The position numbers and the translations under genes are program-made. Below are positions 1 through 64,000 of a stretch of 64,000 bases of DNA, piece by piece. The notes under the pieces were generated by a model. It saw nothing but the letters and a program-made list of their open reading frames with translations, made no database searches and was not told the DNA's origin. Position 1 is the stretch's first letter, and every line of letters begins with the position of its first letter. Source of the DNA: an uncultured Actinomycetes bacterium (GTDB lineage: Bacteria > Actinomycetota > Actinomycetes > Nanopelagicales > Nanopelagicaceae); NCBI GenBank assembly GCA_903838295.1, contig CAILXX010000001.1:62001-126000 (forward strand). The letters are read 5' to 3'.

Positions 1-571
1 CCAATATCGAAATATCCCGAATGAATCCAGACTTAATTATCTCTGCTAACCCCGCAGAAAAATCACGGTCACTAAGTGAGTCAAGGAACCCGACATCAAT
101 TTCAACAGATCGCGGTGAGTAAAAAGATCCGACTAGATTCTTTCCCTGCTCGACATTTATGCCAGTCTTCCCGCCTATTGATGCGTCAACCATTCCAGCC
201 AGTGTTGTTGGTATGGCGTACCAAGCTATGCCACGTAACCATGTTGATGCAACAAAGCCCGCCAAATCCGTCGTCGCTCCACCACCGATTCCCACGATCG
301 CGGATCCTCTTCCAAAATCGTTTTCACCCAGATAAGTCCAGATCTCCTGAACGATCGATATATTTTTCTGAAGCTCTCCATCTGGCACAAAATAGAGTTC
401 AGCTTCGCCATCTTTAAGAAAAGCCGATAGATCAATCAGATTGGATATTCCTTTTGGGGCGATAAATAGAACTTTTTGATGGTTCCTTAAGATCTCATCC
501 ACGACTGTGTCCCAGTTACAACCTATGTTGACGGCGTAACTAATCTCCGCCTTAACTGTAATCGAGTTCAT
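1..571 (-). CDS. aroB: 3-dehydroquinate synthase, N-terminal part (cut by window edge)
   Basis: Converts DAHP to 3-dehydroquinate, the second step of the shikimate pathway. Reading back from an ATG at 571 gives about 190 residues with no stop up to base 1, so the C-terminal half lies outside the window. Family signatures are clear: the nucleotide-binding GIGGGATTDLAGF near residues 94-106, PTTLAGMVDASIGGKTGIN near 120-138, KNLVGSFYSP, and AEIIKSG just before the edge. It starts 10 nt after the aroK stop, in the same minus-strand operon as aroC and aroK. Confidence 0.95.
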   Translation of the reverse strand, partial: MNSITVKAEISYAVNIGCNWDTVVDEILRNHQKVLFIAPKGISNLIDLSAFLKDGEAELYFVPDGELQKNISIVQEIWTYLGENDFGRGSAIVGIGGGATTDLAGFVASTWLRGIAWYAIPTTLAGMVDASIGGKTGINVEQGKNLVGSFYSPRSVEIDVGFLDSLSDRDFSAGLAEIIKSGFIRDISIL

Positions 572-581
572 AATATCTTCC

Positions 582-1094
582 TCACGAAGCCAGGTTCAAT
601 CGCTCAATAATCACTTTAACAACGTCGGCAGGCTTCTGGTTGTCGGTGGATACCACGATGTCGGCGCACTCTAGATACAAAGGACGCCTGCGCTCCATTA
701 ACTCAATCCATTGAGAGCCCGGATTTTGATCCAATAGTGGGCGATCGTTGCTTCGAGAAATTCTAGGAAGGGCATTGCTCAGAGATACATCAAGATATAT
801 CACCGGCGTAGAAGTGGCTGTCAAAACTTCACGGATCGTGGAATCCAAAATCGATCCACCTCCGAGCGATAAAACTCCATTGTTCGTCGCGATTTCACGC
901 TCTACTATCTCCCGCTCGATCGAGCGGAATCCTGCTTCACCATCATCGGCGAACATCTGCGAAATTGATTTCCCCGACTCCTTGACGATCACATTATCCG
1001 TGTCGGTAAATTGCACCCGTAAATGGGCGGCCAGCGCCTTTCCGATAGAACTTTTGCCTGCCCCAGGTGCGCCAATCAAAATAGCGACTGACAT
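582..1094 (-). CDS. aroK: Shikimate kinase
   Basis: Phosphorylates shikimate at the 3-hydroxyl using ATP. The 170-residue length is normal for the family. The Walker A loop GAPGAGKSS lies at residues 8-16. The substrate-binding DTD is near 31-33, FR near 56-57 and GGGS near 79, followed by the lid motif RPLL. The ATG shares one base with the aroC stop codon (TAATG), implying translational coupling. aroC-aroK-aroB is the usual actinobacterial order. Confidence 0.95.
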   Translation of the reverse strand: MSVAILIGAPGAGKSSIGKALAAHLRVQFTDTDNVIVKESGKSISQMFADDGEAGFRSIEREIVEREIATNNGVLSLGGGSILDSTIREVLTATSTPVIYLDVSLSNALPRISRSNDRPLLDQNPGSQWIELMERRRPLYLECADIVVSTDNQKPADVVKVIIERLNLAS

Positions 1095-2278
1095 TATTTT
1101 ATTTCTAAGTTTGCTAAATAACTGAGGTAGTTACGGCGAGTTTCTGCAACAGAATCGCCACCAAACTTCTCCAAGACCGCATCTGCGAGAACCAAAGCGC
1201 ACATAGCTTCAGCCACGATCGCGGCAGCAGGAACCGCACATACATCAGAACGTTGATTGATGGCCTTTGCGGGTTCACCCGTAGCAACGTCTATCGTGTC
1301 CAACGCGCGTGGTACCGTGGAAATCGGTTTCATTGCCGCTCGAACACGAAGTGTTTCACCGTTAGACATTCCACCTTCGGTTCCACCGGCGCGGTCTGTC
1401 CGCCGAATAATTTTTCCAGCTGAATTCTTCTCAATCTCATCATGAGCCACGGAGCCACGTCGCCTGGCCGTTGTGAAACCATCGCCGATCTCCACGCCTT
1501 TGATCGCCTGGATTCCCATCATCGCGCCAGCTAAGCGCGCATCCAAACGTCGATCCCAATGCGCATGTGACCCCAGACCCGGCGGAAGATCAAATGCAAG
1601 TACTTCGACAACGCCACCTAGGGTATCTCCAGCGCTATGCGCAGAGTCAATCTCTGCAACCATTGCAGCACTTGCGACAGGATCAAAGGAACGTACTGGA
1701 TCATCATCAATAATCTGTCGATCTGCATACGTTGGCATCTTGTAATCGTCGCCAGAACCTGCTGATCCAATTGAAAGAACATGACTTGTGATCGTGATGC
1801 CCACCGACTGTTCAAGAAATGCGCGAGCAACAGAACCTAAAGCGACCCTTGCGGCAGTTTCGCGCGCGCTAGCTCTCTCCAGAATTGGACGCGCGTCATC
1901 AAAACTATATTTTTGCATTCCAACTAAATCAGCATGGCCTGGTCGTGGACGGGTGAGAGGTGCATTTCTTGCGAGGGCGGAGAGCTCATCGGCTGGAATA
2001 GGGTTTGCCGACATAACCTTCTCCCATTTGGGCCATTCCGAATTTCCGACCTGAATAGCTATAGGACCGCCTTGTGTCTGACCATGGCGAATTCCACCCA
2101 GAATGGTAATCAAATCTGCTTCGAAGCTCTGCCGCGCGCCACGGCCATACCCTAAGCGCCTACGGCGAAGGTCGGCATCGATGGTGTTGGAATCGATTAT
2201 TACGTGAGCAGGCATGCCCTCGATAATTGCGGAGAGCGCAGGTCCATGTGACTCCCCCGCAGTTAGCCATCTCAACAT
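1094..2278 (-). CDS. aroC: Chorismate synthase
   Basis: Makes chorismate from EPSP with reduced FMN, the last shikimate step. At 394 residues it is full length. Recognisable signatures are [17 protein letters not shown] at the N-terminus, [15 protein letters not shown] near 39-53, [14 protein letters not shown], and [11 protein letters not shown] near 299-309. The product feeds pabBC and trpD, both also in this window. The start-proximal sequence is duplicated 14 nt upstream (direct repeat at 2271-2281 and 2285-2295), so a second, out-of-frame ATG precedes the true start. Confidence 0.97.
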
Positions 2279-2295
2279 AGGTGCCTCAACATAGG
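2271..2295. repeat. 11-bp direct repeat overlapping the aroC start
   Basis: CTCAACATAGG occurs at 2271-2281 and again at 2285-2295, a period of 14 bases. The first copy contains the aroC start codon on the minus strand. The second puts an identical ATG-TTG-AG upstream in another frame. Next to it, GGATAT and ATATCC form a small inverted repeat at about 2295-2314. Function unknown; it may be a simple replication-slippage duplication. Confidence 0.6.
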
Positions 2296-2329
2296 GATAT
2301 TGTGTCAGATATCCACCGCTTCTCGCTCG

Positions 2330-2725
2330 CTAAATGAGGATCAGCATCGCCATAAAGATTGAGGGCGCAAAGGGAATGCTCCGATTTCTAGATAGCCCCG
2401 CCCAAATCAGGCCGATAGCAATCGCGAGAATCACAATATTGAGCCATTGTTGGAAGCTTTTCGTCACCAAAATAATCACGATGAGCAGCTTCACATCGCC
2501 CATTCCAATGAATTCCTGCGAAGTGGCCGCCAATATGATCGCCAAGGATGTCAGGCAAAGTACTTGTACATTCCGACTAAAGAAGAGGCTATTGGCGAAA
2601 AATAGAAGTGACACTTCCAAGGAGAAAAACATAGCTATCAACAAGTTATTCGGGATTCGGCGGCTTTTGAAATCTACGATGGATATAGGCAATCCAAAAA
2701 ATATAGTTATCAAAGATCGCCACAT
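2330..2725 (-). CDS. Small A24-family prepilin peptidase-like membrane protein
   Basis: A 131-residue, very hydrophobic protein with about four to five membrane segments. It carries both aspartate motifs of type IV prepilin (A24) peptidases: DFKSRRIPN near residue 18, and GMGDVKLL near 74. It lacks the N-terminal methyltransferase domain of PilD and so resembles the short CpaA/TadV-type enzymes. No pilin or secretion genes lie in the window. Its position between aroE and aroC is typical for actinobacteria. Substrate unknown. Confidence 0.85.
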   Translation of the reverse strand: MWRSLITIFFGLPISIVDFKSRRIPNNLLIAMFFSLEVSLLFFANSLFFSRNVQVLCLTSLAIILAATSQEFIGMGDVKLLIVIILVTKSFQQWLNIVILAIAIGLIWAGLSRNRSIPFAPSIFMAMLILI

Positions 2726-2781
2726 AGTATGACTATAAGCACTCTTTGAATTTTCATTGAAAAGTTATGCACAGCTAGAAT

Positions 2782-3576
2782 TTAAGACAAGAACTCCCGA
2801 CTTGTCCTGATGAGAAGATCGCGCATTGCGTCCTGGTCGAATGAGAGGCCTGAAAAAAGTGAAATTTGGTCAAGTGCTTGCTCGACTAATAGATCGAAAC
2901 CATCAATAGTCCGAGCCCCTATAGATTGTGCTTGGGCAAGGAATTTTGTCGGATATGGCTTATAGAGAACTTCACAAACTGTCATATCGGCAGAAGTTAA
3001 TCTGCTCGCAAGATGATCACCTGCTCCCGCCGGAACCGTGGAAATGATCAGATCATAATCGTCTAATGAATGATTCATATCGTAGAAATTAAGCGAGCTT
3101 GTGATAGCGACCTGACGTAAAACATCTGCACGGCTTGGCGTCTGTAAGAGAAAATCAATCTGCTCCGATAGTCCATCTAATGCGCCAAGTGCCGCCCTAG
3201 CGGTTCCGCCACCACCAATGATTGCGACTCGTTCCTTTTTAACGCCATTGAAGAGCCTCATGAAGCCTGTTCTATCTGTCGATACCGCGAAATAATTATC
3301 ATCTTGCAGAACCAAGGTATTAGCCGAACGCATCCGGCTAGCAACCGGATCGATCAGAAAACCAGAATTGAAAATGCATTCTTTCAAAGGCATTGTTAGC
3401 GAAAAACCAGTCCATCTTTCCCGCAATGCATTTTTGAAAAAATCATCTGCATCAGCCGGAAGCAATTCGATGGCTTCATACGATGCAGGGAGTCCTAAGA
3501 ATTCATAGGCCTTCTTGTGCAGAAGTGGAGAGAGGCTATGGGCTATTGGAGAACCAAGAACCGCAGCCTTAATCAT
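2782..3576 (-). CDS. aroE: Shikimate dehydrogenase
   Basis: NADPH-dependent reduction of 3-dehydroshikimate to shikimate. 264 residues. The N-terminal substrate domain has GSPIAHSLSPLLHKKAY (the shikimate-binding serines) and LTMPLKE with the catalytic lysine near 66. The nucleotide-binding loop is AIIGGGGTARAALGAL near 118-133. Its ATG overlaps the mltG stop by 4 nt. It belongs to the run alaS-ruvX-mltG-aroE. Confidence 0.94.
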   Translation of the reverse strand: MIKAAVLGSPIAHSLSPLLHKKAYEFLGLPASYEAIELLPADADDFFKNALRERWTGFSLTMPLKECIFNSGFLIDPVASRMRSANTLVLQDDNYFAVSTDRTGFMRLFNGVKKERVAIIGGGGTARAALGALDGLSEQIDFLLQTPSRADVLRQVAITSSLNFYDMNHSLDDYDLIISTVPAGAGDHLASRLTSADMTVCEVLYKPYPTKFLAQAQSIGARTIDGFDLLVEQALDQISLFSGLSFDQDAMRDLLIRTSREFLS

Positions 3577-4610
3577 TTGAACGCTCCATTCGCAAGGTTA
3601 TTGTTATATAACTCGACCCATACTTCGAACTCTGTAAAGCTCTTGGTGAAACGGGTGTCGTGGGGCCTAACTGTAATGAAATATAGCCAATCCCCGGGCT
3701 CTGGATTCATGGCCCCTTTGATGGCCATAAGCCCCGGGTTGGAGATAGGCGTTGGCGGTAACCCGGTGTGTAGATAAGTGTTAAATGGTGAGTCAATCTT
3801 TGTGGCATTTCTGCTTAATGAGATCTGTCCGCGAAGGTGCGCCGCGTATTGAACCGTTGAATTCAATTGAAGTGGCATGCCTATTTTGAGCCTGTTATAA
3901 ATCACTCGAGCAGCCTTGCGGTAATCAATTGGATCTGCCTCAATTTGAATCAAAGAGGCAATCTTCAAGACATCATAACCGCTGAAAATATTGTAGCCTA
4001 CTAGCAGATTTGTACTTTTAATCGAACTTTGAAATTGTTTGATCATGGTCACTAACGCAGTATGGGTTGTCGTACCCGGCGCAAATGAATATTGACTAGG
4101 GAACAATTGCCCTTCAAGTGAGTTGTTCGCAGACTTTAACACCGGTTGCAAATCAGAAAGTAAGTCCTGTTGAACTAGTGACTTATCCTGATGCAGCTTT
4201 TTGAGCACATCCGAGCTGGTATCTCCAGGAATGACCGCAATAACATTCGCAATCCTCTTCTGGTCTAACAACTGCGATATCGCTTCTTGATTTGGGATAT
4301 GTGTTGAAATCTTATGGACTCCAGGAGCAATCCCAAGACTCGCCTTTGAAGAATTCATGACTGCAATCATGGACGAAGATGACTTAACGACAAGATCCTT
4401 CTGTAGGTTCAAGGCGATAGAGGTGCCTGCTTCACCATTTTCCACCGTGAAGAGGATGGTGGGACCGGGCGATCCTGGCCCAAAATCAGCGGGGCGGTGC
4501 AATAGCTGTATCAGAATCAGGACCAAAATGATGACGGTGGTAGTCACAACAGTCTGATTCCTGCGGAGCTTACTCAATTTTTCCAGCAATCCGTTCACGA
4601 TTGAGAGCAC
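3573..4610 (-). CDS. mltG: Endolytic murein transglycosylase MltG
   Basis: Membrane-anchored lytic transglycosylase that cleaves nascent peptidoglycan glycan strands. One N-terminal membrane segment (about residues 20-37) is followed by the YceG domain. The catalytic region IASLIQIEADPIDYRKAARVIYNRL contains the conserved glutamate near residue 223. LQLNSTVQYA and the C-terminal FNTYLHTGLPPTPISNPG also match the family. The ATG chosen here overlaps ruvX by 41 nt; a later TTG or GTG (4577, 4547) is possible, so the first 10-20 residues are uncertain. Confidence 0.92.
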   Translation of the reverse strand: MLSIVNGLLEKLSKLRRNQTVVTTTVIILVLILIQLLHRPADFGPGSPGPTILFTVENGEAGTSIALNLQKDLVVKSSSSMIAVMNSSKASLGIAPGVHKISTHIPNQEAISQLLDQKRIANVIAVIPGDTSSDVLKKLHQDKSLVQQDLLSDLQPVLKSANNSLEGQLFPSQYSFAPGTTTHTALVTMIKQFQSSIKSTNLLVGYNIFSGYDVLKIASLIQIEADPIDYRKAARVIYNRLKIGMPLQLNSTVQYAAHLRGQISLSRNATKIDSPFNTYLHTGLPPTPISNPGLMAIKGAMNPEPGDWLYFITVRPHDTRFTKSFTEFEVWVELYNNNLANGAFK

Positions 4611-5004
4611 TTTCTAGAATAGCAACGGCCGATGCAGCATCAATCTTTTCCTTGCTGGTTTTTGCGGTATGTCCAGTAGCGCGCAAATCACGAGCAGCAC
4701 TCAATGTTGACATCCGTTCGTCGACCATATGAATTGGAACGGAGGTAATTGTGCGCAGCAAAGAGACGAATTCTGCGACCAGCTCCATACTCTTACTTTC
4801 AGAGCCACTTAAATGCTTAGGTTCCCCTACTGCTAGATATATAGGCTCGAACTCCGCAAAGAGTGAAGAAAGTTGTTCTGCTAAATCGGCTGACTGGGCC
4901 TGGAGAGTTGTGAGTGGAGATGCAATCAAACCTGATGTGTCACTCATGGCAACACCAATTCGAACGACACCAAAATCAAATCCGATTCTGCGGCCCGATT
5001 GCAT
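4570..5004 (-). CDS. ruvX: RuvX/YqgF family putative pre-16S rRNA nuclease
   Basis: 144-residue RNase H-fold protein of the YqgF family, implicated in 16S rRNA 5'-end maturation. The N-terminal GFDFGVVRIGVAMSD holds the first acidic residue, and VDERMSTLSAARDLRA the second motif. The final DAASAVAILESAL matches the family ending. It starts 2 nt after the alaS stop and overlaps mltG, so the run alaS-ruvX-mltG-aroE is probably cotranscribed. Confidence 0.92.
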   Translation of the reverse strand: MQSGRRIGFDFGVVRIGVAMSDTSGLIASPLTTLQAQSADLAEQLSSLFAEFEPIYLAVGEPKHLSGSESKSMELVAEFVSLLRTITSVPIHMVDERMSTLSAARDLRATGHTAKTSKEKIDAASAVAILESALNRERIAGKIE

Positions 5005-5006
5005 AA

Positions 5007-7679
5007 CTATTTAGCCCCTAGAGAAGCCCTTAAATCTGCAATCGCTTGGTTGATCTTGCTGTGATCAGTTCCTCCGCCTTGCGCGAAGTCATCCTTGCCA
5101 CCGCCACCGCCACCCAAAATAGATGAACCAATCTTTACGAGATTTCCGGCTTTCACACCAGCTTGTTGTGCGGCCGGAGAGACCGCGACCACCAAAGTAA
5201 TGCGATCTCCTTGCGAGGAAAGCAAGCCAACCACCGAATTATCTTTGCGAATACGTAAGTCAAGCGCCATCGACCGCAGATCATCAACCGAAATTCCATC
5301 GGGTACGTGTGCAAAAATATGTTGCACCTCGCCCATACTTTCAAACTTACTGGCTAACTCCCCCACCGAAGCTAAAGCTTGCGCAGAACGAACTCCACTC
5401 AATTCTTTCTCGATCGCCTTCATGCGATTGACGAGATCTGAAATGCGTTCTGGCAATTCTTCAACCCGCGCACCTTTAACTATCTCTGTTAAGGAATTAA
5501 GCAAGATGTGCTCTCGCACCAAATATGAAAAAGCATCCGCTCCAACCAACGCCTCTACGCGTCGTACTCCTGAACCAATTGATGATTCACTCAGAAGCTT
5601 GACCACCCCTAGCTCTGCAGAGGAATGAACATGAGTGCCGCCACACAATTCCCGAGCCCAATCGCCGACACTGACTACCCGAACAACATCGCCATATTTT
5701 TCACCAAAGAGCGCCATCGCACCAATCTCCTTGGCTTCGACCTGGCTCATGGATTGTGCAGTCACCTCTAGATTTTCAAGTAACAAAGTATTCACTCGGG
5801 ACTCGACATCGTGAAGAACCGATGCAGGAACTGCTCCGTTCGCAGGGAAATCAAATCGGAAACGACCAGGTGCGTTTTCAGATCCCGCTTGAGTAGCACT
5901 GTCGCCCAATGCTTCTCGAAATGCTTTATGCACCATATGTGTCGCTGTGTGTGCCCTAGATATCGCTTTCCTGCGACCCTGATCGATCTGCGCCAAGAGT
6001 TCTTCATTCACCTTAGCGGTTCCCGAAATTATTGTTCCGCGGTGCACATAAAGCCCAGGAACCGGACACTGAACATCATCGATTTCTATCCGTGCGCCAT
6101 TGGATAGGACAAGAGTTCCACCATCAGCAAGTTGGCCGCCACCTTCGGCATAAAAAGGAGTGCGATCCAGCACGATCTCTACGTCACCTTCATTAACTTC
6201 TTGCACGCTCACGCCATCAACTAAGATTCCATTAATTGAAGCCTCTGACGTCAAGTGGGAATAGCCGACGAACTCAGTTTTTCCGTTCGTATCAACGATC
6301 TTTCGATACTCCGATAAATCAGTGTGACCGCTCTTCTTGGCACGTGAATCTGCTTTAGCGCGATCTTTCTGTTCTTTCATCAATTTCCGGAAGCCATCCT
6401 CATCAACCTTGAGACCTGCCTCGGAGGCCATCTCTAAAGTCAGATCGAACGGAAAGCCGTAAGTATCGTGCAACTTGAATACGGTATCTCCTGGAAGCGA
6501 TGTCTTCTTAGACTTCTTTATTTCTTCCGATGCCATATCGAATATCGCGGTTCCGCTCTTTAGTGTCGACAAGAACGATTCTTCTTCAGCTTGCGTGACC
6601 GCCAAAATCTTCTCGGATTCCTCAATCAATTCTGGATATTGGGGTGACATGGCACCGAGCGCTGCGTTAACGAGCTCACGCGAATTGTGATCCGGTGCTC
6701 CCAAGATTCGCATATTACGGATTGTTCTACGCATCATTCTGCGCAATACATAGCCACGACCTTCATTGGAAGGTATTACTCCATCACCTATGAGCATCAT
6801 CGAAGTACGCGCATGATCTGCAACGACTCTTAAAGCAATATCGTTTTTAGTATCCTTACCATAGGTGACTCCGGCAAGCTCGCTGGCTTTGCTAAGGATC
6901 TGCATTGTTGTATCGATTTCATAGATATTTTCGACACCTTGCAGGAGCGCAGCAGTACGTTCTAGGCCAAGTCCCGTATCAATATTCTTAGCGGGTAATT
7001 CACCGATAATCGGATAATCATCCTTACTTCCGCCATCTGCCCGAATATTTTGCATGAACACTAGATTCCAAACCTCTAGATACCTGTCTTCATCGGCAAT
7101 TGGCCCACCCTCCTTGCCATATGCCGGACCACGATCATAATAAATCTCAGAACACGGACCGCAGGGACCTGCTACGCCCATTGACCAAAAATTGTCCGCC
7201 ATGCCTCGGCGCTGAATACGCTCTTTAGGGACTCCAACTTTTTGATGCCATATATCTGCAGCTTCATCATCATTGAGGTAAATAGTGACCCACAACTTCT
7301 CTTCCGGAAAGCCGTAACCACCATCAGATATTGGTTTCGTGAGCAATTCCCACGCCATACGGATCGCGCCTTCTTTAAAATAATCTCCAAATGAGAAGTT
7401 GCCACACATCTGGAAGAATGATGCGTGCCTCGTAGTCTTTCCAACTTCGTCGATATCTAATGTACGTACACATTTCTGCACGGATGTAGCTCTACTAAAT
7501 GGCGGCTTTACTTCGCCAAGAAAGTAGGGTTTGAAGGGAACCATCCCGGCATTAACCAGAAGCAAATTAGGGTCATCGGCAATTAAGGATGCTGAAGGAA
7601 CGACCGTATGGTTTAACCCTTGGGAATTACCCGACTCGAAGAAGCGCAACCATCGAGCTCTGATTTCTGCAGATTCCAC
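5007..7679 (-). CDS. alaS: Alanyl-tRNA synthetase
   Basis: Charges tRNA-Ala and clears mischarged Ser/Gly. The 890-residue length is full. The class II catalytic core is at the N-terminus ([40 protein letters not shown]). The editing domain carries the zinc motif HTATH near 580 and CGGTHV near 681. The C-terminal Ala domain ends with the glycine-rich [15 protein letters not shown], then [14 protein letters not shown]. The upstream DUF948 gene ends 3 nt before its start. Confidence 0.98.
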
Positions 7680-7682
7680 CGA

Positions 7683-7970
7683 CTACTCGTGCTCCCGATC
7701 GGAACGGGTGAATTTCTTTCCGGCCAAAGCACCAACAAGGGATCCAACCACTTTCAACACTCCCGAATTCTTCTCAATCAAACTCGTGATTGAGCCCGTA
7801 ACTTTTTCGGTGAAGTTTTCTGCCGTAGATACAATCTTATTGACACTCTTTATAGTCGCTTCAACCTCGTCGAAGACCTTGCCAACGCGAATGATCAAAT
7901 ACCCCAGTGCAAAGGCGATCACAAGAAGTGCGACTGCTGCAATTATCGTTGCAATTCCACCTGGACCCAT
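7683..7970 (-). CDS. DUF948 single-pass membrane protein
   Basis: 95 residues: one N-terminal membrane segment (about 6-28), then a helical, coiled-coil-like stretch (KVFDEVEATIKSVNKIVSTAENFTE split over residues 31-55) and a basic tail. This layout matches the short DUF948 proteins that precede alaS in many actinobacteria. Molecular function unknown. The gene stands 3 nt upstream of alaS and is probably cotranscribed with it. Confidence 0.8.
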   Translation of the reverse strand: MGPGGIATIIAAVALLVIAFALGYLIIRVGKVFDEVEATIKSVNKIVSTAENFTEKVTGSITSLIEKNSGVLKVVGSLVGALAGKKFTRSDREHE

Positions 7971-8010
7971 GTCTCTAGCCTACCCGACCATTCTCCTGCG
8001 CTAAGCGCAA

Positions 8011-9759
8011 TTACTTGGCTTCCGGTACAAAATCGACCGCGGCCTCTTTGCGCTGCGCCGGCGTAATCGGTGTTGGAGCCCCGGTTAACGGGTCCCCACC
8101 ACTTGCAGTCTTAGGAAATGCGATTACCTCACGAATTGATTCCGCTCCCGAAAGAAGAGCGCAAAGTCGGTCCATCCCTAATGCGATGCCACCATGTGGT
8201 GGTGGCCCATAATTAAAGGCTTCGAGAAGAAAACCAAATTTACTCTTTGCTTCTTGAGGAGTTAAACCAATCACATCAAATACTCGTTGTTGCATCTCAC
8301 TCTTATGAATACGAATCGATCCGCCGCCGATTTCATTACCGTTAAGAACAATGTCATACGCGTAAGCGAGGGCGTTACCTGGATCCTTATCAAAAGTATC
8401 CGCAAATTCTGGCTTTGGTCCTGTGAAGGGATGGTGTACTGCAGTCCATCCGGACCCAACATTCTCTGAATCAACGGGTTCGAACATTGGAGCATCAACT
8501 ACCCACAAGAACTCCCAAGAATTCGGTGCTATGAGGTTGCAGCGAGATCCAATTTCTAATCTAACAGCCCCCAATAACGCCTGCGACGAACTTTGATTAC
8601 CTGCTGCAAAGAAGATTGCATCCCCAGGCTTAGCGCCAACGAAGGATGCGATTGCCGAGCTCTCTTGCTCTGAAAGGTTTTTAGCTACTGGTCCAGCTAG
8701 CGTCCCATCTTCCTGTACCAAAATATAGGCCAAGCCCTTGGCGCCACGAGCTTTCGCCCAATCTTGCCAAGCATCTAATTCACGACGAGGGGATGCGGCT
8801 CCACCCGGCATGACAACTGCCCCGACATAGTCGGCTTGGAATACGCGGAAGGTTGTATTAGCAAAGAACTCTTTTACATCCGTTAGCTCTTGACCAAAAC
8901 GTAAATCCGGCTTATCCGAACCATATCGACGCATAGCTTCTAGATAAGTCATCCGCGGTATAGGACGAGGAATCGCATAATTGACCGTCTTTAAAAATAC
9001 TTCGGACAATATCTCTTCAGCGACACGCAAGATATCTTCTTGATCAACAAAGGACATCTCGATATCTAATTGCGTAAATTCTGGTTGACGATCGGCACGA
9101 AAATCTTCATCTCTGAAACAACGTGCAATCTGGTAATAACGTTCCATTCCAGCCACCATAAGAAGCTGTTTAAATAGCTGCGGAGATTGAGGCAATGCAT
9201 ACCAGCTACCTGGTTGGAGTCGAACTGGTACCAAGAAATCACGAGCTCCTTCCGGTGTGGAACGAGTCAGATATGGCGTTTCAATCTCTAAGAAATCAAG
9301 TCGATCCATGACTCCGCGAATTGTGGAAGTTACCCTCGAACGCATTCGCAAATTTTTTGACGGTCCTTCTCGTCGCAAATCTAGGTAGCGATACTTAAGG
9401 CGCACTTCCTCGCTGATATTAGAAACATCACCACTATCTACCGGGAAAGGCAGCGGAGCTGCTTCGCTGAGGACTTCCAACTTCTCACAGTCGATCTCGA
9501 TCGTCCCGGTCGGGATATTCAGGTTTTCATTGCCCGCAGGACGTTCTGTTACCACCCCTGTGATTAGGACACACCACTCCGCCCGGAGCGCTCCTGCAAT
9601 CGCGTCTTTTATAACCACTTGAACGGCGCCAGAGGCATCACGAAGATCGATGAAGGCGACTCCGCCATGGTCACGGCGACGTGCTACCCAGCCCGCTAAA
9701 ACTACTGTGGTTCCGGCATCGCTCTTGCGAAGTGCTCCAGCATCATGTGTCCGCAACAT
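8011..9759 (-). CDS. aspS: Aspartyl-tRNA synthetase
   Basis: Class IIb synthetase of 582 residues, the bacterial long form. In order: the N-terminal OB-fold anticodon domain ([23 protein letters not shown]), the catalytic core with motif 2 [21 protein letters not shown] (about 216-236), the inserted GAD domain (about 310-420), and motif 3 [15 protein letters not shown]. The sequence does not show whether it is discriminating or also makes Asp-tRNA-Asn. It begins 1 nt after the hisS stop. Confidence 0.97.
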
Positions 9760-9760
9760 A

Positions 9761-11032
9761 TTACGAATGTTCTCCCAAGTTCGATATTTTCTCGATTAAT
9801 GTGGTCGCCAAAGAACTAAGAGTAACTGATTCGCTCTCCCCTGAATTCATCTCTTTCAGTGATACTACGTCAGAGCTCAATTCATCTGCGCCAAGAACAA
9901 GAGAATATTTCGCGCCACTTTTATCAGCGGCCTTCATGGCCCCTTTGAGGGCTCTCTCTCCAAAAGCCAGATCCACTCGCAGGCCACGTGATCGTAGCTC
10001 TTCTGCAATAATCAACGATTCATCCCCGGTACCAAGTGGGACTATGTAAAGATCCAATTTCTCGTTCTCTGGAACCGCAATACCCTCTGCTTCGCATGCC
10101 AGCAATACACGATCGATACCTAAGCCAAATCCGATGCCTGACAAGTTTTGCCCGCCTAGTTGTTCCATCAGGCCGTCATACCGACCGCCACCACCGATTC
10201 CAGATTGTGCGCCAAGTTCTGAGTGAACGAATTCAAAGGCGGTGCCTGTGTAGTAATCGAGCCCCCGAACCATCCGCTCATTTACGCTAAAAGCGATACC
10301 CAACCTTTTCAACAAACTTTTCACCGATTCAAAATCAGCGCGACTCTCTTCGGTGAGGTAGTTCATTAGCACTGGTGCTTTCTGCATGAGCTCACGAATT
10401 TCTGATCGCTTATCGTCAAATAGCCGCAACGGGTTCAGACTCGCCCTGGTACGCGTCTCTTCATCAAGTGGAAGTTCTTCAATATAAGACCGAAGGTCCT
10501 TCAGGTAATTCTCACGAGTAAGAAGATCCCCCAGCGAAGTAATCTCAAGGTGATATTTCCTTAGTCCAAGTGCCTTAAATGCTCTGTCCGCAACAGCGAT
10601 AACTTCTACATCAATAAGTGGATCCGAGAGTCCTATTGCTTCGATTCCAACTTGGTAGAACTGTCTGTATCGCCCGGCTTGTGGTCTTTCCGCGCGGAAA
10701 AAAGCACCTGAATAAAAGACCTTTACCGGAAGTTGGCCACGATCGAGGTTATGTTCTATAACTGCACGCATCACCCCAGCCGTGCCTTCAGGTCTTAGGG
10801 TAATAGAACGACCGCCACGATCCTCAAAGGTGTACATCTCCTTGCGCACCACATCTGTTGATTCACCAACACCTCGTGTGAAGAGTTCAGTGTCCTCAAA
10901 GACGGGAAGTTCGATCAACTGATACCCAGAATTTCGAGCAGATTCTATGAGTGTGGATCTCACATATTCAAAGTAATTTGAACGATCTGGCACATACTCG
11001 CTGACCCCCTTGGGTGCTTGAAACTTTGCCAT
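9761..11032 (-). CDS. hisS: Histidyl-tRNA synthetase
   Basis: Class IIa synthetase, 423 residues. Motif 2 is [17 protein letters not shown] (about 78-94). The histidine-binding [13 protein letters not shown] is near 259-271, and motif 3 [14 protein letters not shown] near 298-311. The C-terminal anticodon-binding domain covers about 325-420. Its ATG shares one base with the stop of the upstream metallo-hydrolase gene (TAATG), so the two are coupled. Confidence 0.97.
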
Positions 11033-11721
11033 TAGTCCGCACTCCTTAAGAAGCTCTCCTGCAAGTACTCGTTGTTCTTGCGTTCTCGGCCAATTGTAGT
11101 TTCCTTGCCATGCCCGGGAAGTACAATAAGATCATCATTGAGGCCCAAAATTACATTGCGGAGAGATTTCTTCATAGCCGCGGAAGATCCGAGCAATAAA
11201 TCAGTGCGGCCGATGGAATTTTCAAACAAGACATCACCTGATATCAGGTACTCGTTCTCCACGATAAAGACCGTTGAACCTGGCGTGTGACCCGGAGTAT
11301 GCCTAACCTGCAGGTTGAATCCCGCTATTGATATTTCTAATCCATCGACCAGCTCACGAACTTCTCCGGGCTCAGAGAATGATGTAGCTCCCATCTCTTC
11401 AAGGATAGGAAGTGCCGGGCCACCAGGAGTCAAGATCCCCGCTGGATTTTCCAGAAATGGTCGATCCTTAGGATGAATATATGTCGCAAGGCCATATTTT
11501 TCGTCGAGAGGTTTTACCGAGAAAGTATGGTCAATATGACCGTGCGTTAGGATCGTTGCGATCGGCTTAAGGTTGTGCCTCTCTAGGCGCTCTGAAATCG
11601 CACCCACCATATTGGGAACAGCCATCCCTGGGTCCACGACAAAACATTCGGAATTTTTTCCGGGTGCAAAAATCCAGCAGTTGGTTCCAAAATACTGCGC
11701 TTGGAGCACCTCTAAAATCAC
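11032..11721 (-). CDS. Metallo-beta-lactamase-fold hydrolase (glyoxalase II-like)
   Basis: About 229 residues with the full MBL zinc motif THGHIDHT, later HTPGHTPGS, SGDVLF and the terminal PGHGKETTIGRER. A gene of this type sits upstream of hisS in many actinobacteria; the substrate is unknown, with thioesters such as S-lactoylglutathione analogues a guess. The open frame reaches a TTG at 11745. The GTG at 11721 is preferred because AAAGGTGAG lies a few bases upstream and the protein then begins VILEVLQAQYFG, as is typical of the family. Confidence 0.85.
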   Translation of the reverse strand: MILEVLQAQYFGTNCWIFAPGKNSECFVVDPGMAVPNMVGAISERLERHNLKPIATILTHGHIDHTFSVKPLDEKYGLATYIHPKDRPFLENPAGILTPGGPALPILEEMGATSFSEPGEVRELVDGLEISIAGFNLQVRHTPGHTPGSTVFIVENEYLISGDVLFENSIGRTDLLLGSSAAMKKSLRNVILGLNDDLIVLPGHGKETTIGRERKNNEYLQESFLRSAD

Positions 11722-11776
11722 CTGGATACTCACCTTTGCGCTCAAAACTGGGGTGGGCTTTCCCCCAGATAGGCTT

Positions 11777-11830
11777 TAAGGGTACCGTTAACCCTTATCC
11801 ATACGGGGCAAGAACCGCCATTGGCGGTTC
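11777..11830. promoter_or_regulatory. Two adjacent inverted repeats in a divergent promoter region
   Basis: In the 190-nt gap between the divergent MBL hydrolase and DUF349 genes. TAAGGGT (11777-11783) and ACCCTTA (11791-11797) flank a 7-nt spacer. GAACCGCCA (11812-11820) and TGGCGGTTC (11822-11830) form a perfect 19-nt palindrome around one central base. Neither is followed by a T-run, so operator sites or 5'-UTR structures are more likely than terminators. The binding factor is unknown. Confidence 0.55.
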
Positions 11831-11911
11831 ACGTCCAGAACACGATAACGGAAGATCGATTGCCACTTACAAGCCGGGCCATCGATTCACGCGCAACCAA
11901 AGGAGTAAGCA

Positions 11912-13204
11912 ATGGATCAGAACGAGAACAATCTAAGTGCCGCATCGGCTTTGATTGGAGATCCGGCTAAATTTGGTCGTGTAGGTGATGATGGAATTGT
12001 TTACGTACTTACTCCAGAAGGTGAACGAGCTGTCGGCTCATATCCAGGAAAGACATCAGAAGAGGCGCTCGCCTATTTTGTGCGCAAATTTGAATCACTT
12101 GCCTCAGAAGTAGCTTTATTAGCGGCACGTATCAAAAGTGGGGCGATGGTCCCAGCTGATGCACGTTCGGCCGTCGCAAAGCTTAAGGATCAAATTTCCA
12201 ATCTTAATGGTGTGGGTGATCTAGCAACTCTTGCCAAATCAGTTGAACAGATTCCGGAGCTAATTGAGCAACATAAAGCTGCCTACGAAGCTCGTAAAGC
12301 AATCGAAAACGCTGCAAAGGAAGCTAAGCGCGCGGAAGCAACCTTGATCAAGGAGAAACTAGTCGTAGAAGCAGAGTCATTGGCGCTCTCAGAAAGTTGG
12401 AAGAATACTGGCGATCGTCTCAAAACTTTGCTCGATGAGTGGAAAGTTGCGCCTCGCTTAGATAAAAAATCTGATGCCGACTTATGGAAGCGTTTTTCCA
12501 GTGCTAGAAACAAATTCGACAAACGTCGACGTACTCACTTTGCTCAGTTAGAAGTACAGAGTGCTGCAGTTGCCCAGACAAAGAGTCAGATCGTCGATGA
12601 AGCGAAGAAACTTGCAACTTCTAAAGAGTGGCTACCTACGGCTAATCGTTTTAAAGAGCTCATGGATGCCTGGAAAGCCGCAGGGCGCGGTAAGAAGAAT
12701 GTTGACACCAAACTTTGGGAAGAATTTAAGACCGCTCAAGATGCGTTTTTTAGCGCCAAAAAAGCCGACCTCGAAAAGCGCCAAGGTACGATGGCCGCCA
12801 ATCTGACTAAGCGTGAAGAATTGATTAAAGAGATAGAGGCGCTGATCCCCGTAAGCGATGTAAAAGCCGCTAAAAAGAAGTTCCATGATCTGCTGGAAAA
12901 ATGGGATCGAATTGGCATGACAGAACGAAACAAGCGATCCGCTCTTGAACAACGTCTCGAAAAGGTACAGACCGAGATCGAATCACTTCATGAAGAGGTT
13001 GCCAGGCGCACAGATCCAACTGCTATCGCACACGCCAATAACGTTGTTCAGGGCTTGCTAGATGCGATTGAAGGGTACGAGAAACAAGCAGTTAAAGCAG
13101 AGGCCGCGGGTCAAACTGCGAAAGCCATGGTGGCTCGTGAGGCCGCCGCCGCTCGCCGCTCCTGGTTGACGGAAGCTCAAAAAGGTTTAGCTGACTTTAA
13201 ATAA
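11912..13204 (+). CDS. DUF349 domain coiled-coil protein
   Basis: 430 residues, rich in Ala, Lys and Glu. The N-terminal domain of about 70 residues (FGRVGDDGIVYVLTPEGER) is followed by a helical segment. Then come repeated DUF349 units, each with a pattern like W...ADRFKELMDAWKAAGR..D..LWEEFKTAQDAFF (about 165-215 and 232-285), and a long coiled-coil tail. DUF349 proteins are common just upstream of relA in actinobacteria; function unknown. GGAG lies about 6 nt before the ATG. It ends 3 nt from the convergent relA. Confidence 0.88.
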   Translation: MDQNENNLSAASALIGDPAKFGRVGDDGIVYVLTPEGERAVGSYPGKTSEEALAYFVRKFESLASEVALLAARIKSGAMVPADARSAVAKLKDQISNLNGVGDLATLAKSVEQIPELIEQHKAAYEARKAIENAAKEAKRAEATLIKEKLVVEAESLALSESWKNTGDRLKTLLDEWKVAPRLDKKSDADLWKRFSSARNKFDKRRRTHFAQLEVQSAAVAQTKSQIVDEAKKLATSKEWLPTANRFKELMDAWKAAGRGKKNVDTKLWEEFKTAQDAFFSAKKADLEKRQGTMAANLTKREELIKEIEALIPVSDVKAAKKKFHDLLEKWDRIGMTERNKRSALEQRLEKVQTEIESLHEEVARRTDPTAIAHANNVVQGLLDAIEGYEKQAVKAEAAGQTAKAMVAREAAAARRSWLTEAQKGLADFK

Positions 13205-13207
13205 ATC

Positions 13208-15373
13208 TTAATTGTTGGTGACACGATTAACGTCATAAACACCTTCAACGTTTCGCACCGCTGATAGGACCGAATCTAAATGCAGTGCATCCGCCATTTC
13301 GAAGGTAAATCGAGATATGGCCGTGCGGTCCTTAGAAGTGCTGACGGAGGCATTAAGTATATTCACGTGTTCTTCTGAAAGGGTTCGAGTTATATCCGAA
13401 AGTAAACCCGCCCGATCCAATGCCTCTACCTGAATGTTCACAAGGAATAGCGATTTGGCGCTGGAATTCCATTTCACTCCTACTATTCGATCACCTTGAT
13501 TCTCCTGAAGATCATTAATGTTGATGCAATTTAGACGATGCACGCTGACACCACTTCCCCGAGTAACAAACCCGGTTATTTCATCGCCAGGAACTGGTGT
13601 GCAACACCTAGCTAACTTGACCAAGAGATCCCCCGCGCCATCAACATCAACACCAGAGGAGTTTCTTTTCGCCGGAGCGATCTTGTGTAGTAGATGGCCC
13701 AAATCATCATCTGTTGCACCTTCATCTTCACCGATCTGCGCTGCAAGTTTTTCAATTACTGATGCGGCAGAAATATGTCCGTTACCAACTGATGCATAGA
13801 GAGATTCGATATCAGGGAAATGCAATTCGTGAGCAAGTTCTAGGATCGCCTGCCCTGCGAGCAACTTTTGAAGCGGCAAACCTGCTTTACGCATCTGTCG
13901 AGCGATCGACTCTTGCCCCGCCTCAATCGCCTCTTCGCGCCGTTCCTTGGAGAACCACGCCTTAATTTTGGAGCGAGCCCGTGGCGACTTTACAAAATTT
14001 AGCCAATCATGACTTGGGGCTGCATTTGGATGCTTATTTGTGACGACATCGACTACATCGCCGTTGGCGAGGACGGACTCTAGCGGAACTAATTTTCCAT
14101 TTACCTTCGCACCCACGCAACGATTCCCAACTTCAGTATGCACAGCATAAGCAAAGTCAACGGGGGTAGAACCAGCTGGAAGAGCAACCACGCTCCCCTT
14201 CGGCGTGAAGACGAATACTTCTGGAGTACGAAGGTCGTATCGCAAGGTGTCGAGAAAATCACCGACATCTTCACTCTCTTGCTGCCATTCGTGAAGTTGC
14301 TTAAGCCATATAACCCCGGGATCGTTGTCTGCTCCCTGTGGACCTTTAAGCTTGTACTTCCAATGTGCAGCGATACCAAATTCTGCTCGAGCATGCATGT
14401 CAGAAGTTCGAATCTGAATCTCGACCGCTTTTCCATTTGGACCGATAACCGTCGTATGTAACGATTGATATAAATTGAACTTAGGCATTGCAATGTAATC
14501 CTTGAATCGCCCCGGAATTGGACTCCATCTGGCGTGGATAGCGCCGAGAACTGCGTAACAATCTCGAACATCTTCGACAATTACTCGGATGCCTACTAGA
14601 TCATAAATATCGTTGAAATCTCTACCCCGTACCACCATCTTCTGAAAGACGCTGTACAGGTGCTTCTGTCGCCCTTTAACCGAAGCCTTGATCTCTTCAC
14701 TCGCCAGATCTTCCTCTATCTGTCTGGTCACTTCGTCCGTGAACTTAGCTCGAAGTGGAGAGCGCTCACTTACCAATCTCTCGATCTCTTCAAATTTCTT
14801 TGGCTCTAAGACCTTAAAAGATAAGTCTTCTAGCTCCCATTTGATTGCATTCATCCCTAGCCGGTGAGCAAGAGGCGCATAGATATCTAACGTTTCTCGT
14901 GCTTTACGGGTCGCGGATTCTGCCGACACAAATTGCCAGGTCCGTGCATTATGCAAGCGATCCGCGAGTTTGATTACAAGAACGCGGATGTCCTTCGACA
15001 TGGCGACGACCATTTTGCGCAATGTTTCCGCTTCTGCGCTAGGGCCATAGGTCAACTTATCTAGCTTGGTCACACCATCAACCAACTGAACTACTTCAGA
15101 GCCAAAATCCTTCTTCAGCCCCTCAAGTGAGTAAGGAGTATCTTCCAGTGTGTCGTGAAGCAGGGCCGCGGTTATCGTTGCTTGATCCATACCTAAACTA
15201 GCTAAAATTTCTGCGACAGCTATTGGGTGAGTTATGTACGGTTCACCAGATTTACGAAATTGTCCTTCATGGGATCGGCAAGCTACTTCATAAGCACGTA
15301 GCAATTCAGATTCGTTATACCCCACCAAGTTCTCAGAGAGAACCTTGGCAAGCGGAGTTAGCAGAGCGTCCAT
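13208..15373 (-). CDS. relA: Bifunctional (p)ppGpp synthetase/hydrolase, RelA/SpoT type
   Basis: Makes and degrades the stringent-response alarmone. Domain order over 721 residues: HD hydrolase (YITHPIAVAEILASLG, then LLHDTLEDT near 70-78), synthetase (FKDYIAMPKFNLYQSLHTT about 291-309, and EIQIRT), TGS (VFVFTPKGSVVALPAGSTPVDF about 386-408), and ACT at the C-terminus (LDRAGLLSDITRTLSEEHVN). Both catalytic domains look intact. A strong AGGAGG lies 5-6 nt before the ATG. secF ends 20 nt upstream. Confidence 0.97.
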   Translation of the reverse strand: MDALLTPLAKVLSENLVGYNESELLRAYEVACRSHEGQFRKSGEPYITHPIAVAEILASLGMDQATITAALLHDTLEDTPYSLEGLKKDFGSEVVQLVDGVTKLDKLTYGPSAEAETLRKMVVAMSKDIRVLVIKLADRLHNARTWQFVSAESATRKARETLDIYAPLAHRLGMNAIKWELEDLSFKVLEPKKFEEIERLVSERSPLRAKFTDEVTRQIEEDLASEEIKASVKGRQKHLYSVFQKMVVRGRDFNDIYDLVGIRVIVEDVRDCYAVLGAIHARWSPIPGRFKDYIAMPKFNLYQSLHTTVIGPNGKAVEIQIRTSDMHARAEFGIAAHWKYKLKGPQGADNDPGVIWLKQLHEWQQESEDVGDFLDTLRYDLRTPEVFVFTPKGSVVALPAGSTPVDFAYAVHTEVGNRCVGAKVNGKLVPLESVLANGDVVDVVTNKHPNAAPSHDWLNFVKSPRARSKIKAWFSKERREEAIEAGQESIARQMRKAGLPLQKLLAGQAILELAHELHFPDIESLYASVGNGHISAASVIEKLAAQIGEDEGATDDDLGHLLHKIAPAKRNSSGVDVDGAGDLLVKLARCCTPVPGDEITGFVTRGSGVSVHRLNCININDLQENQGDRIVGVKWNSSAKSLFLVNIQVEALDRAGLLSDITRTLSEEHVNILNASVSTSKDRTAISRFTFEMADALHLDSVLSAVRNVEGVYDVNRVTNN

Positions 15374-15393
15374 CGCTTCCTCCTAACGACTAT

Positions 15394-16485
15394 TTAGCGA
15401 CGGCCTCTGCGCTTGGGTTGATTGCGTGGCCCACGATCACGATTCTCTTTTGAATGAGTAGAGGTAACGATCCCGGCGACTTCTGCATCACCCTTGATGA
15501 CTACTTCAGAAGATAAACCTGCTGCCCCACGTTGGGCTACGCGCTTTGCGAGTGCCTTCATGGCCGGTTCGCGTTCACGTAACGTCGCCAGAATTGGGCT
15601 GGCAACGAAGATCGAAGAATATGTTCCGGTAGCTAGGCCAATGAAGAGGGCTAACGACAGATCTTTTAAAGTTCCTGCGCCTAACAAGCCAGCACCGACA
15701 AACAGAATCGAGGCCACTGGCAACAAGGCGATCAAAGAGGTGTTGAAGGAGCGAACCAATGTCTGATTGACGGCCAAGTTAGCTGCCTGAGAATATGTAT
15801 ATTTCCCAGTGCTTGTGATCGACCGAGTATTCTCTCGAACCTTGTCGAATACCACGACGGTGTCATACAACGAATAACCCAAAATAGTTAGGAATCCGAT
15901 AACGGTCGCTGGGGTAACATCGAAACCAATTAACGCATAAATGCCAACAGTGATGAACACGTCGTGCATCACAGCAATAATTGCGGCCGTGGCCATCTTC
16001 GGTTCGAAGGCAAAAGCGAGATACAACATAACTATAAGCAGGAAAGCGATCAGAGCTTGTATCGCTTTATGAGTGATGTCTTTACCCCAAGAAGGACCAA
16101 TACTCATCACGTTGATACTTGTTCCAGCTATTCCAAAATCTTTAATGATTGCGCTCTGAATCGCATCGTTTTGTTGATTGGTCAACGAACCAGTCGTTAT
16201 CTGAATCTTGTTCGAACCGATCTTCTGGACGATCGTCTCTGAGACGATACCTGCATCGGTAACTGCCTTTTGTCCTTCAGCGATAGTTGCCCCAGTCTGC
16301 GTAAATGTAAACTGTGAACCACCCTTAAATTCGATTCCCAAATGTAAACCTTGGACACCCAGAGAAACTGCGCTGATAATAATCACTAGCCCAGATAAGG
16401 CGTACCAACGACGACGATTACCGATGATGTTGAAGGATTTTTCGCCACGATAGAGGCGACCACCCATTCCTGATAAACGTGACAT
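15394..16485 (-). CDS. secF: Protein-export membrane protein SecF
   Basis: Subunit of the SecDF proton-driven export auxiliary complex. 363 residues and six predicted membrane segments. A first segment near 28-46 is followed by the periplasmic domain (GIEFKGGSQFTF). Five further segments contain GYSLYDTVVVFDKVREN near 204-220, the family hallmark. The tail is long, basic and probably cytoplasmic (ENRDRGPRNQPKRRGRR). It starts immediately after the secD stop with no gap. Confidence 0.96.
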   Translation of the reverse strand: MSRLSGMGGRLYRGEKSFNIIGNRRRWYALSGLVIIISAVSLGVQGLHLGIEFKGGSQFTFTQTGATIAEGQKAVTDAGIVSETIVQKIGSNKIQITTGSLTNQQNDAIQSAIIKDFGIAGTSINVMSIGPSWGKDITHKAIQALIAFLLIVMLYLAFAFEPKMATAAIIAVMHDVFITVGIYALIGFDVTPATVIGFLTILGYSLYDTVVVFDKVRENTRSITSTGKYTYSQAANLAVNQTLVRSFNTSLIALLPVASILFVGAGLLGAGTLKDLSLALFIGLATGTYSSIFVASPILATLREREPAMKALAKRVAQRGAAGLSSEVVIKGDAEVAGIVTSTHSKENRDRGPRNQPKRRGRR

Positions 16486-18066
16486 TTAAGCAACGTCCTT
16501 TCCGCTAATAACACCCAAGCTAGATGCAGAGAAACCCGAAAGAGCATGTCCATTTGCATAGAAGCTAACTCGGGAGAGAAGACTGACCAGCGGCTTTGTG
16601 AAGAGGAAGACCACGACCAAGTCAACCAAGGTGGTTAAACCTAAGGTGAAAGCAAATCCACGAACATCTCCTACGGCAAAGAAATAAAGCAGAGCAGAAG
16701 CGATAAGTGAGACTGAGTCAGCAACCAAAATAGTTCGACGTGCTCGATTCCATCCAGTATCTACTGCCGTACGCAATGAACGACCGTCACGCACTTCGTC
16801 TCGCAATCTTTCAAAATAAACAATGAACGAGTCCGCGGTGATACCGATCGAAACAATCGCTCCTGCAATACCTGCTAGCGAGAGAGTGAAACCGATCCAC
16901 TTTCCTAAAAGCAGGAATAGCAAATATGTAATCACTCCAGCAATACTTAATGAGCCTACGCTCACGACGCCAAGACCTCGGTAATAGAACACCGAGTACA
17001 GGACTACAAGGATGAGACCTAGTAAGCCTGCTAGAAGTCCAGCGCGCAACTGATCTGCGCCTAATGTTGGCGAAACTTGCTGTACATCTCCCCTATCAAA
17101 AGCCAGTGGAAGAGCGCCGTACTTGAGAACATTTGAGAGATCAGACGCTGATGCTTGGTTGAATCCACCCGTGATCTGAGCGCTTCCAGCCGTGATGGCT
17201 TCATTAATTCTTGGCGCTTCGATAACCAGGCCGTCCAAGACGATAGCTACTTCATTTTGTGGCGCGGCAAGCTTTGTGACACTTGATGTAAGGGCCCCAA
17301 ATTGAGAAGTTCCGTTCCCATTAAAATTAAGCAGAACCATCCAACCATTGCCGTTTGTTTGGTCAAGAACCGCGCTAGCTTTTGCAACATCTGTACCAAC
17401 TACTTGGGCCGGCGCCAAAACATATTTCGTAACACCATCTCTGCTGCAAGAAACTATAGAAGATTTCGGATCATCAATATTTCCGCCTTGACGGTTTATT
17501 GCCTTCGTGCAATCTAGGGCAGCAAATTGCGCATTGAGAGCGGGTGTTACGCCATTCGGGAATGTCGGAGCCGCGGCGGTAGGTTTAGATACAACTTTCT
17601 TACCATTCTTATCTGTAGTAGTAGTTGTTGTGGAAACTGTATTTGTCTGAGTGCTTGTTGCATTGCCCCCACCAGAGGCCAGTACTTGGCGGAATCTAAG
17701 CTCTGCTGTCTGCCCAACGAGATCAACAATGTGTTGGCCTGTATCTCCCGGAACAGAAATCACAATTTGCTGATTGTTACCAGTTCCCTGAGCCGTTACC
17801 TGACTTTCAGCAACACCAAGTGAGTTAACGCGCTGACGAATAATCGATACCGCTTGATTGATCGCTGCCGTAGATACTTTGCCACCGGCAGCAACACGTG
17901 GTTGCAAGGTCACACTTGTCCCACCTCGAAGATCCAGACCGAGCTTCACCTTGTCATTCTGAAAAAAAGCCAGAGCTCCAAAGGCGATGAGAACGACGGC
18001 GACAATGGCCAGGGTTCGACCAGGTCTAGACGAGGTCTTGAGTGATTTCGAAATATTGGCAGACAT
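16486..18066 (-). CDS. secD: Protein-export membrane protein SecD
   Basis: Partner of SecF, 526 residues. There is one N-terminal membrane segment (about 18-38), then KLGLDLRGGTSVTLQP. A large extracytoplasmic region with a Thr-rich low-complexity insertion (about 148-170) follows. Five C-terminal membrane segments include GITADSFIVYFERLRDEVRDGRS near 417-439. Between ruvB and secF, as in other actinobacteria. Confidence 0.96.
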   Translation of the reverse strand: MSANISKSLKTSSRPGRTLAIVAVVLIAFGALAFFQNDKVKLGLDLRGGTSVTLQPRVAAGGKVSTAAINQAVSIIRQRVNSLGVAESQVTAQGTGNNQQIVISVPGDTGQHIVDLVGQTAELRFRQVLASGGGNATSTQTNTVSTTTTTTDKNGKKVVSKPTAAAPTFPNGVTPALNAQFAALDCTKAINRQGGNIDDPKSSIVSCSRDGVTKYVLAPAQVVGTDVAKASAVLDQTNGNGWMVLLNFNGNGTSQFGALTSSVTKLAAPQNEVAIVLDGLVIEAPRINEAITAGSAQITGGFNQASASDLSNVLKYGALPLAFDRGDVQQVSPTLGADQLRAGLLAGLLGLILVVLYSVFYYRGLGVVSVGSLSIAGVITYLLFLLLGKWIGFTLSLAGIAGAIVSIGITADSFIVYFERLRDEVRDGRSLRTAVDTGWNRARRTILVADSVSLIASALLYFFAVGDVRGFAFTLGLTTLVDLVVVFLFTKPLVSLLSRVSFYANGHALSGFSASSLGVISGKDVA

Positions 18067-18077
18067 AAGAGGTAAGT

Positions 18078-19115
18078 CTAGGCATCAAGAGCAGGCATGT
18101 CGAAAATACCGAGATCTCCCTGAGGTGGAGTGAGTCCCAAATGAGCCCAACTAGCAGGCGTAGCGACCCTTCCTCTAGGTGTTCTGGCGATTAAGCCCCT
18201 GCGGACTAGAAATGGCTCACATAGCCCTTCGATTGTCTCTGATTCTTCGCCAAGAGACATGGCTAACGTAGAAATACCCACTGGACCACCGTTGAATCGT
18301 TTGATCAAAATTTCTAAAAGTGCTTTATCAAGTCGGTCCAGGCCAATGTGGTCCACTTCGTACATTTCTAGCGCTGCCTGCGCCGATGACAAGTTGATAG
18401 AACCGTTCCCATGAACTTGGGCGTAATCTCGAACTCTACGCAATAACCGATTTGCAACACGAGGTGTACCCCTCGATCGCGAACCAATCTCTGATACAGC
18501 TGAATCATCGATTGCTACTTTCAATAGATCGGCACTTCTGCGGACAATCGTTGCCAGGTCCACATCATCATAAAAATCTAACTGAGCAGTAAAACCGAAT
18601 CGATCACGCAAGGGACTGGGTAACAAACCCGCTCGAGTAGTTGCCCCAACTAAAGTGAACTGCGGTAAGGAAAGTGGGATCGCCGTCGCTCCTGCGCCTT
18701 TACCCACAATCACATCGACTCGGAAATCTTCCATTGCCAAATACAACATCTCTTCGGCGGGTCTTGACATTCGATGAATTTCGTCCAGAAAAAGTATCTC
18801 TCCTTCGACAAGAGAGGAAAGAATTGACGCCAGATCACCGGCGTGCTGAATTGCTGGACCACTTGTGATCCGTAGCGGAGCATTCATTTCTGATGCAATG
18901 ATCATCGCCAACGTTGTCTTACCCAGTCCCGGTGGACCTGAAAGAAGGATGTGATCAGCTGAATTCTTTCGAGTACGAGCCGCAGTCAAGAGGAGATCTA
19001 TCTGTGAAGCGACACGTTGTTGACCAACAAACTCTTTGAGCGATTTTGGCCTTAGCGCTAATTCTTGTGCGCGTTCTACATCATCTGCATCCGGCCCAAG
19101 GATCGATTCAGTCAT
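18078..19115 (-). CDS. ruvB: Holliday junction branch migration helicase RuvB
   Basis: AAA+ motor of the RuvABC complex. 345 residues. Walker [13 protein letters not shown] lies near 60-71, Walker [10 protein letters not shown] near 111, sensor [19 protein letters not shown] near 157-175, and a winged-helix domain at the C-terminus ([17 protein letters not shown]). Its ATG overlaps the ruvA stop by 4 nt. Confidence 0.98.
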
Positions 19116-19702
19116 CGGCTAGGCCCAGTCGATAGGGCTGCGCGAAGTAATTCTGCGATAGGTATCTCCGATGCGCTACCAAATTGAGCTGCAACCATTT
19201 CGATACGCTCTTCACTCTGTCGAAGAGAGTAACCAAGGCCCACTAAAGCACTATTGAGTTGTTCTCTCCAAGCGCCCACAACTGGCGATTGCGCAGATAC
19301 GAAAGCCCCCAACTTCTCTTTCAACTCTAGTACCAATCGTTGAGCACCTTTTTTTCCTAGTCCTGGAATCTTCTCGAGAATAGATGAATTTTCAGATTTA
19401 ATGGCACTCACAAGCTCTGGCACATCGTAAACAGTGAGAGCGGATTGAGCCACCCTAGGCCCAATTCCTGTCACCGTCTGGAGAATTTCAAAGAGATCGC
19501 GAGCATCGGGTGTTTCAAACCCATACAGAGTGAGAGCATCTTCGCGCACGACAAGGACCGTATGCAGCGAGACCGACCTACCAACTGTTTGGTTCGCTGA
19601 CAAGCGTGGGCTTACATGTACCAACATGCCAACTCCACCCACTTCGACAACCATGGTATTGATTCGTAAAAGTTTGACGATACCGCTTATCGACGCGATC
19701 AC
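19112..19702 (-). CDS. ruvA: Holliday junction DNA-binding protein RuvA
   Basis: Binds four-way junctions and loads RuvB. From the GTG at 19702 the protein is 196 residues, beginning [12 protein letters not shown] as RuvA does. The frame is open to 19789, but the GTG gives a 4-nt GTGA overlap with the ruvC stop and the expected length. Domain I is an OB fold, domain II has helix-hairpin-helix motifs ([16 protein letters not shown] and [15 protein letters not shown]), and domain III is at the C-terminus. Confidence 0.96.
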
Positions 19703-20238
19703 CTCGATGCAACTTTCTTCAATCTTGCCCGCTCTTTCACGAGTGCCACTTCTAACTTTGCATTCCCGACTCCACGCCAGTGATGACAAATAGCCAAAGC
19801 CAAGGCATCAGTACTATCAACAGGCTTAGGAATTGTTTCAAGTCTTAATAATTTTTGAACCATCAATGCCACCTGTTTTTTGTCAGCCCTGCCCGAACCC
19901 GTCACTGCCGCCTTCACTTCAGATGGAGTGTGCATCGCAACTGTAATCCCAGCACGCGCTGCTAGTAACAAGGCCACACCCGCGGCTTGGCCCGTAGCCA
20001 TTGCCGTACGGACATTGAGTTGTGAAAAAACTCGTTCGACCGCAATGACATCAGGGCAAACCTTTGAGATCCACGAAGATATCTCTTCTTCCAATTGCAA
20101 AAGTCGAAATTCGAGCGCTGCATCAGGGGATGTTCGGATAACTCCAACATCCAACATCGTCAATATCCGCGATCCATTGCTTTCGACTACTCCAAGGCCA
20201 CATCGGGTTAAACCCGGATCAATCCCTAGAACTATCAT
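19699..20238 (-). CDS. ruvC: Holliday junction resolvase RuvC
   Basis: Endonuclease that resolves Holliday junctions. 179 residues, RNase H fold. The first acidic motif GIDPGLTRCGLGVVE is at 5-19, the second AVERVFSQLNVRTAMATGQAAG near 66-87, and the last acidic cluster near DSTDALALAICHH. First gene of ruvC-ruvA-ruvB; starts 13 nt after yebC. Confidence 0.96.
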   Translation of the reverse strand: MIVLGIDPGLTRCGLGVVESNGSRILTMLDVGVIRTSPDAALEFRLLQLEEEISSWISKVCPDVIAVERVFSQLNVRTAMATGQAAGVALLLAARAGITVAMHTPSEVKAAVTGSGRADKKQVALMVQKLLRLETIPKPVDSTDALALAICHHWRGVGNAKLEVALVKERARLKKVASR

Positions 20239-20251
20239 GAGGGCGAGCCTA

Positions 20252-21004
20252 TTAGCCGAGAGAGGCCATTACCTCGTCTGACACATCAAAATTGCCGTAG
20301 ACGTTCTGCACATCGTCCAATTCTTCAATTGCATCTATTAAGTTGAAGACCTTCGTAGCCGCTTCGGCATCAAGTTCTATCGAGAGCGACGGCAAAAACG
20401 AGGTATCGGCCGATTCGTAGTCCAGTCCTGCCGCCTGCAAAGAGGTACGTACAGCAATCAAATCACTCGGTTCTGAAACTATTTCGAATGAATCCCCTAA
20501 ATCATTGACCTCTTCACAACCTGCTTCAAGAACTACTTCCAGGATGCGATCTTCCGTCACGCCATCAACTTTCTTAACTATGACGACCCCTTTACGGTTG
20601 AACAAATATGAGACCGAACCAGGATCTGCCATGGTTCCCCCATTACGTGTAACCGCAACTCTAACTTCGGAGGCTGCACGATTTCGGCTATCCGTCAAGC
20701 ACTCGATCATCAGAGCTACTCCGCCAGCTGCATAACCTTCGTACATAATCGTCTGCCAATCCGCTCCACCAGATTCAAGACCGGCGCCACGCTTTACCGC
20801 ACGATCGATGTTGTCAGCCGGCATCGAATTCTTCTTAGCTTTTGCGATGGCATCAAAAAGAGTTGGATTACCATCGATATCGGCACCACCATTACGAGCC
20901 GCAATTTCAATCGCCTTGATCAACTTCGCAAAATTCTTTGCCCGCCGTGAATCTATGACGGCTTTTTTATGCTTTGTCGTTGCCCACTTGGAATGGCCTG
21001 ACAT
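20252..21004 (-). CDS. yebC: YebC/PmpR family regulatory or translation-associated protein
   Basis: 250 residues, full length. It starts [28 protein letters not shown] as the family does, with [22 protein letters not shown] near 70-91 and [18 protein letters not shown] in the middle. Family members have been described as transcriptional regulators and, more recently, as helpers of ribosomes stalled at proline tracts. Its place upstream of ruvC is conserved in many bacteria. Confidence 0.95.
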
Positions 21005-21043
21005 CTACTTCTCCAACCTAATTACTAGAAACGTCACGCCTTG

Positions 21044-21643
21044 TTACGCGACATGTACCTTGCAAATATTTTCAACAAAAAAGCGATGAACCCGATTATC
21101 TCCAGTGATCTCTGGATGGAACGAGGTAGCCAACAAGTTCCCTTGCCGAACCGCTACAGGATGGCATTCTCCATTAAATTCAACCGAAGCCAAAACTTCC
21201 ACGCCAGGACCGACCGACTCAACCCAGGGTGCACGTATAAAGATCGCCCTTATCGGCGGGGCTGTAATCCCAGCCACGAGCAGATCTGACTCGAACGAAT
21301 CAACCTGTCGTCCAAAGGCGTTTCGTCTCACGGTCATATCGAGACCGCCAAATGTTTCTTGCCCAGCTGCCGCATCTTCGATTCTGTCGGCTAAAAGAAT
21401 CATTCCAGCACAAGAACCGTACGTGGGCATTCCGCCACGAATACGTTCAACAATCAGATCAGTTAAGCCGAAGGTTCTTGCTAATTTTGCAATCGTCGTA
21501 GATTCCCCGCCGGGTAGAATTAGGGCATCGATTTGCGAGATCTCATCGAAAGTTTTAACCGCGCTGGCCTCTACCCCGCATTCACTTAGCGCATAGAGAT
21601 GCTCCCGAAAATCACCTTGAAGCGCCAGGACTCCGACTTTCAT
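21044..21643 (-). CDS. pdxT: Pyridoxal 5'-phosphate synthase glutaminase subunit
   Basis: Glutaminase that passes ammonia to PdxS to make vitamin B6. 199 residues, class I amidotransferase fold. It has [14 protein letters not shown] at the N-terminus, [13 protein letters not shown] near 47-59, the nucleophile motif [11 protein letters not shown] near 76-86, and the His-Glu pair in [16 protein letters not shown]. It follows pdxS by 30 nt on the same strand. Confidence 0.97.
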
Positions 21644-21673
21644 TGGCTGCCAACCACTAGTTGATAATTTCTG

Positions 21674-22573
21674 TTACCAGCCGCGTTCGGCCAAGCGATG
21701 AGGAACAGGAATATCGGCGACGTTGATCCCAACCATCGCATCGCCAAGGCCGCGCGAAACATCTGCTACCACTTTAGGGTCGGTGTAATACGTAACAGCC
21801 TTAACGCAGGCACTTGCGCGTGCCGCCGGGTTTCCAGATTTGAAAATACCAGACCCCACGAACACTCCATCGGCGCCAAGCTGCATCATCATCGCGGCAT
21901 CCGCTGGTGTTGCAATACCACCAGCCGTGAAGAGCACGACGGGTAGTTTTCCAGTTGTTGCGACTTCTTTAACTAAATCGTATGGCGCGGAAAGCTCTTT
22001 GGCTGCAACGTAAAGTTCGTCTTCACGCATAGATGTTAAGCGACGAATTTCTGATGAGATCTTTCGCATGTGAGTAGTTGCGTTTGAGACGTCGCCAGTT
22101 CCAGCTTCACCTTTTGAACGGATCATGGCGGCGCCTTCATTTATACGACGGAGCGCTTCGCCCAAATTTGTAGCTCCGCAGACAAACGGAATGGTGAAAT
22201 TCCACTTATCAATATGATTTTCGTAATCTGCGGGTGTCAACACCTCGGATTCATCGATGTAGTCGACTCCAAGACTTTGAAGAATCTGGGCTTCTACGAA
22301 ATGTCCAATTCTTGCCTTCGCCATAACCGGGATTGACACTGCGGCTTGAATCTGTTCGATCATGTCTGGATCAGACATCCGAGCAACTCCACCTTGTGCA
22401 CGAATGTCAGCCGGTACACGTTCAAGGGCCATTACAGCTACCGCGCCAGCATCTTCAGCGATCTTCGCTTGCTCAACGTTCACTACATCCATAATGACGC
22501 CGCCCTTAAGCATCTCTGCCATTCCGCGTTTAACGCGTGCGGTACCAGTTTGTTTAGAAGTGCTCTCACTCAT
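21674..22573 (-). CDS. pdxS: Pyridoxal 5'-phosphate synthase lyase subunit
   Basis: Builds PLP from ribose 5-phosphate, glyceraldehyde 3-phosphate and ammonia. 299 residues, TIM barrel. [16 protein letters not shown] is near 15-30, the catalytic-lysine motif [16 protein letters not shown] near 83-98, and the phosphate-binding [27 protein letters not shown] lies near the C-terminus. The 96-nt leader contains a three-copy 9-bp tandem repeat followed by AAGGGG before the ATG. Confidence 0.98.
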
Positions 22574-22592
22574 CGTTGTTACCCCTTAAATA

Positions 22593-22619
22593 TCTTGATT
22601 GTCTTGATTATCTTGATTA
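22593..22619. repeat. 9-bp tandem repeat, 3 copies, in the pdxS 5' leader
   Basis: TCTTGATTG/TCTTGATTA/TCTTGATTA on the plus strand, which reads as TAATCAAGA units in the pdxS transcript. The array ends about 10 nt upstream of the AAGGGG ribosome-binding site. A small inverted repeat (GTACCT at 22625-22630 with AGGTAC at 22637-22642) lies just beyond. Copy-number change would shift promoter-to-start spacing. Confidence 0.8.
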
Positions 22620-22669
22620 CCGCCGTACCTACCCGAAGGTACTTATCCCGTGATGGGAAGAGCCTTAGT

Positions 22670-23701
22670 CTACTTTGAAGAAGAGGGTGTTGGCGTCACA
22701 GAATTTGGCCGAACGAAGACTGGCTGCTGATCTGTGAGAGCAATCCACACTTGGCCCCGATGGAAATAGGCCGGACTCCCGTCCTTCAAAGTCCATGTGG
22801 TGGGCGAGGAAGGCGTTGCGCGATTCCAGAAAATAGGAATTTCTTGACCATCGCGCAATAAATATCCGGTCCCCGACCCGATCGTGTTGCTAAAAGGCGT
22901 GTAATTTCCCAGGTGATCATGATAAATCGATTGCGTGATACTGACTTCCTGTATCAAAAATGTTGGAGAGCCAAGGCGTACTCCATCTGCGGCAATATCT
23001 GGTGCGCCATTATAAAACAGCTGCCAACTCTTCGCAGTTGCAGACCATTCCACTGAGTATTTAGCCGACGGCCATGCCATCGATGCACTGAGAATTCTCT
23101 CACCTCCCAAAGGAACGGCTCCGAATTTCCAACCAACAGATTGTGCGTTCGCAATATTTCGGTGTTCGATACTGATCGATTTATTGAGCAGAGCGGCGGG
23201 TGCAACAAACATGTTTGTGGGGGCAGAACGTGAGGCGTCTCGAGAATATATAGAAGCAGGCTCATGATCAGCGCCAATATCTTCCAGGTTGGCAGAATCT
23301 AAAACTGGCAGAAATAATGTTTGCGCCCCGCTAAAGGCGAGGGCCGCATGTCCGTAATTTGCCATTAAATCGATGTCGCTGATTCTGGCTGACCGGACCG
23401 GACCAATCTGTGCGGGTAACTTGTTCGTAAAGACCGCTGCCAAACGAGTAAGTCCACCCTCTACTTGTTCGATGTAGATAACATCAGCACTATCTAGTCC
23501 AACTTGGGGATGTGCTGGTTGAGTGTCGTCAATCTTTACAAAAAGTACCGGACCATTTATTCCTGGCATCCCTGTTAATACATTTGTCGGGACCACTGGA
23601 GTCACCGTCGATCCGACGTCAGACTTCCCACAAGCAGTAAGTATGCCCAAACTACACAAGAGGATAAAAACGAGAGCTGATCGGCTAGAGAAAAACTTCA
23701 T
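22670..23701 (-). CDS. DUF3048 (YerB-like) lipoprotein
   Basis: 343 residues with a lipoprotein signal: hydrophobic segment then LTAC-GK, lipidated Cys at about residue 24. The mature part shows DUF3048 features: GPVLFVKIDDTQPAHPQVGLDSADVIYIEQVEGGLTR split over about 49-85, and PAQIGPVRSARISDIDL near 95-111. The second half (about 230-330) matches the C-terminal DUF3048 domain. Surface-anchored; function unknown. Its ATG overlaps the stop of the next upstream gene by 4 nt, linking it to the pimA cluster. Confidence 0.85.
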   Translation of the reverse strand: MKFFSSRSALVFILLCSLGILTACGKSDVGSTVTPVVPTNVLTGMPGINGPVLFVKIDDTQPAHPQVGLDSADVIYIEQVEGGLTRLAAVFTNKLPAQIGPVRSARISDIDLMANYGHAALAFSGAQTLFLPVLDSANLEDIGADHEPASIYSRDASRSAPTNMFVAPAALLNKSISIEHRNIANAQSVGWKFGAVPLGGERILSASMAWPSAKYSVEWSATAKSWQLFYNGAPDIAADGVRLGSPTFLIQEVSITQSIYHDHLGNYTPFSNTIGSGTGYLLRDGQEIPIFWNRATPSSPTTWTLKDGSPAYFHRGQVWIALTDQQPVFVRPNSVTPTPSSSK

Positions 23702-24198
23702 AAAACTTCCTCTTCAAAAGAATACGTACGGGGTAGCTTTGCCTTTCCGGCTAAATGGAAGATCCTATAAAGTCGCTTTGAACGCAGATTCGCTACCGAA
23801 TTAACTACTTCAAGATGAATCGACACTGCAATTTTGATCTTATCCGTCAAGACATGAAGTTCGTCCAAAAGTCCTACCGAAATCTGAATATCACCATTCT
23901 GAGCCGAATCTTTAAGAAACCGCAAAGATTCAGATAACGACCTCTCTGCGTCATTGCGTTCTAGAATTGATTCTTCTCTGCTCACGTAAGCAGATTCCTT
24001 CAATATCAACTCGGTCGCAAGATCAAGATCCGCTTGGTGCGAAATTTCTAGGGCTAGTGCTCCCCGACGTTGCAAAAGCGCATCTAAGTGCTCCCATGAT
24101 GTTTCAACACGATGATGTAGACGATCAAGCCTTGAAGCAGAAAAAGATAAATACCAGGCACCCAGAAGTACCAGAAGTGTTATGAGAAAATAGATCAC
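23698..24198 (-). CDS. Single-pass membrane protein, LemA-like, of the pimA cluster
   Basis: About 166 residues from a GTG at 24198, giving a 4-nt GTGA overlap with the pimA stop; GGGAG sits about 8 nt upstream. The frame is open to a TTG at 24219. An N-terminal membrane helix (VIYFLITLLVLLGAWYLSF) precedes a soluble helical domain starting RLDRLHHRVETSWEHLDALL. It resembles LemA-type proteins and, from memory, the N-terminal part of the mycobacterial protein encoded next to pimA (Rv2609c), here without a Nudix domain. Function unknown. Confidence 0.7.
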   Translation of the reverse strand: MIYFLITLLVLLGAWYLSFSASRLDRLHHRVETSWEHLDALLQRRGALALEISHQADLDLATELILKESAYVSREESILERNDAERSLSESLRFLKDSAQNGDIQISVGLLDELHVLTDKIKIAVSIHLEVVNSVANLRSKRLYRIFHLAGKAKLPRTYSFEEEVL

Positions 24199-25376
24199 CG
24201 GTTTCGCTCCCTCTTCCAACTCGCATTATCTGCGCCTAGTCCCACCTTGCCGTGCCCAGCCATTGCCATCTCGTAGACATCGATTATCTGGGTAGAAACC
24301 GTCTTCCAATCGAACCGAATTGCCGCTGATAACCCGCTCTGAGCAATCTCTGACATATGGGCGGGTGAAGCAAGTAAGCGGATAATGGATGTGGACAACG
24401 AATGTACATCCTCGCTTTTGAATAACTCTCCATGTTCCCCATCATTTAAAAGCGCCTTAAAAGCGGGAATATCACTTGCAACCACTGCTGCTCCAGCCGC
24501 CATCGCCTCTGCAACAATAATTCCGAATGACTCTCCCCCGGTATTAGGTGCGACATAAATATTAAGTGATGAGAGAAAAGAGACTTTCTCCTCCTCTGTT
24601 ATGCGTCCCAAAAATCGAATGTTTCTGGCGAACCGTGGATCCATCTTGGCCAGAATCTTCCCTGGATCTCCAGGTCCGGCAACCACCAGTTCCAGATCTG
24701 GATGTACTTTCAAAATTTTTGGTAGCGCATCAATTAATATCGGTAGTCCTTTACGAGCTTCTTCGAACCGGCCAAGAAAGCCGATAGTTGGATGTGTCAG
24801 GTTTTCTGTGACTTCAACGGTTCTAACACCAGAAAACCGTGCAAAATCTATGCCATTAGGTATTACTACCGCATCAGTGCCATATAGGTTTTTCATAGTC
24901 GCCTGTGCCATTTCGCTGACTGCGATTCGGGCTTTAAGTTTCTCAATCATCGGTTCGATAAGTGGTCCAGCTGCAGCTAACGCTCGTAATCGGGATGTCG
25001 AAGCATGGAAAGTACCAACCATCGGACCTTCGGCGGCGAAACAGGCTAAAAGTGAGAGCGAAGGAATACCAGGTTCGTGCATATGTAGTACATCAAAATC
25101 AGCTTGATCAATCCATTGCCGCACTCTCAAAGATGCCACTGGACCAAATAAAACACGAGCTACCGAACCATTGAATGGAATTGGTACAGGTCGCCCAGCG
25201 TTTACGAGCCAAGATTCATGAATGGCTTCATCATCTGAAACGGGGGCGATGACAGAAACCTCGTGTCCATCCCTTATTAAGTACTCGGCCAACTCCTTAA
25301 TGTGCATTTGTACACCACCAGGTGTATCCCATCCATATGGGCAGACCATTCCGATCTTAAGTTTTCGGTCAATCAT
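24195..25376 (-). CDS. pimA: Phosphatidyl-myo-inositol mannosyltransferase PimA
   Basis: Transfers mannose from GDP-mannose to phosphatidylinositol, the first step of PIM synthesis, on the inner face of the membrane. From the ATG at 25376 it has 393 residues and begins MIDRKLKIGMVCPYGWDTPG; the frame is open to 25400 but this start gives an 8-nt overlap with patA. GT-B family 4: GGVQMHIKELAEYLIRDGH, HMHEPGIPSLS, FLGRFEEARKGLPILIDALP, and the donor-site ESFGIIVAEAMAAGAAVVASD. The pgsA-patA-pimA context fixes the assignment. Confidence 0.92.
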   Translation of the reverse strand: MIDRKLKIGMVCPYGWDTPGGVQMHIKELAEYLIRDGHEVSVIAPVSDDEAIHESWLVNAGRPVPIPFNGSVARVLFGPVASLRVRQWIDQADFDVLHMHEPGIPSLSLLACFAAEGPMVGTFHASTSRLRALAAAGPLIEPMIEKLKARIAVSEMAQATMKNLYGTDAVVIPNGIDFARFSGVRTVEVTENLTHPTIGFLGRFEEARKGLPILIDALPKILKVHPDLELVVAGPGDPGKILAKMDPRFARNIRFLGRITEEEKVSFLSSLNIYVAPNTGGESFGIIVAEAMAAGAAVVASDIPAFKALLNDGEHGELFKSEDVHSLSTSIIRLLASPAHMSEIAQSGLSAAIRFDWKTVSTQIIDVYEMAMAGHGKVGLGADNASWKRERNR

Positions 25377-26253
25377 TATGAATCTCAAAATCGCCATCAA
25401 CCCAGATTCTTTGCAACATGTGCCAATCCGTAATGGATTCCTTAAGGTGACGTTCTAATCGTGTAGCGGTCTCCTGAATCATCGCGGAGACCTTCTCAGA
25501 TTGGGAGCCAGTGTCAGGAATATGAATTGGTCCTTCAAAATGAATCCGTAAGCCATATTCTGAATATGTAACATATGCGGTAATTAGCGGAGCACCAGTC
25601 TGCAATGAAAGAAGAGCAGGCCCCCCGGGCATTCTTGCCGGATAACCACACAGTTCAACAGCGATACCGTTCTGAGATAGGTCTCGGTCAGCGACAAGAG
25701 CAACCAGCCTGCCTTGACGTAGCCGCTGTGACAAAGTTGCGAGCGAACGCGCGCTTGCATCTAATACTTCCATCCCTAGCGACTCTCTATATTTTAAAAA
25801 TTTGCGGAAAAGTTTCTCCGGTTGAAGATGCTCTGCAACCGTGACAATTGGAGCGCCAGTCTTGCAATAATAAGCGCCGGCATGATCCCAATTACCAGCG
25901 TGCGGTAGCGAAACGATGCAGCCTTTTCCTACCTTCATTGCATCTCTCAAATAGTGATCGTTCGTTACTTGCACAGTAGAAACTATCTTCTCATCACTCC
26001 ATTTTGGCAATCTAAAGGTGTCGGTCCAGTAGCGAAGATATGAACGCATACCTTTTTTTACCGCTTCTTCTAATTGAAGTTCACTAAACTCCGGATGGAC
26101 GCGTGCATAATTAAAGCGGAGTCTCTTTACACCTTTGCCATTTCGAACGGTTATTTGGTCTGCCGCCCACCCAGAGAGTGAGTATGCGACACGATTCGGC
26201 AAGATACCTATGAATTTCCATGAAAGAAAATACGCAATATAGGAAATCGACAT
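25369..26253 (-). CDS. patA: PIM acyltransferase PatA-like (lipid A lauroyl acyltransferase family)
   Basis: Acylates the mannose of PIM1/PIM2 at the cytoplasmic membrane. About 294 residues from the ATG at 26253, 2 nt after the pgsA stop; a TTG at 26259 is also in frame. The acyltransferase motif SLPHAGNWDHAG contains HxxxxD (about 120-125). RLVALVADRDLSQNGIAVELCGYPARMPGGPALLSLQTGAPLI is the typical second half of the LpxL/PatA fold. Between pgsA and pimA, as in mycobacteria. Confidence 0.9.
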   Translation of the reverse strand: MSISYIAYFLSWKFIGILPNRVAYSLSGWAADQITVRNGKGVKRLRFNYARVHPEFSELQLEEAVKKGMRSYLRYWTDTFRLPKWSDEKIVSTVQVTNDHYLRDAMKVGKGCIVSLPHAGNWDHAGAYYCKTGAPIVTVAEHLQPEKLFRKFLKYRESLGMEVLDASARSLATLSQRLRQGRLVALVADRDLSQNGIAVELCGYPARMPGGPALLSLQTGAPLITAYVTYSEYGLRIHFEGPIHIPDTGSQSEKVSAMIQETATRLERHLKESITDWHMLQRIWVDGDFEIHND

Positions 26254-26255
26254 AA

Positions 26256-26858
26256 TCAATCGGCTTTCGTGGCGATATAAACAATTACCAATCTTTCACC
26301 AACTGTATAAATACTGGCGCTTGCTAGCAGCCAAGCGCCGGCCGCCAACATATATGGGACTCCAAGTGCCGTTAGCCATAACCCCATAAGAATGATTGCT
26401 AATCGCTCAGAACGTTCGGCTATGCCGCCATTACATGCGATTCCCATTCCTTCAGCCCGCGCCTTTATATAAGAAACTAAACCACTGGCTACCAACCCAA
26501 CTAGCATCACAGGTACCAAACGGTCATGTGATTTCATCAGAAAAATTATCAGGGATCCTGCTAATGCGGCATCAGAAATCCGGTCCAGCGTGGAATCTAG
26601 TAACGCGCCCCACCGCGAACCTCCAGTTGGCGAAAGTCGCGCAAGAGTTCCATCCAGCAGGTCAAAGAGGATAAAAAACAAGGTGACGATGACGCCCCAA
26701 AAAAAATGGCCTCGACTGAAGAAAACGATTGAACTCACGGTTGCACCTAGTCCACCGACAGCGCTCAACGCATTTGCCGTTACTCCCATTTTGAGCAAAA
26801 AACGGCAGAGCGGAGTAATAGCCCGCGTGATCGGTGCCTTTATGGAAGCTTGTAACAC
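26256..26858 (-). CDS. pgsA: CDP-alcohol phosphatidyltransferase (phosphatidylinositol phosphate synthase)
   Basis: Makes phosphatidylinositol phosphate from CDP-diacylglycerol and inositol 1-phosphate. 200 residues with several membrane helices. The metal and substrate motif D-x2-DG-x2-AR-x8-G-x3-D-x3-D is present as DLLDGTLAR then GALLDSTLDRISD near 66-93. The start is a GTG at 26858, only 24 nt from the divergent EF-G2-like gene, so a later start is possible. Head of the PIM cluster. Confidence 0.9.
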   Translation of the reverse strand: MLQASIKAPITRAITPLCRFLLKMGVTANALSAVGGLGATVSSIVFFSRGHFFWGVIVTLFFILFDLLDGTLARLSPTGGSRWGALLDSTLDRISDAALAGSLIIFLMKSHDRLVPVMLVGLVASGLVSYIKARAEGMGIACNGGIAERSERLAIILMGLWLTALGVPYMLAAGAWLLASASIYTVGERLVIVYIATKAD

Positions 26859-26882
26859 GATTACATCGTAGGCTCGGGGACT

Positions 26883-27458
26883 GTGCCAGACCTAATCTCC
26901 GAAGTAAAAGTCGCCATCTTAGGCGCCAAATCCGGGCTCTTAGCCCAGCAAATGGGCGTCGTGCCCTTCGATCTAGATTTAGCCGATGTTGCCATATTTA
27001 TAGTCAGCGCCAATCACGGAATAATTTCTGCCGACCTTGAAGAATGGCGCAGAGCTCGCGAACTTTACATTCCGTCGATTGTCGCAATCAGTGATCTAAC
27101 CGCCAGCGAAATCGACTTCGAAGATATGTCAGCAATTGCCACCAAGATGTTAGATCCAGTCGTGACACCTTATTTGGTTTTACATTCCGATTCAGGATCA
27201 CCTGTGGCACTTATAGATCTTGAAACTCTTAAAGTTCTAGATTATTCCAAATCACTTCTGGTGATCCGAGATGCTGATGCGGAGCACATCGACCTGGTCA
27301 ATGAATTTCGATTAGAATATTTAGAGGCGGTCCAAGACGCAGGCGAAGATAGCTTTGCCGCTGGTCTTCTCTTCCCGGCTCTGCCATGGATAGAAGATCG
27401 ACAGATCGGTGTCGAACAAATAAAGTCTTATCTAAATCAGATTCCAGTTATCCGCTAA
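26883..27458 (+). CDS. Degenerate, P-loop-less EF-G2-like GTPase-domain protein
   Basis: 191 residues from a GTG preceded by GGGGA. Residues about 34-125 resemble the second half of the EF-G/EF-G2 G domain: ADVAIFIVSANHGIISADLEEWRRARELYIPSIVAISDL corresponds to the family pattern VVSAVDGV...W..A...G.P..VV..KLD. It continues DFEDM then a Tyr-Leu-Val-Leu-His segment and KVLDYS. The P-loop and switch regions are absent, and the NKxD/TKLD position reads SDLT, so guanine binding is unlikely. It could be a decayed fragment or a repurposed scaffold; the open frame and intact start suggest it is still expressed. Its 3' end overlaps the convergent HIT gene by 27 nt. Confidence 0.6.
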   Translation: MPDLISEVKVAILGAKSGLLAQQMGVVPFDLDLADVAIFIVSANHGIISADLEEWRRARELYIPSIVAISDLTASEIDFEDMSAIATKMLDPVVTPYLVLHSDSGSPVALIDLETLKVLDYSKSLLVIRDADAEHIDLVNEFRLEYLEAVQDAGEDSFAAGLLFPALPWIEDRQIGVEQIKSYLNQIPVIR

Positions 27459-27971
27459 CGCTTCTCTAGTTACTTGCAATAACTGGGGTAAAACTTTTGT
27501 TTGACCAATGATCGGCATAAAATTTGCATCACCGCTCCAACGAGGGACTACGTGCTGATGTATATGCTCGGCGACTCCAGCACCTGAAACCGCGCCTTGA
27601 TTCATGCCCAGATTGAAACCCTTGGCATTAGAAACTTTACGAAGTACCTTCATCGAGTGCGCGGTTAAGGCAAGAATCTCGTTACGTTCTTCATCAAGTA
27701 AATCTGTCAGATCGGCAACATGTCGATAAGCACAAATAAGAAGATGCCCCGCGTTATATGGGTAGAGGTTCATAACCACATAAGCAGTTATCCCACGAGC
27801 AACAATTAAACCCGCTTCGTCCTGCATGGATGGCACGGTGCAAAATGGGCATGGCACATCATTGGAAGGCAGCGGCCTATTCTCTCCAGATAGATAGGAC
27901 ATTCTGTGCGGGGCCCATAGTCGAGCCCAACTATCGGGCATTCCAGCTCCGCCGACTAGATTCTCGTTCAT
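27432..27971 (-). CDS. HIT family nucleotide hydrolase/phosphorylase
   Basis: 179 residues. The histidine triad HIHQHVVPRW (about 138-147) is intact. The N-terminal zinc-type CPFC (about 40-43) matches the actinobacterial AP4A phosphorylase-like HIT proteins found between thrS and pgsA (Rv2613c type). Known relatives cleave diadenosine polyphosphates; activity is inferred only. It starts 4 nt after the thrS stop. Confidence 0.9.
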   Translation of the reverse strand: MNENLVGGAGMPDSWARLWAPHRMSYLSGENRPLPSNDVPCPFCTVPSMQDEAGLIVARGITAYVVMNLYPYNAGHLLICAYRHVADLTDLLDEERNEILALTAHSMKVLRKVSNAKGFNLGMNQGAVSGAGVAEHIHQHVVPRWSGDANFMPIIGQTKVLPQLLQVTREALADNWNLI

Positions 27972-27975
27972 CGCC

Positions 27976-29961
27976 CTATATCTGAGTACGGGTAGAAACA
28001 GTTGCTAGAACCTCTGCGATCGCGTCAGCAACGCTCAAGCCATTCTTCTGTTCACCGTTGCGATAACGGAAGGAGACGGCACCGTTAGCTTGATCCTCTT
28101 CACCAGCGATCATCATGAACGGGATTTTCTCTAACTGCGCATTGCGCACCTTCTTCTGCATGCGATCATCCGAAGAATCAACATCGATTCGAATTCCAGC
28201 TTTACGCATCTGCGCGGCAACGCCCTGCAAGTAAGGAAGGAAGGTCTCGGCGACAGGGATTCCTCGGACCTGTACGGGAGCTAGCCAAGGCGGAAAAGCC
28301 CCCGCATAATGTTCTGTAAGTACGCCAAAGAAACGTTCAATGGAACCAAAGAGCGCTCGGTGAATCATCACCGGTTGTTGACGAGATCCATCATTTGATT
28401 GATATTCCAAGTTGAAGCGTTGTGGCAATTGAAAATCAACCTGAATCGTCGACATCTGCCAAGTGCGACCGATTGCATCTTTGGCCTGAACCGAAATCTT
28501 CGGACCATAGAAAGCTGCACCTTCTGGGTCCATAACTAATTCCAAATTCTGCTTCTGCGCTGCGCTACGCAGGGCCTCTGTCGCCTCATTCCATTCGCTA
28601 TCACTACCAACCGATTTTGCAGGATTGCGCGTGGATAATTCTAGATAAAAATCCTCTAGGCCATAGTCGCGAAGTAAATTCAGTACAAATGTCAGTAGGG
28701 AATCCAACTCCCCCATCATCTGATCTTTTGTGCAATAAATGTGAGCATCGTCTTGTGTAAATCCACGCGCTCTAGTTAATCCATGGATCACACCAGACTT
28801 TTCATAACGATACACAGTTCCAAACTCAAAAAGTCGTAAAGGTAGCTCCCGATAAGAACGAGAGTTCGCCTTATAGATCAAATTATGGAATGGACAGTTC
28901 ATGGGCTTCATGTAGTACTTCTGCCCTTGTCGTTTGATTGTGCCATCGGCATGTAGCTCTTCATCCATGACCATCGGCGGATACATACCTTCGGAATACC
29001 AATCAAGATGACCCGATGTTTCGAATAAAGTTGACTTAGTTAAATGCGGTGAATAAACAAATTGATAACCCTCTTCTTCGTGGCGACGACGCGAATAATC
29101 TTCCATCGCTCGACGCACGATTCCACCTTTAGGGTGGAAAACAGCTAATCCGCTCCCGACCTCTTCTGGGAAGGAGAAAAGATCAAGTTCGGCTCCCAAT
29201 CGACGATGGTCGCGCTTCTCTGCCTCTTCAAGCAAATGTAAATAAGCATCAAGATCTTCCTGTGAGGGCCAAGCGGTCCCATAAATCCGTTGAAGCATTG
29301 GGTTCTTCTCTGAACCTCTCCAATACGCTCCTGATGATCTCATCAATTTAAAAGCGGGAATCAACTTCGTTGAAGGTAGGTGCGGTCCCCGGCAGAGATC
29401 TTTCCAAACCGGTTGACCATCTCGACCCAAATTGTCATAAATAGTTAGCTCGGTTCCACCAACTTCGACATTCGATTCATCATCGACACCTTTTATCCCA
29501 ACAAGTTCACACTTATACGGCTCCTGCGAAAGTTCCGCGAGAGCCTGCGCTTCTGTCACAACTCGGCGACGAAACCGTTGTCCAGCCTTAACAATTTTTC
29601 GCATCACAGATTCAAGCTTTTCAAGATCTTCCGGCGTGAATGGCTTTTGCGGATCAAAGTCGTAGTAGAAGCCATCTGTGATCGGAGGTCCAATTCCAAG
29701 TTTTGTTTCTGGGAAAACTTCTTGCACAGCCTGCGCCAAAACGTGTGCGGCAGAATGGCGCAATACTTTTAGGCCCTCAGGACTGCCGATTTCGATCGGC
29801 TCGATGACATCTCCGTCGCGTAGTTCACTCCACAAATCCTTGATTTCACCGTTTATGCGGGCGACAACGACTAGAGGTTGGTCGGCAAAAAGATGTGTAG
29901 GCCGTTGATCCGAAGCAACGGTGCGATTTTCACCATTTACTACGATTGTTATGTCAGCCAT
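27976..29961 (-). CDS. thrS: Threonyl-tRNA synthetase
   Basis: 661 residues. Domains in order: TGS (1-65), the editing domain with [16 protein letters not shown] near 69-84, the class II core with the zinc/substrate cysteine in [14 protein letters not shown] and motif 2 [28 protein letters not shown] (two segments), and a C-terminal anticodon-binding domain. No T-box leader fits in the 4-nt gap to pabBC, so it is probably read from an upstream promoter. Confidence 0.98.
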
Positions 29962-29965
29962 GTCT

Positions 29966-31660
29966 CTAGCCTATCGAATCGAGTCGCATGATTTCCCAAA
30001 TTTCAGTGGCCAACAGTTCTATGGCGGATCCAATTTCAAGAGCTTTCCCGTTAATGAACGAGACGGGACGAACAATCTTCATTGATGACATGGCAACCGC
30101 AGATTCGACCGATTTGAGCATATCGAATGTAACAATGCCTTCCTGGATTAAACCTTTTTCCACCGCGAGCCCGCGGACAATCCCTGGCAGCGCTCCCGAT
30201 TCCAGTCTCGGCGTTATCCATTGACCATCGATAAGGAAGGAATAACTAGAGATAGCGCCTTCCCCAACCTCTCCATTGGAACCCACTAACAAGACCTCAT
30301 CTACTCCATCGGATACCGCATCTTCTAACATTGCTAAATTTTTATCATAAGGGTATTGCTTGTGTAAACCTATGCCGGGCTTACCTTCAACATAACTGGT
30401 CCTTACCTTCAACGGTTGCGGATCATCAGCGTATTTCTGCCAGAAAATTTTCACGCTACTTCCGAACATAATTCGGAGTCGAAGAACCAGATGACCGGGC
30501 AATTCACCGATCAAAGCAAGAATTTCTTCTTCACCTGGAATATGTATACCTAAGGCAATGCCAGATGCCCGAGCCCGACTCATATGCCGAGCGAAAAACT
30601 GCAACTTTCCTTCGTCGACTCGAATCGTTTCGAAGATCCCCGAATCCAAAGCCCATCCATTATCGTCGGTTCCCCCGGCAATTCTAAGTAGATTCGCCGC
30701 TTTCAATGTCGTCTCTTCCCACTCCTGCGAGGCATCACTCCCCCACGTAATTCCTGCACCAACACCTAATCGAAGAGATTCACCGTCACTACTAAAAGTA
30801 CGAATAGAGACATTCAAGAGAGCACTATCGCCTTGGACCCATCCAAATGCTCCACAATAATTTTCGCGAGACGAAGGCTCATACTTCTCAATGATCGATA
30901 TCGCTGACAATTTCGGTGCACCACTGACAGATCCAGGCGGCATTGTTGCTCCCAAGATCTGGCTCCAAGAAACATCACTGCGCAATTGCGCTTCTACATC
31001 AGAGACCATCTGCCGAAGACCTGGATGAAGTTCGTTTCTAAAGAGTTCGCTCGTATTTACAGAACCAACCTTGGCTATCCGTCCAAGGTCATTTCGCATC
31101 AGATCAACGATCATGAGATTCTCGCTCTTATCTTTTTCACCAAAATCATCGCTCTCGTCAAGACTTTTTGTACCCTTCATCGGACTAGTGATAATTCGTT
31201 GCCCCTCACGACGGAGAAAAAGTTCTGGTGAAACCGAGGCGATCTCCAATTCATTTAGACGTAAAAACGCCGCATAAGGGGCCGGATTATGTTTCAGCAG
31301 ATCCTGAAAAAGTGGAGCGAGTGATTCGCCAGATATTTCTGTGCTTAATATGCGACAAGCATTTACTTGATAAACCTCGCCGGCAGCGATTCGGTGACGT
31401 ATCTCTTCCACATAATCCATGAACTCAGATCGACTAAGCGAACTTCTCCAAAGACCGGATAACTGTTTCCAAGGATCATGCTCTGGAAAAGGTTCGCCGT
31501 GGAGTACTTTTCCAAATTTCGCGCAGAGCGATCTTCCTTCAAAGCTAGTTGTGATTACCCAAAACGAACCGTCATCAATCCGTGAAATATCCTCCGATAC
31601 CTCGATCAGTTCCGTAGCCAGCGCACCGCCCATCCAAAAGAAGGGCTCCGAGCGGTTCAT
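29966..31660 (-). CDS. pabBC: Fused aminodeoxychorismate synthase component I and lyase (PabB-PabC)
   Basis: Two steps of p-aminobenzoate and folate synthesis in one 564-residue chain. Residues about 1-335 are the chorismate-binding PabB domain: [61 protein letters not shown]. Residues about 345-560 are a class IV PLP lyase: [26 protein letters not shown] (candidate lysine), [17 protein letters not shown]. The amidase PabA is not in the window. The same fusion occurs in other bacteria. Confidence 0.9.
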
Positions 31661-31688
31661 GGGCTAACGGTAGGCGAGATTGCCTGCT

Positions 31689-31740
31689 TTGGTGGTTGTA
31701 GGGCTCGTACGATAGATTTAGCCCTTCACCGTGAGGTGAA
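31689..31740 (+). promoter_or_regulatory. Possible promoter and leader hairpin for tRNA-Gly
   Basis: TTGGTG (31689-31694) and TAGATT (31713-31718), spaced 18 nt, fit a housekeeping sigma promoter ahead of the tRNA-Gly gene. A hairpin TTCACC-GTGA-GGTGAA (31725-31740) follows and ends 3 nt before the mature tRNA, possibly as a leader for 5' processing. Assigned by motif and position only. Confidence 0.35.
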
Positions 31741-31743
31741 AGT

Positions 31744-31816
31744 GCGGACGTAGCGCAGTTGGTAGCGCGGAACCTTGCCAAGGTTCAGGTCGCCGGTTCG
31801 AACCCGGTCGTCCGCT
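31744..31816 (+). tRNA. tRNA-Gly (GCC)
   Basis: 73 nt cloverleaf. Acceptor GCGGACG pairs with CGTCCGC, with discriminator T. The anticodon stem GAACC/GGTTC encloses TTGCCAA, giving anticodon GCC. The T arm contains GGTTCGAACCC. No CCA is encoded. Confidence 0.96.
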
Positions 31817-31875
31817 CTAGTAAGTAAAGTATTTCCGACTAGCACCGATGAACACTATGGTGCATCAGGAAAAAT

Positions 31876-31949
31876 GGTCGGATGGCCGAGAGGCGAGGCT
31901 CAGGACTGCAAATCCTGCTACACGGGTTCAAATCCCGTTCCGACCTCCA
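31876..31949 (+). tRNA. tRNA-Cys (GCA)
   Basis: Acceptor GGTCGGA pairs with TCCGACC, with discriminator T and an encoded CCA at 31947-31949. The anticodon stem CAGGA/TCCTG encloses CTGCAAA, giving GCA. The T arm contains GGGTTCAAATCCC. Lies 59 nt after tRNA-Gly on the same strand. Confidence 0.96.
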
Positions 31950-32001
31950 GTACTGGTGTCGACCAGTGACTGGATTGGGATGACAAAGGTAGGCTCCCGT
32001 A

Positions 32002-32346
32002 ATGCTAGAAAGTTCATCTCGTCCGTGGGGGCGATACCAAGTGCTTGAAGAGCAATCGACCCACAAAGTTAAATGCATTTGGGTTTCAGCCGGTCAACGG
32101 CTCTCTTATCAAAAACATCAAAAACGAGCAGAGCATTGGTTCATCGTTGCGGGTAGTGGTGAAGTAACAATTGATGGATCAATCCGTCTCGTTCAGGCTG
32201 GTGATTCTGTGGATATCGCAGTTAAGCAACTGCACCGCGTTCATAACACTGGTAAGGAAGATTTGATCTTTATCGAGGTACAGACTGGTACGTACTTTGG
32301 GGAAGACGATATTGAGCGTGTAGAAGACGACTTCGGCCGGGTGTAA
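32002..32346 (+). CDS. Cupin, mannose-6-phosphate isomerase type II-like
   Basis: 114 residues forming a single cupin. It starts SSRPWGRYQVLEE, the phosphomannose isomerase type II signature, with metal-binding QKHQKRAEHWFIVAGSGEVTIDG near 37-59 and QLHRVHNTG near 77-85. It may interconvert sugar phosphates or be an isolated cupin of another specificity. GGCTCCCGTA precedes the ATG, a weak ribosome-binding site. It stands between tRNA-Cys and tRNA-Val. Confidence 0.85.
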   Translation: MLESSSRPWGRYQVLEEQSTHKVKCIWVSAGQRLSYQKHQKRAEHWFIVAGSGEVTIDGSIRLVQAGDSVDIAVKQLHRVHNTGKEDLIFIEVQTGTYFGEDDIERVEDDFGRV

Positions 32347-32382
32347 GATTTGGCACCTTGCGACAAGTTGTAAGCAAGACCC

Positions 32383-32457
32383 GGACGATTGGCTCAGCGG
32401 TAGAGCACCACATTGACATTGTGGGGGTCACTGGTTCGATCCCAGTATCGTCCACCA
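32383..32457 (+). tRNA. tRNA-Val (GAC)
   Basis: 75 nt including the encoded CCA (32455-32457). Acceptor GGACGAT pairs with ATCGTCC. The anticodon stem CCACA/TGTGG encloses TTGACAT, giving anticodon GAC. The T arm contains GGTTCGATCCC. Its 3' 44 nt (32417-32460) recur imperfectly at 33637-33680, the pattern left by an element that integrated at a tRNA gene. Confidence 0.96.
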
Positions 32458-32510
32458 GAACTACCTAGAACTACCTAGAACTACCTAGAACTACCTAGAA
32501 CTACCTAGAA
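32457..32510. repeat. Perfect 10-bp tandem repeat, about 5.4 copies
   Basis: CTACCTAGAA is repeated five times without mismatch (32461-32510), preceded by a partial AGAA that is the end of the tRNA-Val region. There are no spacers, so this is not a CRISPR. It occupies the tRNA 3' trailer, in front of the convergent DUF3054 gene. Each unit holds a CTAG tetramer. Confidence 0.95.
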
Positions 32511-32525
32511 CAATCTTGGTACAGA

Positions 32526-32870
32526 CTAATTCGAGACGCGATTGAAGATTATTCGCCAGCCCACGAGCAAAAAAGTAAGTAATAGTGAGGCTACAATTAC
32601 AAAGCTCAGCGCAATTCCCTGGCCAGAGATCACGCGCAGAATCATGCCGACTGCGACCACGAAAATAACCAGGTAAAAACCACAATTACGAGCAATGAAA
32701 TTGCGATGCGTCAGCGTGAGGTAGGCCCAACCGAAGAGTAACCCAACGCCAAAAGGCCAGAACGTTGAGGCGATCCCTTTCAAAGTAATCCCGTGATCAT
32801 GATTGTGTCGACCGATCACAACAAAGATCAGCACGATCAAGAAATCGAAAAGGGTTGCAATTTTTTTCAC
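32526..32870 (-). CDS. DUF3054 membrane protein
   Basis: 114 residues with four predicted membrane segments. It has IGRHNHDHG after the first helix, TFWPFGVGLLFGWAYL in the second, and the family hallmark MILRVISGQGIALSFVIVA near 76-94. DUF3054 proteins are widespread in actinobacteria; function unknown. It lies inside the interval bounded by tRNA-Val and the duplicated tRNA 3' end. Confidence 0.85.
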   Translation of the reverse strand: MKKIATLFDFLIVLIFVVIGRHNHDHGITLKGIASTFWPFGVGLLFGWAYLTLTHRNFIARNCGFYLVIFVVAVGMILRVISGQGIALSFVIVASLLLTFLLVGWRIIFNRVSN

Positions 32871-32898
32871 AATAATCTCTCCAATCTCCTTGAGAAAA

Positions 32899-33351
32899 TT
32901 AGACTAAGAATTCTGAAAGTTGGATTTTCCCCATATTGCGAAGGATTCCCCAGTTCTTCTCCGCTTTATCTGGATCCGGGTTGCTCAGATAATCACGCAT
33001 CTGCATCGGAGTTATCTGCCAGCTCACTCCCCATTTATCGGTGCACCAACCGCAACGGCCAGCCTCACCTTCGGCTGTGATGGCGGCCCAAAGGCGATCA
33101 GTCTCTTCTTGACCATCACATTGAACAGAGAGCGATATTGCAGAATTAAAAGCTGGCCCGCCCTCAATCGACATGCCAATGAATTCATGGCCAAAGATTG
33201 TGAAATCTGCAGTGAATAGGGGTGCTCCCTCTCCCATTCGGTTTTCTTCCCGCAAGACAACATCCTTGAATGTTGCCTTATAGAAATCGAGGGCTTCCTC
33301 AAGGTCCTTGTTGAACCAGAGAAATGTCTTTAACGAGTGCGAGGTATCCAT
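32899..33351 (-). CDS. VOC-fold protein, PhnB/3-demethylubiquinone methyltransferase-like
   Basis: 150 residues, a complete PhnB-like vicinal-oxygen-chelate protein. It has FLWFNKDLEEALDFYKATFKD near 10-30, FTIFGHEFIGMSIEGGPAF, and the C-terminal CGWCTDKWGVSWQITP followed by NWGILRNMGKI. Despite the database family name it is not expected to be a methyltransferase. Ligand unknown. Inside the tRNA-Val-bounded interval, 28 nt from the DUF3054 gene. Confidence 0.88.
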   Translation of the reverse strand: MDTSHSLKTFLWFNKDLEEALDFYKATFKDVVLREENRMGEGAPLFTADFTIFGHEFIGMSIEGGPAFNSAISLSVQCDGQEETDRLWAAITAEGEAGRCGWCTDKWGVSWQITPMQMRDYLSNPDPDKAEKNWGILRNMGKIQLSEFLV

Positions 33352-33360
33352 CTCTAGAAC

Positions 33361-33637
33361 TTAACTATTCGATTCGATGAAGGCAAGTGATTGCGCAAAA
33401 ATTTCTGATGTGTCGTAGTCCAACGGCGAAAGGTGAAAACTATCACTCAGTTCTACTCGTCTTTTTTTTACTCGATCTGATTTCGGTCATGACGTTCTCG
33501 GTATTCGTAACAGGCAGAACATGGTCATCGGTTGAATGGAAGAGCAACAACGGTGCTTTGACGTTTTTTTTCAGAGCGGCTCGCGTAGCCTTCAATAATT
33601 TGTTGAGTTCAAGAACTCTCTTGGTAGGGAGAACGTC
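33361..33637 (-). pseudogene. C-terminal remnant of an alpha/beta-hydrolase (carboxylesterase)
   Basis: Read on the minus strand from 33637, the sequence gives DVLPTKRVLELNKLLKAT, then FHSTDDHVLPVTNTE, matching the last third of the intact esterase at 39023-39781 (DVLPTKGVIQLNKMLKET and FHSVDDHVLPVSNTE). At a run of eight A (rc of about 33463-33470) the frame shifts. The final part VELSDSFHLSPLDYDTSE matches IELTNSYHVATLDNEAP in another frame, up to a TAA at 33361. The N-terminal two thirds are missing; homology stops exactly at the tRNA-Val fragment. It is too diverged from the intact copy to be a recent local duplication. Confidence 0.85.
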
Positions 33638-33680
33638 ACTGTGGGCGTCACTGGTTCGACCCCAGTATCGTCCACCAGAA
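33637..33680 (+). repeat. Duplicated 3' end of tRNA-Val (att-like direct repeat)
   Basis: 44 nt matching tRNA-Val positions 32417-32460 with 3 mismatches, covering part of the anticodon stem, the variable loop, T arm, 3' acceptor strand, CCA and AGAA. Same orientation, 1220 bp away. It cannot form a tRNA. This is the usual footprint of an integrated or rearranged element that used a tRNA gene as attachment site. No integrase gene remains between the copies. Confidence 0.85.
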
Positions 33681-33718
33681 ATTCTAAATATGGTGCATCA
33701 ACTTTACATATAACTGGG

Positions 33719-36031
33719 TCACGCATCTTTGAGGAAGATTGGAATCTCAACATCAGGGCGTAAGTGACCTTCGTGCGCCCGAAGCGCTGCTTGGTGATAG
33801 AGCTCGATCCGTTCGATATTCGCTGCTTCTTGATATGGCCGTCCATCAACAAGTGGCCCAACCGTACCGCTCATCACCGCTATCACATCTTCACCAGAAA
33901 TCGTTTTGTGAACTTCTAACGCATGCGCAAGTGACAAAACTTTGCTGCGATTCTCCACCAAAATCTCCTCGGCTTTAATGAGCAACCCCCCAAGATTATT
34001 TTCTATACGATCGCTCAACATGCCTTTCGCAAGTTTGCTCTCATCACCTTGTGGCTTGCCACCTCCTGGCGCTCCTACTTCAAGACGACGATTCGAAGCA
34101 TGAGAACTGACCGTGGAGCCCATTCCCCAATGTCCCTCCATGAAGCTCGCAATTGTTGTAGCGCTCTCTAAATCACCCGAGACGCCAGAGGAATTATCGC
34201 CGCTGAAAAATAATCTTTCTCCCGCTAATGATGCGAGTGATACCAAAATGTCAGATTCGTATTCACTCCGCCAACGCGTAAACTGATCATCTGGCGGAAT
34301 TGATGCGACCATCCCCAAATAGTTGGAACCTTTTTCTATCGTTGCTAAATCAATGGCCATATGGTGGCGAACCAAATGCGCCATCACTGCATGACAGGCT
34401 TCATGGACCGCGACCGCGTGTCTTTCGCGCTCGATATATTCAACGTCTTCAGCGGGCCCTAACTCTTTAAGCTGCTTAGCCTTAATTACATCCGCAAAGG
34501 TGATTGCTGTCCTGCCCTGTCGTATTGCCAAGATTAAAGATTCGTTGATCGTATCTTTGATGATCGCTCCAGTTGCATACGGAGTTATTACTGCCAACTT
34601 ATCGATTTCCTCGTCCGAAAGGTTGTTGGAAACTTTTGCCAAATACCCCTGGTACGTACGCACGCGTCCAGCCTTGCTTGGATAACCCACGCGATACATT
34701 CGGTCAATACGACCAGGACGTAACAACGCCTCATCTAGTGCTTCCGGGAGGTTTGTAGCCATCACAACCAAGATACGGTACTTCGGTGGATTCTTAGGTC
34801 GCAAGCCTAAGGTGCGTCGAATAATACGATTGAAAAATCCGCGTGGTTTCTTCAAGCCAGAGAGTTCTGTGAGCAGCGCCTGCAACGTACCTTGGCCGCC
34901 ACCGCCACCAGACATAGCAGTATTCGCAACAAAATCTTCCTGCTGACGTCCCATCGCTTGTCGAAGCATTGCTTGTCGAACCACTAACGAAGCAGAGCTA
35001 GGACTGAGAAAATTCGCGCCATTACACGAATGCGATAAGAATGGCGATTGTGTCGCATATGCGCCTTGCCCGCCACCAACCGAGGCTCCTCGATTACCTA
35101 GAGAGTCAGCCTCGTCGAAAAATACAACAACACCGCCATATCGCAAAGCAAGTTTGCGTAACTTTCTAAAGAGTGACTTAACTTTCAATACGCCAACTCC
35201 AAAAAACATCGCGTTAAAAGCGCCTGGATCAACAAAGACGAATGGCTTACCGGTTTCTCCTGCCATCGATTCCGCCATCAAGGTCTTACCCGTTCCAGGA
35301 GGACCCCACAATAAAATTCCACCGGGCACATAACCGCCGTGCTTCTCTATCTCCTCTGGTGACTCTAGAAATAATAAATTCTCGCGGATCCGATTGAGCA
35401 CATGATCTTGACCCCAAACGTCACTAAAACGAGTACGGATGTCATCAGGAAAATAGGTATCAATTCCTCCCCTGCTTAAGAACCAGAACATGGCTCCAAA
35501 CTGGATGATGACGAAAAAGATGCCGAAGGCTAACTGACCCAGTAGTGGTAAAGATGACCAGAGTGCCTTCGGGGCCATAAATAGAGCCGTTACAGGAGTT
35601 TCTTTGTAAATGGCTCCCAAAATCACCGCAAGGAGCGAGATCAATAAAAGATATTTAATTAACCGCGAAATCCTGAATCGGTTCCAGTCTCCAATACGGT
35701 GAATTTGCTTATCGACGAATGAAAAATATCGAACCCAAACCCCGTGGTACGGCGCCAATGTTTCAGCTAGCCCGAAGTGAATTTGCCGCAATCCCTCTAT
35801 GCCGACCAACACCAGCAACCACCAACGTGACTGTACTTGGTTGGTGAATGCGTCATGAAAATTCAAAATCGGATCATTGGCCATCGATGCCCAAATCAAA
35901 ACCAGATAGACAAGACCGAAGAGCAAGAAGAATTTTGTGCGATCAAATAATGATAGATGGACACGAGTCAACCGATCGCTATCACGCAATCGACTCTGTT
36001 GTTGTGTTGAATTAGCTGATTCTATGCTCAT
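33719..36031 (-). CDS. Atypical FtsH-like membrane AAA zinc metalloprotease
   Basis: 770 residues. Four hydrophobic segments occupy about 33-200 (canonical FtsH has two). AAA module: Walker A GPPGTGKTLMAESMAG near 241-256, Walker B VVVFFDEADSLG near 300, and second region of homology ATNLPEALDEALLRPGRIDR. An unusual insertion of about 80 residues separates Walker B from the latter (Gly/Ser/Gln-rich, with AMSGGGGGQGTLQALLTELSG). The M41 site is HEACHAVMAH, with SGDLESAT as the likely third zinc-ligand region. Probably a divergent quality-control protease. A lipoprotein gene overlaps its start by 4 nt. Confidence 0.85.
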   Translation of the reverse strand: MSIESANSTQQQSRLRDSDRLTRVHLSLFDRTKFFLLFGLVYLVLIWASMANDPILNFHDAFTNQVQSRWWLLVLVGIEGLRQIHFGLAETLAPYHGVWVRYFSFVDKQIHRIGDWNRFRISRLIKYLLLISLLAVILGAIYKETPVTALFMAPKALWSSLPLLGQLAFGIFFVIIQFGAMFWFLSRGGIDTYFPDDIRTRFSDVWGQDHVLNRIRENLLFLESPEEIEKHGGYVPGGILLWGPPGTGKTLMAESMAGETGKPFVFVDPGAFNAMFFGVGVLKVKSLFRKLRKLALRYGGVVVFFDEADSLGNRGASVGGGQGAYATQSPFLSHSCNGANFLSPSSASLVVRQAMLRQAMGRQQEDFVANTAMSGGGGGQGTLQALLTELSGLKKPRGFFNRIIRRTLGLRPKNPPKYRILVVMATNLPEALDEALLRPGRIDRMYRVGYPSKAGRVRTYQGYLAKVSNNLSDEEIDKLAVITPYATGAIIKDTINESLILAIRQGRTAITFADVIKAKQLKELGPAEDVEYIERERHAVAVHEACHAVMAHLVRHHMAIDLATIEKGSNYLGMVASIPPDDQFTRWRSEYESDILVSLASLAGERLFFSGDNSSGVSGDLESATTIASFMEGHWGMGSTVSSHASNRRLEVGAPGGGKPQGDESKLAKGMLSDRIENNLGGLLIKAEEILVENRSKVLSLAHALEVHKTISGEDVIAVMSGTVGPLVDGRPYQEAANIERIELYHQAALRAHEGHLRPDVEIPIFLKDA

Positions 36032-36687
36032 CTATTTGGGCCCTTATCTGTGAAGGAAGCAACAATTTTTTCGATGACTGGGAGATTCTTTGTATAACAA
36101 TCCGTCGTACAGCGAATCACAAAGAGAATAAGGGATCGATGATCATTAGATAGCAAACCGATCTGGTTCACTGTTTGGCTGATTCCATAATTCGTGAAAT
36201 TAAATACTGCGTGAACTCCACGTGCGCCTTTTTGAACCAACTCTTCATCAGTTTTTACACCAAACACTGGAATCGATGTAGCACTTCCATCTTCCCATCC
36301 TGAGAGCGGAACGATCAGATCTCGTAAATAGTTGTATGAGACTTGTTGAATTTCGGTAGCGCTCAGCGCTCGTACCCGCGCATAGACGATCGGCGAATTA
36401 GGCGCTTGGAAATTCAAAACTCGTGCCGCACTCACCTTCGCTTCACCACTGTAAGCAATCTGCCATTGCACTCGGGCAAGTCGATCAGCTGCTCCCGCTT
36501 GCGTCGATAAGGCCTCTTCAGCGGCAAGCTCCTTAGTTGTGATCAGATGCCAAGAATTGGGAACCGCAAAATAAACACCATCCTTGGTGTCGATTGCATA
36601 GTTCTGTGAAGGTTTTCCACAACTCGTCAATACAAGTGTGCTGATAGCGACAATCGCTACCAAGGCAGTTGATTGACGAAATTTCAT
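36028..36687 (-). CDS. Lipoprotein coupled to the FtsH-like protease
   Basis: 219 residues. The signal peptide ends in the lipobox LTSC-GK, lipidated Cys near 23. The mature domain has GVYFAVPNSWHLITTKEL near 38-55 and ends ...KIVASFTDKG, a layout resembling PsbP/LpqN-type extracytoplasmic domains, a weak fold-level guess. The stop overlaps the protease ATG by 4 nt, so the two are cotranslated and may form a functional pair, such as a protease with an external regulator. Confidence 0.7.
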   Translation of the reverse strand: MKFRQSTALVAIVAISTLVLTSCGKPSQNYAIDTKDGVYFAVPNSWHLITTKELAAEEALSTQAGAADRLARVQWQIAYSGEAKVSAARVLNFQAPNSPIVYARVRALSATEIQQVSYNYLRDLIVPLSGWEDGSATSIPVFGVKTDEELVQKGARGVHAVFNFTNYGISQTVNQIGLLSNDHRSLILFVIRCTTDCYTKNLPVIEKIVASFTDKGPNR

Positions 36688-36768
36688 TGCGAAATTCTGC
36701 CCTATTTCTCAACCATTGGTAAGTTGAAATCAGTCCGGTATGGACCCATGAGATCGGACTTTCTGGAT

Positions 36769-36798
36769 CTCTTTTACTCTCTTTTACTCCCGTTTGCT
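36769..36798. repeat. 10-bp tandem repeat upstream of the nitronate monooxygenase-like gene
   Basis: CTCTTTTACT occurs twice in tandem (36769-36788), followed by a degenerate third unit CCCGTTTGCT. It lies 13 nt before the TTG start at 36811, in the divergent promoter region shared with the lipoprotein gene. Confidence 0.75.
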
Positions 36799-36810
36799 CC
36801 CCCTTGAGCA

Positions 36811-38298
36811 TTGAGTGCTGGCTCTGACCGTACTAATCAGTACTCCTTGCTGAGAGATTTACATTTAACCGTGAAGATCGAAGCGAAGAGCTCACTGCCC
36901 ACCGTGATTCAGGGCGGTATGGGTATAGGAGTTTCCTCATCGAGAATGGCTCGAGCCGTCTCGCTAACTGGGCAATTGGGGGTTGTCTCAGGGACGGCGG
37001 TTGATGCCGTAATGACTCGCCGGTTGCAAGATGGCGACCCCAGCGGTGAAATTCGGAGAGTATTGAAGCAATTTCCGGATCAAAAATGTGTGACCGAAGT
37101 GCTCAGCCGCTATTTTATCGAAGGTGGAAAAGCAGAGCACGCTAGTTACCTTGATACACCGAAACCCAGCTTAACTCCATCACAGTTCGCTTCTCAGTTG
37201 GTAGTCCTGGCAAATTTTGTCGAAGTGGCACTTGCGAAAGAGGGAAATAGCGGCCTTATCGGAGTGAATTTTTTAGAGAAAATTCAACTGGCAACCCCAG
37301 CCTCGATCTTCGGTGCGATGATTGCCAATGTTGATTACATATTGATGGGTGCCGGAATACCTTCAGATATCCCACAACTAATTCGAGATCTTCTAGCCGA
37401 AGAGAAAATTCATTTCAAGATTAAAGTAGAAGGCGCCGATCACCCATCCTTATTGATCTTTGATCCGCACATTATCGACGGAGTTGACTACGAATCGTTG
37501 AAAAAACCGTTTTTTATCGCAATAGTTTCCTCTCACATTCTGGCCAATTATCTTGCGCGTGACGAAGAAACAAAACCGGATGGCTTTGTTATAGAAGGTC
37601 CTACCGCTGGCGGCCACAACGCTCCCCCACGTAGTAAAGAATCTGTGGGTTCAGATGGTCAAAGTGTTTTTGGAGAGAAAGATCAAGCGGATCTCTCCAA
37701 AGTTGCGGCATTGGGCTTACCGTTCTGGTTGGCGGGTGGTTATGGAACTCCGGAAAAAGTTAAGCAAGCGATCAGTCTGGGAGCTACGGGCGTGCAAGTA
37801 GGTTCGCTCTTTGCGCTGACTACCGAATCTGGAATTACCGAAAATCTAAGAAACGAGGTCCTGTCCAGAGTGCAATCTGGAACTTTAGAAGTCCGCACAG
37901 AACCCCATGCCTCTTCTACTGGCTTTCCCTTTAAGGTGATCGAAATTAATGGAACTGCTTCCGAGGATTCTGTATATCAAGGAAGAACACGTCAATGCGA
38001 TTTGGGATACCTCCGTATTCCCTACAAACGACCCGATGATGGCATTGGTTATAGGTGCAGTGGTGAACCCACAAGAACTTTTGTGTTTAAGGGCGGAGAT
38101 ATCGACGCAACGAAAGACGTCCGTTGTCTATGTAATGCGCTCATGGCAAATATTGGCTTCGGGCAAGTACGTTGGGGTACATATTCTGAGCCTGCTCTTT
38201 TAACGCTAGGTTCTGACTTCTCCGGAATTGAGGAGCTACATGCCATCCACAATCATTTCTGGACGTCGAGTGAAGTTGTTGAATACTTATTGCGTTAG
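36811..38298 (+). CDS. Nitronate monooxygenase / PfaD-like flavin-dependent TIM-barrel enzyme
   Basis: Up to 495 residues. The FMN-binding signature LPTVIQGGMGIGVSSSRMARAVS is near 29-51, with VIEGPTAGGHNAPPR near 261-275 (catalytic His region), then WLAGGYGTPEKVKQAISLGATGVQVGSLFALTTES. The C-terminal extension contains a Cys-bearing CLCNALMANIGFGQVRWG, found in the longer members of this family. The oxidised substrate is unknown. The TTG at 36811 has no clear ribosome-binding site; the GTG at 36871 would give a start closer to typical family members. Confidence 0.85.
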   Translation: MSAGSDRTNQYSLLRDLHLTVKIEAKSSLPTVIQGGMGIGVSSSRMARAVSLTGQLGVVSGTAVDAVMTRRLQDGDPSGEIRRVLKQFPDQKCVTEVLSRYFIEGGKAEHASYLDTPKPSLTPSQFASQLVVLANFVEVALAKEGNSGLIGVNFLEKIQLATPASIFGAMIANVDYILMGAGIPSDIPQLIRDLLAEEKIHFKIKVEGADHPSLLIFDPHIIDGVDYESLKKPFFIAIVSSHILANYLARDEETKPDGFVIEGPTAGGHNAPPRSKESVGSDGQSVFGEKDQADLSKVAALGLPFWLAGGYGTPEKVKQAISLGATGVQVGSLFALTTESGITENLRNEVLSRVQSGTLEVRTEPHASSTGFPFKVIEINGTASEDSVYQGRTRQCDLGYLRIPYKRPDDGIGYRCSGEPTRTFVFKGGDIDATKDVRCLCNALMANIGFGQVRWGTYSEPALLTLGSDFSGIEELHAIHNHFWTSSEVVEYLLR

Positions 38299-38329
38299 AA
38301 ACCCAGATTGCCCAAGAGATCTAGATCTG

Positions 38330-38962
38330 CTACCGAGGATGTGAGAGAAGAAGTCCAAACGCCAACAAGATGATCCCACCAGCCGATAGTCCCGTCAGAA
38401 AACGACGTATTTTTGGCCGTGCTAAATACACTGACGCACGATCGACAGCCATAATCAAAAATGTGTACCAAGACATTGATACAAATGCCCAAATGAAGCC
38501 AAGGATGAAAATTCCAAGTCCCAGAGAATAGTTTTTCGGAACGAATGAGGGAATGAAGGCAACCGCAAATACTGCCGCCTTCACATTCGTGAGATTAGTG
38601 AAGAGGCCTAAGCGATAAGCGGCGAACCTTCGCACCTGGGCCGTCCCGTCAATGTCAAACTTTCCATATTCGTTGCGCAATTGAAAGAGCGTTTGGATCG
38701 CCAATCCCAGAAGAAAAGCAACGCCGATAGATTTGAGAATATTGAACGCTAAATGCGAATGAGCAAAGATCGCGGACAGTCCCACTGAAGAGAGTGAGGC
38801 CCAAATAATCAAACCAGTTGAATTTCCAAATACAGAGAAGAAGGCAGCACGTCGGCCTCCTACCAAAGATTGCCTAAGAACCATCGCGACACCTTGTCCT
38901 GGAACCATCGCTAGAATCAACGCGGTTAATGCAAAGGCGGGAAGTTCTTTTAGAAGCTGCAC
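38330..38962 (-). CDS. LysE/RhtB family amino-acid exporter
   Basis: 210 residues with six predicted membrane helices. The family start is ALTALILAMVPGQGVAMVLRQSLVGGRRAAFFSVFGNSTGL (two blocks at about 11-52); typical members read PGP, here PGQ. A charged cytoplasmic loop is near 90-115. Exports amino acids or derivatives across the cytoplasmic membrane; substrate not predictable. Confidence 0.9.
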   Translation of the reverse strand: MQLLKELPAFALTALILAMVPGQGVAMVLRQSLVGGRRAAFFSVFGNSTGLIIWASLSSVGLSAIFAHSHLAFNILKSIGVAFLLGLAIQTLFQLRNEYGKFDIDGTAQVRRFAAYRLGLFTNLTNVKAAVFAVAFIPSFVPKNYSLGLGIFILGFIWAFVSMSWYTFLIMAVDRASVYLARPKIRRFLTGLSAGGIILLAFGLLLSHPR

Positions 38963-39022
38963 GTTGAATTCATTCTGAGATGATCATATGGAGTTCGTCA
39001 CTGATCTCGTCACAATCTGGGA

Positions 39023-39781
39023 CTAGCTGTATTGCTGTACATGCGCCAGAGAATTTGCAAAAACCAACGGCGCCTCATTATCTAGTGTTGCAACGTGATA
39101 GCTATTGGTTAGTTCAATTCGCTGCTTAGCGTCGCTTTCTATCTCCGCCATAATTATCTCAGTGTTGGACACCGGCAATACGTGATCATCAACGCTATGA
39201 AACAAAAGGGTTGGACAGGTGACTTTGCCAAGATTCTTGCGGGTTTCTTTCAACATTTTATTGAGCTGAATGACACCTTTGGTTGGCAAGACGTCATAAC
39301 CCCATTCGGTGATATTTGGCTTCTTAATGTCATCCCCAACAGATGCTCTCCCTGGTTGAATCAAAGCGACTAATGGCGCAATTTTTATCAACGCTCCAGG
39401 TATGTGAATCATTGGATTAACCAGGCAAATTCCATCCAGAATATTATTTTCCGCAATATTCAAGGTGGTTCCACCGCCCATGGATAGACCAAAGACGAAA
39501 ACTTTCTCGCAAATTTTCCGCATCCGATCAAGATCGACTTGTACTCGAGCCGGCCACTCTTGCCACTTCACGCGATTTAAATCCTGCCACTGCGTTGCGT
39601 GACCCGGCAGGCGTGGTACAGATACTGTGTAACCGCGCTCCTGAAAGTAGTCAGCCCATGGACGCATAGAGGCAGGCGATCCCGTAAAACCATGAACAAA
39701 GATGACTCCCACATTTTTATTAGTGGAGCCCTCGGCAAAGTAGTCCAAGAGCCAGCCAGTAGGTGCGTTTGTTGTAGCCAT
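39023..39781 (-). CDS. Alpha/beta-hydrolase, carboxylesterase/monoacylglycerol lipase type
   Basis: 252 residues. Oxyanion region VHGFTGSPASMRPWADYF is near 29-46, the nucleophile elbow FGLSMGGGTTL near 97-107, the acid in SVDDHVLPVSNTE near 196-208, and the histidine in TNSYHVATLD near 227-236. Resembles Est30-like esterases. A decayed paralogue of its last third is present at 33361-33637. Confidence 0.9.
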   Translation of the reverse strand: MATTNAPTGWLLDYFAEGSTNKNVGVIFVHGFTGSPASMRPWADYFQERGYTVSVPRLPGHATQWQDLNRVKWQEWPARVQVDLDRMRKICEKVFVFGLSMGGGTTLNIAENNILDGICLVNPMIHIPGALIKIAPLVALIQPGRASVGDDIKKPNITEWGYDVLPTKGVIQLNKMLKETRKNLGKVTCPTLLFHSVDDHVLPVSNTEIIMAEIESDAKQRIELTNSYHVATLDNEAPLVFANSLAHVQQYS

Positions 39782-39813
39782 AAGAACAATGTAGGCCTCT
39801 ATTGGCGCTCAGT

Positions 39814-39833
39814 CCAGATGGGCCCAGATGGGT
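39814..39833. repeat. 10-bp tandem duplication, 2 copies
   Basis: CCAGATGGGC then CCAGATGGGT, one mismatch, in the short divergent region between the esterase and the exonuclease genes. Confidence 0.6.
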
Positions 39834-39894
39834 TCAACCAATTGGTCAAGATTCCTATCCTATGTCGGCGGTTCTGCGTATCCTTAAGATCTAT

Positions 39895-40551
39895 ATGGAC
39901 CCTATGAGCCCCGTTACACCTATTACACCTATTACCCATATTGCTTTGCAACAAACAACTTTTGTCGTGGTAGATCTTGAAACCACTGGTGGAAGTCCAC
40001 ACGCTGGCGCCGTCATCACTGAAATTGGAGCTGTAAAAATAAGAGGCGGAGAAGTAATTTCTGAGTTCAAATCTTTCGTCAATCCCCTGGCGCCGATCCC
40101 TATTTACATCACAGAATTGACTGGTATCGATGATGAGATGGTTCGATTAGCGCCGATCATTGATGAAGTCTTTCCTACCTTTCTAGAATTTTGTGGCCCC
40201 GCAACAGAAACTGTGCTTGTCGCACATAATGCACCATTCGATATTGGCTTTCTCAAGGCAGCGAGTAAAGAACTCGAGTACAACTGGCCGGATTTTAGGG
40301 TCGTAGACACCGTTCGACTAGCCCGAATGGTTCTTAGCCGAGATGAAGTTTTAGATTGCAAATTGGGAACTCTTGCAGCCTTCTTCAACACTCAGGTAAC
40401 ACCCACTCATCGCGCGTTGGACGATGCCCAGACCACGGTCGAAGTTTTGCATGCACTCTTCGAAAGACTTGGTGGCTACGGTATCTATAGTTTTGCAGAA
40501 CTCGAGACCTTCCTGAAAAAAAGGATCAAGCGCGAACCTAGGCTTATCTGA
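39895..40551 (+). CDS. DEDDh 3'-5' exonuclease (DNA polymerase III epsilon-like)
   Basis: About 218 residues from the ATG at 39895; the frame is open from 39802 and an ATG at 39904 is possible. Exo I is FVVVDLETTGGSPHAGAVITEIGAVK, Exo II VAHNAPFDIGFL, Exo III THRALDDAQTTVEVL, so all DEDDh acids and the His are present. The N-terminus includes a 9-bp in-frame tandem repeat (39913-39939) encoding VTP-ITP-ITH. Proofreading subunit or standalone repair exonuclease; the polymerase gene is elsewhere. It overlaps convergent trpD by 8 nt. Confidence 0.88.
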   Translation: MDPMSPVTPITPITHIALQQTTFVVVDLETTGGSPHAGAVITEIGAVKIRGGEVISEFKSFVNPLAPIPIYITELTGIDDEMVRLAPIIDEVFPTFLEFCGPATETVLVAHNAPFDIGFLKAASKELEYNWPDFRVVDTVRLARMVLSRDEVLDCKLGTLAAFFNTQVTPTHRALDDAQTTVEVLHALFERLGGYGIYSFAELETFLKKRIKREPRLI

Positions 40552-41590
40552 ATTTCTGCGTATATAAAGCCCAATTTTTTATCGACTCTAGCGCCGCACC
40601 AGAGTCGACTGCACGGGCTGCATCGGCATACCCGTTAGCAAACTGTTCTGTAATCGAACTTCTGAAATCTCCTCGAAATGCGGCAAGAGCAGCGGCAGCA
40701 TTAAGCAAGACAGCATCTCGCGCAGGACTCTTCTCCCCTTCAAATATTCGAAGCGTCACGGCAGCATTAAATTCTGCATCCCCTCCCACTAAGGTTTCGA
40801 TAGGAGAATAAGAGATTCCTATTTCTCGAGGATCAAAACTTTCGCTCTTTTTTTCACCGTCATGTATCTGCATCACCTTTGTGGTTGTAGTCAGCGTGAT
40901 TTCATCTATTCCATCATCGCCACGGAATAAGAAACCTTGTGCTCCACGCGCCAACAAGACATCCGCCATGATCGGTATAACTCTTTCTTTTGATACTCCA
41001 ATCGACACCGCCTTTGTACGTGCGGGATTGGCTAGTGGTCCTAAAATATTAAATACCGAAGCCTGGCCAAGTTCTTTGCGGGCAGGCGCGGCGAAGCGCA
41101 TGGCCGGATGAAACTTCGGAGCGAAGCAAAAGCCGATTCCTAAAGCTGCTACGCATTGCGCAACTTGATCGCCGTTTAAATCAATATTTACGCCCAGAGC
41201 TTCCAGCAAGTCCGCTGCTCCAGATTTTGATGTTGCAGCTCTTGCTCCGTGCTTAACCACTCTGGCTCCGGCCGCATGGGCGATAATCGCCGCTGTCGTC
41301 GAAATATTGATGGTGTTTGCCCCGTCCCCACCAGTTCCGACTGGATCGACCGCCAATTCAGGGATCGATATAGGGGCACATTCCTTAAGCATTACTTCGA
41401 CCAGTGCTTGGACTTCACTTGCGGTCTCACCTTTGGCCTGCACCCCCAGAAGGAACGATTTGATCGTCTCTTTGTCGGCCCTATCCCCCAAAATTTCTGA
41501 CATAGCCCAACCAGCCTCCAGTGGGTCTAGATCCTGTCGATCAGCCAGATGGCCAATGATCTGATGCCACGAAATATCAGAAATATCCAT
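40544..41590 (-). CDS. trpD: Anthranilate phosphoribosyltransferase
   Basis: Second step of tryptophan synthesis: anthranilate plus PRPP. 348 residues. The PRPP site GTGGDGANTINISTTAAIIAHAAGARVVKHG spans about 86-116. KSGAADLLEALG and FAPKFHPAMRFAAPARKELGQASVFNILGPLANPA are family signatures. No other trp genes are next to it. Its ATG lies 100 bp from the divergent ctaE, across the palindromic region. Confidence 0.96.
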   Translation of the reverse strand: MDISDISWHQIIGHLADRQDLDPLEAGWAMSEILGDRADKETIKSFLLGVQAKGETASEVQALVEVMLKECAPISIPELAVDPVGTGGDGANTINISTTAAIIAHAAGARVVKHGARAATSKSGAADLLEALGVNIDLNGDQVAQCVAALGIGFCFAPKFHPAMRFAAPARKELGQASVFNILGPLANPARTKAVSIGVSKERVIPIMADVLLARGAQGFLFRGDDGIDEITLTTTTKVMQIHDGEKKSESFDPREIGISYSPIETLVGGDAEFNAAVTLRIFEGEKSPARDAVLLNAAAALAAFRGDFRSSITEQFANGYADAARAVDSGAALESIKNWALYTQKFR

Positions 41591-41594
41591 CCTC

Positions 41595-41622
41595 TGAGTC
41601 TAATCGCGCGTGATTAGACTCA
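41595..41622. promoter_or_regulatory. 28-bp perfect palindrome between trpD and ctaE
   Basis: TGAGTCTAATC (41595-41605) and GATTAGACTCA (41612-41622) are perfect 11-nt inverted arms around GCGCGT. It begins 5 nt upstream of the trpD ATG and lies 68 nt upstream of the ctaE start. No T-run follows, so an operator or an mRNA hairpin is more likely than a terminator. The recognising factor is unknown. Confidence 0.7.
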
Positions 41623-41678
41623 CCCGATTTTGGCACTCGCCAAAAGGCTCTCAATGCGGAAAAACCGCCAAAATCGGG
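41623..41678. promoter_or_regulatory. 12-bp inverted repeat ahead of the ctaE-qcr operon
   Basis: CCCGATTTTGGC (41623-41634) is exactly complementary to GCCAAAATCGGG (41667-41678), with 32 nt between the arms. It directly abuts the 28-bp palindrome and ends 12 nt before the ctaE GTG. It could be a paired operator or a 5'-UTR structure limiting access to the start. Confidence 0.65.
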
Positions 41679-41690
41679 AATAATCCCACC

Positions 41691-42314
41691 GTGACCACAC
41701 TTGAAGCGCCATCTAAAAATAACCGCCCGAACCTGGTCGCCGTCGGAACCATCGTCTGGCTCTCTTCTGAACTGATGTTCTTCGCGGCCCTCTTCGCGAT
41801 GTACTTCACGACTCGCGCTGTACAAGGTCCAAAAATTTGGCTCGAATCTACCGGAATGCTTAATGTTAAATTTGCGGCAATCAACACAACCGTACTGGTT
41901 CTCTCATCAGTCACATGTCAATTCGGTGTCTTCGCTGCTGAAAGATTCCAAGGCCGTAGGACTGGTCCCCTATACAAATTTTCTAAGTGGGGAATGCGCG
42001 AATGGTTTGCTCTCACCTTCTTGATGGGCGCTTTCTTCATCGGTGGTCAAATTTATGAGTATGCCAATCTTGTACGCGATGGTCTCTCGTTGTCCTCTCG
42101 AGCATATGGTTCAGTTTTTTACATCACCACTGGATTTCATGGATTGCATGTAACAGGAGGTTTGCTCGCATTCCTTATCGTGCTGATTCGAGTTGCAAAA
42201 GCTCGTAAGTTCGGTCATTCGCAGGCAACAACTGCGATCGTGGTCTCGTACTACTGGCACTTCGTTGACATTGTTTGGATCGCCCTTTTCTCTACGATTT
42301 ATCTCATCAAGTAG
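41691..42314 (+). CDS. ctaE: Cytochrome c oxidase subunit III
   Basis: Membrane subunit of the aa3 oxidase. From the GTG at 41691 it has 207 residues and starts [21 protein letters not shown], as actinobacterial CtaE does; the frame is open to 41610 but those codons lie in the palindromes. Five membrane helices are predicted, with [44 protein letters not shown] and the final [15 protein letters not shown]. First gene of ctaE-qcrC-qcrA-qcrB. Confidence 0.95.
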
Positions 42315-42322
42315 GAGCCACC

Positions 42323-43117
42323 GTGAAACGCCTTTCTGGTTTTCGTCGTAAACGCATAGCAGGTCCGATACTTATGGTCGCTGCTCTCTTCACAATTGGT
42401 ACGGCATTTGGTGTAGCTTCAGCGCTCCCCAGTTCGCAACATGAGATGAGCAGCGGGACATCGACCTTGGTTTCAGAAGGTAAAGCAATCTTTTTGCGTG
42501 GCTGTTCGTCCTGTCACGGCCTAAATGCAGAAGGTGGAGGAATTGCCCCTTCTCTGATTGGTGTTGGAGCTGCAGCGGTTGATTTCCAAGTCGGAACAGG
42601 TCGTATGCCAATGGCGGATATGAGCCAGCAAGCCATGCAGAAGAAGCCCTTGTACAACCCAGATGAAACAGCTGCTTTAGCGTCTTACGTAGCGTCATTG
42701 GCGCCCGGACCATCTGCGGTGACAAATGAATCACTCAATTTTGAACGTGATGGCAATTCGGCAGAAGGTGGACAACTCTTCCGTACAAATTGCGCGATGT
42801 GTCACAACTTTGCAGGTCAAGGTGGCGCTCTCACCAACGGTAAATACGCACCTTCGCTTATGGGTGTTGAACCAAAATACATCTACGAAGCTATGGTCAC
42901 TGGACCTCAATCAATGCCTAAATTTACCAATACGACGATCACGCCCCAAGAGAAGTTATCGATCATTAAGTGGTTGCAACAAGCAAACCACGAAGCAAAT
43001 CAGGGTGGCGCATCGTTAGGTAGAACTGGTCCTGTTACCGAGGGTCTCCTCGTGTGGACGCTAGGAATCGGAATTCTTATCGGTATAGCCGTTTGGCTCG
43101 CAATGAAGGCGAAGTAA
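42323..43117 (+). CDS. qcrC: Dihaem cytochrome c of the bc1 complex
   Basis: 264 residues from a GTG with AGGAGCC upstream; the frame is open further back inside ctaE. N-terminal membrane anchor about 13-33, then two c-type haem domains with CSSCH (near 64) and CAMCH (near 160), axial methionines likely in RMPM and QSMPKF, and a C-terminal membrane helix. Actinobacterial QcrC carries electrons directly from the bc1 complex to CtaC in the supercomplex. Confidence 0.95.
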   Translation: MKRLSGFRRKRIAGPILMVAALFTIGTAFGVASALPSSQHEMSSGTSTLVSEGKAIFLRGCSSCHGLNAEGGGIAPSLIGVGAAAVDFQVGTGRMPMADMSQQAMQKKPLYNPDETAALASYVASLAPGPSAVTNESLNFERDGNSAEGGQLFRTNCAMCHNFAGQGGALTNGKYAPSLMGVEPKYIYEAMVTGPQSMPKFTNTTITPQEKLSIIKWLQQANHEANQGGASLGRTGPVTEGLLVWTLGIGILIGIAVWLAMKAK

Positions 43118-43119
43118 AC

Positions 43120-44121
43120 ATGAGTAATCAAATAGAACGCTTTGAAGATCCTGGTCTACCAGAACATATCCATCGTAATGCCGATGCTGATCCGCTAGCA
43201 GAAAAGCGAGCCGAAAAGCAGGTAGCAATTCTCTTCTTGCTATCCGCACTTGGAACGGTATTGACCATCGCGTCTTACATTTTCATGAAATCCGACCAGT
43301 ACGTTTATTTCCCTGTCATGGGAAGCACTAATGTGCAACAACTCTTCATCGGCTTAGGTCTGACGCTTGCGACCCTCTGCATAGGTCTAGGCGCAATCCA
43401 ATGGGCGAAAAAATTGATGCCCGATCAAGAAGTCATTGCAGAGCGACATGAATTCCGGTCGGAAGAAGTAGATCGTGAAGAACTAGTTGCAACCTTCCAT
43501 GATCGTGCTGGTCAAGCAGGTATTGGTCGCCGCCCGCTCATTAAAAGAACGCTCGGACTGGCAGTTGGATTAGTGGGGCTTTCGCCATTGGTTTTACTAC
43601 GCGACACAGGGCCCCTGCCTGGCAAATTTTTCGAAACGACAAACTGGGCCGCGGGAACCCGCCTTGTCCTAGACCCAGCAGGAACACCTATCAAGCCTGA
43701 AGATTTAGAAGTTGGAGCGGTTGCGCAAGTTTTACCCGAACTTCCAGCGGGCACTCCGCGCACCCTTGAAAACATTGGTAAAGATGCAGTTCTTTTAATC
43801 CGTCTGCGTCCAGAAGATTTCAACTTGGATCCCGAACGTCTTTCATGGACCTACCAGGGAATTATCGCATTCTCGAAAATCTGTACCCATATGGGGTGCG
43901 CTGTTGCGTTGTATGAGCAACAGACCCACCATCTCCTGTGTCCATGTCACCAATCGACATTCGATGTGACGCGCGCAGCCAAAGTTATCTTCGGACCAGC
44001 AGCCCGTCCTCTTCCGCAATTGGCGCTCATGGTAAATGCTGATGGATATCTGACTGCAAAGCAACCTTTCTCCGTCCCTGTTGGACCTAGCTTCTGGGAA
44101 CGGAACTCCGCAAATGGATAA
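43120..44121 (+). CDS. qcrA: Rieske iron-sulfur subunit of the bc1 complex
   Basis: 333 residues from the ATG at 43120, 2 nt after the qcrC stop. It begins MSNQIERFEDPGLPEH. Three membrane helices are predicted (about 47, 85 and 160), as in the actinobacterial type. The 2Fe-2S ligands are CTHMGC (near 274-279) and CPCHQSTFD (near 292-300). Confidence 0.95.
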   Translation: MSNQIERFEDPGLPEHIHRNADADPLAEKRAEKQVAILFLLSALGTVLTIASYIFMKSDQYVYFPVMGSTNVQQLFIGLGLTLATLCIGLGAIQWAKKLMPDQEVIAERHEFRSEEVDREELVATFHDRAGQAGIGRRPLIKRTLGLAVGLVGLSPLVLLRDTGPLPGKFFETTNWAAGTRLVLDPAGTPIKPEDLEVGAVAQVLPELPAGTPRTLENIGKDAVLLIRLRPEDFNLDPERLSWTYQGIIAFSKICTHMGCAVALYEQQTHHLLCPCHQSTFDVTRAAKVIFGPAARPLPQLALMVNADGYLTAKQPFSVPVGPSFWERNSANG

Positions 44122-44145
44122 CGCGTTAGGACGAGGTGACCACGA

Positions 44146-45726
44146 ATGAAGAAGAGTCAAAAAATAGGTGGCAGCGTCGCAAATTATGTCGACGAACGAA
44201 CTGGTGCCGCAAAGTGGGTTAAGAAGAACCTTAATAAGGTCTTCCCCGATCACTGGTCATTCATGCTTGGTGAAATCTGCCTCTATTCATTCATCATCTT
44301 GCTCCTCTCAGGTACCTTCTTAACTTTCTGGTTCGATCCATCACAACGTGATGTCGTTTATAACGGTGCTTATGCCCCACTATCGGGCGTCAGCATGTCC
44401 GCTGCATATGCTTCCACGCTTCACATCTCTTTTGATGTTCGCGGCGGTCTTTTAATGCGCCAAATACATCACTGGGCAGCGTTGATATTTATGGTGGCGA
44501 TTGTGGTCCATTTGTTCCGCGTGTTTTTCACGGGAGCTTTTCGCAAGCCACGTGAGTTCAACTGGCTGATCGGTATTGGTTTATTGACATTTGGAATCGT
44601 AGAAGGCTTCTTGGGCTATTCACTTCCAGATGATTTGCTCTCTGGAACAGGAATCCGCATTGCGGAAGCCATCCTGCAAGCCATCCCAGTTGTAGGAAGT
44701 TATTTGGCCTTCTTCGCTTTTGGCGGACCTTTCCCAGGAACAGCTTTCATTCCACGTATCTACATGGTCCATATTTTGCTCTTGCCTGGCCTCTTCTTAG
44801 CACTTATCACAATCCACTTAATGTTGGTCTGGTATCAGAAGCACACCCAATATCCAGGACCGGGACGTACAGAGAAGAATGTTGTCGGCTATCCATTGAT
44901 GCCTGTATACATGGCGAAAGCTGGCGGTTTCTTCTTTATCGTTTTTGGAGTGACGGCATTTTTAGGGGCTGTCGCTTCGATCAACCCCATTTGGCTCTAC
45001 GGACCATATACTCCGGGCCAGATCTCTGCCGGTTCGCAACCAGATTGGTACATGGGTTGGCTCGACGGATTAGTCCGTATGTCTCCACCACTTGAAACGC
45101 ATGCCTTTGGGCACACCATCTCTTGGAATATCCTCCTGCCAGGCCTTATCCTTCCCGGAATCCTCTTCACGGGAATGGCTCTCTACCCATTTATAGAATC
45201 ATGGATCTCTGGAGATAAGCGCGAACATCATTTGCTCGACCGTCCGCGCAATGCGCCAAATCGTACTGCGCTAGGTGCAATGTCAATCGCATTCATGATC
45301 ATCTCACTGGCTAATGGAGGAAACGACGTCATCGCGACGCACTTCCACTTAACTATTAACGGAATCATGTGGTTCACACGATTTGGATTGTTCATCGTTC
45401 CACCCATTGTCTTTCTCATAACTAAGCGAATCTGTCTCTCTCTCCAAAGAGCAGATCGTGACCTTGTGCTCCATGGCCGTGAAACCGGTCGCCTTGTCAT
45501 GATGCCAAATGGAGAGATGATTGAAGTCCATGAACAGATCTCTGATGCAAAGAAGTGGACCTTGACTCAGCATCAATCTGCTGATGCTCTTCCTGCGCCA
45601 CTTCCAGAATCTGCCAAATTAGGGATTAAGGGCAAGTTACGAGCTCGAATGAATCAAGCGAACGCTGTTCAGGTGCCGGCCGCCACAGTGACCGAGTTCA
45701 AAGAGCTTGGTGAAGGCCATCATTAA
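44146..45726 (+). CDS. qcrB: Cytochrome b subunit of the bc1 complex
   Basis: 526 residues with about eight membrane helices. Haem-ligating histidines lie in LRQIHHWAALIFMVAIVVHLFRVFFTGAFRKPRE and MVHILLLPGLFLALITIHLM. The quinol-site region has FGGPFPGTAF. The long hydrophilic C-terminal tail is typical of actinobacterial QcrB. The operon ends at a strong terminator 11 nt after the stop. Confidence 0.96.
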   Translation: MKKSQKIGGSVANYVDERTGAAKWVKKNLNKVFPDHWSFMLGEICLYSFIILLLSGTFLTFWFDPSQRDVVYNGAYAPLSGVSMSAAYASTLHISFDVRGGLLMRQIHHWAALIFMVAIVVHLFRVFFTGAFRKPREFNWLIGIGLLTFGIVEGFLGYSLPDDLLSGTGIRIAEAILQAIPVVGSYLAFFAFGGPFPGTAFIPRIYMVHILLLPGLFLALITIHLMLVWYQKHTQYPGPGRTEKNVVGYPLMPVYMAKAGGFFFIVFGVTAFLGAVASINPIWLYGPYTPGQISAGSQPDWYMGWLDGLVRMSPPLETHAFGHTISWNILLPGLILPGILFTGMALYPFIESWISGDKREHHLLDRPRNAPNRTALGAMSIAFMIISLANGGNDVIATHFHLTINGIMWFTRFGLFIVPPIVFLITKRICLSLQRADRDLVLHGRETGRLVMMPNGEMIEVHEQISDAKKWTLTQHQSADALPAPLPESAKLGIKGKLRARMNQANAVQVPAATVTEFKELGEGHH

Positions 45727-45737
45727 TTAGTCCAATT

Positions 45738-45772
45738 AAAAAACCCCCGAACAATGAGTTCGGGGGTTTTTT
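45738..45772. terminator. Bidirectional intrinsic terminator between qcrB and ctaF
   Basis: A-run, then CCCCCGAAC (stem) ... GTTCGGGGG, then a T-run; loop AATGA. With A and T tracts on both sides it can stop both the plus-strand qcr operon and the convergent ctaC-ctaD-ctaF transcript. The clearest intrinsic terminator in the window. Confidence 0.95.
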
Positions 45773-45783
45773 ATTCCAAAATG

Positions 45784-46185
45784 TCAACGATGATCTGCCA
45801 CGCCAGGCTTCTCGTATTCAAGTGTGAAACCAATAATGCTGATAAAGAGTGAGCCCACAGCAATAACGGTGAGCCACCAACCAATGAGCAGACCTAATCC
45901 CATTGCGCATGCAGATAATGCGACGGGCAACGGCCACCAGGAATGGGGTGAGAAGAAACCAAGTTCTCCGGCTAGGTCCGATATTTCGCCATCTTCATTA
46001 TCGGATGGCTGTTGACCCATACGCTTGTTGTTAAACCATAAGTAGAACCCCACGGTTGCGGCGAAACCGGTGCTTAGAGCGATCGCAGTGATACCGAGTG
46101 GATCCCCGCCTAATTTCCAATAGACAATATCTAGAAGACCATAGAAAAGCGCGAGTCCGATAAAGAGTCGATAGCCAGATTTCAT
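45784..46185 (-). CDS. ctaF: Cytochrome c oxidase subunit IV (actinobacterial)
   Basis: 133 residues with about four membrane helices in two pairs (about 7-47 and 83-125), separated by an acidic cytoplasmic loop (DNEDGEISDLAGELGFFSPHSWWP). The FFSPHSWWP element and its position directly after ctaD match CtaF, the lineage-specific fourth subunit. It begins immediately after the ctaD stop. Confidence 0.92.
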   Translation of the reverse strand: MKSGYRLFIGLALFYGLLDIVYWKLGGDPLGITAIALSTGFAATVGFYLWFNNKRMGQQPSDNEDGEISDLAGELGFFSPHSWWPLPVALSACAMGLGLLIGWWLTVIAVGSLFISIIGFTLEYEKPGVADHR

Positions 46186-47859
46186 TTAGTGGCCGCCCTC
46201 TTTCTCTGCCATGTGCGGATAATGAAGATCAAAGGCAGGACGCTCTGAACGAATCCGAGGTATTGATGTGAAGTTATGGCGTGGCGGCGGACATGACGTT
46301 GCCCATTCCAATGAGGCTCCGTAACCCCAAGGATCGTCTACGGCCACCTTCGGGGTGTTGCGACTGATCCAAACGTTGATCATGAATGGGATCATCGACA
46401 AGGCCAAAAGAAAGGAACCAACGGTTGAGATCATATTCATGGTCGTAAAGCCGTCAGTTGCTAGGTAATCGGCGTAACGACGAGGCATCCCCTTGATTCC
46501 AAGCCAATGTTGAATCAAAAAGGTAAGGTGAAAACCAAAGAATAGGGTCCAGAAATGAATCTTGCCTAAACGCTCGTTAAGCATATGGCCCGTCATCTTT
46601 GGCCACCAGAAATAAAAGCCGCCAAACATTGCGAATACAACTGTCCCAAAGAGCACATAATGGAAGTGAGCAACAACAAAATAAGAGGCAGATACGGCGA
46701 AATCCATTGGAGGGCTAGCCAAAATAATTCCGGTCAATCCGCCAAATAAGAATGTAACCAAAAATCCCATAATGAATAGCATTGGAGTTTCAAAAGTGAC
46801 CGAACCGCGCCATATTGTGCCAATCCAGTTAAAGAACTTAACTCCTGTTGGAACGCCGATTAGGAAGGTCATGAAAGAGAAGAACGGTAGCAAGACTTGT
46901 CCGCTTGCATACATATGATGAGCCCATACCGAAACAGAGAGCGCGGCAATACCAATTGTGGCAGCGATCAAACCCTTGTATCCGAAGATTGGTTTGCGAC
47001 TGAATACCGGCAGAATTTCGCTGGCAATTCCAAAGAACGGGAGCGCCAAAATATAAACTTCTGGGTGGCCAAAGAACCAGAATAAGTGTTGCCACAACAT
47101 GGCTCCACCATTTGCAGAGTCAAAAATATGCGAACCGAATAACCGATCTGATTCGAGTCCCAGAAGAGCGGCTGCAAGTGGTGGGAATGCGAGCAATACC
47201 AAGATAGAGGTCAGGAGCACGTTCCAGCTGAAAATAGACATGCGGAACATTGTCATTCCAGGAGCGCGCATCGTGAAGATAGTGGTTACGAAATTAACGC
47301 CGCCCATGATCGTGCCGAGTCCAGATATAGCTAGACCAATCACCCAAAGATCTCCACCGATTCCTGGTGAGTACTGTGAGTTGGCAAGAGGGGCGTAAGC
47401 AGTCCATCCGAAGGATGCAGCGCCACCGGGGCTAAGGAAACCACCGAACGCCATGAGGCCACCAAAGAGGTAGAGCCAGTAAGACAGCATGTTGAGACGT
47501 GGAAACGCAACATCTGCAGCACCAATCTGCAACGGCATGATCACATTCGCAAAACCGACGAAAAGCGGAGTTGCAAACATCAAGAGCATGATGGTTCCGT
47601 GCATGGTAAAAATCTGGTTGTACTGCTCTGTGCTCAGGAATTGCAGTCCAGGTCGAGCGAGCTCGGAGCGAAGTAGGAGCGCTAAAATACCGGCAACAAT
47701 AAACCAAGCAAATGATGTAATCAGATACAGGTAGCCAATAGTTTTATGATCAGTAGAGGTAATCCACTTTACGAATAGACGACCCTTGGATAAACCCTTC
47801 GGCTGGTTTACACCGTAACTAGATGATGAAACGGTAGATGGTTCAGCGAACGTCGTCAT
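46186..47859 (-). CDS. ctaD: Cytochrome c oxidase subunit I
   Basis: Catalytic haem-copper subunit, 557 residues and twelve membrane helices. Low-spin haem region: [12 protein letters not shown]. Binuclear site: [17 protein letters not shown], containing the His-Glu-Val-Tyr of the crosslinked His-Tyr. [10 protein letters not shown] supplies the Cu_B histidine pair, and [14 protein letters not shown] the haem histidines. aa3-type. ctaC ends 2 nt upstream. Confidence 0.98.
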
Positions 47860-47861
47860 TT

Positions 47862-48608
47862 TTATGCCGCCTTCAGGGAGTTGATGTATGTAAGATAATC
47901 AGTTGGAGTAACCACTTTGACTTCAAAAAGCATCTCAGAGTGGCTTCGACCACAGAGAATATTGCAACGCCCCGGGTAGGTACCCAACTTTTCAGCAGCA
48001 AACTCTAAGTGATTTTGTACGTGAGGAAGAGCCTGTATCTGAATCATGAAATCAGGAATCCAAAATCCATGATCGACGTCGCTAGAAGTAATATTAAAGA
48101 GTACTTTTTCACCCAGCGGCAAAACAAGGGTTGGACGCTTGGCTGTAGTTCCCGTAACAGTGGGAGCACTTGGGGAATCCTTGTAGGTGAATTGCCAAGA
48201 CCATTGCATAGCATTTACATCAATAGTATGAGGAGCAGTCGCAGGCGTATCTATCTTGGTAATACGAGATTCATCGCGCGCTGTATAGCCAAAAAGCACC
48301 GCCACGATGATGAATGGGATGATTGTGTAAGCAATTTCGACAGGTACGTTGTATTGGGTTTGCTTCGGGAAATCCTCATTCTTTTTGCGATGAAAAAAGA
48401 CTGGCCACATGATCAGAATAAATGTGAATACACCGACTACTCCAGCAGCTATCCATGACCAATACCAAAGTGGCCCGGAAGTATCGTTTACGCTGGAAAC
48501 TCCCTTTTCGAAACCAAGGCCTGAGATATTCTTATTTGAGCAGGATGTAAGTAATAGCGATCCGGCCAATACGGCCAAAAGGGCTGGAATTCGGCGTGTA
48601 CGGCGCAT
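47862..48608 (-). CDS. ctaC: Cytochrome c oxidase subunit II
   Basis: 248 residues. Lipoprotein-type signal with LLLTSC, Cys near 23; two membrane helices (about 48-70 and 92-110); then a cupredoxin domain with the Cu_A motif [12 protein letters not shown] (CxxxCxxxHxxM) near 213-224. WQFTYKD is the electron-entry region. Heads ctaC-ctaD-ctaF; the divergent desulfurase-like gene begins about 58 nt away. Confidence 0.96.
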
Positions 48609-48666
48609 CCACGAAGGATACCCGTCTCACTCGCGTACAGCCTCTCTTGCGGGTACCGTTCCAAGC

Positions 48667-49722
48667 GTGGGTTCAATCACAGGCAACTTCCAGAACGAGT
48701 CTCCCCTTCACCCTGCCGCGGCGGAGTTCTTAAACGATGCATTCGCACGGGGTTGGGCTGACCCATCAAAAATTCATCAAGATTCACGCAAAACTGCCCT
48801 CCTTCTCAACGAGGCCAAGGAGCTGATCTCAGGGCACCTTCGCATCCGTATGGACCAGCTGACTTTTCTCGCCGATCCCTCTTTGGGATACCACTTGGGA
48901 ATTTCCGGAATGATTAATTCCGTAACAAAGCTATATTACGGCGCAACTGATAGATCAGAAGTCTTCGCTATAGCGAATTCCAACGATGCCCAAGTTCTCC
49001 CGTCCGACTTAAACGGATATATCAATTACCCATCTGCTCGAATCAACGATCTGCTGGCTTGGCAATCTATTAACGGTGAAACCGGAATTATCGCAAGGCC
49101 TCCCCTAGATTTTTCTGGAAAAGTATTTGCCGATTGCACAGTCGACCCCGGCCTCAATCCATTGCCCACTAATTGGAGTTCAGCTCTTTGGGATTCTAGA
49201 TCCTGGCAAGGACCGGCTGGTCTAGGGGTTTTCGCCCTCGCCGATCCAAGCTCTTGGAGAAACCCGATGCCACATAATGACAACAGTATTTCCACCACTA
49301 GTTTCTCAGTGCCACTCGCTATCGCAAGCGCCGTTGCGCTGGACCATTTCTTGAAAGATTTCGAGCGTGATCAGATATCTCTGCAAGCACGCAACGCAAA
49401 AATAAGAAATTTCCTGCTTACAGAGATTGGTGATGTAGATATAGCAGGTTCGCTTCATCAAACAGTTCCCCACCTACTCTCCTTTTCGATTCTTTATACC
49501 GATGCGCAACTGCTGGTTAACGAACTTGACTCTTCCGGTTTTTCAGTCGATTCTGGATCGGCATGTAGTTCGGCAAATATGGAGCCGAGCCATGTCCTTG
49601 CGGCAATGGGTATTCTCACGCACGGCAACATTCGAATGACTTTAAGAGCAGAGCAAACTGAAGCAACCGTTGACAAATTCTTGCAAGAGTTAAAGTATTT
49701 AGTGGAAAGAGTTCGCGCCTAG
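48667..49722 (+). CDS. Cysteine desulfurase-like class V aminotransferase fold protein lacking the PLP lysine
   Basis: About 351 residues from the GTG at 48667; the frame is open to 48409 but that part overlaps ctaC. Family landmarks include SPLHPAAAEFL, DPSKIHQDSRKTALLL, and the active-site cysteine loop SGSACSSANMEPSHVLAAMG near 297-316. Where NifS/IscS have VDAAQ the sequence reads ADCTV, and where they have SxHKxxGPKG it reads DSRSWQGPAGLG. So the Schiff-base lysine and the ring-stacking partner are missing, while the persulfide cysteine is kept. Next to tusA, it may be a sulfur carrier or pseudoenzyme rather than an active desulfurase. Confidence 0.75.
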   Translation: MGSITGNFQNESPLHPAAAEFLNDAFARGWADPSKIHQDSRKTALLLNEAKELISGHLRIRMDQLTFLADPSLGYHLGISGMINSVTKLYYGATDRSEVFAIANSNDAQVLPSDLNGYINYPSARINDLLAWQSINGETGIIARPPLDFSGKVFADCTVDPGLNPLPTNWSSALWDSRSWQGPAGLGVFALADPSSWRNPMPHNDNSISTTSFSVPLAIASAVALDHFLKDFERDQISLQARNAKIRNFLLTEIGDVDIAGSLHQTVPHLLSFSILYTDAQLLVNELDSSGFSVDSGSACSSANMEPSHVLAAMGILTHGNIRMTLRAEQTEATVDKFLQELKYLVERVRA

Positions 49723-49917
49723 ATGGAACTTAACTGCCTTGGAATGCGTTGCCCGCTACCGATCATTCATCTAGCCAAAGCTATTAAAAATAGCCCAGAA
49801 ATTCGACTCTTCAGTGATGACCCCGCAACCCTTGCAGATTTAAGCGCTTGGGCGCGAATGACCGGAAATTCTTATGAAAAAATTAACGCCACTGAATTTG
49901 TGGTGAGAAAATCCTAA
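49723..49917 (+). CDS. tusA: TusA-family sulfur carrier protein
   Basis: 64 residues, about 15 shorter than E. coli TusA but complete. It begins MELNCLGMRCPLPIIHLAKAI with the CPxP sulfur-accepting cysteine at residue 10, and ends after the second beta-alpha unit. Its ATG follows the stop of the desulfurase-like gene without a gap, so the two are coupled and likely act together in sulfur transfer. Confidence 0.85.
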   Translation: MELNCLGMRCPLPIIHLAKAIKNSPEIRLFSDDPATLADLSAWARMTGNSYEKINATEFVVRKS

Positions 49918-49921
49918 TATT

Positions 49922-50911
49922 TTAGAGTCCCATTCGCGGCTCAATATGAGCCGCTACTTCCGTTGCCGCCGATTCTCCGTAGGCCACTTGAAATCTTGAC
50001 ATGAATTCTTCGCGATCAAAGGTGTACTCCTGAGTTCCTTTGGTCTCTAAACAAAATGTTGCAATCAGACAACCAAGCTGCGCGCAACGTTCGTGATTTA
50101 ATCCCCAGGAAAGACCCGCCATAAAACCTGATCTAAACGAGTCGCCAACACCGGTTGGATCGACCTTCGCTTTCTCTTCCGGTGCCCCCACTGTAATAGT
50201 TGGTTTCCCGTGTTCTTCAATGCGAGCACCCTTTGCCCCAAGAGTCACAACTCGGATTTTTACTTGATCGAAGAGTTCGGCATCTGACCAACCAGTTTTC
50301 TGTAACATCAATGCAAGTTCGTATTCGTTGAGAAATAAATAAGTAGCACCAGTTACCAGTTTCTTCACTGAGGGGCCATCCATACGAGCCAACTGCTGTG
50401 ATGGGTCAGCTGCAACAGGGATTCCTAAGCGAATGGCTGACTCTGAGTGACGAATCATGGCCTCGGGATCATCAGGTCCAATTAAAAAGAGATCAATTGC
50501 GCCTTCAGCTGCCAGGACTTTTTCAATATCTATTTCGCGGGCTTCTGACATAGCGCCTGGGAAGAAGGATGCGATCTGGTTGAGCTCCTCATCTGTAGTA
50601 ACGATGAAAGTAGCTGTGTACAACTCTTTAGAAATTTTTACATACTTTGTATTAACACCATGACGCATCAACCATTCGTCATAATCTGCCCAGTCTTTAC
50701 CAACCGCCGCCACCAGTAGGGGGTTTAATCCCAGAGCACCCATCCCGAAGGCAATATTTGCAGCACAACCGCCGCGATGAATATCTAATTTATCGACAAG
50801 AAAGGAGAGCGAAACTTTGGAGAGCGAACCAGCAACTAGTGAGTCGGTAAATCGACCCGGAAAGGTCATCAAATGATCGCGACCAACAGAGCCTGCTACG
50901 GCTACTTTCAT
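49922..50911 (-). CDS. PfkB/ribokinase family carbohydrate or nucleoside kinase
   Basis: 329 residues. N-terminal GSVGRDHLMTFPGRF, the first family signature region GGCAANIAFGMGALG near 47-61, and the C-terminal catalytic motif DPTGVGDSFRSGFMAG near 250-265 with the base Asp. The arrangement resembles the adenosine-kinase-like actinobacterial members encoded beside ctaC and the A-type Fe-S carrier. Substrate not determinable. Confidence 0.88.
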   Translation of the reverse strand: MKVAVAGSVGRDHLMTFPGRFTDSLVAGSLSKVSLSFLVDKLDIHRGGCAANIAFGMGALGLNPLLVAAVGKDWADYDEWLMRHGVNTKYVKISKELYTATFIVTTDEELNQIASFFPGAMSEAREIDIEKVLAAEGAIDLFLIGPDDPEAMIRHSESAIRLGIPVAADPSQQLARMDGPSVKKLVTGATYLFLNEYELALMLQKTGWSDAELFDQVKIRVVTLGAKGARIEEHGKPTITVGAPEEKAKVDPTGVGDSFRSGFMAGLSWGLNHERCAQLGCLIATFCLETKGTQEYTFDREEFMSRFQVAYGESAATEVAAHIEPRMGL

Positions 50912-50925
50912 ATTCGCGAACTAAA

Positions 50926-51291
50926 TTAGTTGAATGAATCGCCGCATGCACAAGAACCTTGTGCATTCGGATTATCGATCGTGAAACCTTGCTTTTCAAT
51001 AGTATCCACGAAATCAATAGAAGCCCCCATCAAATAAGGAGTGCTCATCTTGTCCGTAACAACTTTGACAGAACCAAATGTAGAGATCGTGTCGCCTTCT
51101 AATGCGCGATCATCGAAATACAACTGGTAACGAAGCCCCGAACAGCCGCCTGGTTGAACTGCAACACGCAGGCTCAAATCATCGCGTCCTTCTTGCTGAA
51201 TCAACGAGCTGACCTTTGCGGCAGCGACATCAGTAAGAGCGATTCCAGTCGAACTTTGAATTGTTACTTCTTGGGCAGTTTCAGTACTCAT
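50926..51291 (-). CDS. erpA: A-type iron-sulfur carrier/insertion protein (ErpA/IscA-like)
   Basis: About 121 residues from the ATG at 51291 (MSTETAQEV); the frame is open to 51318. The conserved cysteines are present in QPGGCSGLRYQLYFDD and the C-terminal GSCACGDSFN. It delivers Fe-S clusters to apoproteins. The divergent neighbour nadA encodes a 4Fe-4S enzyme, a plausible client. The symbol is used in the family sense. Confidence 0.9.
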   Translation of the reverse strand: MSTETAQEVTIQSSTGIALTDVAAAKVSSLIQQEGRDDLSLRVAVQPGGCSGLRYQLYFDDRALEGDTISTFGSVKVVTDKMSTPYLMGASIDFVDTIEKQGFTIDNPNAQGSCACGDSFN

Positions 51292-51320
51292 GCTCTGAAT
51301 AATACCCCTAAAATGCAACT

Positions 51321-52463
51321 ATGGCCTTGGCAGACTTGCTACTACTCGGACGCGAAAGTGATCTGTCTAGTGAACGTGGGGTTTCCTGTGATGGCGCCCT
51401 CCCCGCCCCATCAGAGCCAGGCCTTGTCCAACGAGCAAAGGTGGCTCGGGCAGCCCTAGGAAGTTCAGTTATGGTCTTGGGTCACCATTACCAGCGTGAT
51501 GAAGTTATTGAGTTCGCGGATATCACCGGTGACTCCTTCAAATTGGCTCAGGCTGCTGCCGAGAATCCAAGCGCCGAACATATTATTTTCTGCGGAGTTC
51601 ACTTTATGGCTGAAAGCGCGGACATCCTCACCAGTGCTAAACAAAAAGTGATACTTCCGGATTTGGCTGCCGGTTGCTCAATGGCTGACATGGCTGCGGC
51701 GCACCAGGTTGACGCTGCATGGAACCATTTTGTGAAGATCGGAATATCGGCACAAACTATTCCTATTACGTATATGAACTCTAGCGCTGCAATAAAGAGT
51801 TTCACTGGTTTAAATGGTGGAGCAGTTTGCACCTCCTCAAACGCACAGCGGGCTATGACTTGGGCTTTTGAACGTGGCGAGAAAATATTTTTTCTTCCCG
51901 ATCAACATTTGGGGCGAAATACTGCAGTTCAGTTTTTAGGGCTCAGGTTAGAAGATTGCGTCATCTGGAACCCTTGGAAGCCGCAGGGGGGCTTGTCCGA
52001 TAAGGAACTAATCGACGCAAAAGTTATTTTGTGGCGTGGTCATTGTTCTGTTCATGGACGGTTTACTCGTCAAAATGTAGATGATGTCAGAGCGAGAATT
52101 CCAGGCGTTCAGGTATTGGTTCACCCCGAGTGCCAGAATCCCGTAGTGATGGCCGCTGATGTGGTCGGAAGTACAGAGACCATTATTAAGACAGTTAACT
52201 CCTCCCCACCTGGCTCAAAATGGGCTATCGGAACGGAATTAAACCTGGTCCAGCGACTCTCCCGCACGAACCCTGACAAAGAGATCGTATTTCTCGACAA
52301 AACCGTCTGCTACTGCTCAACTATGAATCGGATAGATCTCCCACACCTGGTCTGGGCTATGGAGAATCTCATCCAGGGGCGGGTTGTAAACCAAATTTCC
52401 GTAGAAGCAACCGTCGCCCACCATGCCCGAGTTGCATTGGAACGAATGCTGGCCCTACCGTAA
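51321..52463 (+). CDS. nadA: Quinolinate synthase
   Basis: 4Fe-4S enzyme that condenses iminoaspartate with DHAP for NAD synthesis. 380 residues. VLGHHYQRDEVIEFADITGDS near 53-73, cluster cysteines in IFCGVHFMAESADIL, HPECQNPV and CYCSTMNRIDLPHL. nadB and nadC are not nearby. Starts 29 nt from divergent erpA. Confidence 0.96.
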   Translation: MALADLLLLGRESDLSSERGVSCDGALPAPSEPGLVQRAKVARAALGSSVMVLGHHYQRDEVIEFADITGDSFKLAQAAAENPSAEHIIFCGVHFMAESADILTSAKQKVILPDLAAGCSMADMAAAHQVDAAWNHFVKIGISAQTIPITYMNSSAAIKSFTGLNGGAVCTSSNAQRAMTWAFERGEKIFFLPDQHLGRNTAVQFLGLRLEDCVIWNPWKPQGGLSDKELIDAKVILWRGHCSVHGRFTRQNVDDVRARIPGVQVLVHPECQNPVVMAADVVGSTETIIKTVNSSPPGSKWAIGTELNLVQRLSRTNPDKEIVFLDKTVCYCSTMNRIDLPHLVWAMENLIQGRVVNQISVEATVAHHARVALERMLALP

Positions 52464-52467
52464 CGAC

Positions 52468-52980
52468 ATGAGCAAAGACGCACCCACTCCAAAACGTAAA
52501 GATAAAGAAGCCCTCAACAAGGTTAATGCGATCACATCGCCAGTGACCAAGGCATCCAAGGTTCGCGACAAGTCAGCGCTGAAAGCACAACGCCTCGCAG
52601 CTCGTGAAGCTTATATGCGAGGTGAAGAGAGCGCTCTGCCTGCAAGGGACAGGGGTCCTGCTCGTCGCTTTGTACGCGACTACATCGATTCTCGTCGCAA
52701 CGTTGGAGAATACTTCTTGCCAGCTGTAGCAATCGTTTTAGTTTTAAGCGTCGTGCACAATAAATTTGTTTCACTAATTGCAATTCTCTTTATGTATGTG
52801 GCCATGCTCTACACAGTGATCTCAGGATTCTTTGTCACGCGCAAGATTCGCAAGGTCATGGAGGAACGTTTTCCTGGAGAGCCAACAAAAGGTTTGGGTA
52901 TGTATGGATGGCTTCGCTCGACTCAGATGCGCAGAATGCGCGCACCTGCTCCGCGCGTTAAGCGCGGAGATTTAGTCTAA
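52468..52980 (+). CDS. DUF3043 membrane protein
   Basis: 170 residues from the ATG 4 nt after the nadA stop. A long basic N-terminal region (TPKRKDKEAL..., AQRLAAREAYMRGEESALPARDRGPARRFVRDY) precedes two membrane helices (about 90-128) and a basic C-terminal tail. This is the standard DUF3043 layout of actinobacteria. Function unknown. Confidence 0.88.
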   Translation: MSKDAPTPKRKDKEALNKVNAITSPVTKASKVRDKSALKAQRLAAREAYMRGEESALPARDRGPARRFVRDYIDSRRNVGEYFLPAVAIVLVLSVVHNKFVSLIAILFMYVAMLYTVISGFFVTRKIRKVMEERFPGEPTKGLGMYGWLRSTQMRRMRAPAPRVKRGDLV

Positions 52981-53007
52981 CTTTTAGAACTTTTTATCTT
53001 CGCGACT

Positions 53008-54009
53008 TTAGGCGCGAGGGTTCGGGCTTTCATTCTTTGATGGATCTGTCTCGGGAAGTTTTCCAAGAGCCTTATCAATCGCGGACATCGTAGAAGCATC
53101 CAGTTTTACCCCTGAAGCCTTAACGTTATCTTTAACTTGTGACGGCTTCGTGGCTCCCATGATGACTGAAGATACATTCTTGTTGGATAGCGCCCAAGCA
53201 AGTGCCAACTGGCTCATAGTCAAACCGTTCTCTGCAGCAATTGGAGCAAGCTTTTGAACTGCTGACAAGATGTCATCCTGCATCCAGCGAGAGATGAAGT
53301 CAGAGCCAGATTTTTTATCCGTTGCTCGTGATCCTGCAGGCGGCTTCTTTCCGGGCAGGTATTTACCAGTAAGAATCCCTTGAGCTAAGGGAGACCAAAC
53401 AATTTGACCAATTCCTTCTTTTTCAGAGAGCGGCACAACCTCTTTTTCAATAACCCGCCAGAGCATCGAATATTGCGGTTGACTCGAAACAAATCGAGTC
53501 CATCCGTTAGCCTTTTGAATTCCCAAAGCGCTCTGAATCTGGCTGGCATTCCACTCGGAGAAACCGATGTAATTTACCTTGCCCTGCCTTACCAAATCTT
53601 CAAAGGCCTGTAGTGACTCTTCTATTGGCGACTCAAAATCGAATCGGTGCATCTGATACAGATCAATATGATCGGTATTTAAACGCCTCAGAGATGCGTG
53701 AACCGACTCCATAATGTGCTTGCGAGAAAGACCACGATCGTTCTTACCCGTACCGGTTGGAAAATAAACTTTAGTGAAAAGTTCGTAACTTTCCCGCTTG
53801 ACACCTTTCAGGGCCTTTCCGAGTACGACTTCGGCGCGGGTTCCGGCATAGACATCGGCCGTGTCAAAGGTGGTTATGCCTTCACCGAGCGCTGCTTTTA
53901 CACATTTGATAGCAGCATCCTGTTCCACTTGGCTACCATGCGTGATCCAGTTGCCATATGAAATTTCTGAGACGTACATTCCTGATGAACCCAAGCGACG
54001 ATATTCCAT
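53008..54009 (-). CDS. Aldo/keto reductase, KCNAB (potassium-channel beta) subfamily
   Basis: About 333 residues from the ATG at 54009 (MEYRRLGSSGMYVSEISYGNW); the frame is open to 54045. Catalytic tetrad candidates: the Asp/Tyr in FDTADVYAGTRAEVVLGKAL, Lys in YELFTKVYFP, His in DLYQMHRFD. NADPH-binding region: VVWSPLAQGILTGKY and SSVIMGATKPSQVKDN. Substrate unknown. It is divergent from the B12 riboswitch and not obviously part of that regulation. Confidence 0.9.
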   Translation of the reverse strand: MEYRRLGSSGMYVSEISYGNWITHGSQVEQDAAIKCVKAALGEGITTFDTADVYAGTRAEVVLGKALKGVKRESYELFTKVYFPTGTGKNDRGLSRKHIMESVHASLRRLNTDHIDLYQMHRFDFESPIEESLQAFEDLVRQGKVNYIGFSEWNASQIQSALGIQKANGWTRFVSSQPQYSMLWRVIEKEVVPLSEKEGIGQIVWSPLAQGILTGKYLPGKKPPAGSRATDKKSGSDFISRWMQDDILSAVQKLAPIAAENGLTMSQLALAWALSNKNVSSVIMGATKPSQVKDNVKASGVKLDASTMSAIDKALGKLPETDPSKNESPNPRA

Positions 54010-54084
54010 GGTTAAGAGGGTACTCTTTTTTAGCCGTGTCGCCACTACATCGCTGGCGCTAAGCAGGTAATAATGCTAAATTCC

Positions 54085-54205
54085 AGACACCTTCCAAGCG
54101 ATTGGTTGGTGGTAATAGGTGGAGCGAAGCTGGTGAGAATCCAGCACTGTCCCGCAACTGTAATGATCTCAATCTTTGAGATCTGAGTCAGGTCGCCTCT
54201 CTTAC
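54085..54205 (+). ncRNA. Cobalamin (AdoCbl-type) riboswitch aptamer
   Basis: Contains the conserved core elements in order: GGTAATAGG near 54111, GCTGGTGAGAATCCAGCAC (P5 region), TGTCCCGCAACTGTAA near 54148-54163, a 9-bp hairpin with arms GATCTCAA and TTTGAGATC, then the B12-box-like GAGTCAGGTCGCC near 54185. It lies directly upstream of btuF on the same strand. Edges are approximate. It implies that vitamin B12 represses the transporter. Confidence 0.93.
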
Positions 54206-54216
54206 TATCGAAGTAT

Positions 54217-54311
54217 CCGACCTCGGAGGAAGGTCGGGCCTTTTGAAGCCCAATCTAATTTTGGCTCGGAAAGCCCCCCATTTCCTCCCTCAATCTTCGA
54301 GGGAGTTTTTT
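54217..54311 (+). promoter_or_regulatory. Riboswitch expression platform: hairpin 1 plus terminator/SD-sequestering hairpin
   Basis: Hairpin 1: CCGACCT (54217-54223) with AGGTCGG (54231-54237). Hairpin 2: CTCCCTC (54285-54291) with GAGGGAG (54299-54305), followed by six T and immediately the btuF ATG (54312). The GAGGGAG arm is also the ribosome-binding site. The loop of hairpin 1 (GGAGGAA, 54225-54231) is complementary to TTCCTCC (54282-54288), overlapping the 5' arm of hairpin 2. Pairing of the two would melt hairpin 2, a natural antiterminator/anti-sequestor. Confidence 0.75.
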
Positions 54312-55169
54312 ATGCGTATCAAGATAGTGGGATCTAGCGCTCTGGCGCTTCTCCTAGCCACAGCAGCGTTCTCAAACATTTCGGCGCAAGCCGCAATCAA
54401 GGCCCCACAAAAGATTATTTCATTGTCGCCAAGCGCGACTGAAATTCTTTTCGGTATTGGTGCCGGTCCACAAGTACTTGCAGTAGACGATAATTCTGAT
54501 TACCCAACCAATGCTCCACACTCTTCGTTGAGCTCTTACTCCCCCAATGTTGAAGCGATTGCTGCAATGCACCCAGATCTGGTGGTGCTTCAAACTACCG
54601 CCAACAATGCATCCGCAGTTGAAGCAGGCCTAAAGAAGCTCAACATTAACGTTTACCTCGAATCAACCCCAACAACGATTGACCAAGCCTTCCCAGAGTA
54701 CTTAGCTCTTGGAAGGTTAACGGGACATCCAAGCCGTGCATCGGCTTTGGTTGCAGCTATGAAGCAACAAATCATTGCGATTACCTCGCGTTCACAAAAA
54801 AATACCAACATTTCGATCTTCCACGAACTAGATCCAACGGCTTTCTACAGCGCCACCTCTAATTCCTTTATTGGCGAGGTTTACAAGGATTTTGGTTACA
54901 CAAATATCGCAGATGCTGCGGATACAGCCGACAGCGGCGGCTATCCACAGCTAACCCCGGAATACATCGTGAAAGCCAACCCAAAAGTAATTTTTCTTGA
55001 CGATGGCGCCACTATCTCCGATGTTGCATCTCGGCCTGGTTGGAGCAAAATATCTGCAGTTTCAAACAAGAACGTGGTGATTGTGCCGTTGGATATCGCA
55101 GATCGTTGGGGACCACGCTTGATAGATCTCTTTCGGTTTATCGCTAATTCAACAAGATCCTTCAAGTGA
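54312..55169 (+). CDS. btuF: Cobalamin ABC transporter substrate-binding protein
   Basis: 285 residues from the ATG that abuts the riboswitch terminator; the frame is open to 54243 but that part lies in the riboswitch. Sec-type signal peptide (MRIKIVGSSALALLLATAAF...AQA). Type III solute-binding domain with IISLSPSATEILFGIGAG near 34-51, HPDLVVLQ, and LIDLFRF at the end. Sequence alone could also suit haem or siderophores; the riboswitch points to cobalamin. Confidence 0.9.
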   Translation: MRIKIVGSSALALLLATAAFSNISAQAAIKAPQKIISLSPSATEILFGIGAGPQVLAVDDNSDYPTNAPHSSLSSYSPNVEAIAAMHPDLVVLQTTANNASAVEAGLKKLNINVYLESTPTTIDQAFPEYLALGRLTGHPSRASALVAAMKQQIIAITSRSQKNTNISIFHELDPTAFYSATSNSFIGEVYKDFGYTNIADAADTADSGGYPQLTPEYIVKANPKVIFLDDGATISDVASRPGWSKISAVSNKNVVIVPLDIADRWGPRLIDLFRFIANSTRSFK

Positions 55170-56209
55170 ATGAACTAACAATGAAAGACACAAGTAGCGT
55201 TGTGATAGCGCGAATTTGGAATTGGCGAATAACCGCTATTTGTGGCTTACTTTTAGCAATTGTTGCAATCGCAGCCGTTAGTTTTGGACCGATACATATT
55301 GGTTTCGTCCAAGTATTTAAAACGCTCGTGGGTTTTCCCGACGGATTATCTAACCAAAGTCAAACCGTCATTATGCAACTGCGCCTACCTCGAGTCGTTC
55401 TTGGTGCTTTAGTTGGAGCCGCACTAGCAACAAGCGGAGCGGTCTATCAGACAGTTTTTCATAATCCGCTTGCCGACCCTTATCTCCTTGGCGCTGCCAG
55501 CGGCGCCGGACTCGGTGCAACAATCGCACTAACGAGTACTCACCATAACGTCGTCGCCTTGCTCCCACTCTTCGCATTCTTAGGTGGAATTTTGGCTGTG
55601 CTGACCTCGTTTTTTGTATCTGGAAAATTTTTCGCCGAACCCAATACCTTATTACTATCAGGAATCGCAGTCGGCTCCTTCGCAACGGCGATTCAAACTT
55701 ACCTACAACAACGCCATACGGCACAATTACGTCCGGTTTATTCATGGATTTTGGGCGACTTAACCGCAGCTTCCTGGAACGTCGTAGCCTGGTCTTCCAT
55801 TTATATTGCTATTGCGCTAATTATTCTCTTCACAGTAGCGAAACAGCTAGATGGATTAATGCTGACAGATGGCGAAGCCTTTTCGCTGGGTATAAATCCA
55901 AATCGACTCCGTATCTTGGCAGTGGGCGCAGCAACTCTTGCAACTGCTACCGCTGTTTCAGCTTCTGGACTTATTGGATTCGTGGGCATTGTCGTTCCAC
56001 ACTTGGTTCGAGGTGTGACTCGCAGGGTTACCAATAGATCACTGGTCAGTATCGCACTTGTTGGCGCAGCATTCTTGGTGCTGGCTGACCTTGGCGCACG
56101 AACCTTGCTCTCGCCAGCAGAACTTCCTATTGGAGTTATTACCGCCTTTGTTGGCGCGCCATTTTTTCTCTTTGTGTTACGTAATCGCAGAAAGGCAAAT
56201 ATTTCATGA
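55166..56209 (+). CDS. btuC: Cobalamin ABC transporter permease (FecCD family)
   Basis: 347 residues with about ten membrane helices. It starts at a GTG overlapping the btuF stop by 4 nt. Family signatures: MQLRLPRVVLGALVGAALATSGAVYQTVFHNPLADPYLLG (two adjacent blocks), DGEAFSLGINPNRLRILAVG (contact loop with the ATPase), and GLIGFVGIVVPHLVRG. Confidence 0.93.
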   Translation: MNELTMKDTSSVVIARIWNWRITAICGLLLAIVAIAAVSFGPIHIGFVQVFKTLVGFPDGLSNQSQTVIMQLRLPRVVLGALVGAALATSGAVYQTVFHNPLADPYLLGAASGAGLGATIALTSTHHNVVALLPLFAFLGGILAVLTSFFVSGKFFAEPNTLLLSGIAVGSFATAIQTYLQQRHTAQLRPVYSWILGDLTAASWNVVAWSSIYIAIALIILFTVAKQLDGLMLTDGEAFSLGINPNRLRILAVGAATLATATAVSASGLIGFVGIVVPHLVRGVTRRVTNRSLVSIALVGAAFLVLADLGARTLLSPAELPIGVITAFVGAPFFLFVLRNRRKANIS

Positions 56210-56979
56210 TGACTTCAGGGGCTATCTCCGTTACAGATTTAACGGTTCGCTATGGAGATAAAACTATTTTGGATGACATCAGCACAGAAATTCCGCACGG
56301 ACAATGGACATGCCTAATTGGTCCCAATGGTGCTGGTAAAACAACTTTCCTCAATGTCTTGCTTGGAATAACTCCGTATTCTGGATCACTACAGGATCGC
56401 GGAATTGAAGTATTTAGAAATCACCGGAGGAACATCGCTTTCGTACCACAGTCACCCGCTATCCCCCAAGGCATGACCGTAAGCGAATACGTCACCTTAG
56501 GTCGTGCAAAACGAGATGGATGGGGAAAAGAGAGCCAGAAAAGCCGACAGATAATTCATGACATTCTGATTCAAACTTCCCTTTATGGAATGCAAAAGAG
56601 CTTTGTTTCCCAACTCTCTGGTGGAGAAATGCAACGTGCGTTGATCGCTCGGGCGCTAGCCCAAGAACCAGATCTAATCCTGCTTGATGAACCTACAAGT
56701 GCCCTTGACCTACATCACCAAATATCAGTTCTCAATAAGATTGAACTTCTCAAAGAGCGCGGAGTTACTATCATTTCGACAATGCATGACATCACTTTGG
56801 CAGCGATGTACGCAGAGAGAATTGTCGTCATGCAAAAAGGGAAAATCCTTCTATCTGGGAGAGCCGATCAAGTAATCCACTCCTCCGAACTACGTTCTGC
56901 CTTTGATAACCGCATCGATGTTTACACCCTAGATTCCGGGCGGCCGGTTATTGTGGCGAGCAAGGACGATATTCGCTAA
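56206..56979 (+). CDS. btuD: Cobalamin ABC transporter ATP-binding protein
   Basis: 257 residues. Walker [13 protein letters not shown] near 39-50, Q-loop VPQSPAI, signature [16 protein letters not shown] near 140-155, Walker [14 protein letters not shown] near 159-171, and switch His in STMHDITLA. Starts with a 4-nt overlap with btuC and ends with a 4-nt overlap with convergent gcvT. Confidence 0.94.
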
Positions 56980-58094
56980 CGAACGTGCGTAGGGACGAAT
57001 GGAACCCTTGCTACCTTTACGGCACTCGTGCGGCCTCTTACATCAATCGCCAGTTCTGATCCAATTTCTATATCTGGCCTAACAAGCGCCAATGCGATGC
57101 CATTTTTGAGAGTAGGTGAGAAAGTTCCGCTGGTGACAATCCCCACCACGTTTCCTCTTGTGTCCAGTACGTTCATTCCAGTTCGCGGAATTCCACGATC
57201 AAGTGATATTAGACCGCGCAAAATCCGCACAACGCCTTTCGACTTTTCGGTCGCTAGCGCTTCTCGTCCATGAAAATGTTCCTTGGCTAAGGCCACAGCC
57301 CAACCCGCGTTAGCTTGAAGTGGTGAGATATCTAGCGAAAGTTCGTGGCCGTGCAACGGATATCCCATTTCGGTGCGAAGAGTGTCTCGTGATCCGAGTC
57401 CGCATACCCGCCCACCTTCGGCAATCACCGCTTTGAGCAGCAAATGCCATAGTGGCAGGACCGAGTTCCACTTTGGAACCAGTTCATATCCAATCTCTCC
57501 CGTGTAACCAGTACGGCAAATAATCACCGTGCCTAAAGATTCGAAACCAGGGATTTGAATCTCCACAAATGCCATGTAATCAAGATCGAGATCGAGACCA
57601 ATCCTAGCAAGCACTTCTGCGCTCTTGGGTCCTTGTAGAGCTAAGACCCCAAATTCGTGGTGGACGTTGCTAATTTTCAATCCCAAATCATTCGCGGCAA
57701 CAAGCACATCGAAAACTGCTCCACAATTTGCGGCGTTTGGAATCAAGAAAAATTTATCTTCGTTGTATCGATAAACAATAAGATCATCGATGACCCCACC
57801 TGACTCATTGCACAACAAATTGTATTGAGCGCTTCCATGACCAGTGCGACCTAAATCATTTGTGAAAATTCTGTTGAGGAACATAGCGGAACCGATACCA
57901 GAAACTTCAATCTTTCCCAGGTGTGAGACATCGAATAGTCCAACCGACTCTCTCACTGCGGCATGCTCGGCCAGGACTCCGCCGGCGCTCAAACCCTCGA
58001 TCTCCTTCGGATATTCGATGGGCATTTGCCACCCACCAAAATCCGCGAGTTTTGCACCAGCCGCCTTATGCCAATCAAAGAGAGGTGATTCCAT
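56976..58094 (-). CDS. gcvT: Aminomethyltransferase (glycine cleavage T protein)
   Basis: 372 residues, full length. Starts SPLFDWHKAAGAKLADFGGWQMP; has LFDVSHLGKIEVSG near 53-66 (folate-site region), CRTGYTGEIGYELV near 196-209, and the C-terminal barrel with GIVTSGTFSPTLKNGIALALV. It transfers the aminomethyl unit of glycine to tetrahydrofolate. gcvH and gcvP are not in the window and no glycine riboswitch is seen upstream. Confidence 0.95.
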   Translation of the reverse strand: MESPLFDWHKAAGAKLADFGGWQMPIEYPKEIEGLSAGGVLAEHAAVRESVGLFDVSHLGKIEVSGIGSAMFLNRIFTNDLGRTGHGSAQYNLLCNESGGVIDDLIVYRYNEDKFFLIPNAANCGAVFDVLVAANDLGLKISNVHHEFGVLALQGPKSAEVLARIGLDLDLDYMAFVEIQIPGFESLGTVIICRTGYTGEIGYELVPKWNSVLPLWHLLLKAVIAEGGRVCGLGSRDTLRTEMGYPLHGHELSLDISPLQANAGWAVALAKEHFHGREALATEKSKGVVRILRGLISLDRGIPRTGMNVLDTRGNVVGIVTSGTFSPTLKNGIALALVRPDIEIGSELAIDVRGRTSAVKVARVPFVPTHVR

Positions 58095-58150
58095 GCCTTC
58101 TAACCTACTCCAACTTCACGCAATGGCTCCTGAAGTGAGAGGATGTATTC

Positions 58151-59659
58151 ATGGCCACAGTCAAGACACATACAAAACCACTTAACGATATTTTGGTACT
58201 AGGCCTCTCGGCCGCAGATGGAAAGTTGTCGATTCATCCCAACGTCTCGAATATTCCATCCATCTCTAAAGATTCCAAGAAACTTCTTTCAATCCTTGCC
58301 GACCTTGGGGCTACAGGCGCGGCTGACGAGGTTATAAAGGTTGCATACTCTGCTCCTCGCTTGATCATATTCACGGGGCTTGGTAGTACCACTGCCTCGT
58401 TTTCACATGAGACGCTCCGTCGAGCAGCTGGAGCAGCGGCTCGCGAATTGGCCGGACACACCAATGTTGATTTTGCTCTTCCCAACAAGAACACTTCAGA
58501 TTTAGAGGCTATAGCGGAAGGCATCCATTTAGGTGCATACAGTTTCACGGAATTTAGAGGATCTACAAAAGCCGATCAAAAATCACCCTTAAAGATCGCG
58601 ACGATCATCACCAGCATTGGCACAACTTCGGCCGCCAAGAAGTCGTTGATTCGTGCTGATGTTGTGAGCAATTACGTTCTTATCGTGCGCGACCTCGTAA
58701 ATACTCCACCATCGCATTTGAACCCAATCACATTCTCCGAACGTATGAAGAAACTTTCATCCGGTCTAGGAATCAAGGTAGAGATCCTGAATGAAACTCA
58801 ATTAAGGGCAAAAGGCTACGGGGGTATATCAAGTGTTGGTCAAGGTTCGTCAAATCCGCCACGCTTATTCCATATCTCTTACAACCCCGCTCGTGCTAAA
58901 AAACGGTTTGCCTTTGTTGGCAAAGGAATTACATTTGATTCAGGCGGATACGCTTTAAAACCGGCAAGTGGGATGGAAGATATGAAGTCCGACATGAGCG
59001 GAGCCGCAGCAGTGATCGCAGCAACGTACGCAATTGCAACATTGAAACTACCAGTTGCTATAGATGCCTATGCATGTCTGGCTGAAAACATGATCAGTGG
59101 TCATGCAACCCGCCCAAGTGACATTATTACAATTTATGGTGGTAAGACCGTAGAAGTCTTGAACCCTGATGCAGAAGGTCGTCTAGTTTTGGCCGATGGA
59201 CTTGTCCGCGCCGTGGAAGATGGCAGACGCAATGGTGGTCTCGATGGAATCGTTGATGTTGCGACACTCACCGGCGCACAAGTTGTCGCATTGGGTACAC
59301 GTACCAGTGCTGTAATGACTAACAATCAAGAATTTAGCGCCCAATTCTTGGAAGCTACTGGAGTGTCAGGAGAAGCGTTCTGGCCGATGCCACTACCTGA
59401 AGAATTGCGTGAAGTACTTAACTCCCCAAGTGCTGATTTGGCCAACATCTCAATTCATGGGGCAACTGGCCGCTATGGCGGAATGTTGATTGCCGGTCAT
59501 TTCCTCAAGGCATTCGTCCCCGATGAAATTCCGTGGCTGCACCTAGACATTGCCGGACCCGCTTTAGCCGATAAAGCCCATGGTTACAACCATGCGGGTG
59601 GAACAGGAGTTTCGGTCCGATCGTTGGTGACGCTCGCCGAGTTAGCGGTATCACATTGA
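58151..59659 (+). CDS. pepA: Leucyl aminopeptidase (M17 family)
   Basis: 502 residues. The catalytic half carries FVGKGITFDSGGYALKPASGMEDMKSDMSGAAAV (metal ligands Lys and Asp), the signature NPDAEGRLVLADGL near 337-350 (usually NTDAEGRL), and DVATLTGAQVVALGTRTSAV. It removes N-terminal residues from peptides in the cytoplasm. Stands alone, divergent from gcvT. Confidence 0.95.
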   Translation: MATVKTHTKPLNDILVLGLSAADGKLSIHPNVSNIPSISKDSKKLLSILADLGATGAADEVIKVAYSAPRLIIFTGLGSTTASFSHETLRRAAGAAARELAGHTNVDFALPNKNTSDLEAIAEGIHLGAYSFTEFRGSTKADQKSPLKIATIITSIGTTSAAKKSLIRADVVSNYVLIVRDLVNTPPSHLNPITFSERMKKLSSGLGIKVEILNETQLRAKGYGGISSVGQGSSNPPRLFHISYNPARAKKRFAFVGKGITFDSGGYALKPASGMEDMKSDMSGAAAVIAATYAIATLKLPVAIDAYACLAENMISGHATRPSDIITIYGGKTVEVLNPDAEGRLVLADGLVRAVEDGRRNGGLDGIVDVATLTGAQVVALGTRTSAVMTNNQEFSAQFLEATGVSGEAFWPMPLPEELREVLNSPSADLANISIHGATGRYGGMLIAGHFLKAFVPDEIPWLHLDIAGPALADKAHGYNHAGGTGVSVRSLVTLAELAVSH

Positions 59660-59735
59660 TCCGGATCGAATTCTAGAGCCTCATTTCGTGGCAGGATTAG
59701 CCTATTGCGTACTAGTAAGTCCAATTAAGTAAGAA

Positions 59736-59771
59736 CAGAAGAAACAGAAGAAACAGAAGAAACAGAAGAAA
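59736..59771. repeat. 9-bp tandem repeat, 4 perfect copies, upstream of lpdA
   Basis: CAGAAGAAA repeated four times without mismatch, flanked by further AAGAA. It ends where the AGGTGG ribosome-binding site (59772-59777) begins, 9 nt from the lpdA GTG. A purine-rich leader of this kind could alter ribosome access or promoter spacing. Confidence 0.92.
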
Positions 59772-59780
59772 AGGTGGCCT

Positions 59781-61148
59781 GTGAACGACTTTGATCTTGT
59801 GATCCTTGGTGGCGGCAGTGGCGGGTACGCGTGTGCACTAAGAGGCGCGCAACTCGGAATGTCAGTCGCTTTGATAGAGCAAGACAAGCTCGGTGGAACA
59901 TGCCTGCATCGTGGATGCATTCCAACCAAGGCTCTCTTACACGCCGGTGAGATAGCTGACTCGACTCGTCATGCTTCAGAGTTCGGCGTTAAAGCAGAAT
60001 TTCATTCTATGGACATGCTCGCCGTCAATGCGTATAAAGATGGCGTGGTTTCAAAGTTGCACAAAGGACTTCAAGGATTAGTGAAATCCCGCAATATCAA
60101 CTACATCGAAGGTCACGGACGATTGGTGTCCAAAAACCAGGTGGAAGTCAACGGAAGCATCTACACAGGCAAGAATGTTGTTCTGGCTACAGGTTCGTAT
60201 CCCAAGACACTTCCTGGATTAGAGATTGACGGCAAGCAGATTGTCACAAGCGAAGAAGCTATGGCCTTTGACTACGTACCAAAATCTGTCATCGTTTTAG
60301 GTGGCGGTGTTATCGGCTGTGAATTCGCCTCGGTCTGGAATTCGTTCGGCGCTGACGTGACCATCATTGAAGGTTTGCCACGCCTAGTAGCGCTTGAAGA
60401 TGAATCTTCCAGCAAGCAATTAGAACGTGCCTTCCGTAAACGTGGAATCAAATTTGAGGTTGGCATCAAGTTCGCCTCTGCCATTAAGGGTTCAGATGGA
60501 GTAACAGTCACCCTTGAGAATGGTGCAACGCATACCGCCGACGTATTGCTAGTCGCTGTAGGACGTGGCCCCGTATCATCAAACATTGGTTACGAAGAAC
60601 AAGGTCTGACCATGGATCGTGGATACCTGATAGTTGATAATAAGTGTCGGACAAATATCCCCGGAATCTGGGCGGTGGGAGATTTAATCCCTACGCTGCA
60701 ATTGGCCCATGTCGGATTTGCTGAAGGAATCTTGGTAGCAGAAGAGATCGCAGGGTTGAACCCTCGCCCGATAAATTATGACGGCGTACCGCGGGTAACA
60801 TATTCAGAACCAGAAGTAGCTTCAGTTGGTCTCACAACAGCACTTGCTAAAGAACGCGGATATGACGTCGTCGAAGTGAGTTATGACTTGGCTGGAAACG
60901 GAAAGGCTAACATTCTTAAAACAGCTGGATCTGTAAAACTTGTGGCACAGAAAAATGGACCTGTCCTAGGAATACATATGGTGGGTTCACGTGTAGGAGA
61001 ATTACTAGCTGAAGCTCAATTAATCTACAACTGGGAAGCAACTGCAGATGATGTTGCACCTTTGATTCATGCTCACCCTACGTTGTCAGAAGCTATGGGT
61101 GAGGCACATCTAGCACTAGCCGGCAAACCACTTCACGCGCACGGGTAA
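59781..61148 (+). CDS. lpdA: Dihydrolipoamide dehydrogenase
   Basis: E3 flavoprotein of 2-oxoacid dehydrogenase complexes and the glycine cleavage system. 455 residues from a GTG with AGGTGG 3 nt upstream. FAD-binding VILGGGSGGYACALRGAQLG near 7-26, redox disulfide GGTCLHRGCIPTKALLH near 38-54, NAD-binding IVLGGGVIGCEFASVW near 173-188, GVPRVTYSEPEVASVG, and the C-terminal HAHPTLSEAMGEA with the catalytic His-Glu pair. sucB follows after 15 nt. Confidence 0.97.
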   Translation: MNDFDLVILGGGSGGYACALRGAQLGMSVALIEQDKLGGTCLHRGCIPTKALLHAGEIADSTRHASEFGVKAEFHSMDMLAVNAYKDGVVSKLHKGLQGLVKSRNINYIEGHGRLVSKNQVEVNGSIYTGKNVVLATGSYPKTLPGLEIDGKQIVTSEEAMAFDYVPKSVIVLGGGVIGCEFASVWNSFGADVTIIEGLPRLVALEDESSSKQLERAFRKRGIKFEVGIKFASAIKGSDGVTVTLENGATHTADVLLVAVGRGPVSSNIGYEEQGLTMDRGYLIVDNKCRTNIPGIWAVGDLIPTLQLAHVGFAEGILVAEEIAGLNPRPINYDGVPRVTYSEPEVASVGLTTALAKERGYDVVEVSYDLAGNGKANILKTAGSVKLVAQKNGPVLGIHMVGSRVGELLAEAQLIYNWEATADDVAPLIHAHPTLSEAMGEAHLALAGKPLHAHG

Positions 61149-61163
61149 TAGGAGAAATAGACC

Positions 61164-62786
61164 ATGACCTTTTCATTAACAATGCCGGCACTCGGCGAGA
61201 GTGTTACTGAAGGAACTGTCACTCGATGGCTCAAGTCAGAGGGCGACCATGTCAATGTCGACGAACCACTACTTGAAGTATCTACAGATAAGGTCGATAC
61301 CGAGATTCCTTCGCCAGTCAGTGGCACTCTGACAAGAATTGTTGTTGCAGTAGATGCCACGGTTGCCGTTGGCGCAGAACTTGCCGTCATCGAAGATGGA
61401 GCCGTAGCGCCAGTCGCAACACCTGCTCCAGTTGCAGCACCAGTTGCACCTCCGATAGAAATACCTGCTCCGGTTGCTACCACTCCTCCACCACCGGTTC
61501 ACGTGGCTCCTGCTGCTTCATCCACCGGCGTCGTAGTCACAATGCCCGCCCTTGGAGAGTCAGTCACGGAAGGCACTGTCACAAGATGGCTTAAAAATGT
61601 GGGAGATTCTATTTCCGTTGACGAACCCCTTCTTGAAGTATCAACAGATAAAGTCGATACAGAAATCCCTGCGCCTGCATCTGGCACCATCTTGTCAATA
61701 GACGTCCCCGTTGATGCAACAGTTGCGGTAGGTGCCCGTCTGGCTTTGATCGGTTCTGCCACAGCAGCACCAATTGCTGCCCCAGTAGCAGCTCCTCCAG
61801 CTCCACCAGCTCCACCAGCTCCTCCAGCTCCGGTAGCCGCACAAATTCCAAACACACAACTTGATGATTCCTATGTCACTCCTATCGTGCGTCAATATGC
61901 AAAAGAGCAAGGTGTCGATCTATCTCGAGTGAAGGGCACCGGCGTCGGTGGCCGAATCCGTAAAGAAGATGTACTTGCAGCCAAACCAGTGCCATCGGTA
62001 GTTCCAACCACTGCGCCTGCTCAAACTAACCTTGCCGCAAAGTCGAGCGGACCAGTTCCCGTCTCCCCACTACGTGGCACAACCGTCACGATGACGCGTC
62101 TTCGTAAAGTTATAGCTGCTCGAATGGTTGAATCTCTTCAAACTAGTGCACAGCTCACCACGGTAATCGAAGTAGACGTTACAAAGATTGCTCGCCTTCG
62201 GGAGAAAGCCAAGGCCTCCTTCATGGAACGCGAAGGAGTTAACTTAACCTTCCTTCCATTCTTTGGAATCGCGGTTTGCGAAGCACTTAAGCAACACCCA
62301 GTTCTTAACTCATCCGTTGAGGGCGATCAGATTACTTATCACGGTACAGAACACCTAGGAATCGCGGTCGACACCGAACGTGGCCTCTTGGTTCCAGTAA
62401 TCCGTGACGCTGGTGATTTGAATATCGGTGGTCTCTCGCGTCGTATTGCCGATGTTGCGGCAAGAACACGTGACAATAAGATCTCGCCAGACGAACTTGG
62501 CGGCGGAACTTTCACCATCACAAATACTGGTAGCCGTGGTGCACTCTTTGATACTCCAATTATTAATCAGCCACAGGTAGCCATCTTGGGTATCGGAGCA
62601 ATCGTTAAGCGCCCTATGGTGATGAAGGGAACCGACGGTGGCGAAACCATTGCGGTTCGATCCATGGTCTACCTTGCAATCTCTTACGATCATCGAATCG
62701 TTGACGGGGCAGATGCGGCTCGTTTCCTAAGTACTCTCAAGGATCGCCTTGAAGAAGGTAGTTTCGAGTCGGACTTAGGTCTCTAA
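61164..62786 (+). CDS. sucB: 2-oxoacid dehydrogenase E2 (dihydrolipoamide succinyl/acyltransferase)
   Basis: 540 residues. Two lipoyl domains (about 3-75 and 124-196), each with [12 protein letters not shown] where the Lys is lipoylated. Ala/Pro linkers include a run of APPAPP units near 212-226. An E3-binding domain ([32 protein letters not shown]) comes next, then the catalytic domain ending [16 protein letters not shown] with the His and Asp. The acyl specificity, succinyl or acetyl, cannot be fixed from sequence alone. The E1 gene is not adjacent. Confidence 0.95.
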
Positions 62787-62789
62787 TTC

Positions 62790-63677
62790 ATGAACGAGAA
62801 GAAACGAATTGCAATAACTGGTTCTTCGGGGTTAATTGGTAGCGCACTCGTTGGTCACTTGAAATCGCAGGGCCATACAGTGCAACGAGTGGTTCGACGA
62901 CAAGCTGTTGCGCCCGATGAAATATCGTGGAATCCAAGCACATCCGAAATAGATCTCAGCGCTCTTGAAGGGGTCGATGCGGTAATTCACTTGGCAGGCG
63001 CCGGTGTTGGCGATCATCGATGGACTAAAAAATATAAGGCAACAATTCTAAATTCCAGACTACTCGGGACCACCACTATTGCTCAGGCATGCGCGACTGT
63101 TAAGCCATCAGTATTTATATCTGCAAGCGCTATGGGCTGGTACGGCGAGACAGGTAATCGCGCCGTAGATGAGAACGATCGGGCTGGCGATGATTTTCTT
63201 GCGGCTGTTTGCCGTGAGTGGGAAGCCGCAGCTGATCTAGCGGTCGGAGTGCGTACCGTGAAGACTCGTACTGGTCTTGTCCTGGATCCAACCGGTGGTG
63301 CACTTGGAAAAATGCTTCCACTCTTCCGTCTTGGGGTTGGCGGGAGAATGGGAAGTGGCAAACAGTGGTGGTCTTGGATAACCCTTCACGATGAGGTAAA
63401 AGCAATTACCCACCTACTTAGTTCACAATTAGAAGGAGCTGTAAATATCACTTCACCAAATCCAGTTACTAACGAAGAGTTCACGGCCGCACTCGCTCGA
63501 GCTTTGCACCGACCAGCTCTTCTTCCTGTACCCGGATTTGCTCTCAGGCTTGCCCTAGGCGGTTTTTCAAGCGAAATTTTAGGTTCTAAAAAGGTACTAC
63601 CGAAAGCCCTAACGGATGACGGATTTCTCTTTGATTATCCGCACCTGACAACCGCGCTCAAAGAGCTAACCGCCTAA
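62790..63677 (+). CDS. TIGR01777 family NAD(P)-binding epimerase-like protein
   Basis: 295 residues, extended SDR fold. ITGSSGLIGSALVGHLKSQGH is near 9-29, DAVIHLAGAGVGDHRWT near 65-81, and FISASAMGWYG near 108-118. The C-terminal DUF1731 part reads RPALLPVPGFALRLALGGFSSEILGSKKVLPKAL. Reaction unknown. Three nt after sucB, probably cotranscribed; this neighbourhood is common in actinobacteria. Confidence 0.9.
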   Translation: MNEKKRIAITGSSGLIGSALVGHLKSQGHTVQRVVRRQAVAPDEISWNPSTSEIDLSALEGVDAVIHLAGAGVGDHRWTKKYKATILNSRLLGTTTIAQACATVKPSVFISASAMGWYGETGNRAVDENDRAGDDFLAAVCREWEAAADLAVGVRTVKTRTGLVLDPTGGALGKMLPLFRLGVGGRMGSGKQWWSWITLHDEVKAITHLLSSQLEGAVNITSPNPVTNEEFTAALARALHRPALLPVPGFALRLALGGFSSEILGSKKVLPKALTDDGFLFDYPHLTTALKELTA

Positions 63678-63682
63678 TATTT

Positions 63683-64000
63683 CTAGCGGATAGAAATCCT
63701 TCGAGCTTCTTCCAAGATCTCTGCGACGGCTAACGCGACTTGGCCCGATACCGGCCACGGCCCAGTACCAGCGATCGCATCACCCACTTGTTTGTAAAAG
63801 ATCGCGTAATTGCCTGGTTCGGCCGGGTAAGAAATTTCTTCCTCACCCATCTGCAGGTATGCAGGAGTAATAATTGCCGGATTCCACTCTCCCCCAGCTG
63901 GATACTTTCCTTCACGTAACAATGGTTCCTGTTGGTCTAATTCCTTAATAACAAGCGAGCCTTTACTTCCAGACAATCGAATTCTGGGACCACCAGCACC
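63683..64000 (-). CDS. Gfo/Idh/MocA family oxidoreductase, C-terminal part (cut by window edge)
   Basis: The frame runs on past base 64000 without a start. The visible ~105 residues (PRIRLSGSKGSLVIKELDQQ..., GNYAIFYKQVGDAIAGTGPWPVSGQVALAVAEILEEARRS) match the C-terminal substrate domain of Gfo/Idh/MocA dehydrogenases. The NAD-binding half lies outside. Converges on the TIGR01777 gene with a 5-nt gap. Substrate unknown. Confidence 0.8.
   Translation of the reverse strand, partial: GAGGPRIRLSGSKGSLVIKELDQQEPLLREGKYPAGGEWNPAIITPAYLQMGEEEISYPAEPGNYAIFYKQVGDAIAGTGPWPVSGQVALAVAEILEEARRISIR

Follow-up and report, generated by a model that had tools for sequence, protein, structure and literature searches.

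A horizontally imported gene block between tRNA-Val(GAC) and a copy of its 3' half in a streamlined freshwater actinobacterium

tRNA-bounded cassettes in streamlined aquatic bacteria

Temperate phages that use a tRNA gene as their attB can take with them the chromosomal genes beside the att site, which then move with the element (specialised transduction). The locus described here, in the genome designated G000, resembles this case in that two phages of its relatives, L138 and L140, use tRNA-Val; it differs in that G000 holds no phage gene, and a phage may only be presumed to have carried its genes. In the marine Ca. Actinomarinales, tRNA genes carry small inserted cassettes that close with a repeated piece of the tRNA, and a prophage in tRNA-Val is reported as well (PMC7771536). 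These additive flexible islands share with the G000 locus a streamlined aquatic actinobacterial host, a cassette at a tRNA and a repeated tRNA part; the G000 cassette differs in ending in a truncated gene and in having a traceable source, the DNA resident beside tRNA-Val in another species. In Methylophilaceae, repeats of the last 20 nt of tRNA-Lys accompany an additive island (PMC10872708). There too a variable tract is marked by tRNA-end repeats, in a freshwater bacterium that is streamlined as well, but both tRNA and host are different, and G000 has one 44-nt copy. Tycheposons, described in Prochlorococcus (cited in PMC10872708), are likewise tRNA-bounded cargo islands of streamlined plankton; a tyrosine recombinase is characteristic of them, whereas the G000 site has none.

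To this known kind of tRNA cassette the G000 locus adds a new instance. It has the features of a cassette of an additive flexible genomic island: variable genes beside a tRNA, and a tRNA-end repeat at the cassette edge. It is not a tycheposon: no tyrosine recombinase with cargo is found at the G000 tRNA-Val. What is new is the identification of a donor type, together with the tRNA-Val phages and islands of the family; a paper on tRNA-Val islands in this Nanopelagicaceae-type family was not found in the literature.

The repeat and the segment that it bounds

The window, the whole 64,000-nt stretch of DNA that was analysed, is C1:62001-126000 of G000. Its relevant features, in window coordinates, are these:

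32383-32457, + strand: tRNA-Val(GAC), intact (ARAGORN); left boundary, attB/attL-like
32458-32516, + strand: about 5.5 tandem copies of the 10-bp unit AGAACTACCT, immediately behind the tRNA
32526-32870, - strand: DUF3054 gene (PF11255, E 2e-19), G003-type, 75% amino acid identity, fourfold-site identity 55%
32899-33351, - strand: VOC-superfamily gene (PF06983, E 1e-30), G003-type, 96% amino acid identity, fourfold-site identity 63%
~33364-33637, - strand: esterase pseudogene (est'), G003-type, cut at the repeat
33637-33680, + strand: repeat of the tRNA-Val 3' half (41/44), which bounds the foreign block on the right; no element arm sites upstream
39023-39781, - strand: intact esterase (alpha/beta hydrolase, PF12146), homologue of est', in the genus-typical position
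39802-40551, + strand: exonuclease gene (PF00929), conserved; anchors on the right the variable tract beginning at tRNA-Val

The repeat is real. Its two copies, 32417-32460 and 33637-33680, are in direct orientation and agree at 41 of 44 positions; the best other match to the 44-mer in the window is 26/44, the maximum in 50 shuffles is 28/44, and the whole 1.46 Mb genome holds these two copies alone. What is left of est' is the C-terminal third (residues ~163-252) of a 252-amino acid hydrolase, with one frameshift. There is no integrase (PF00589) in the window, the three matches in the genome lying at C1:6192, C17:68899 and C17:117558.

Comparison with a relative, G003, bears on the origin of the segment. 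The tRNA-Val genes of the two genomes are identical (75/75), and the order in G003 is tRNA-Val, DUF3054, VOC, full esterase. Across VOC and est' the two align at ~90% nucleotide identity, and the similarity to the intact G003 esterase ends after GGAGAACGTCA, where the G000 sequence goes on with CTGTGGG: this break, at ~33637, is the start of the repeat. Identity at fourfold sites between G000 and G003 is 55% in DUF3054, 63% in VOC and 75% in est', in contrast to 8-41%, which is saturation, in every flanking gene measured. In the trees of VOC and DUF3054, G000 and G003 come out as a pair (support 87/85 and 91/97); the thrS tree places G003 with G011, G017, G028 and G015 (100/99), apart from G000. 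VOC and esterase genes also adjoin each other near the exonuclease anchor in both G003 and G028, and because of this, and because the block follows tRNA-Val in G003, the DUF3054-VOC-esterase genes are resident there, ordinary chromosomal neighbours of tRNA-Val. On these sequence comparisons, the 1.2 kb between the repeats is evidently foreign to G000, having come from a relative of G003, another freshwater actinobacterial species, and the right edge of the foreign block is evidently the repeat. A donor closer than G003 and an intermediate stage of G000 itself were looked for and not found; the junction of est' with the repeat recurs in no other family genome among the matches listed.

Much of this anatomy had been read from the letters alone: a 44-nt repeat of the tRNA 3' end with three mismatches, enclosing the array, the DUF3054 and VOC genes and a truncated esterase whose homology stops exactly at the repeat, and no integrase. 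The identity count and genome search, the Pfam matches, the esterase alignment with G003, and the count of zero PF00589 matches in the window uphold that description throughout.

tRNA-Val(GAC) is an attachment site in related genomes

Between tRNA-Val and the exonuclease gene (39802 in G000), gene content varies across the genus. Contigs end within 100 nt of the tRNA in 7 of 23 genomes, mostly drafts assembled from metagenomes, versus 0.56 expected (P ~6e-7 if ends fall randomly, the test presuming uniform placement of contig ends). Pattern scans found at least 119 matching stretches in public genomes (Ca. Planktophila, Nanopelagicaceae and similar) and viral contigs, and the neighbours of tRNA-Val in relatives include prophage and integrase. 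Phage L140 has terminase and portal genes and, beside a tyrosine integrase, an attP formed by the tRNA 3' half, the 5' half being absent; L138, a near-identical phage (integrase 98% identical), starts at a complete tRNA-Val. In G224 (L171) tRNA-Val is followed closely by an integrase, and the island, 6.1 kb long, ends in 24 nt copied from the tRNA 3' end; G225 (L192) and G160 (L252) also have an integrase beside tRNA-Val. Seven attR-type half copies (G004, G024, L179, L211, L217, L246, G238) start at tRNA nt 29-31, in the anticodon stem/loop, and most have arm motifs in common upstream: 11-bp repeats with CCTAACA, then ACGCKTAAWTA, then ACACGC. In these Nanopelagicaceae-type freshwater actinobacteria, tRNA-Val(GAC) is an attachment site of phages and islands. 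The sequence-only reading had proposed looking in relatives for an integrase-bearing island at this site, and here such islands are.

The repeat in G000 departs from this pattern at its edge. Its similarity to the tRNA begins in the anticodon loop, at tRNA nt 35-38 as against the canonical nt 29-31, which puts its start 4-8 nt inside the canonical attR edge; none of the relatives' arm motifs lies upstream of it, and esterase sequence directly precedes it. Its closest parallel is L179, in which tRNA, two small genes, a truncated LysE gene, arm sequence, attR and an intact LysE gene follow one another: a truncated gene and its intact homologue at a real attR, with the arm sequence kept.

Like an integrated element, then, the G000 locus has an intact tRNA at one end and a repeat of its 3' part at the other, an interior evidently foreign to the host lineage, and integrase-bearing elements at the same site in relatives. 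It has neither an integrase inside nor a canonical attR edge with arm sites, and for these two reasons it is classed as an insertion scar rather than an element. The attL/attR geometry first proposed for it accordingly stands as to the repeats, the foreign interior and the use of the site in relatives, and falls short as to the integrase, the attR edge and the arms. Nor is it classed as a product of specialised transduction: G000 has no phage sequence at the locus, the VOC gene was found on no viral contig, and L179 keeps arm-like sequence only.

Several other observations concern the same site. The 10-bp array of G000 finds no support as a set of integrase arm sites: the relatives' 11-bp repeats differ from it in sequence and are mostly found 40-117 nt away from the tRNA. 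In G003 and others the tRNA is followed by its own end in short tandem copies; in L146, L161 and L239, 35-bp tandem units that combine the final 8 nt of tRNA-Val with GTAACG..GTGGCG stand directly after the tRNA, and a repeat similar to them follows it in G003 (L155). What looked like a second tRNA copy serving as attR in G002 is a hairpin with perfect pairing that incorporates the tRNA end, TTGGTGGACGA-TCCCAGTG-TCGTCCACCAA (L071:440-475, G002:C5), ~1.8 kb downstream of tRNA-Val and perhaps a terminator. A second, CAC-type tRNA-Val in G020 (L127) was set aside as evidence, the integrase-like ORF after it being only 29 amino acids long. Among the matches listed, two tRNA-Val(GAC) copies with genes between them occur in G229:C16 (L188/L292) and G233:C8 (L325), ~2.0 and 6.7 kb apart; both copies are complete in G229 and apparently so in G233. 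L217 (JAURGA010000005.1) has an extra 30-nt partial copy of tRNA-Val on the minus strand at 3188-3217, ~0.86 kb from its attR copy, which suggests repeated insertions. The viral contigs L136, L137 and L141 carry a tRNA-Val(GAC) gene of their own among 3 to 38 tRNA genes.

How the block may have arrived

The most likely explanation, to which we give a probability of about 0.5, is that an element brought the G003-type flank into tRNA-Val and that the body of the element was later lost. A tRNA-Val-specific element in the donor would have picked up the flank beside its att site (DUF3054, VOC and part of the esterase), as happens in specialised transduction or imprecise excision, and element and flank would then have recombined with the recipient's tRNA-Val. 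The incoming 3' half would have completed a working tRNA gene and displaced that of the recipient to the other side of the insert, where it would now be the decaying repeat at 33637. A later deletion would have removed the element body between the broken esterase and the repeat, trimming a few bases off the latter. The transfer, the order of these events and the deletion are what we infer: because no phage gene, integrase or arm sequence is left at the G000 locus, the element itself can only be surmised. It is L179, with its truncated gene and intact homologue at a real attR with arms, that lets G000 be read most naturally as a case of element-borne transfer with a subsequent deletion.

The right junction is the less comfortable part of this scheme. 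The donor esterase has no att- or core-like sequence at its breakpoint (best match 7/19, against a background of 4.7 +/- 1.9), so the junction looks illegitimate. The locus is also not simply an island with its middle deleted, because its interior is the donor's chromosomal flank and its repeat lacks an element arm; of the earlier suggestion that most of an element had been deleted, the possible loss of an element body survives, and the view of the interior as the remnant of an integrase island does not.

The main rival, somewhat unlikely in our estimate, dispenses with any element or site-specific enzyme. Linear G003-like DNA would have recombined with the recipient through homology in the identical tRNA gene, and its other end would have been joined illegitimately within the recipient's anticodon loop, doubling the 3' half; homology-anchored illegitimate recombination of this sort is known from several bacteria (PMC3240628). 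The identity of the two tRNA genes over all 75 positions suits such an event, as do the lack of an att-like site in the donor esterase and a right junction with only 2-4 bp of microhomology (CA / GNCA). Yet homology-anchored illegitimate events usually delete recipient DNA, and doubling half of the anchor requires a circle or a sister chromosome; L179, moreover, has this layout and still retains element-arm sequence. The evidence leaves the choice between element-borne transfer and tRNA-anchored illegitimate recombination undecided.

A site-specific integrase might instead have joined a secondary site in the esterase to tRNA-Val, the block moving as a small circle that called for no later deletion. 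The junction does lie inside the anticodon loop, the region in which the relatives' attR copies begin, but the esterase breakpoint is unlike a core site and the overlap matches at only ~3/7, which makes this improbable. An old local tandem duplication of the tRNA 3' end around resident genes, the alternative that the sequence-only reading had held against itself, could appeal to the short tandem copies behind the tRNA in G003 and others and to the two full tRNA-Val copies with genes between them in G229 and, apparently, G233 (among the matches listed); it is contradicted by the fourfold-site contrast, since the interior is horizontally acquired and donor homology ends at the repeat, and its chances are very small. 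An artefact of assembly or binning that joined two species' DNA at the tRNA, where contigs of draft relatives often end (the 7 of 23 above), is just as hard to credit in a 253 kb contig whose repeat differs from the tRNA at three sites, whose block is ~10% diverged from G003 and whose esterase is decayed.

A broader proposition goes beyond element-borne import into G000: tRNA-Val elements of streamlined freshwater actinobacteria may repeatedly ferry resident genes between the tRNA-Val sites of different species and then vanish, leaving a truncated gene and half a tRNA. We consider it doubtful as a generality. Were it to hold, species could exchange genes through tRNA-Val and keep no genes of a mobile element as a trace. 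The variable tract at tRNA-Val across Nanopelagicaceae, for which phages, integrases and arm sequences are identified, can be taken as the history of a single heavily used attachment site. It illustrates how a streamlined genome can acquire its neighbours' genes although no mobile element is visible at the site, and the signature to search for elsewhere is simple: a gene cut short, half a tRNA and, farther along, the gene's intact homologue.

Beside tRNA-Val, G000 also has (window 33719-36687) genes for an FtsH-like AAA/M41 protease and an adjoining lipoprotein-like protein of 219 amino acids. The place between window 7683 and 8011, ~25 kb leftward, is empty of this pair in G000; 11 relatives have the pair between the counterparts of the genes at those two positions.
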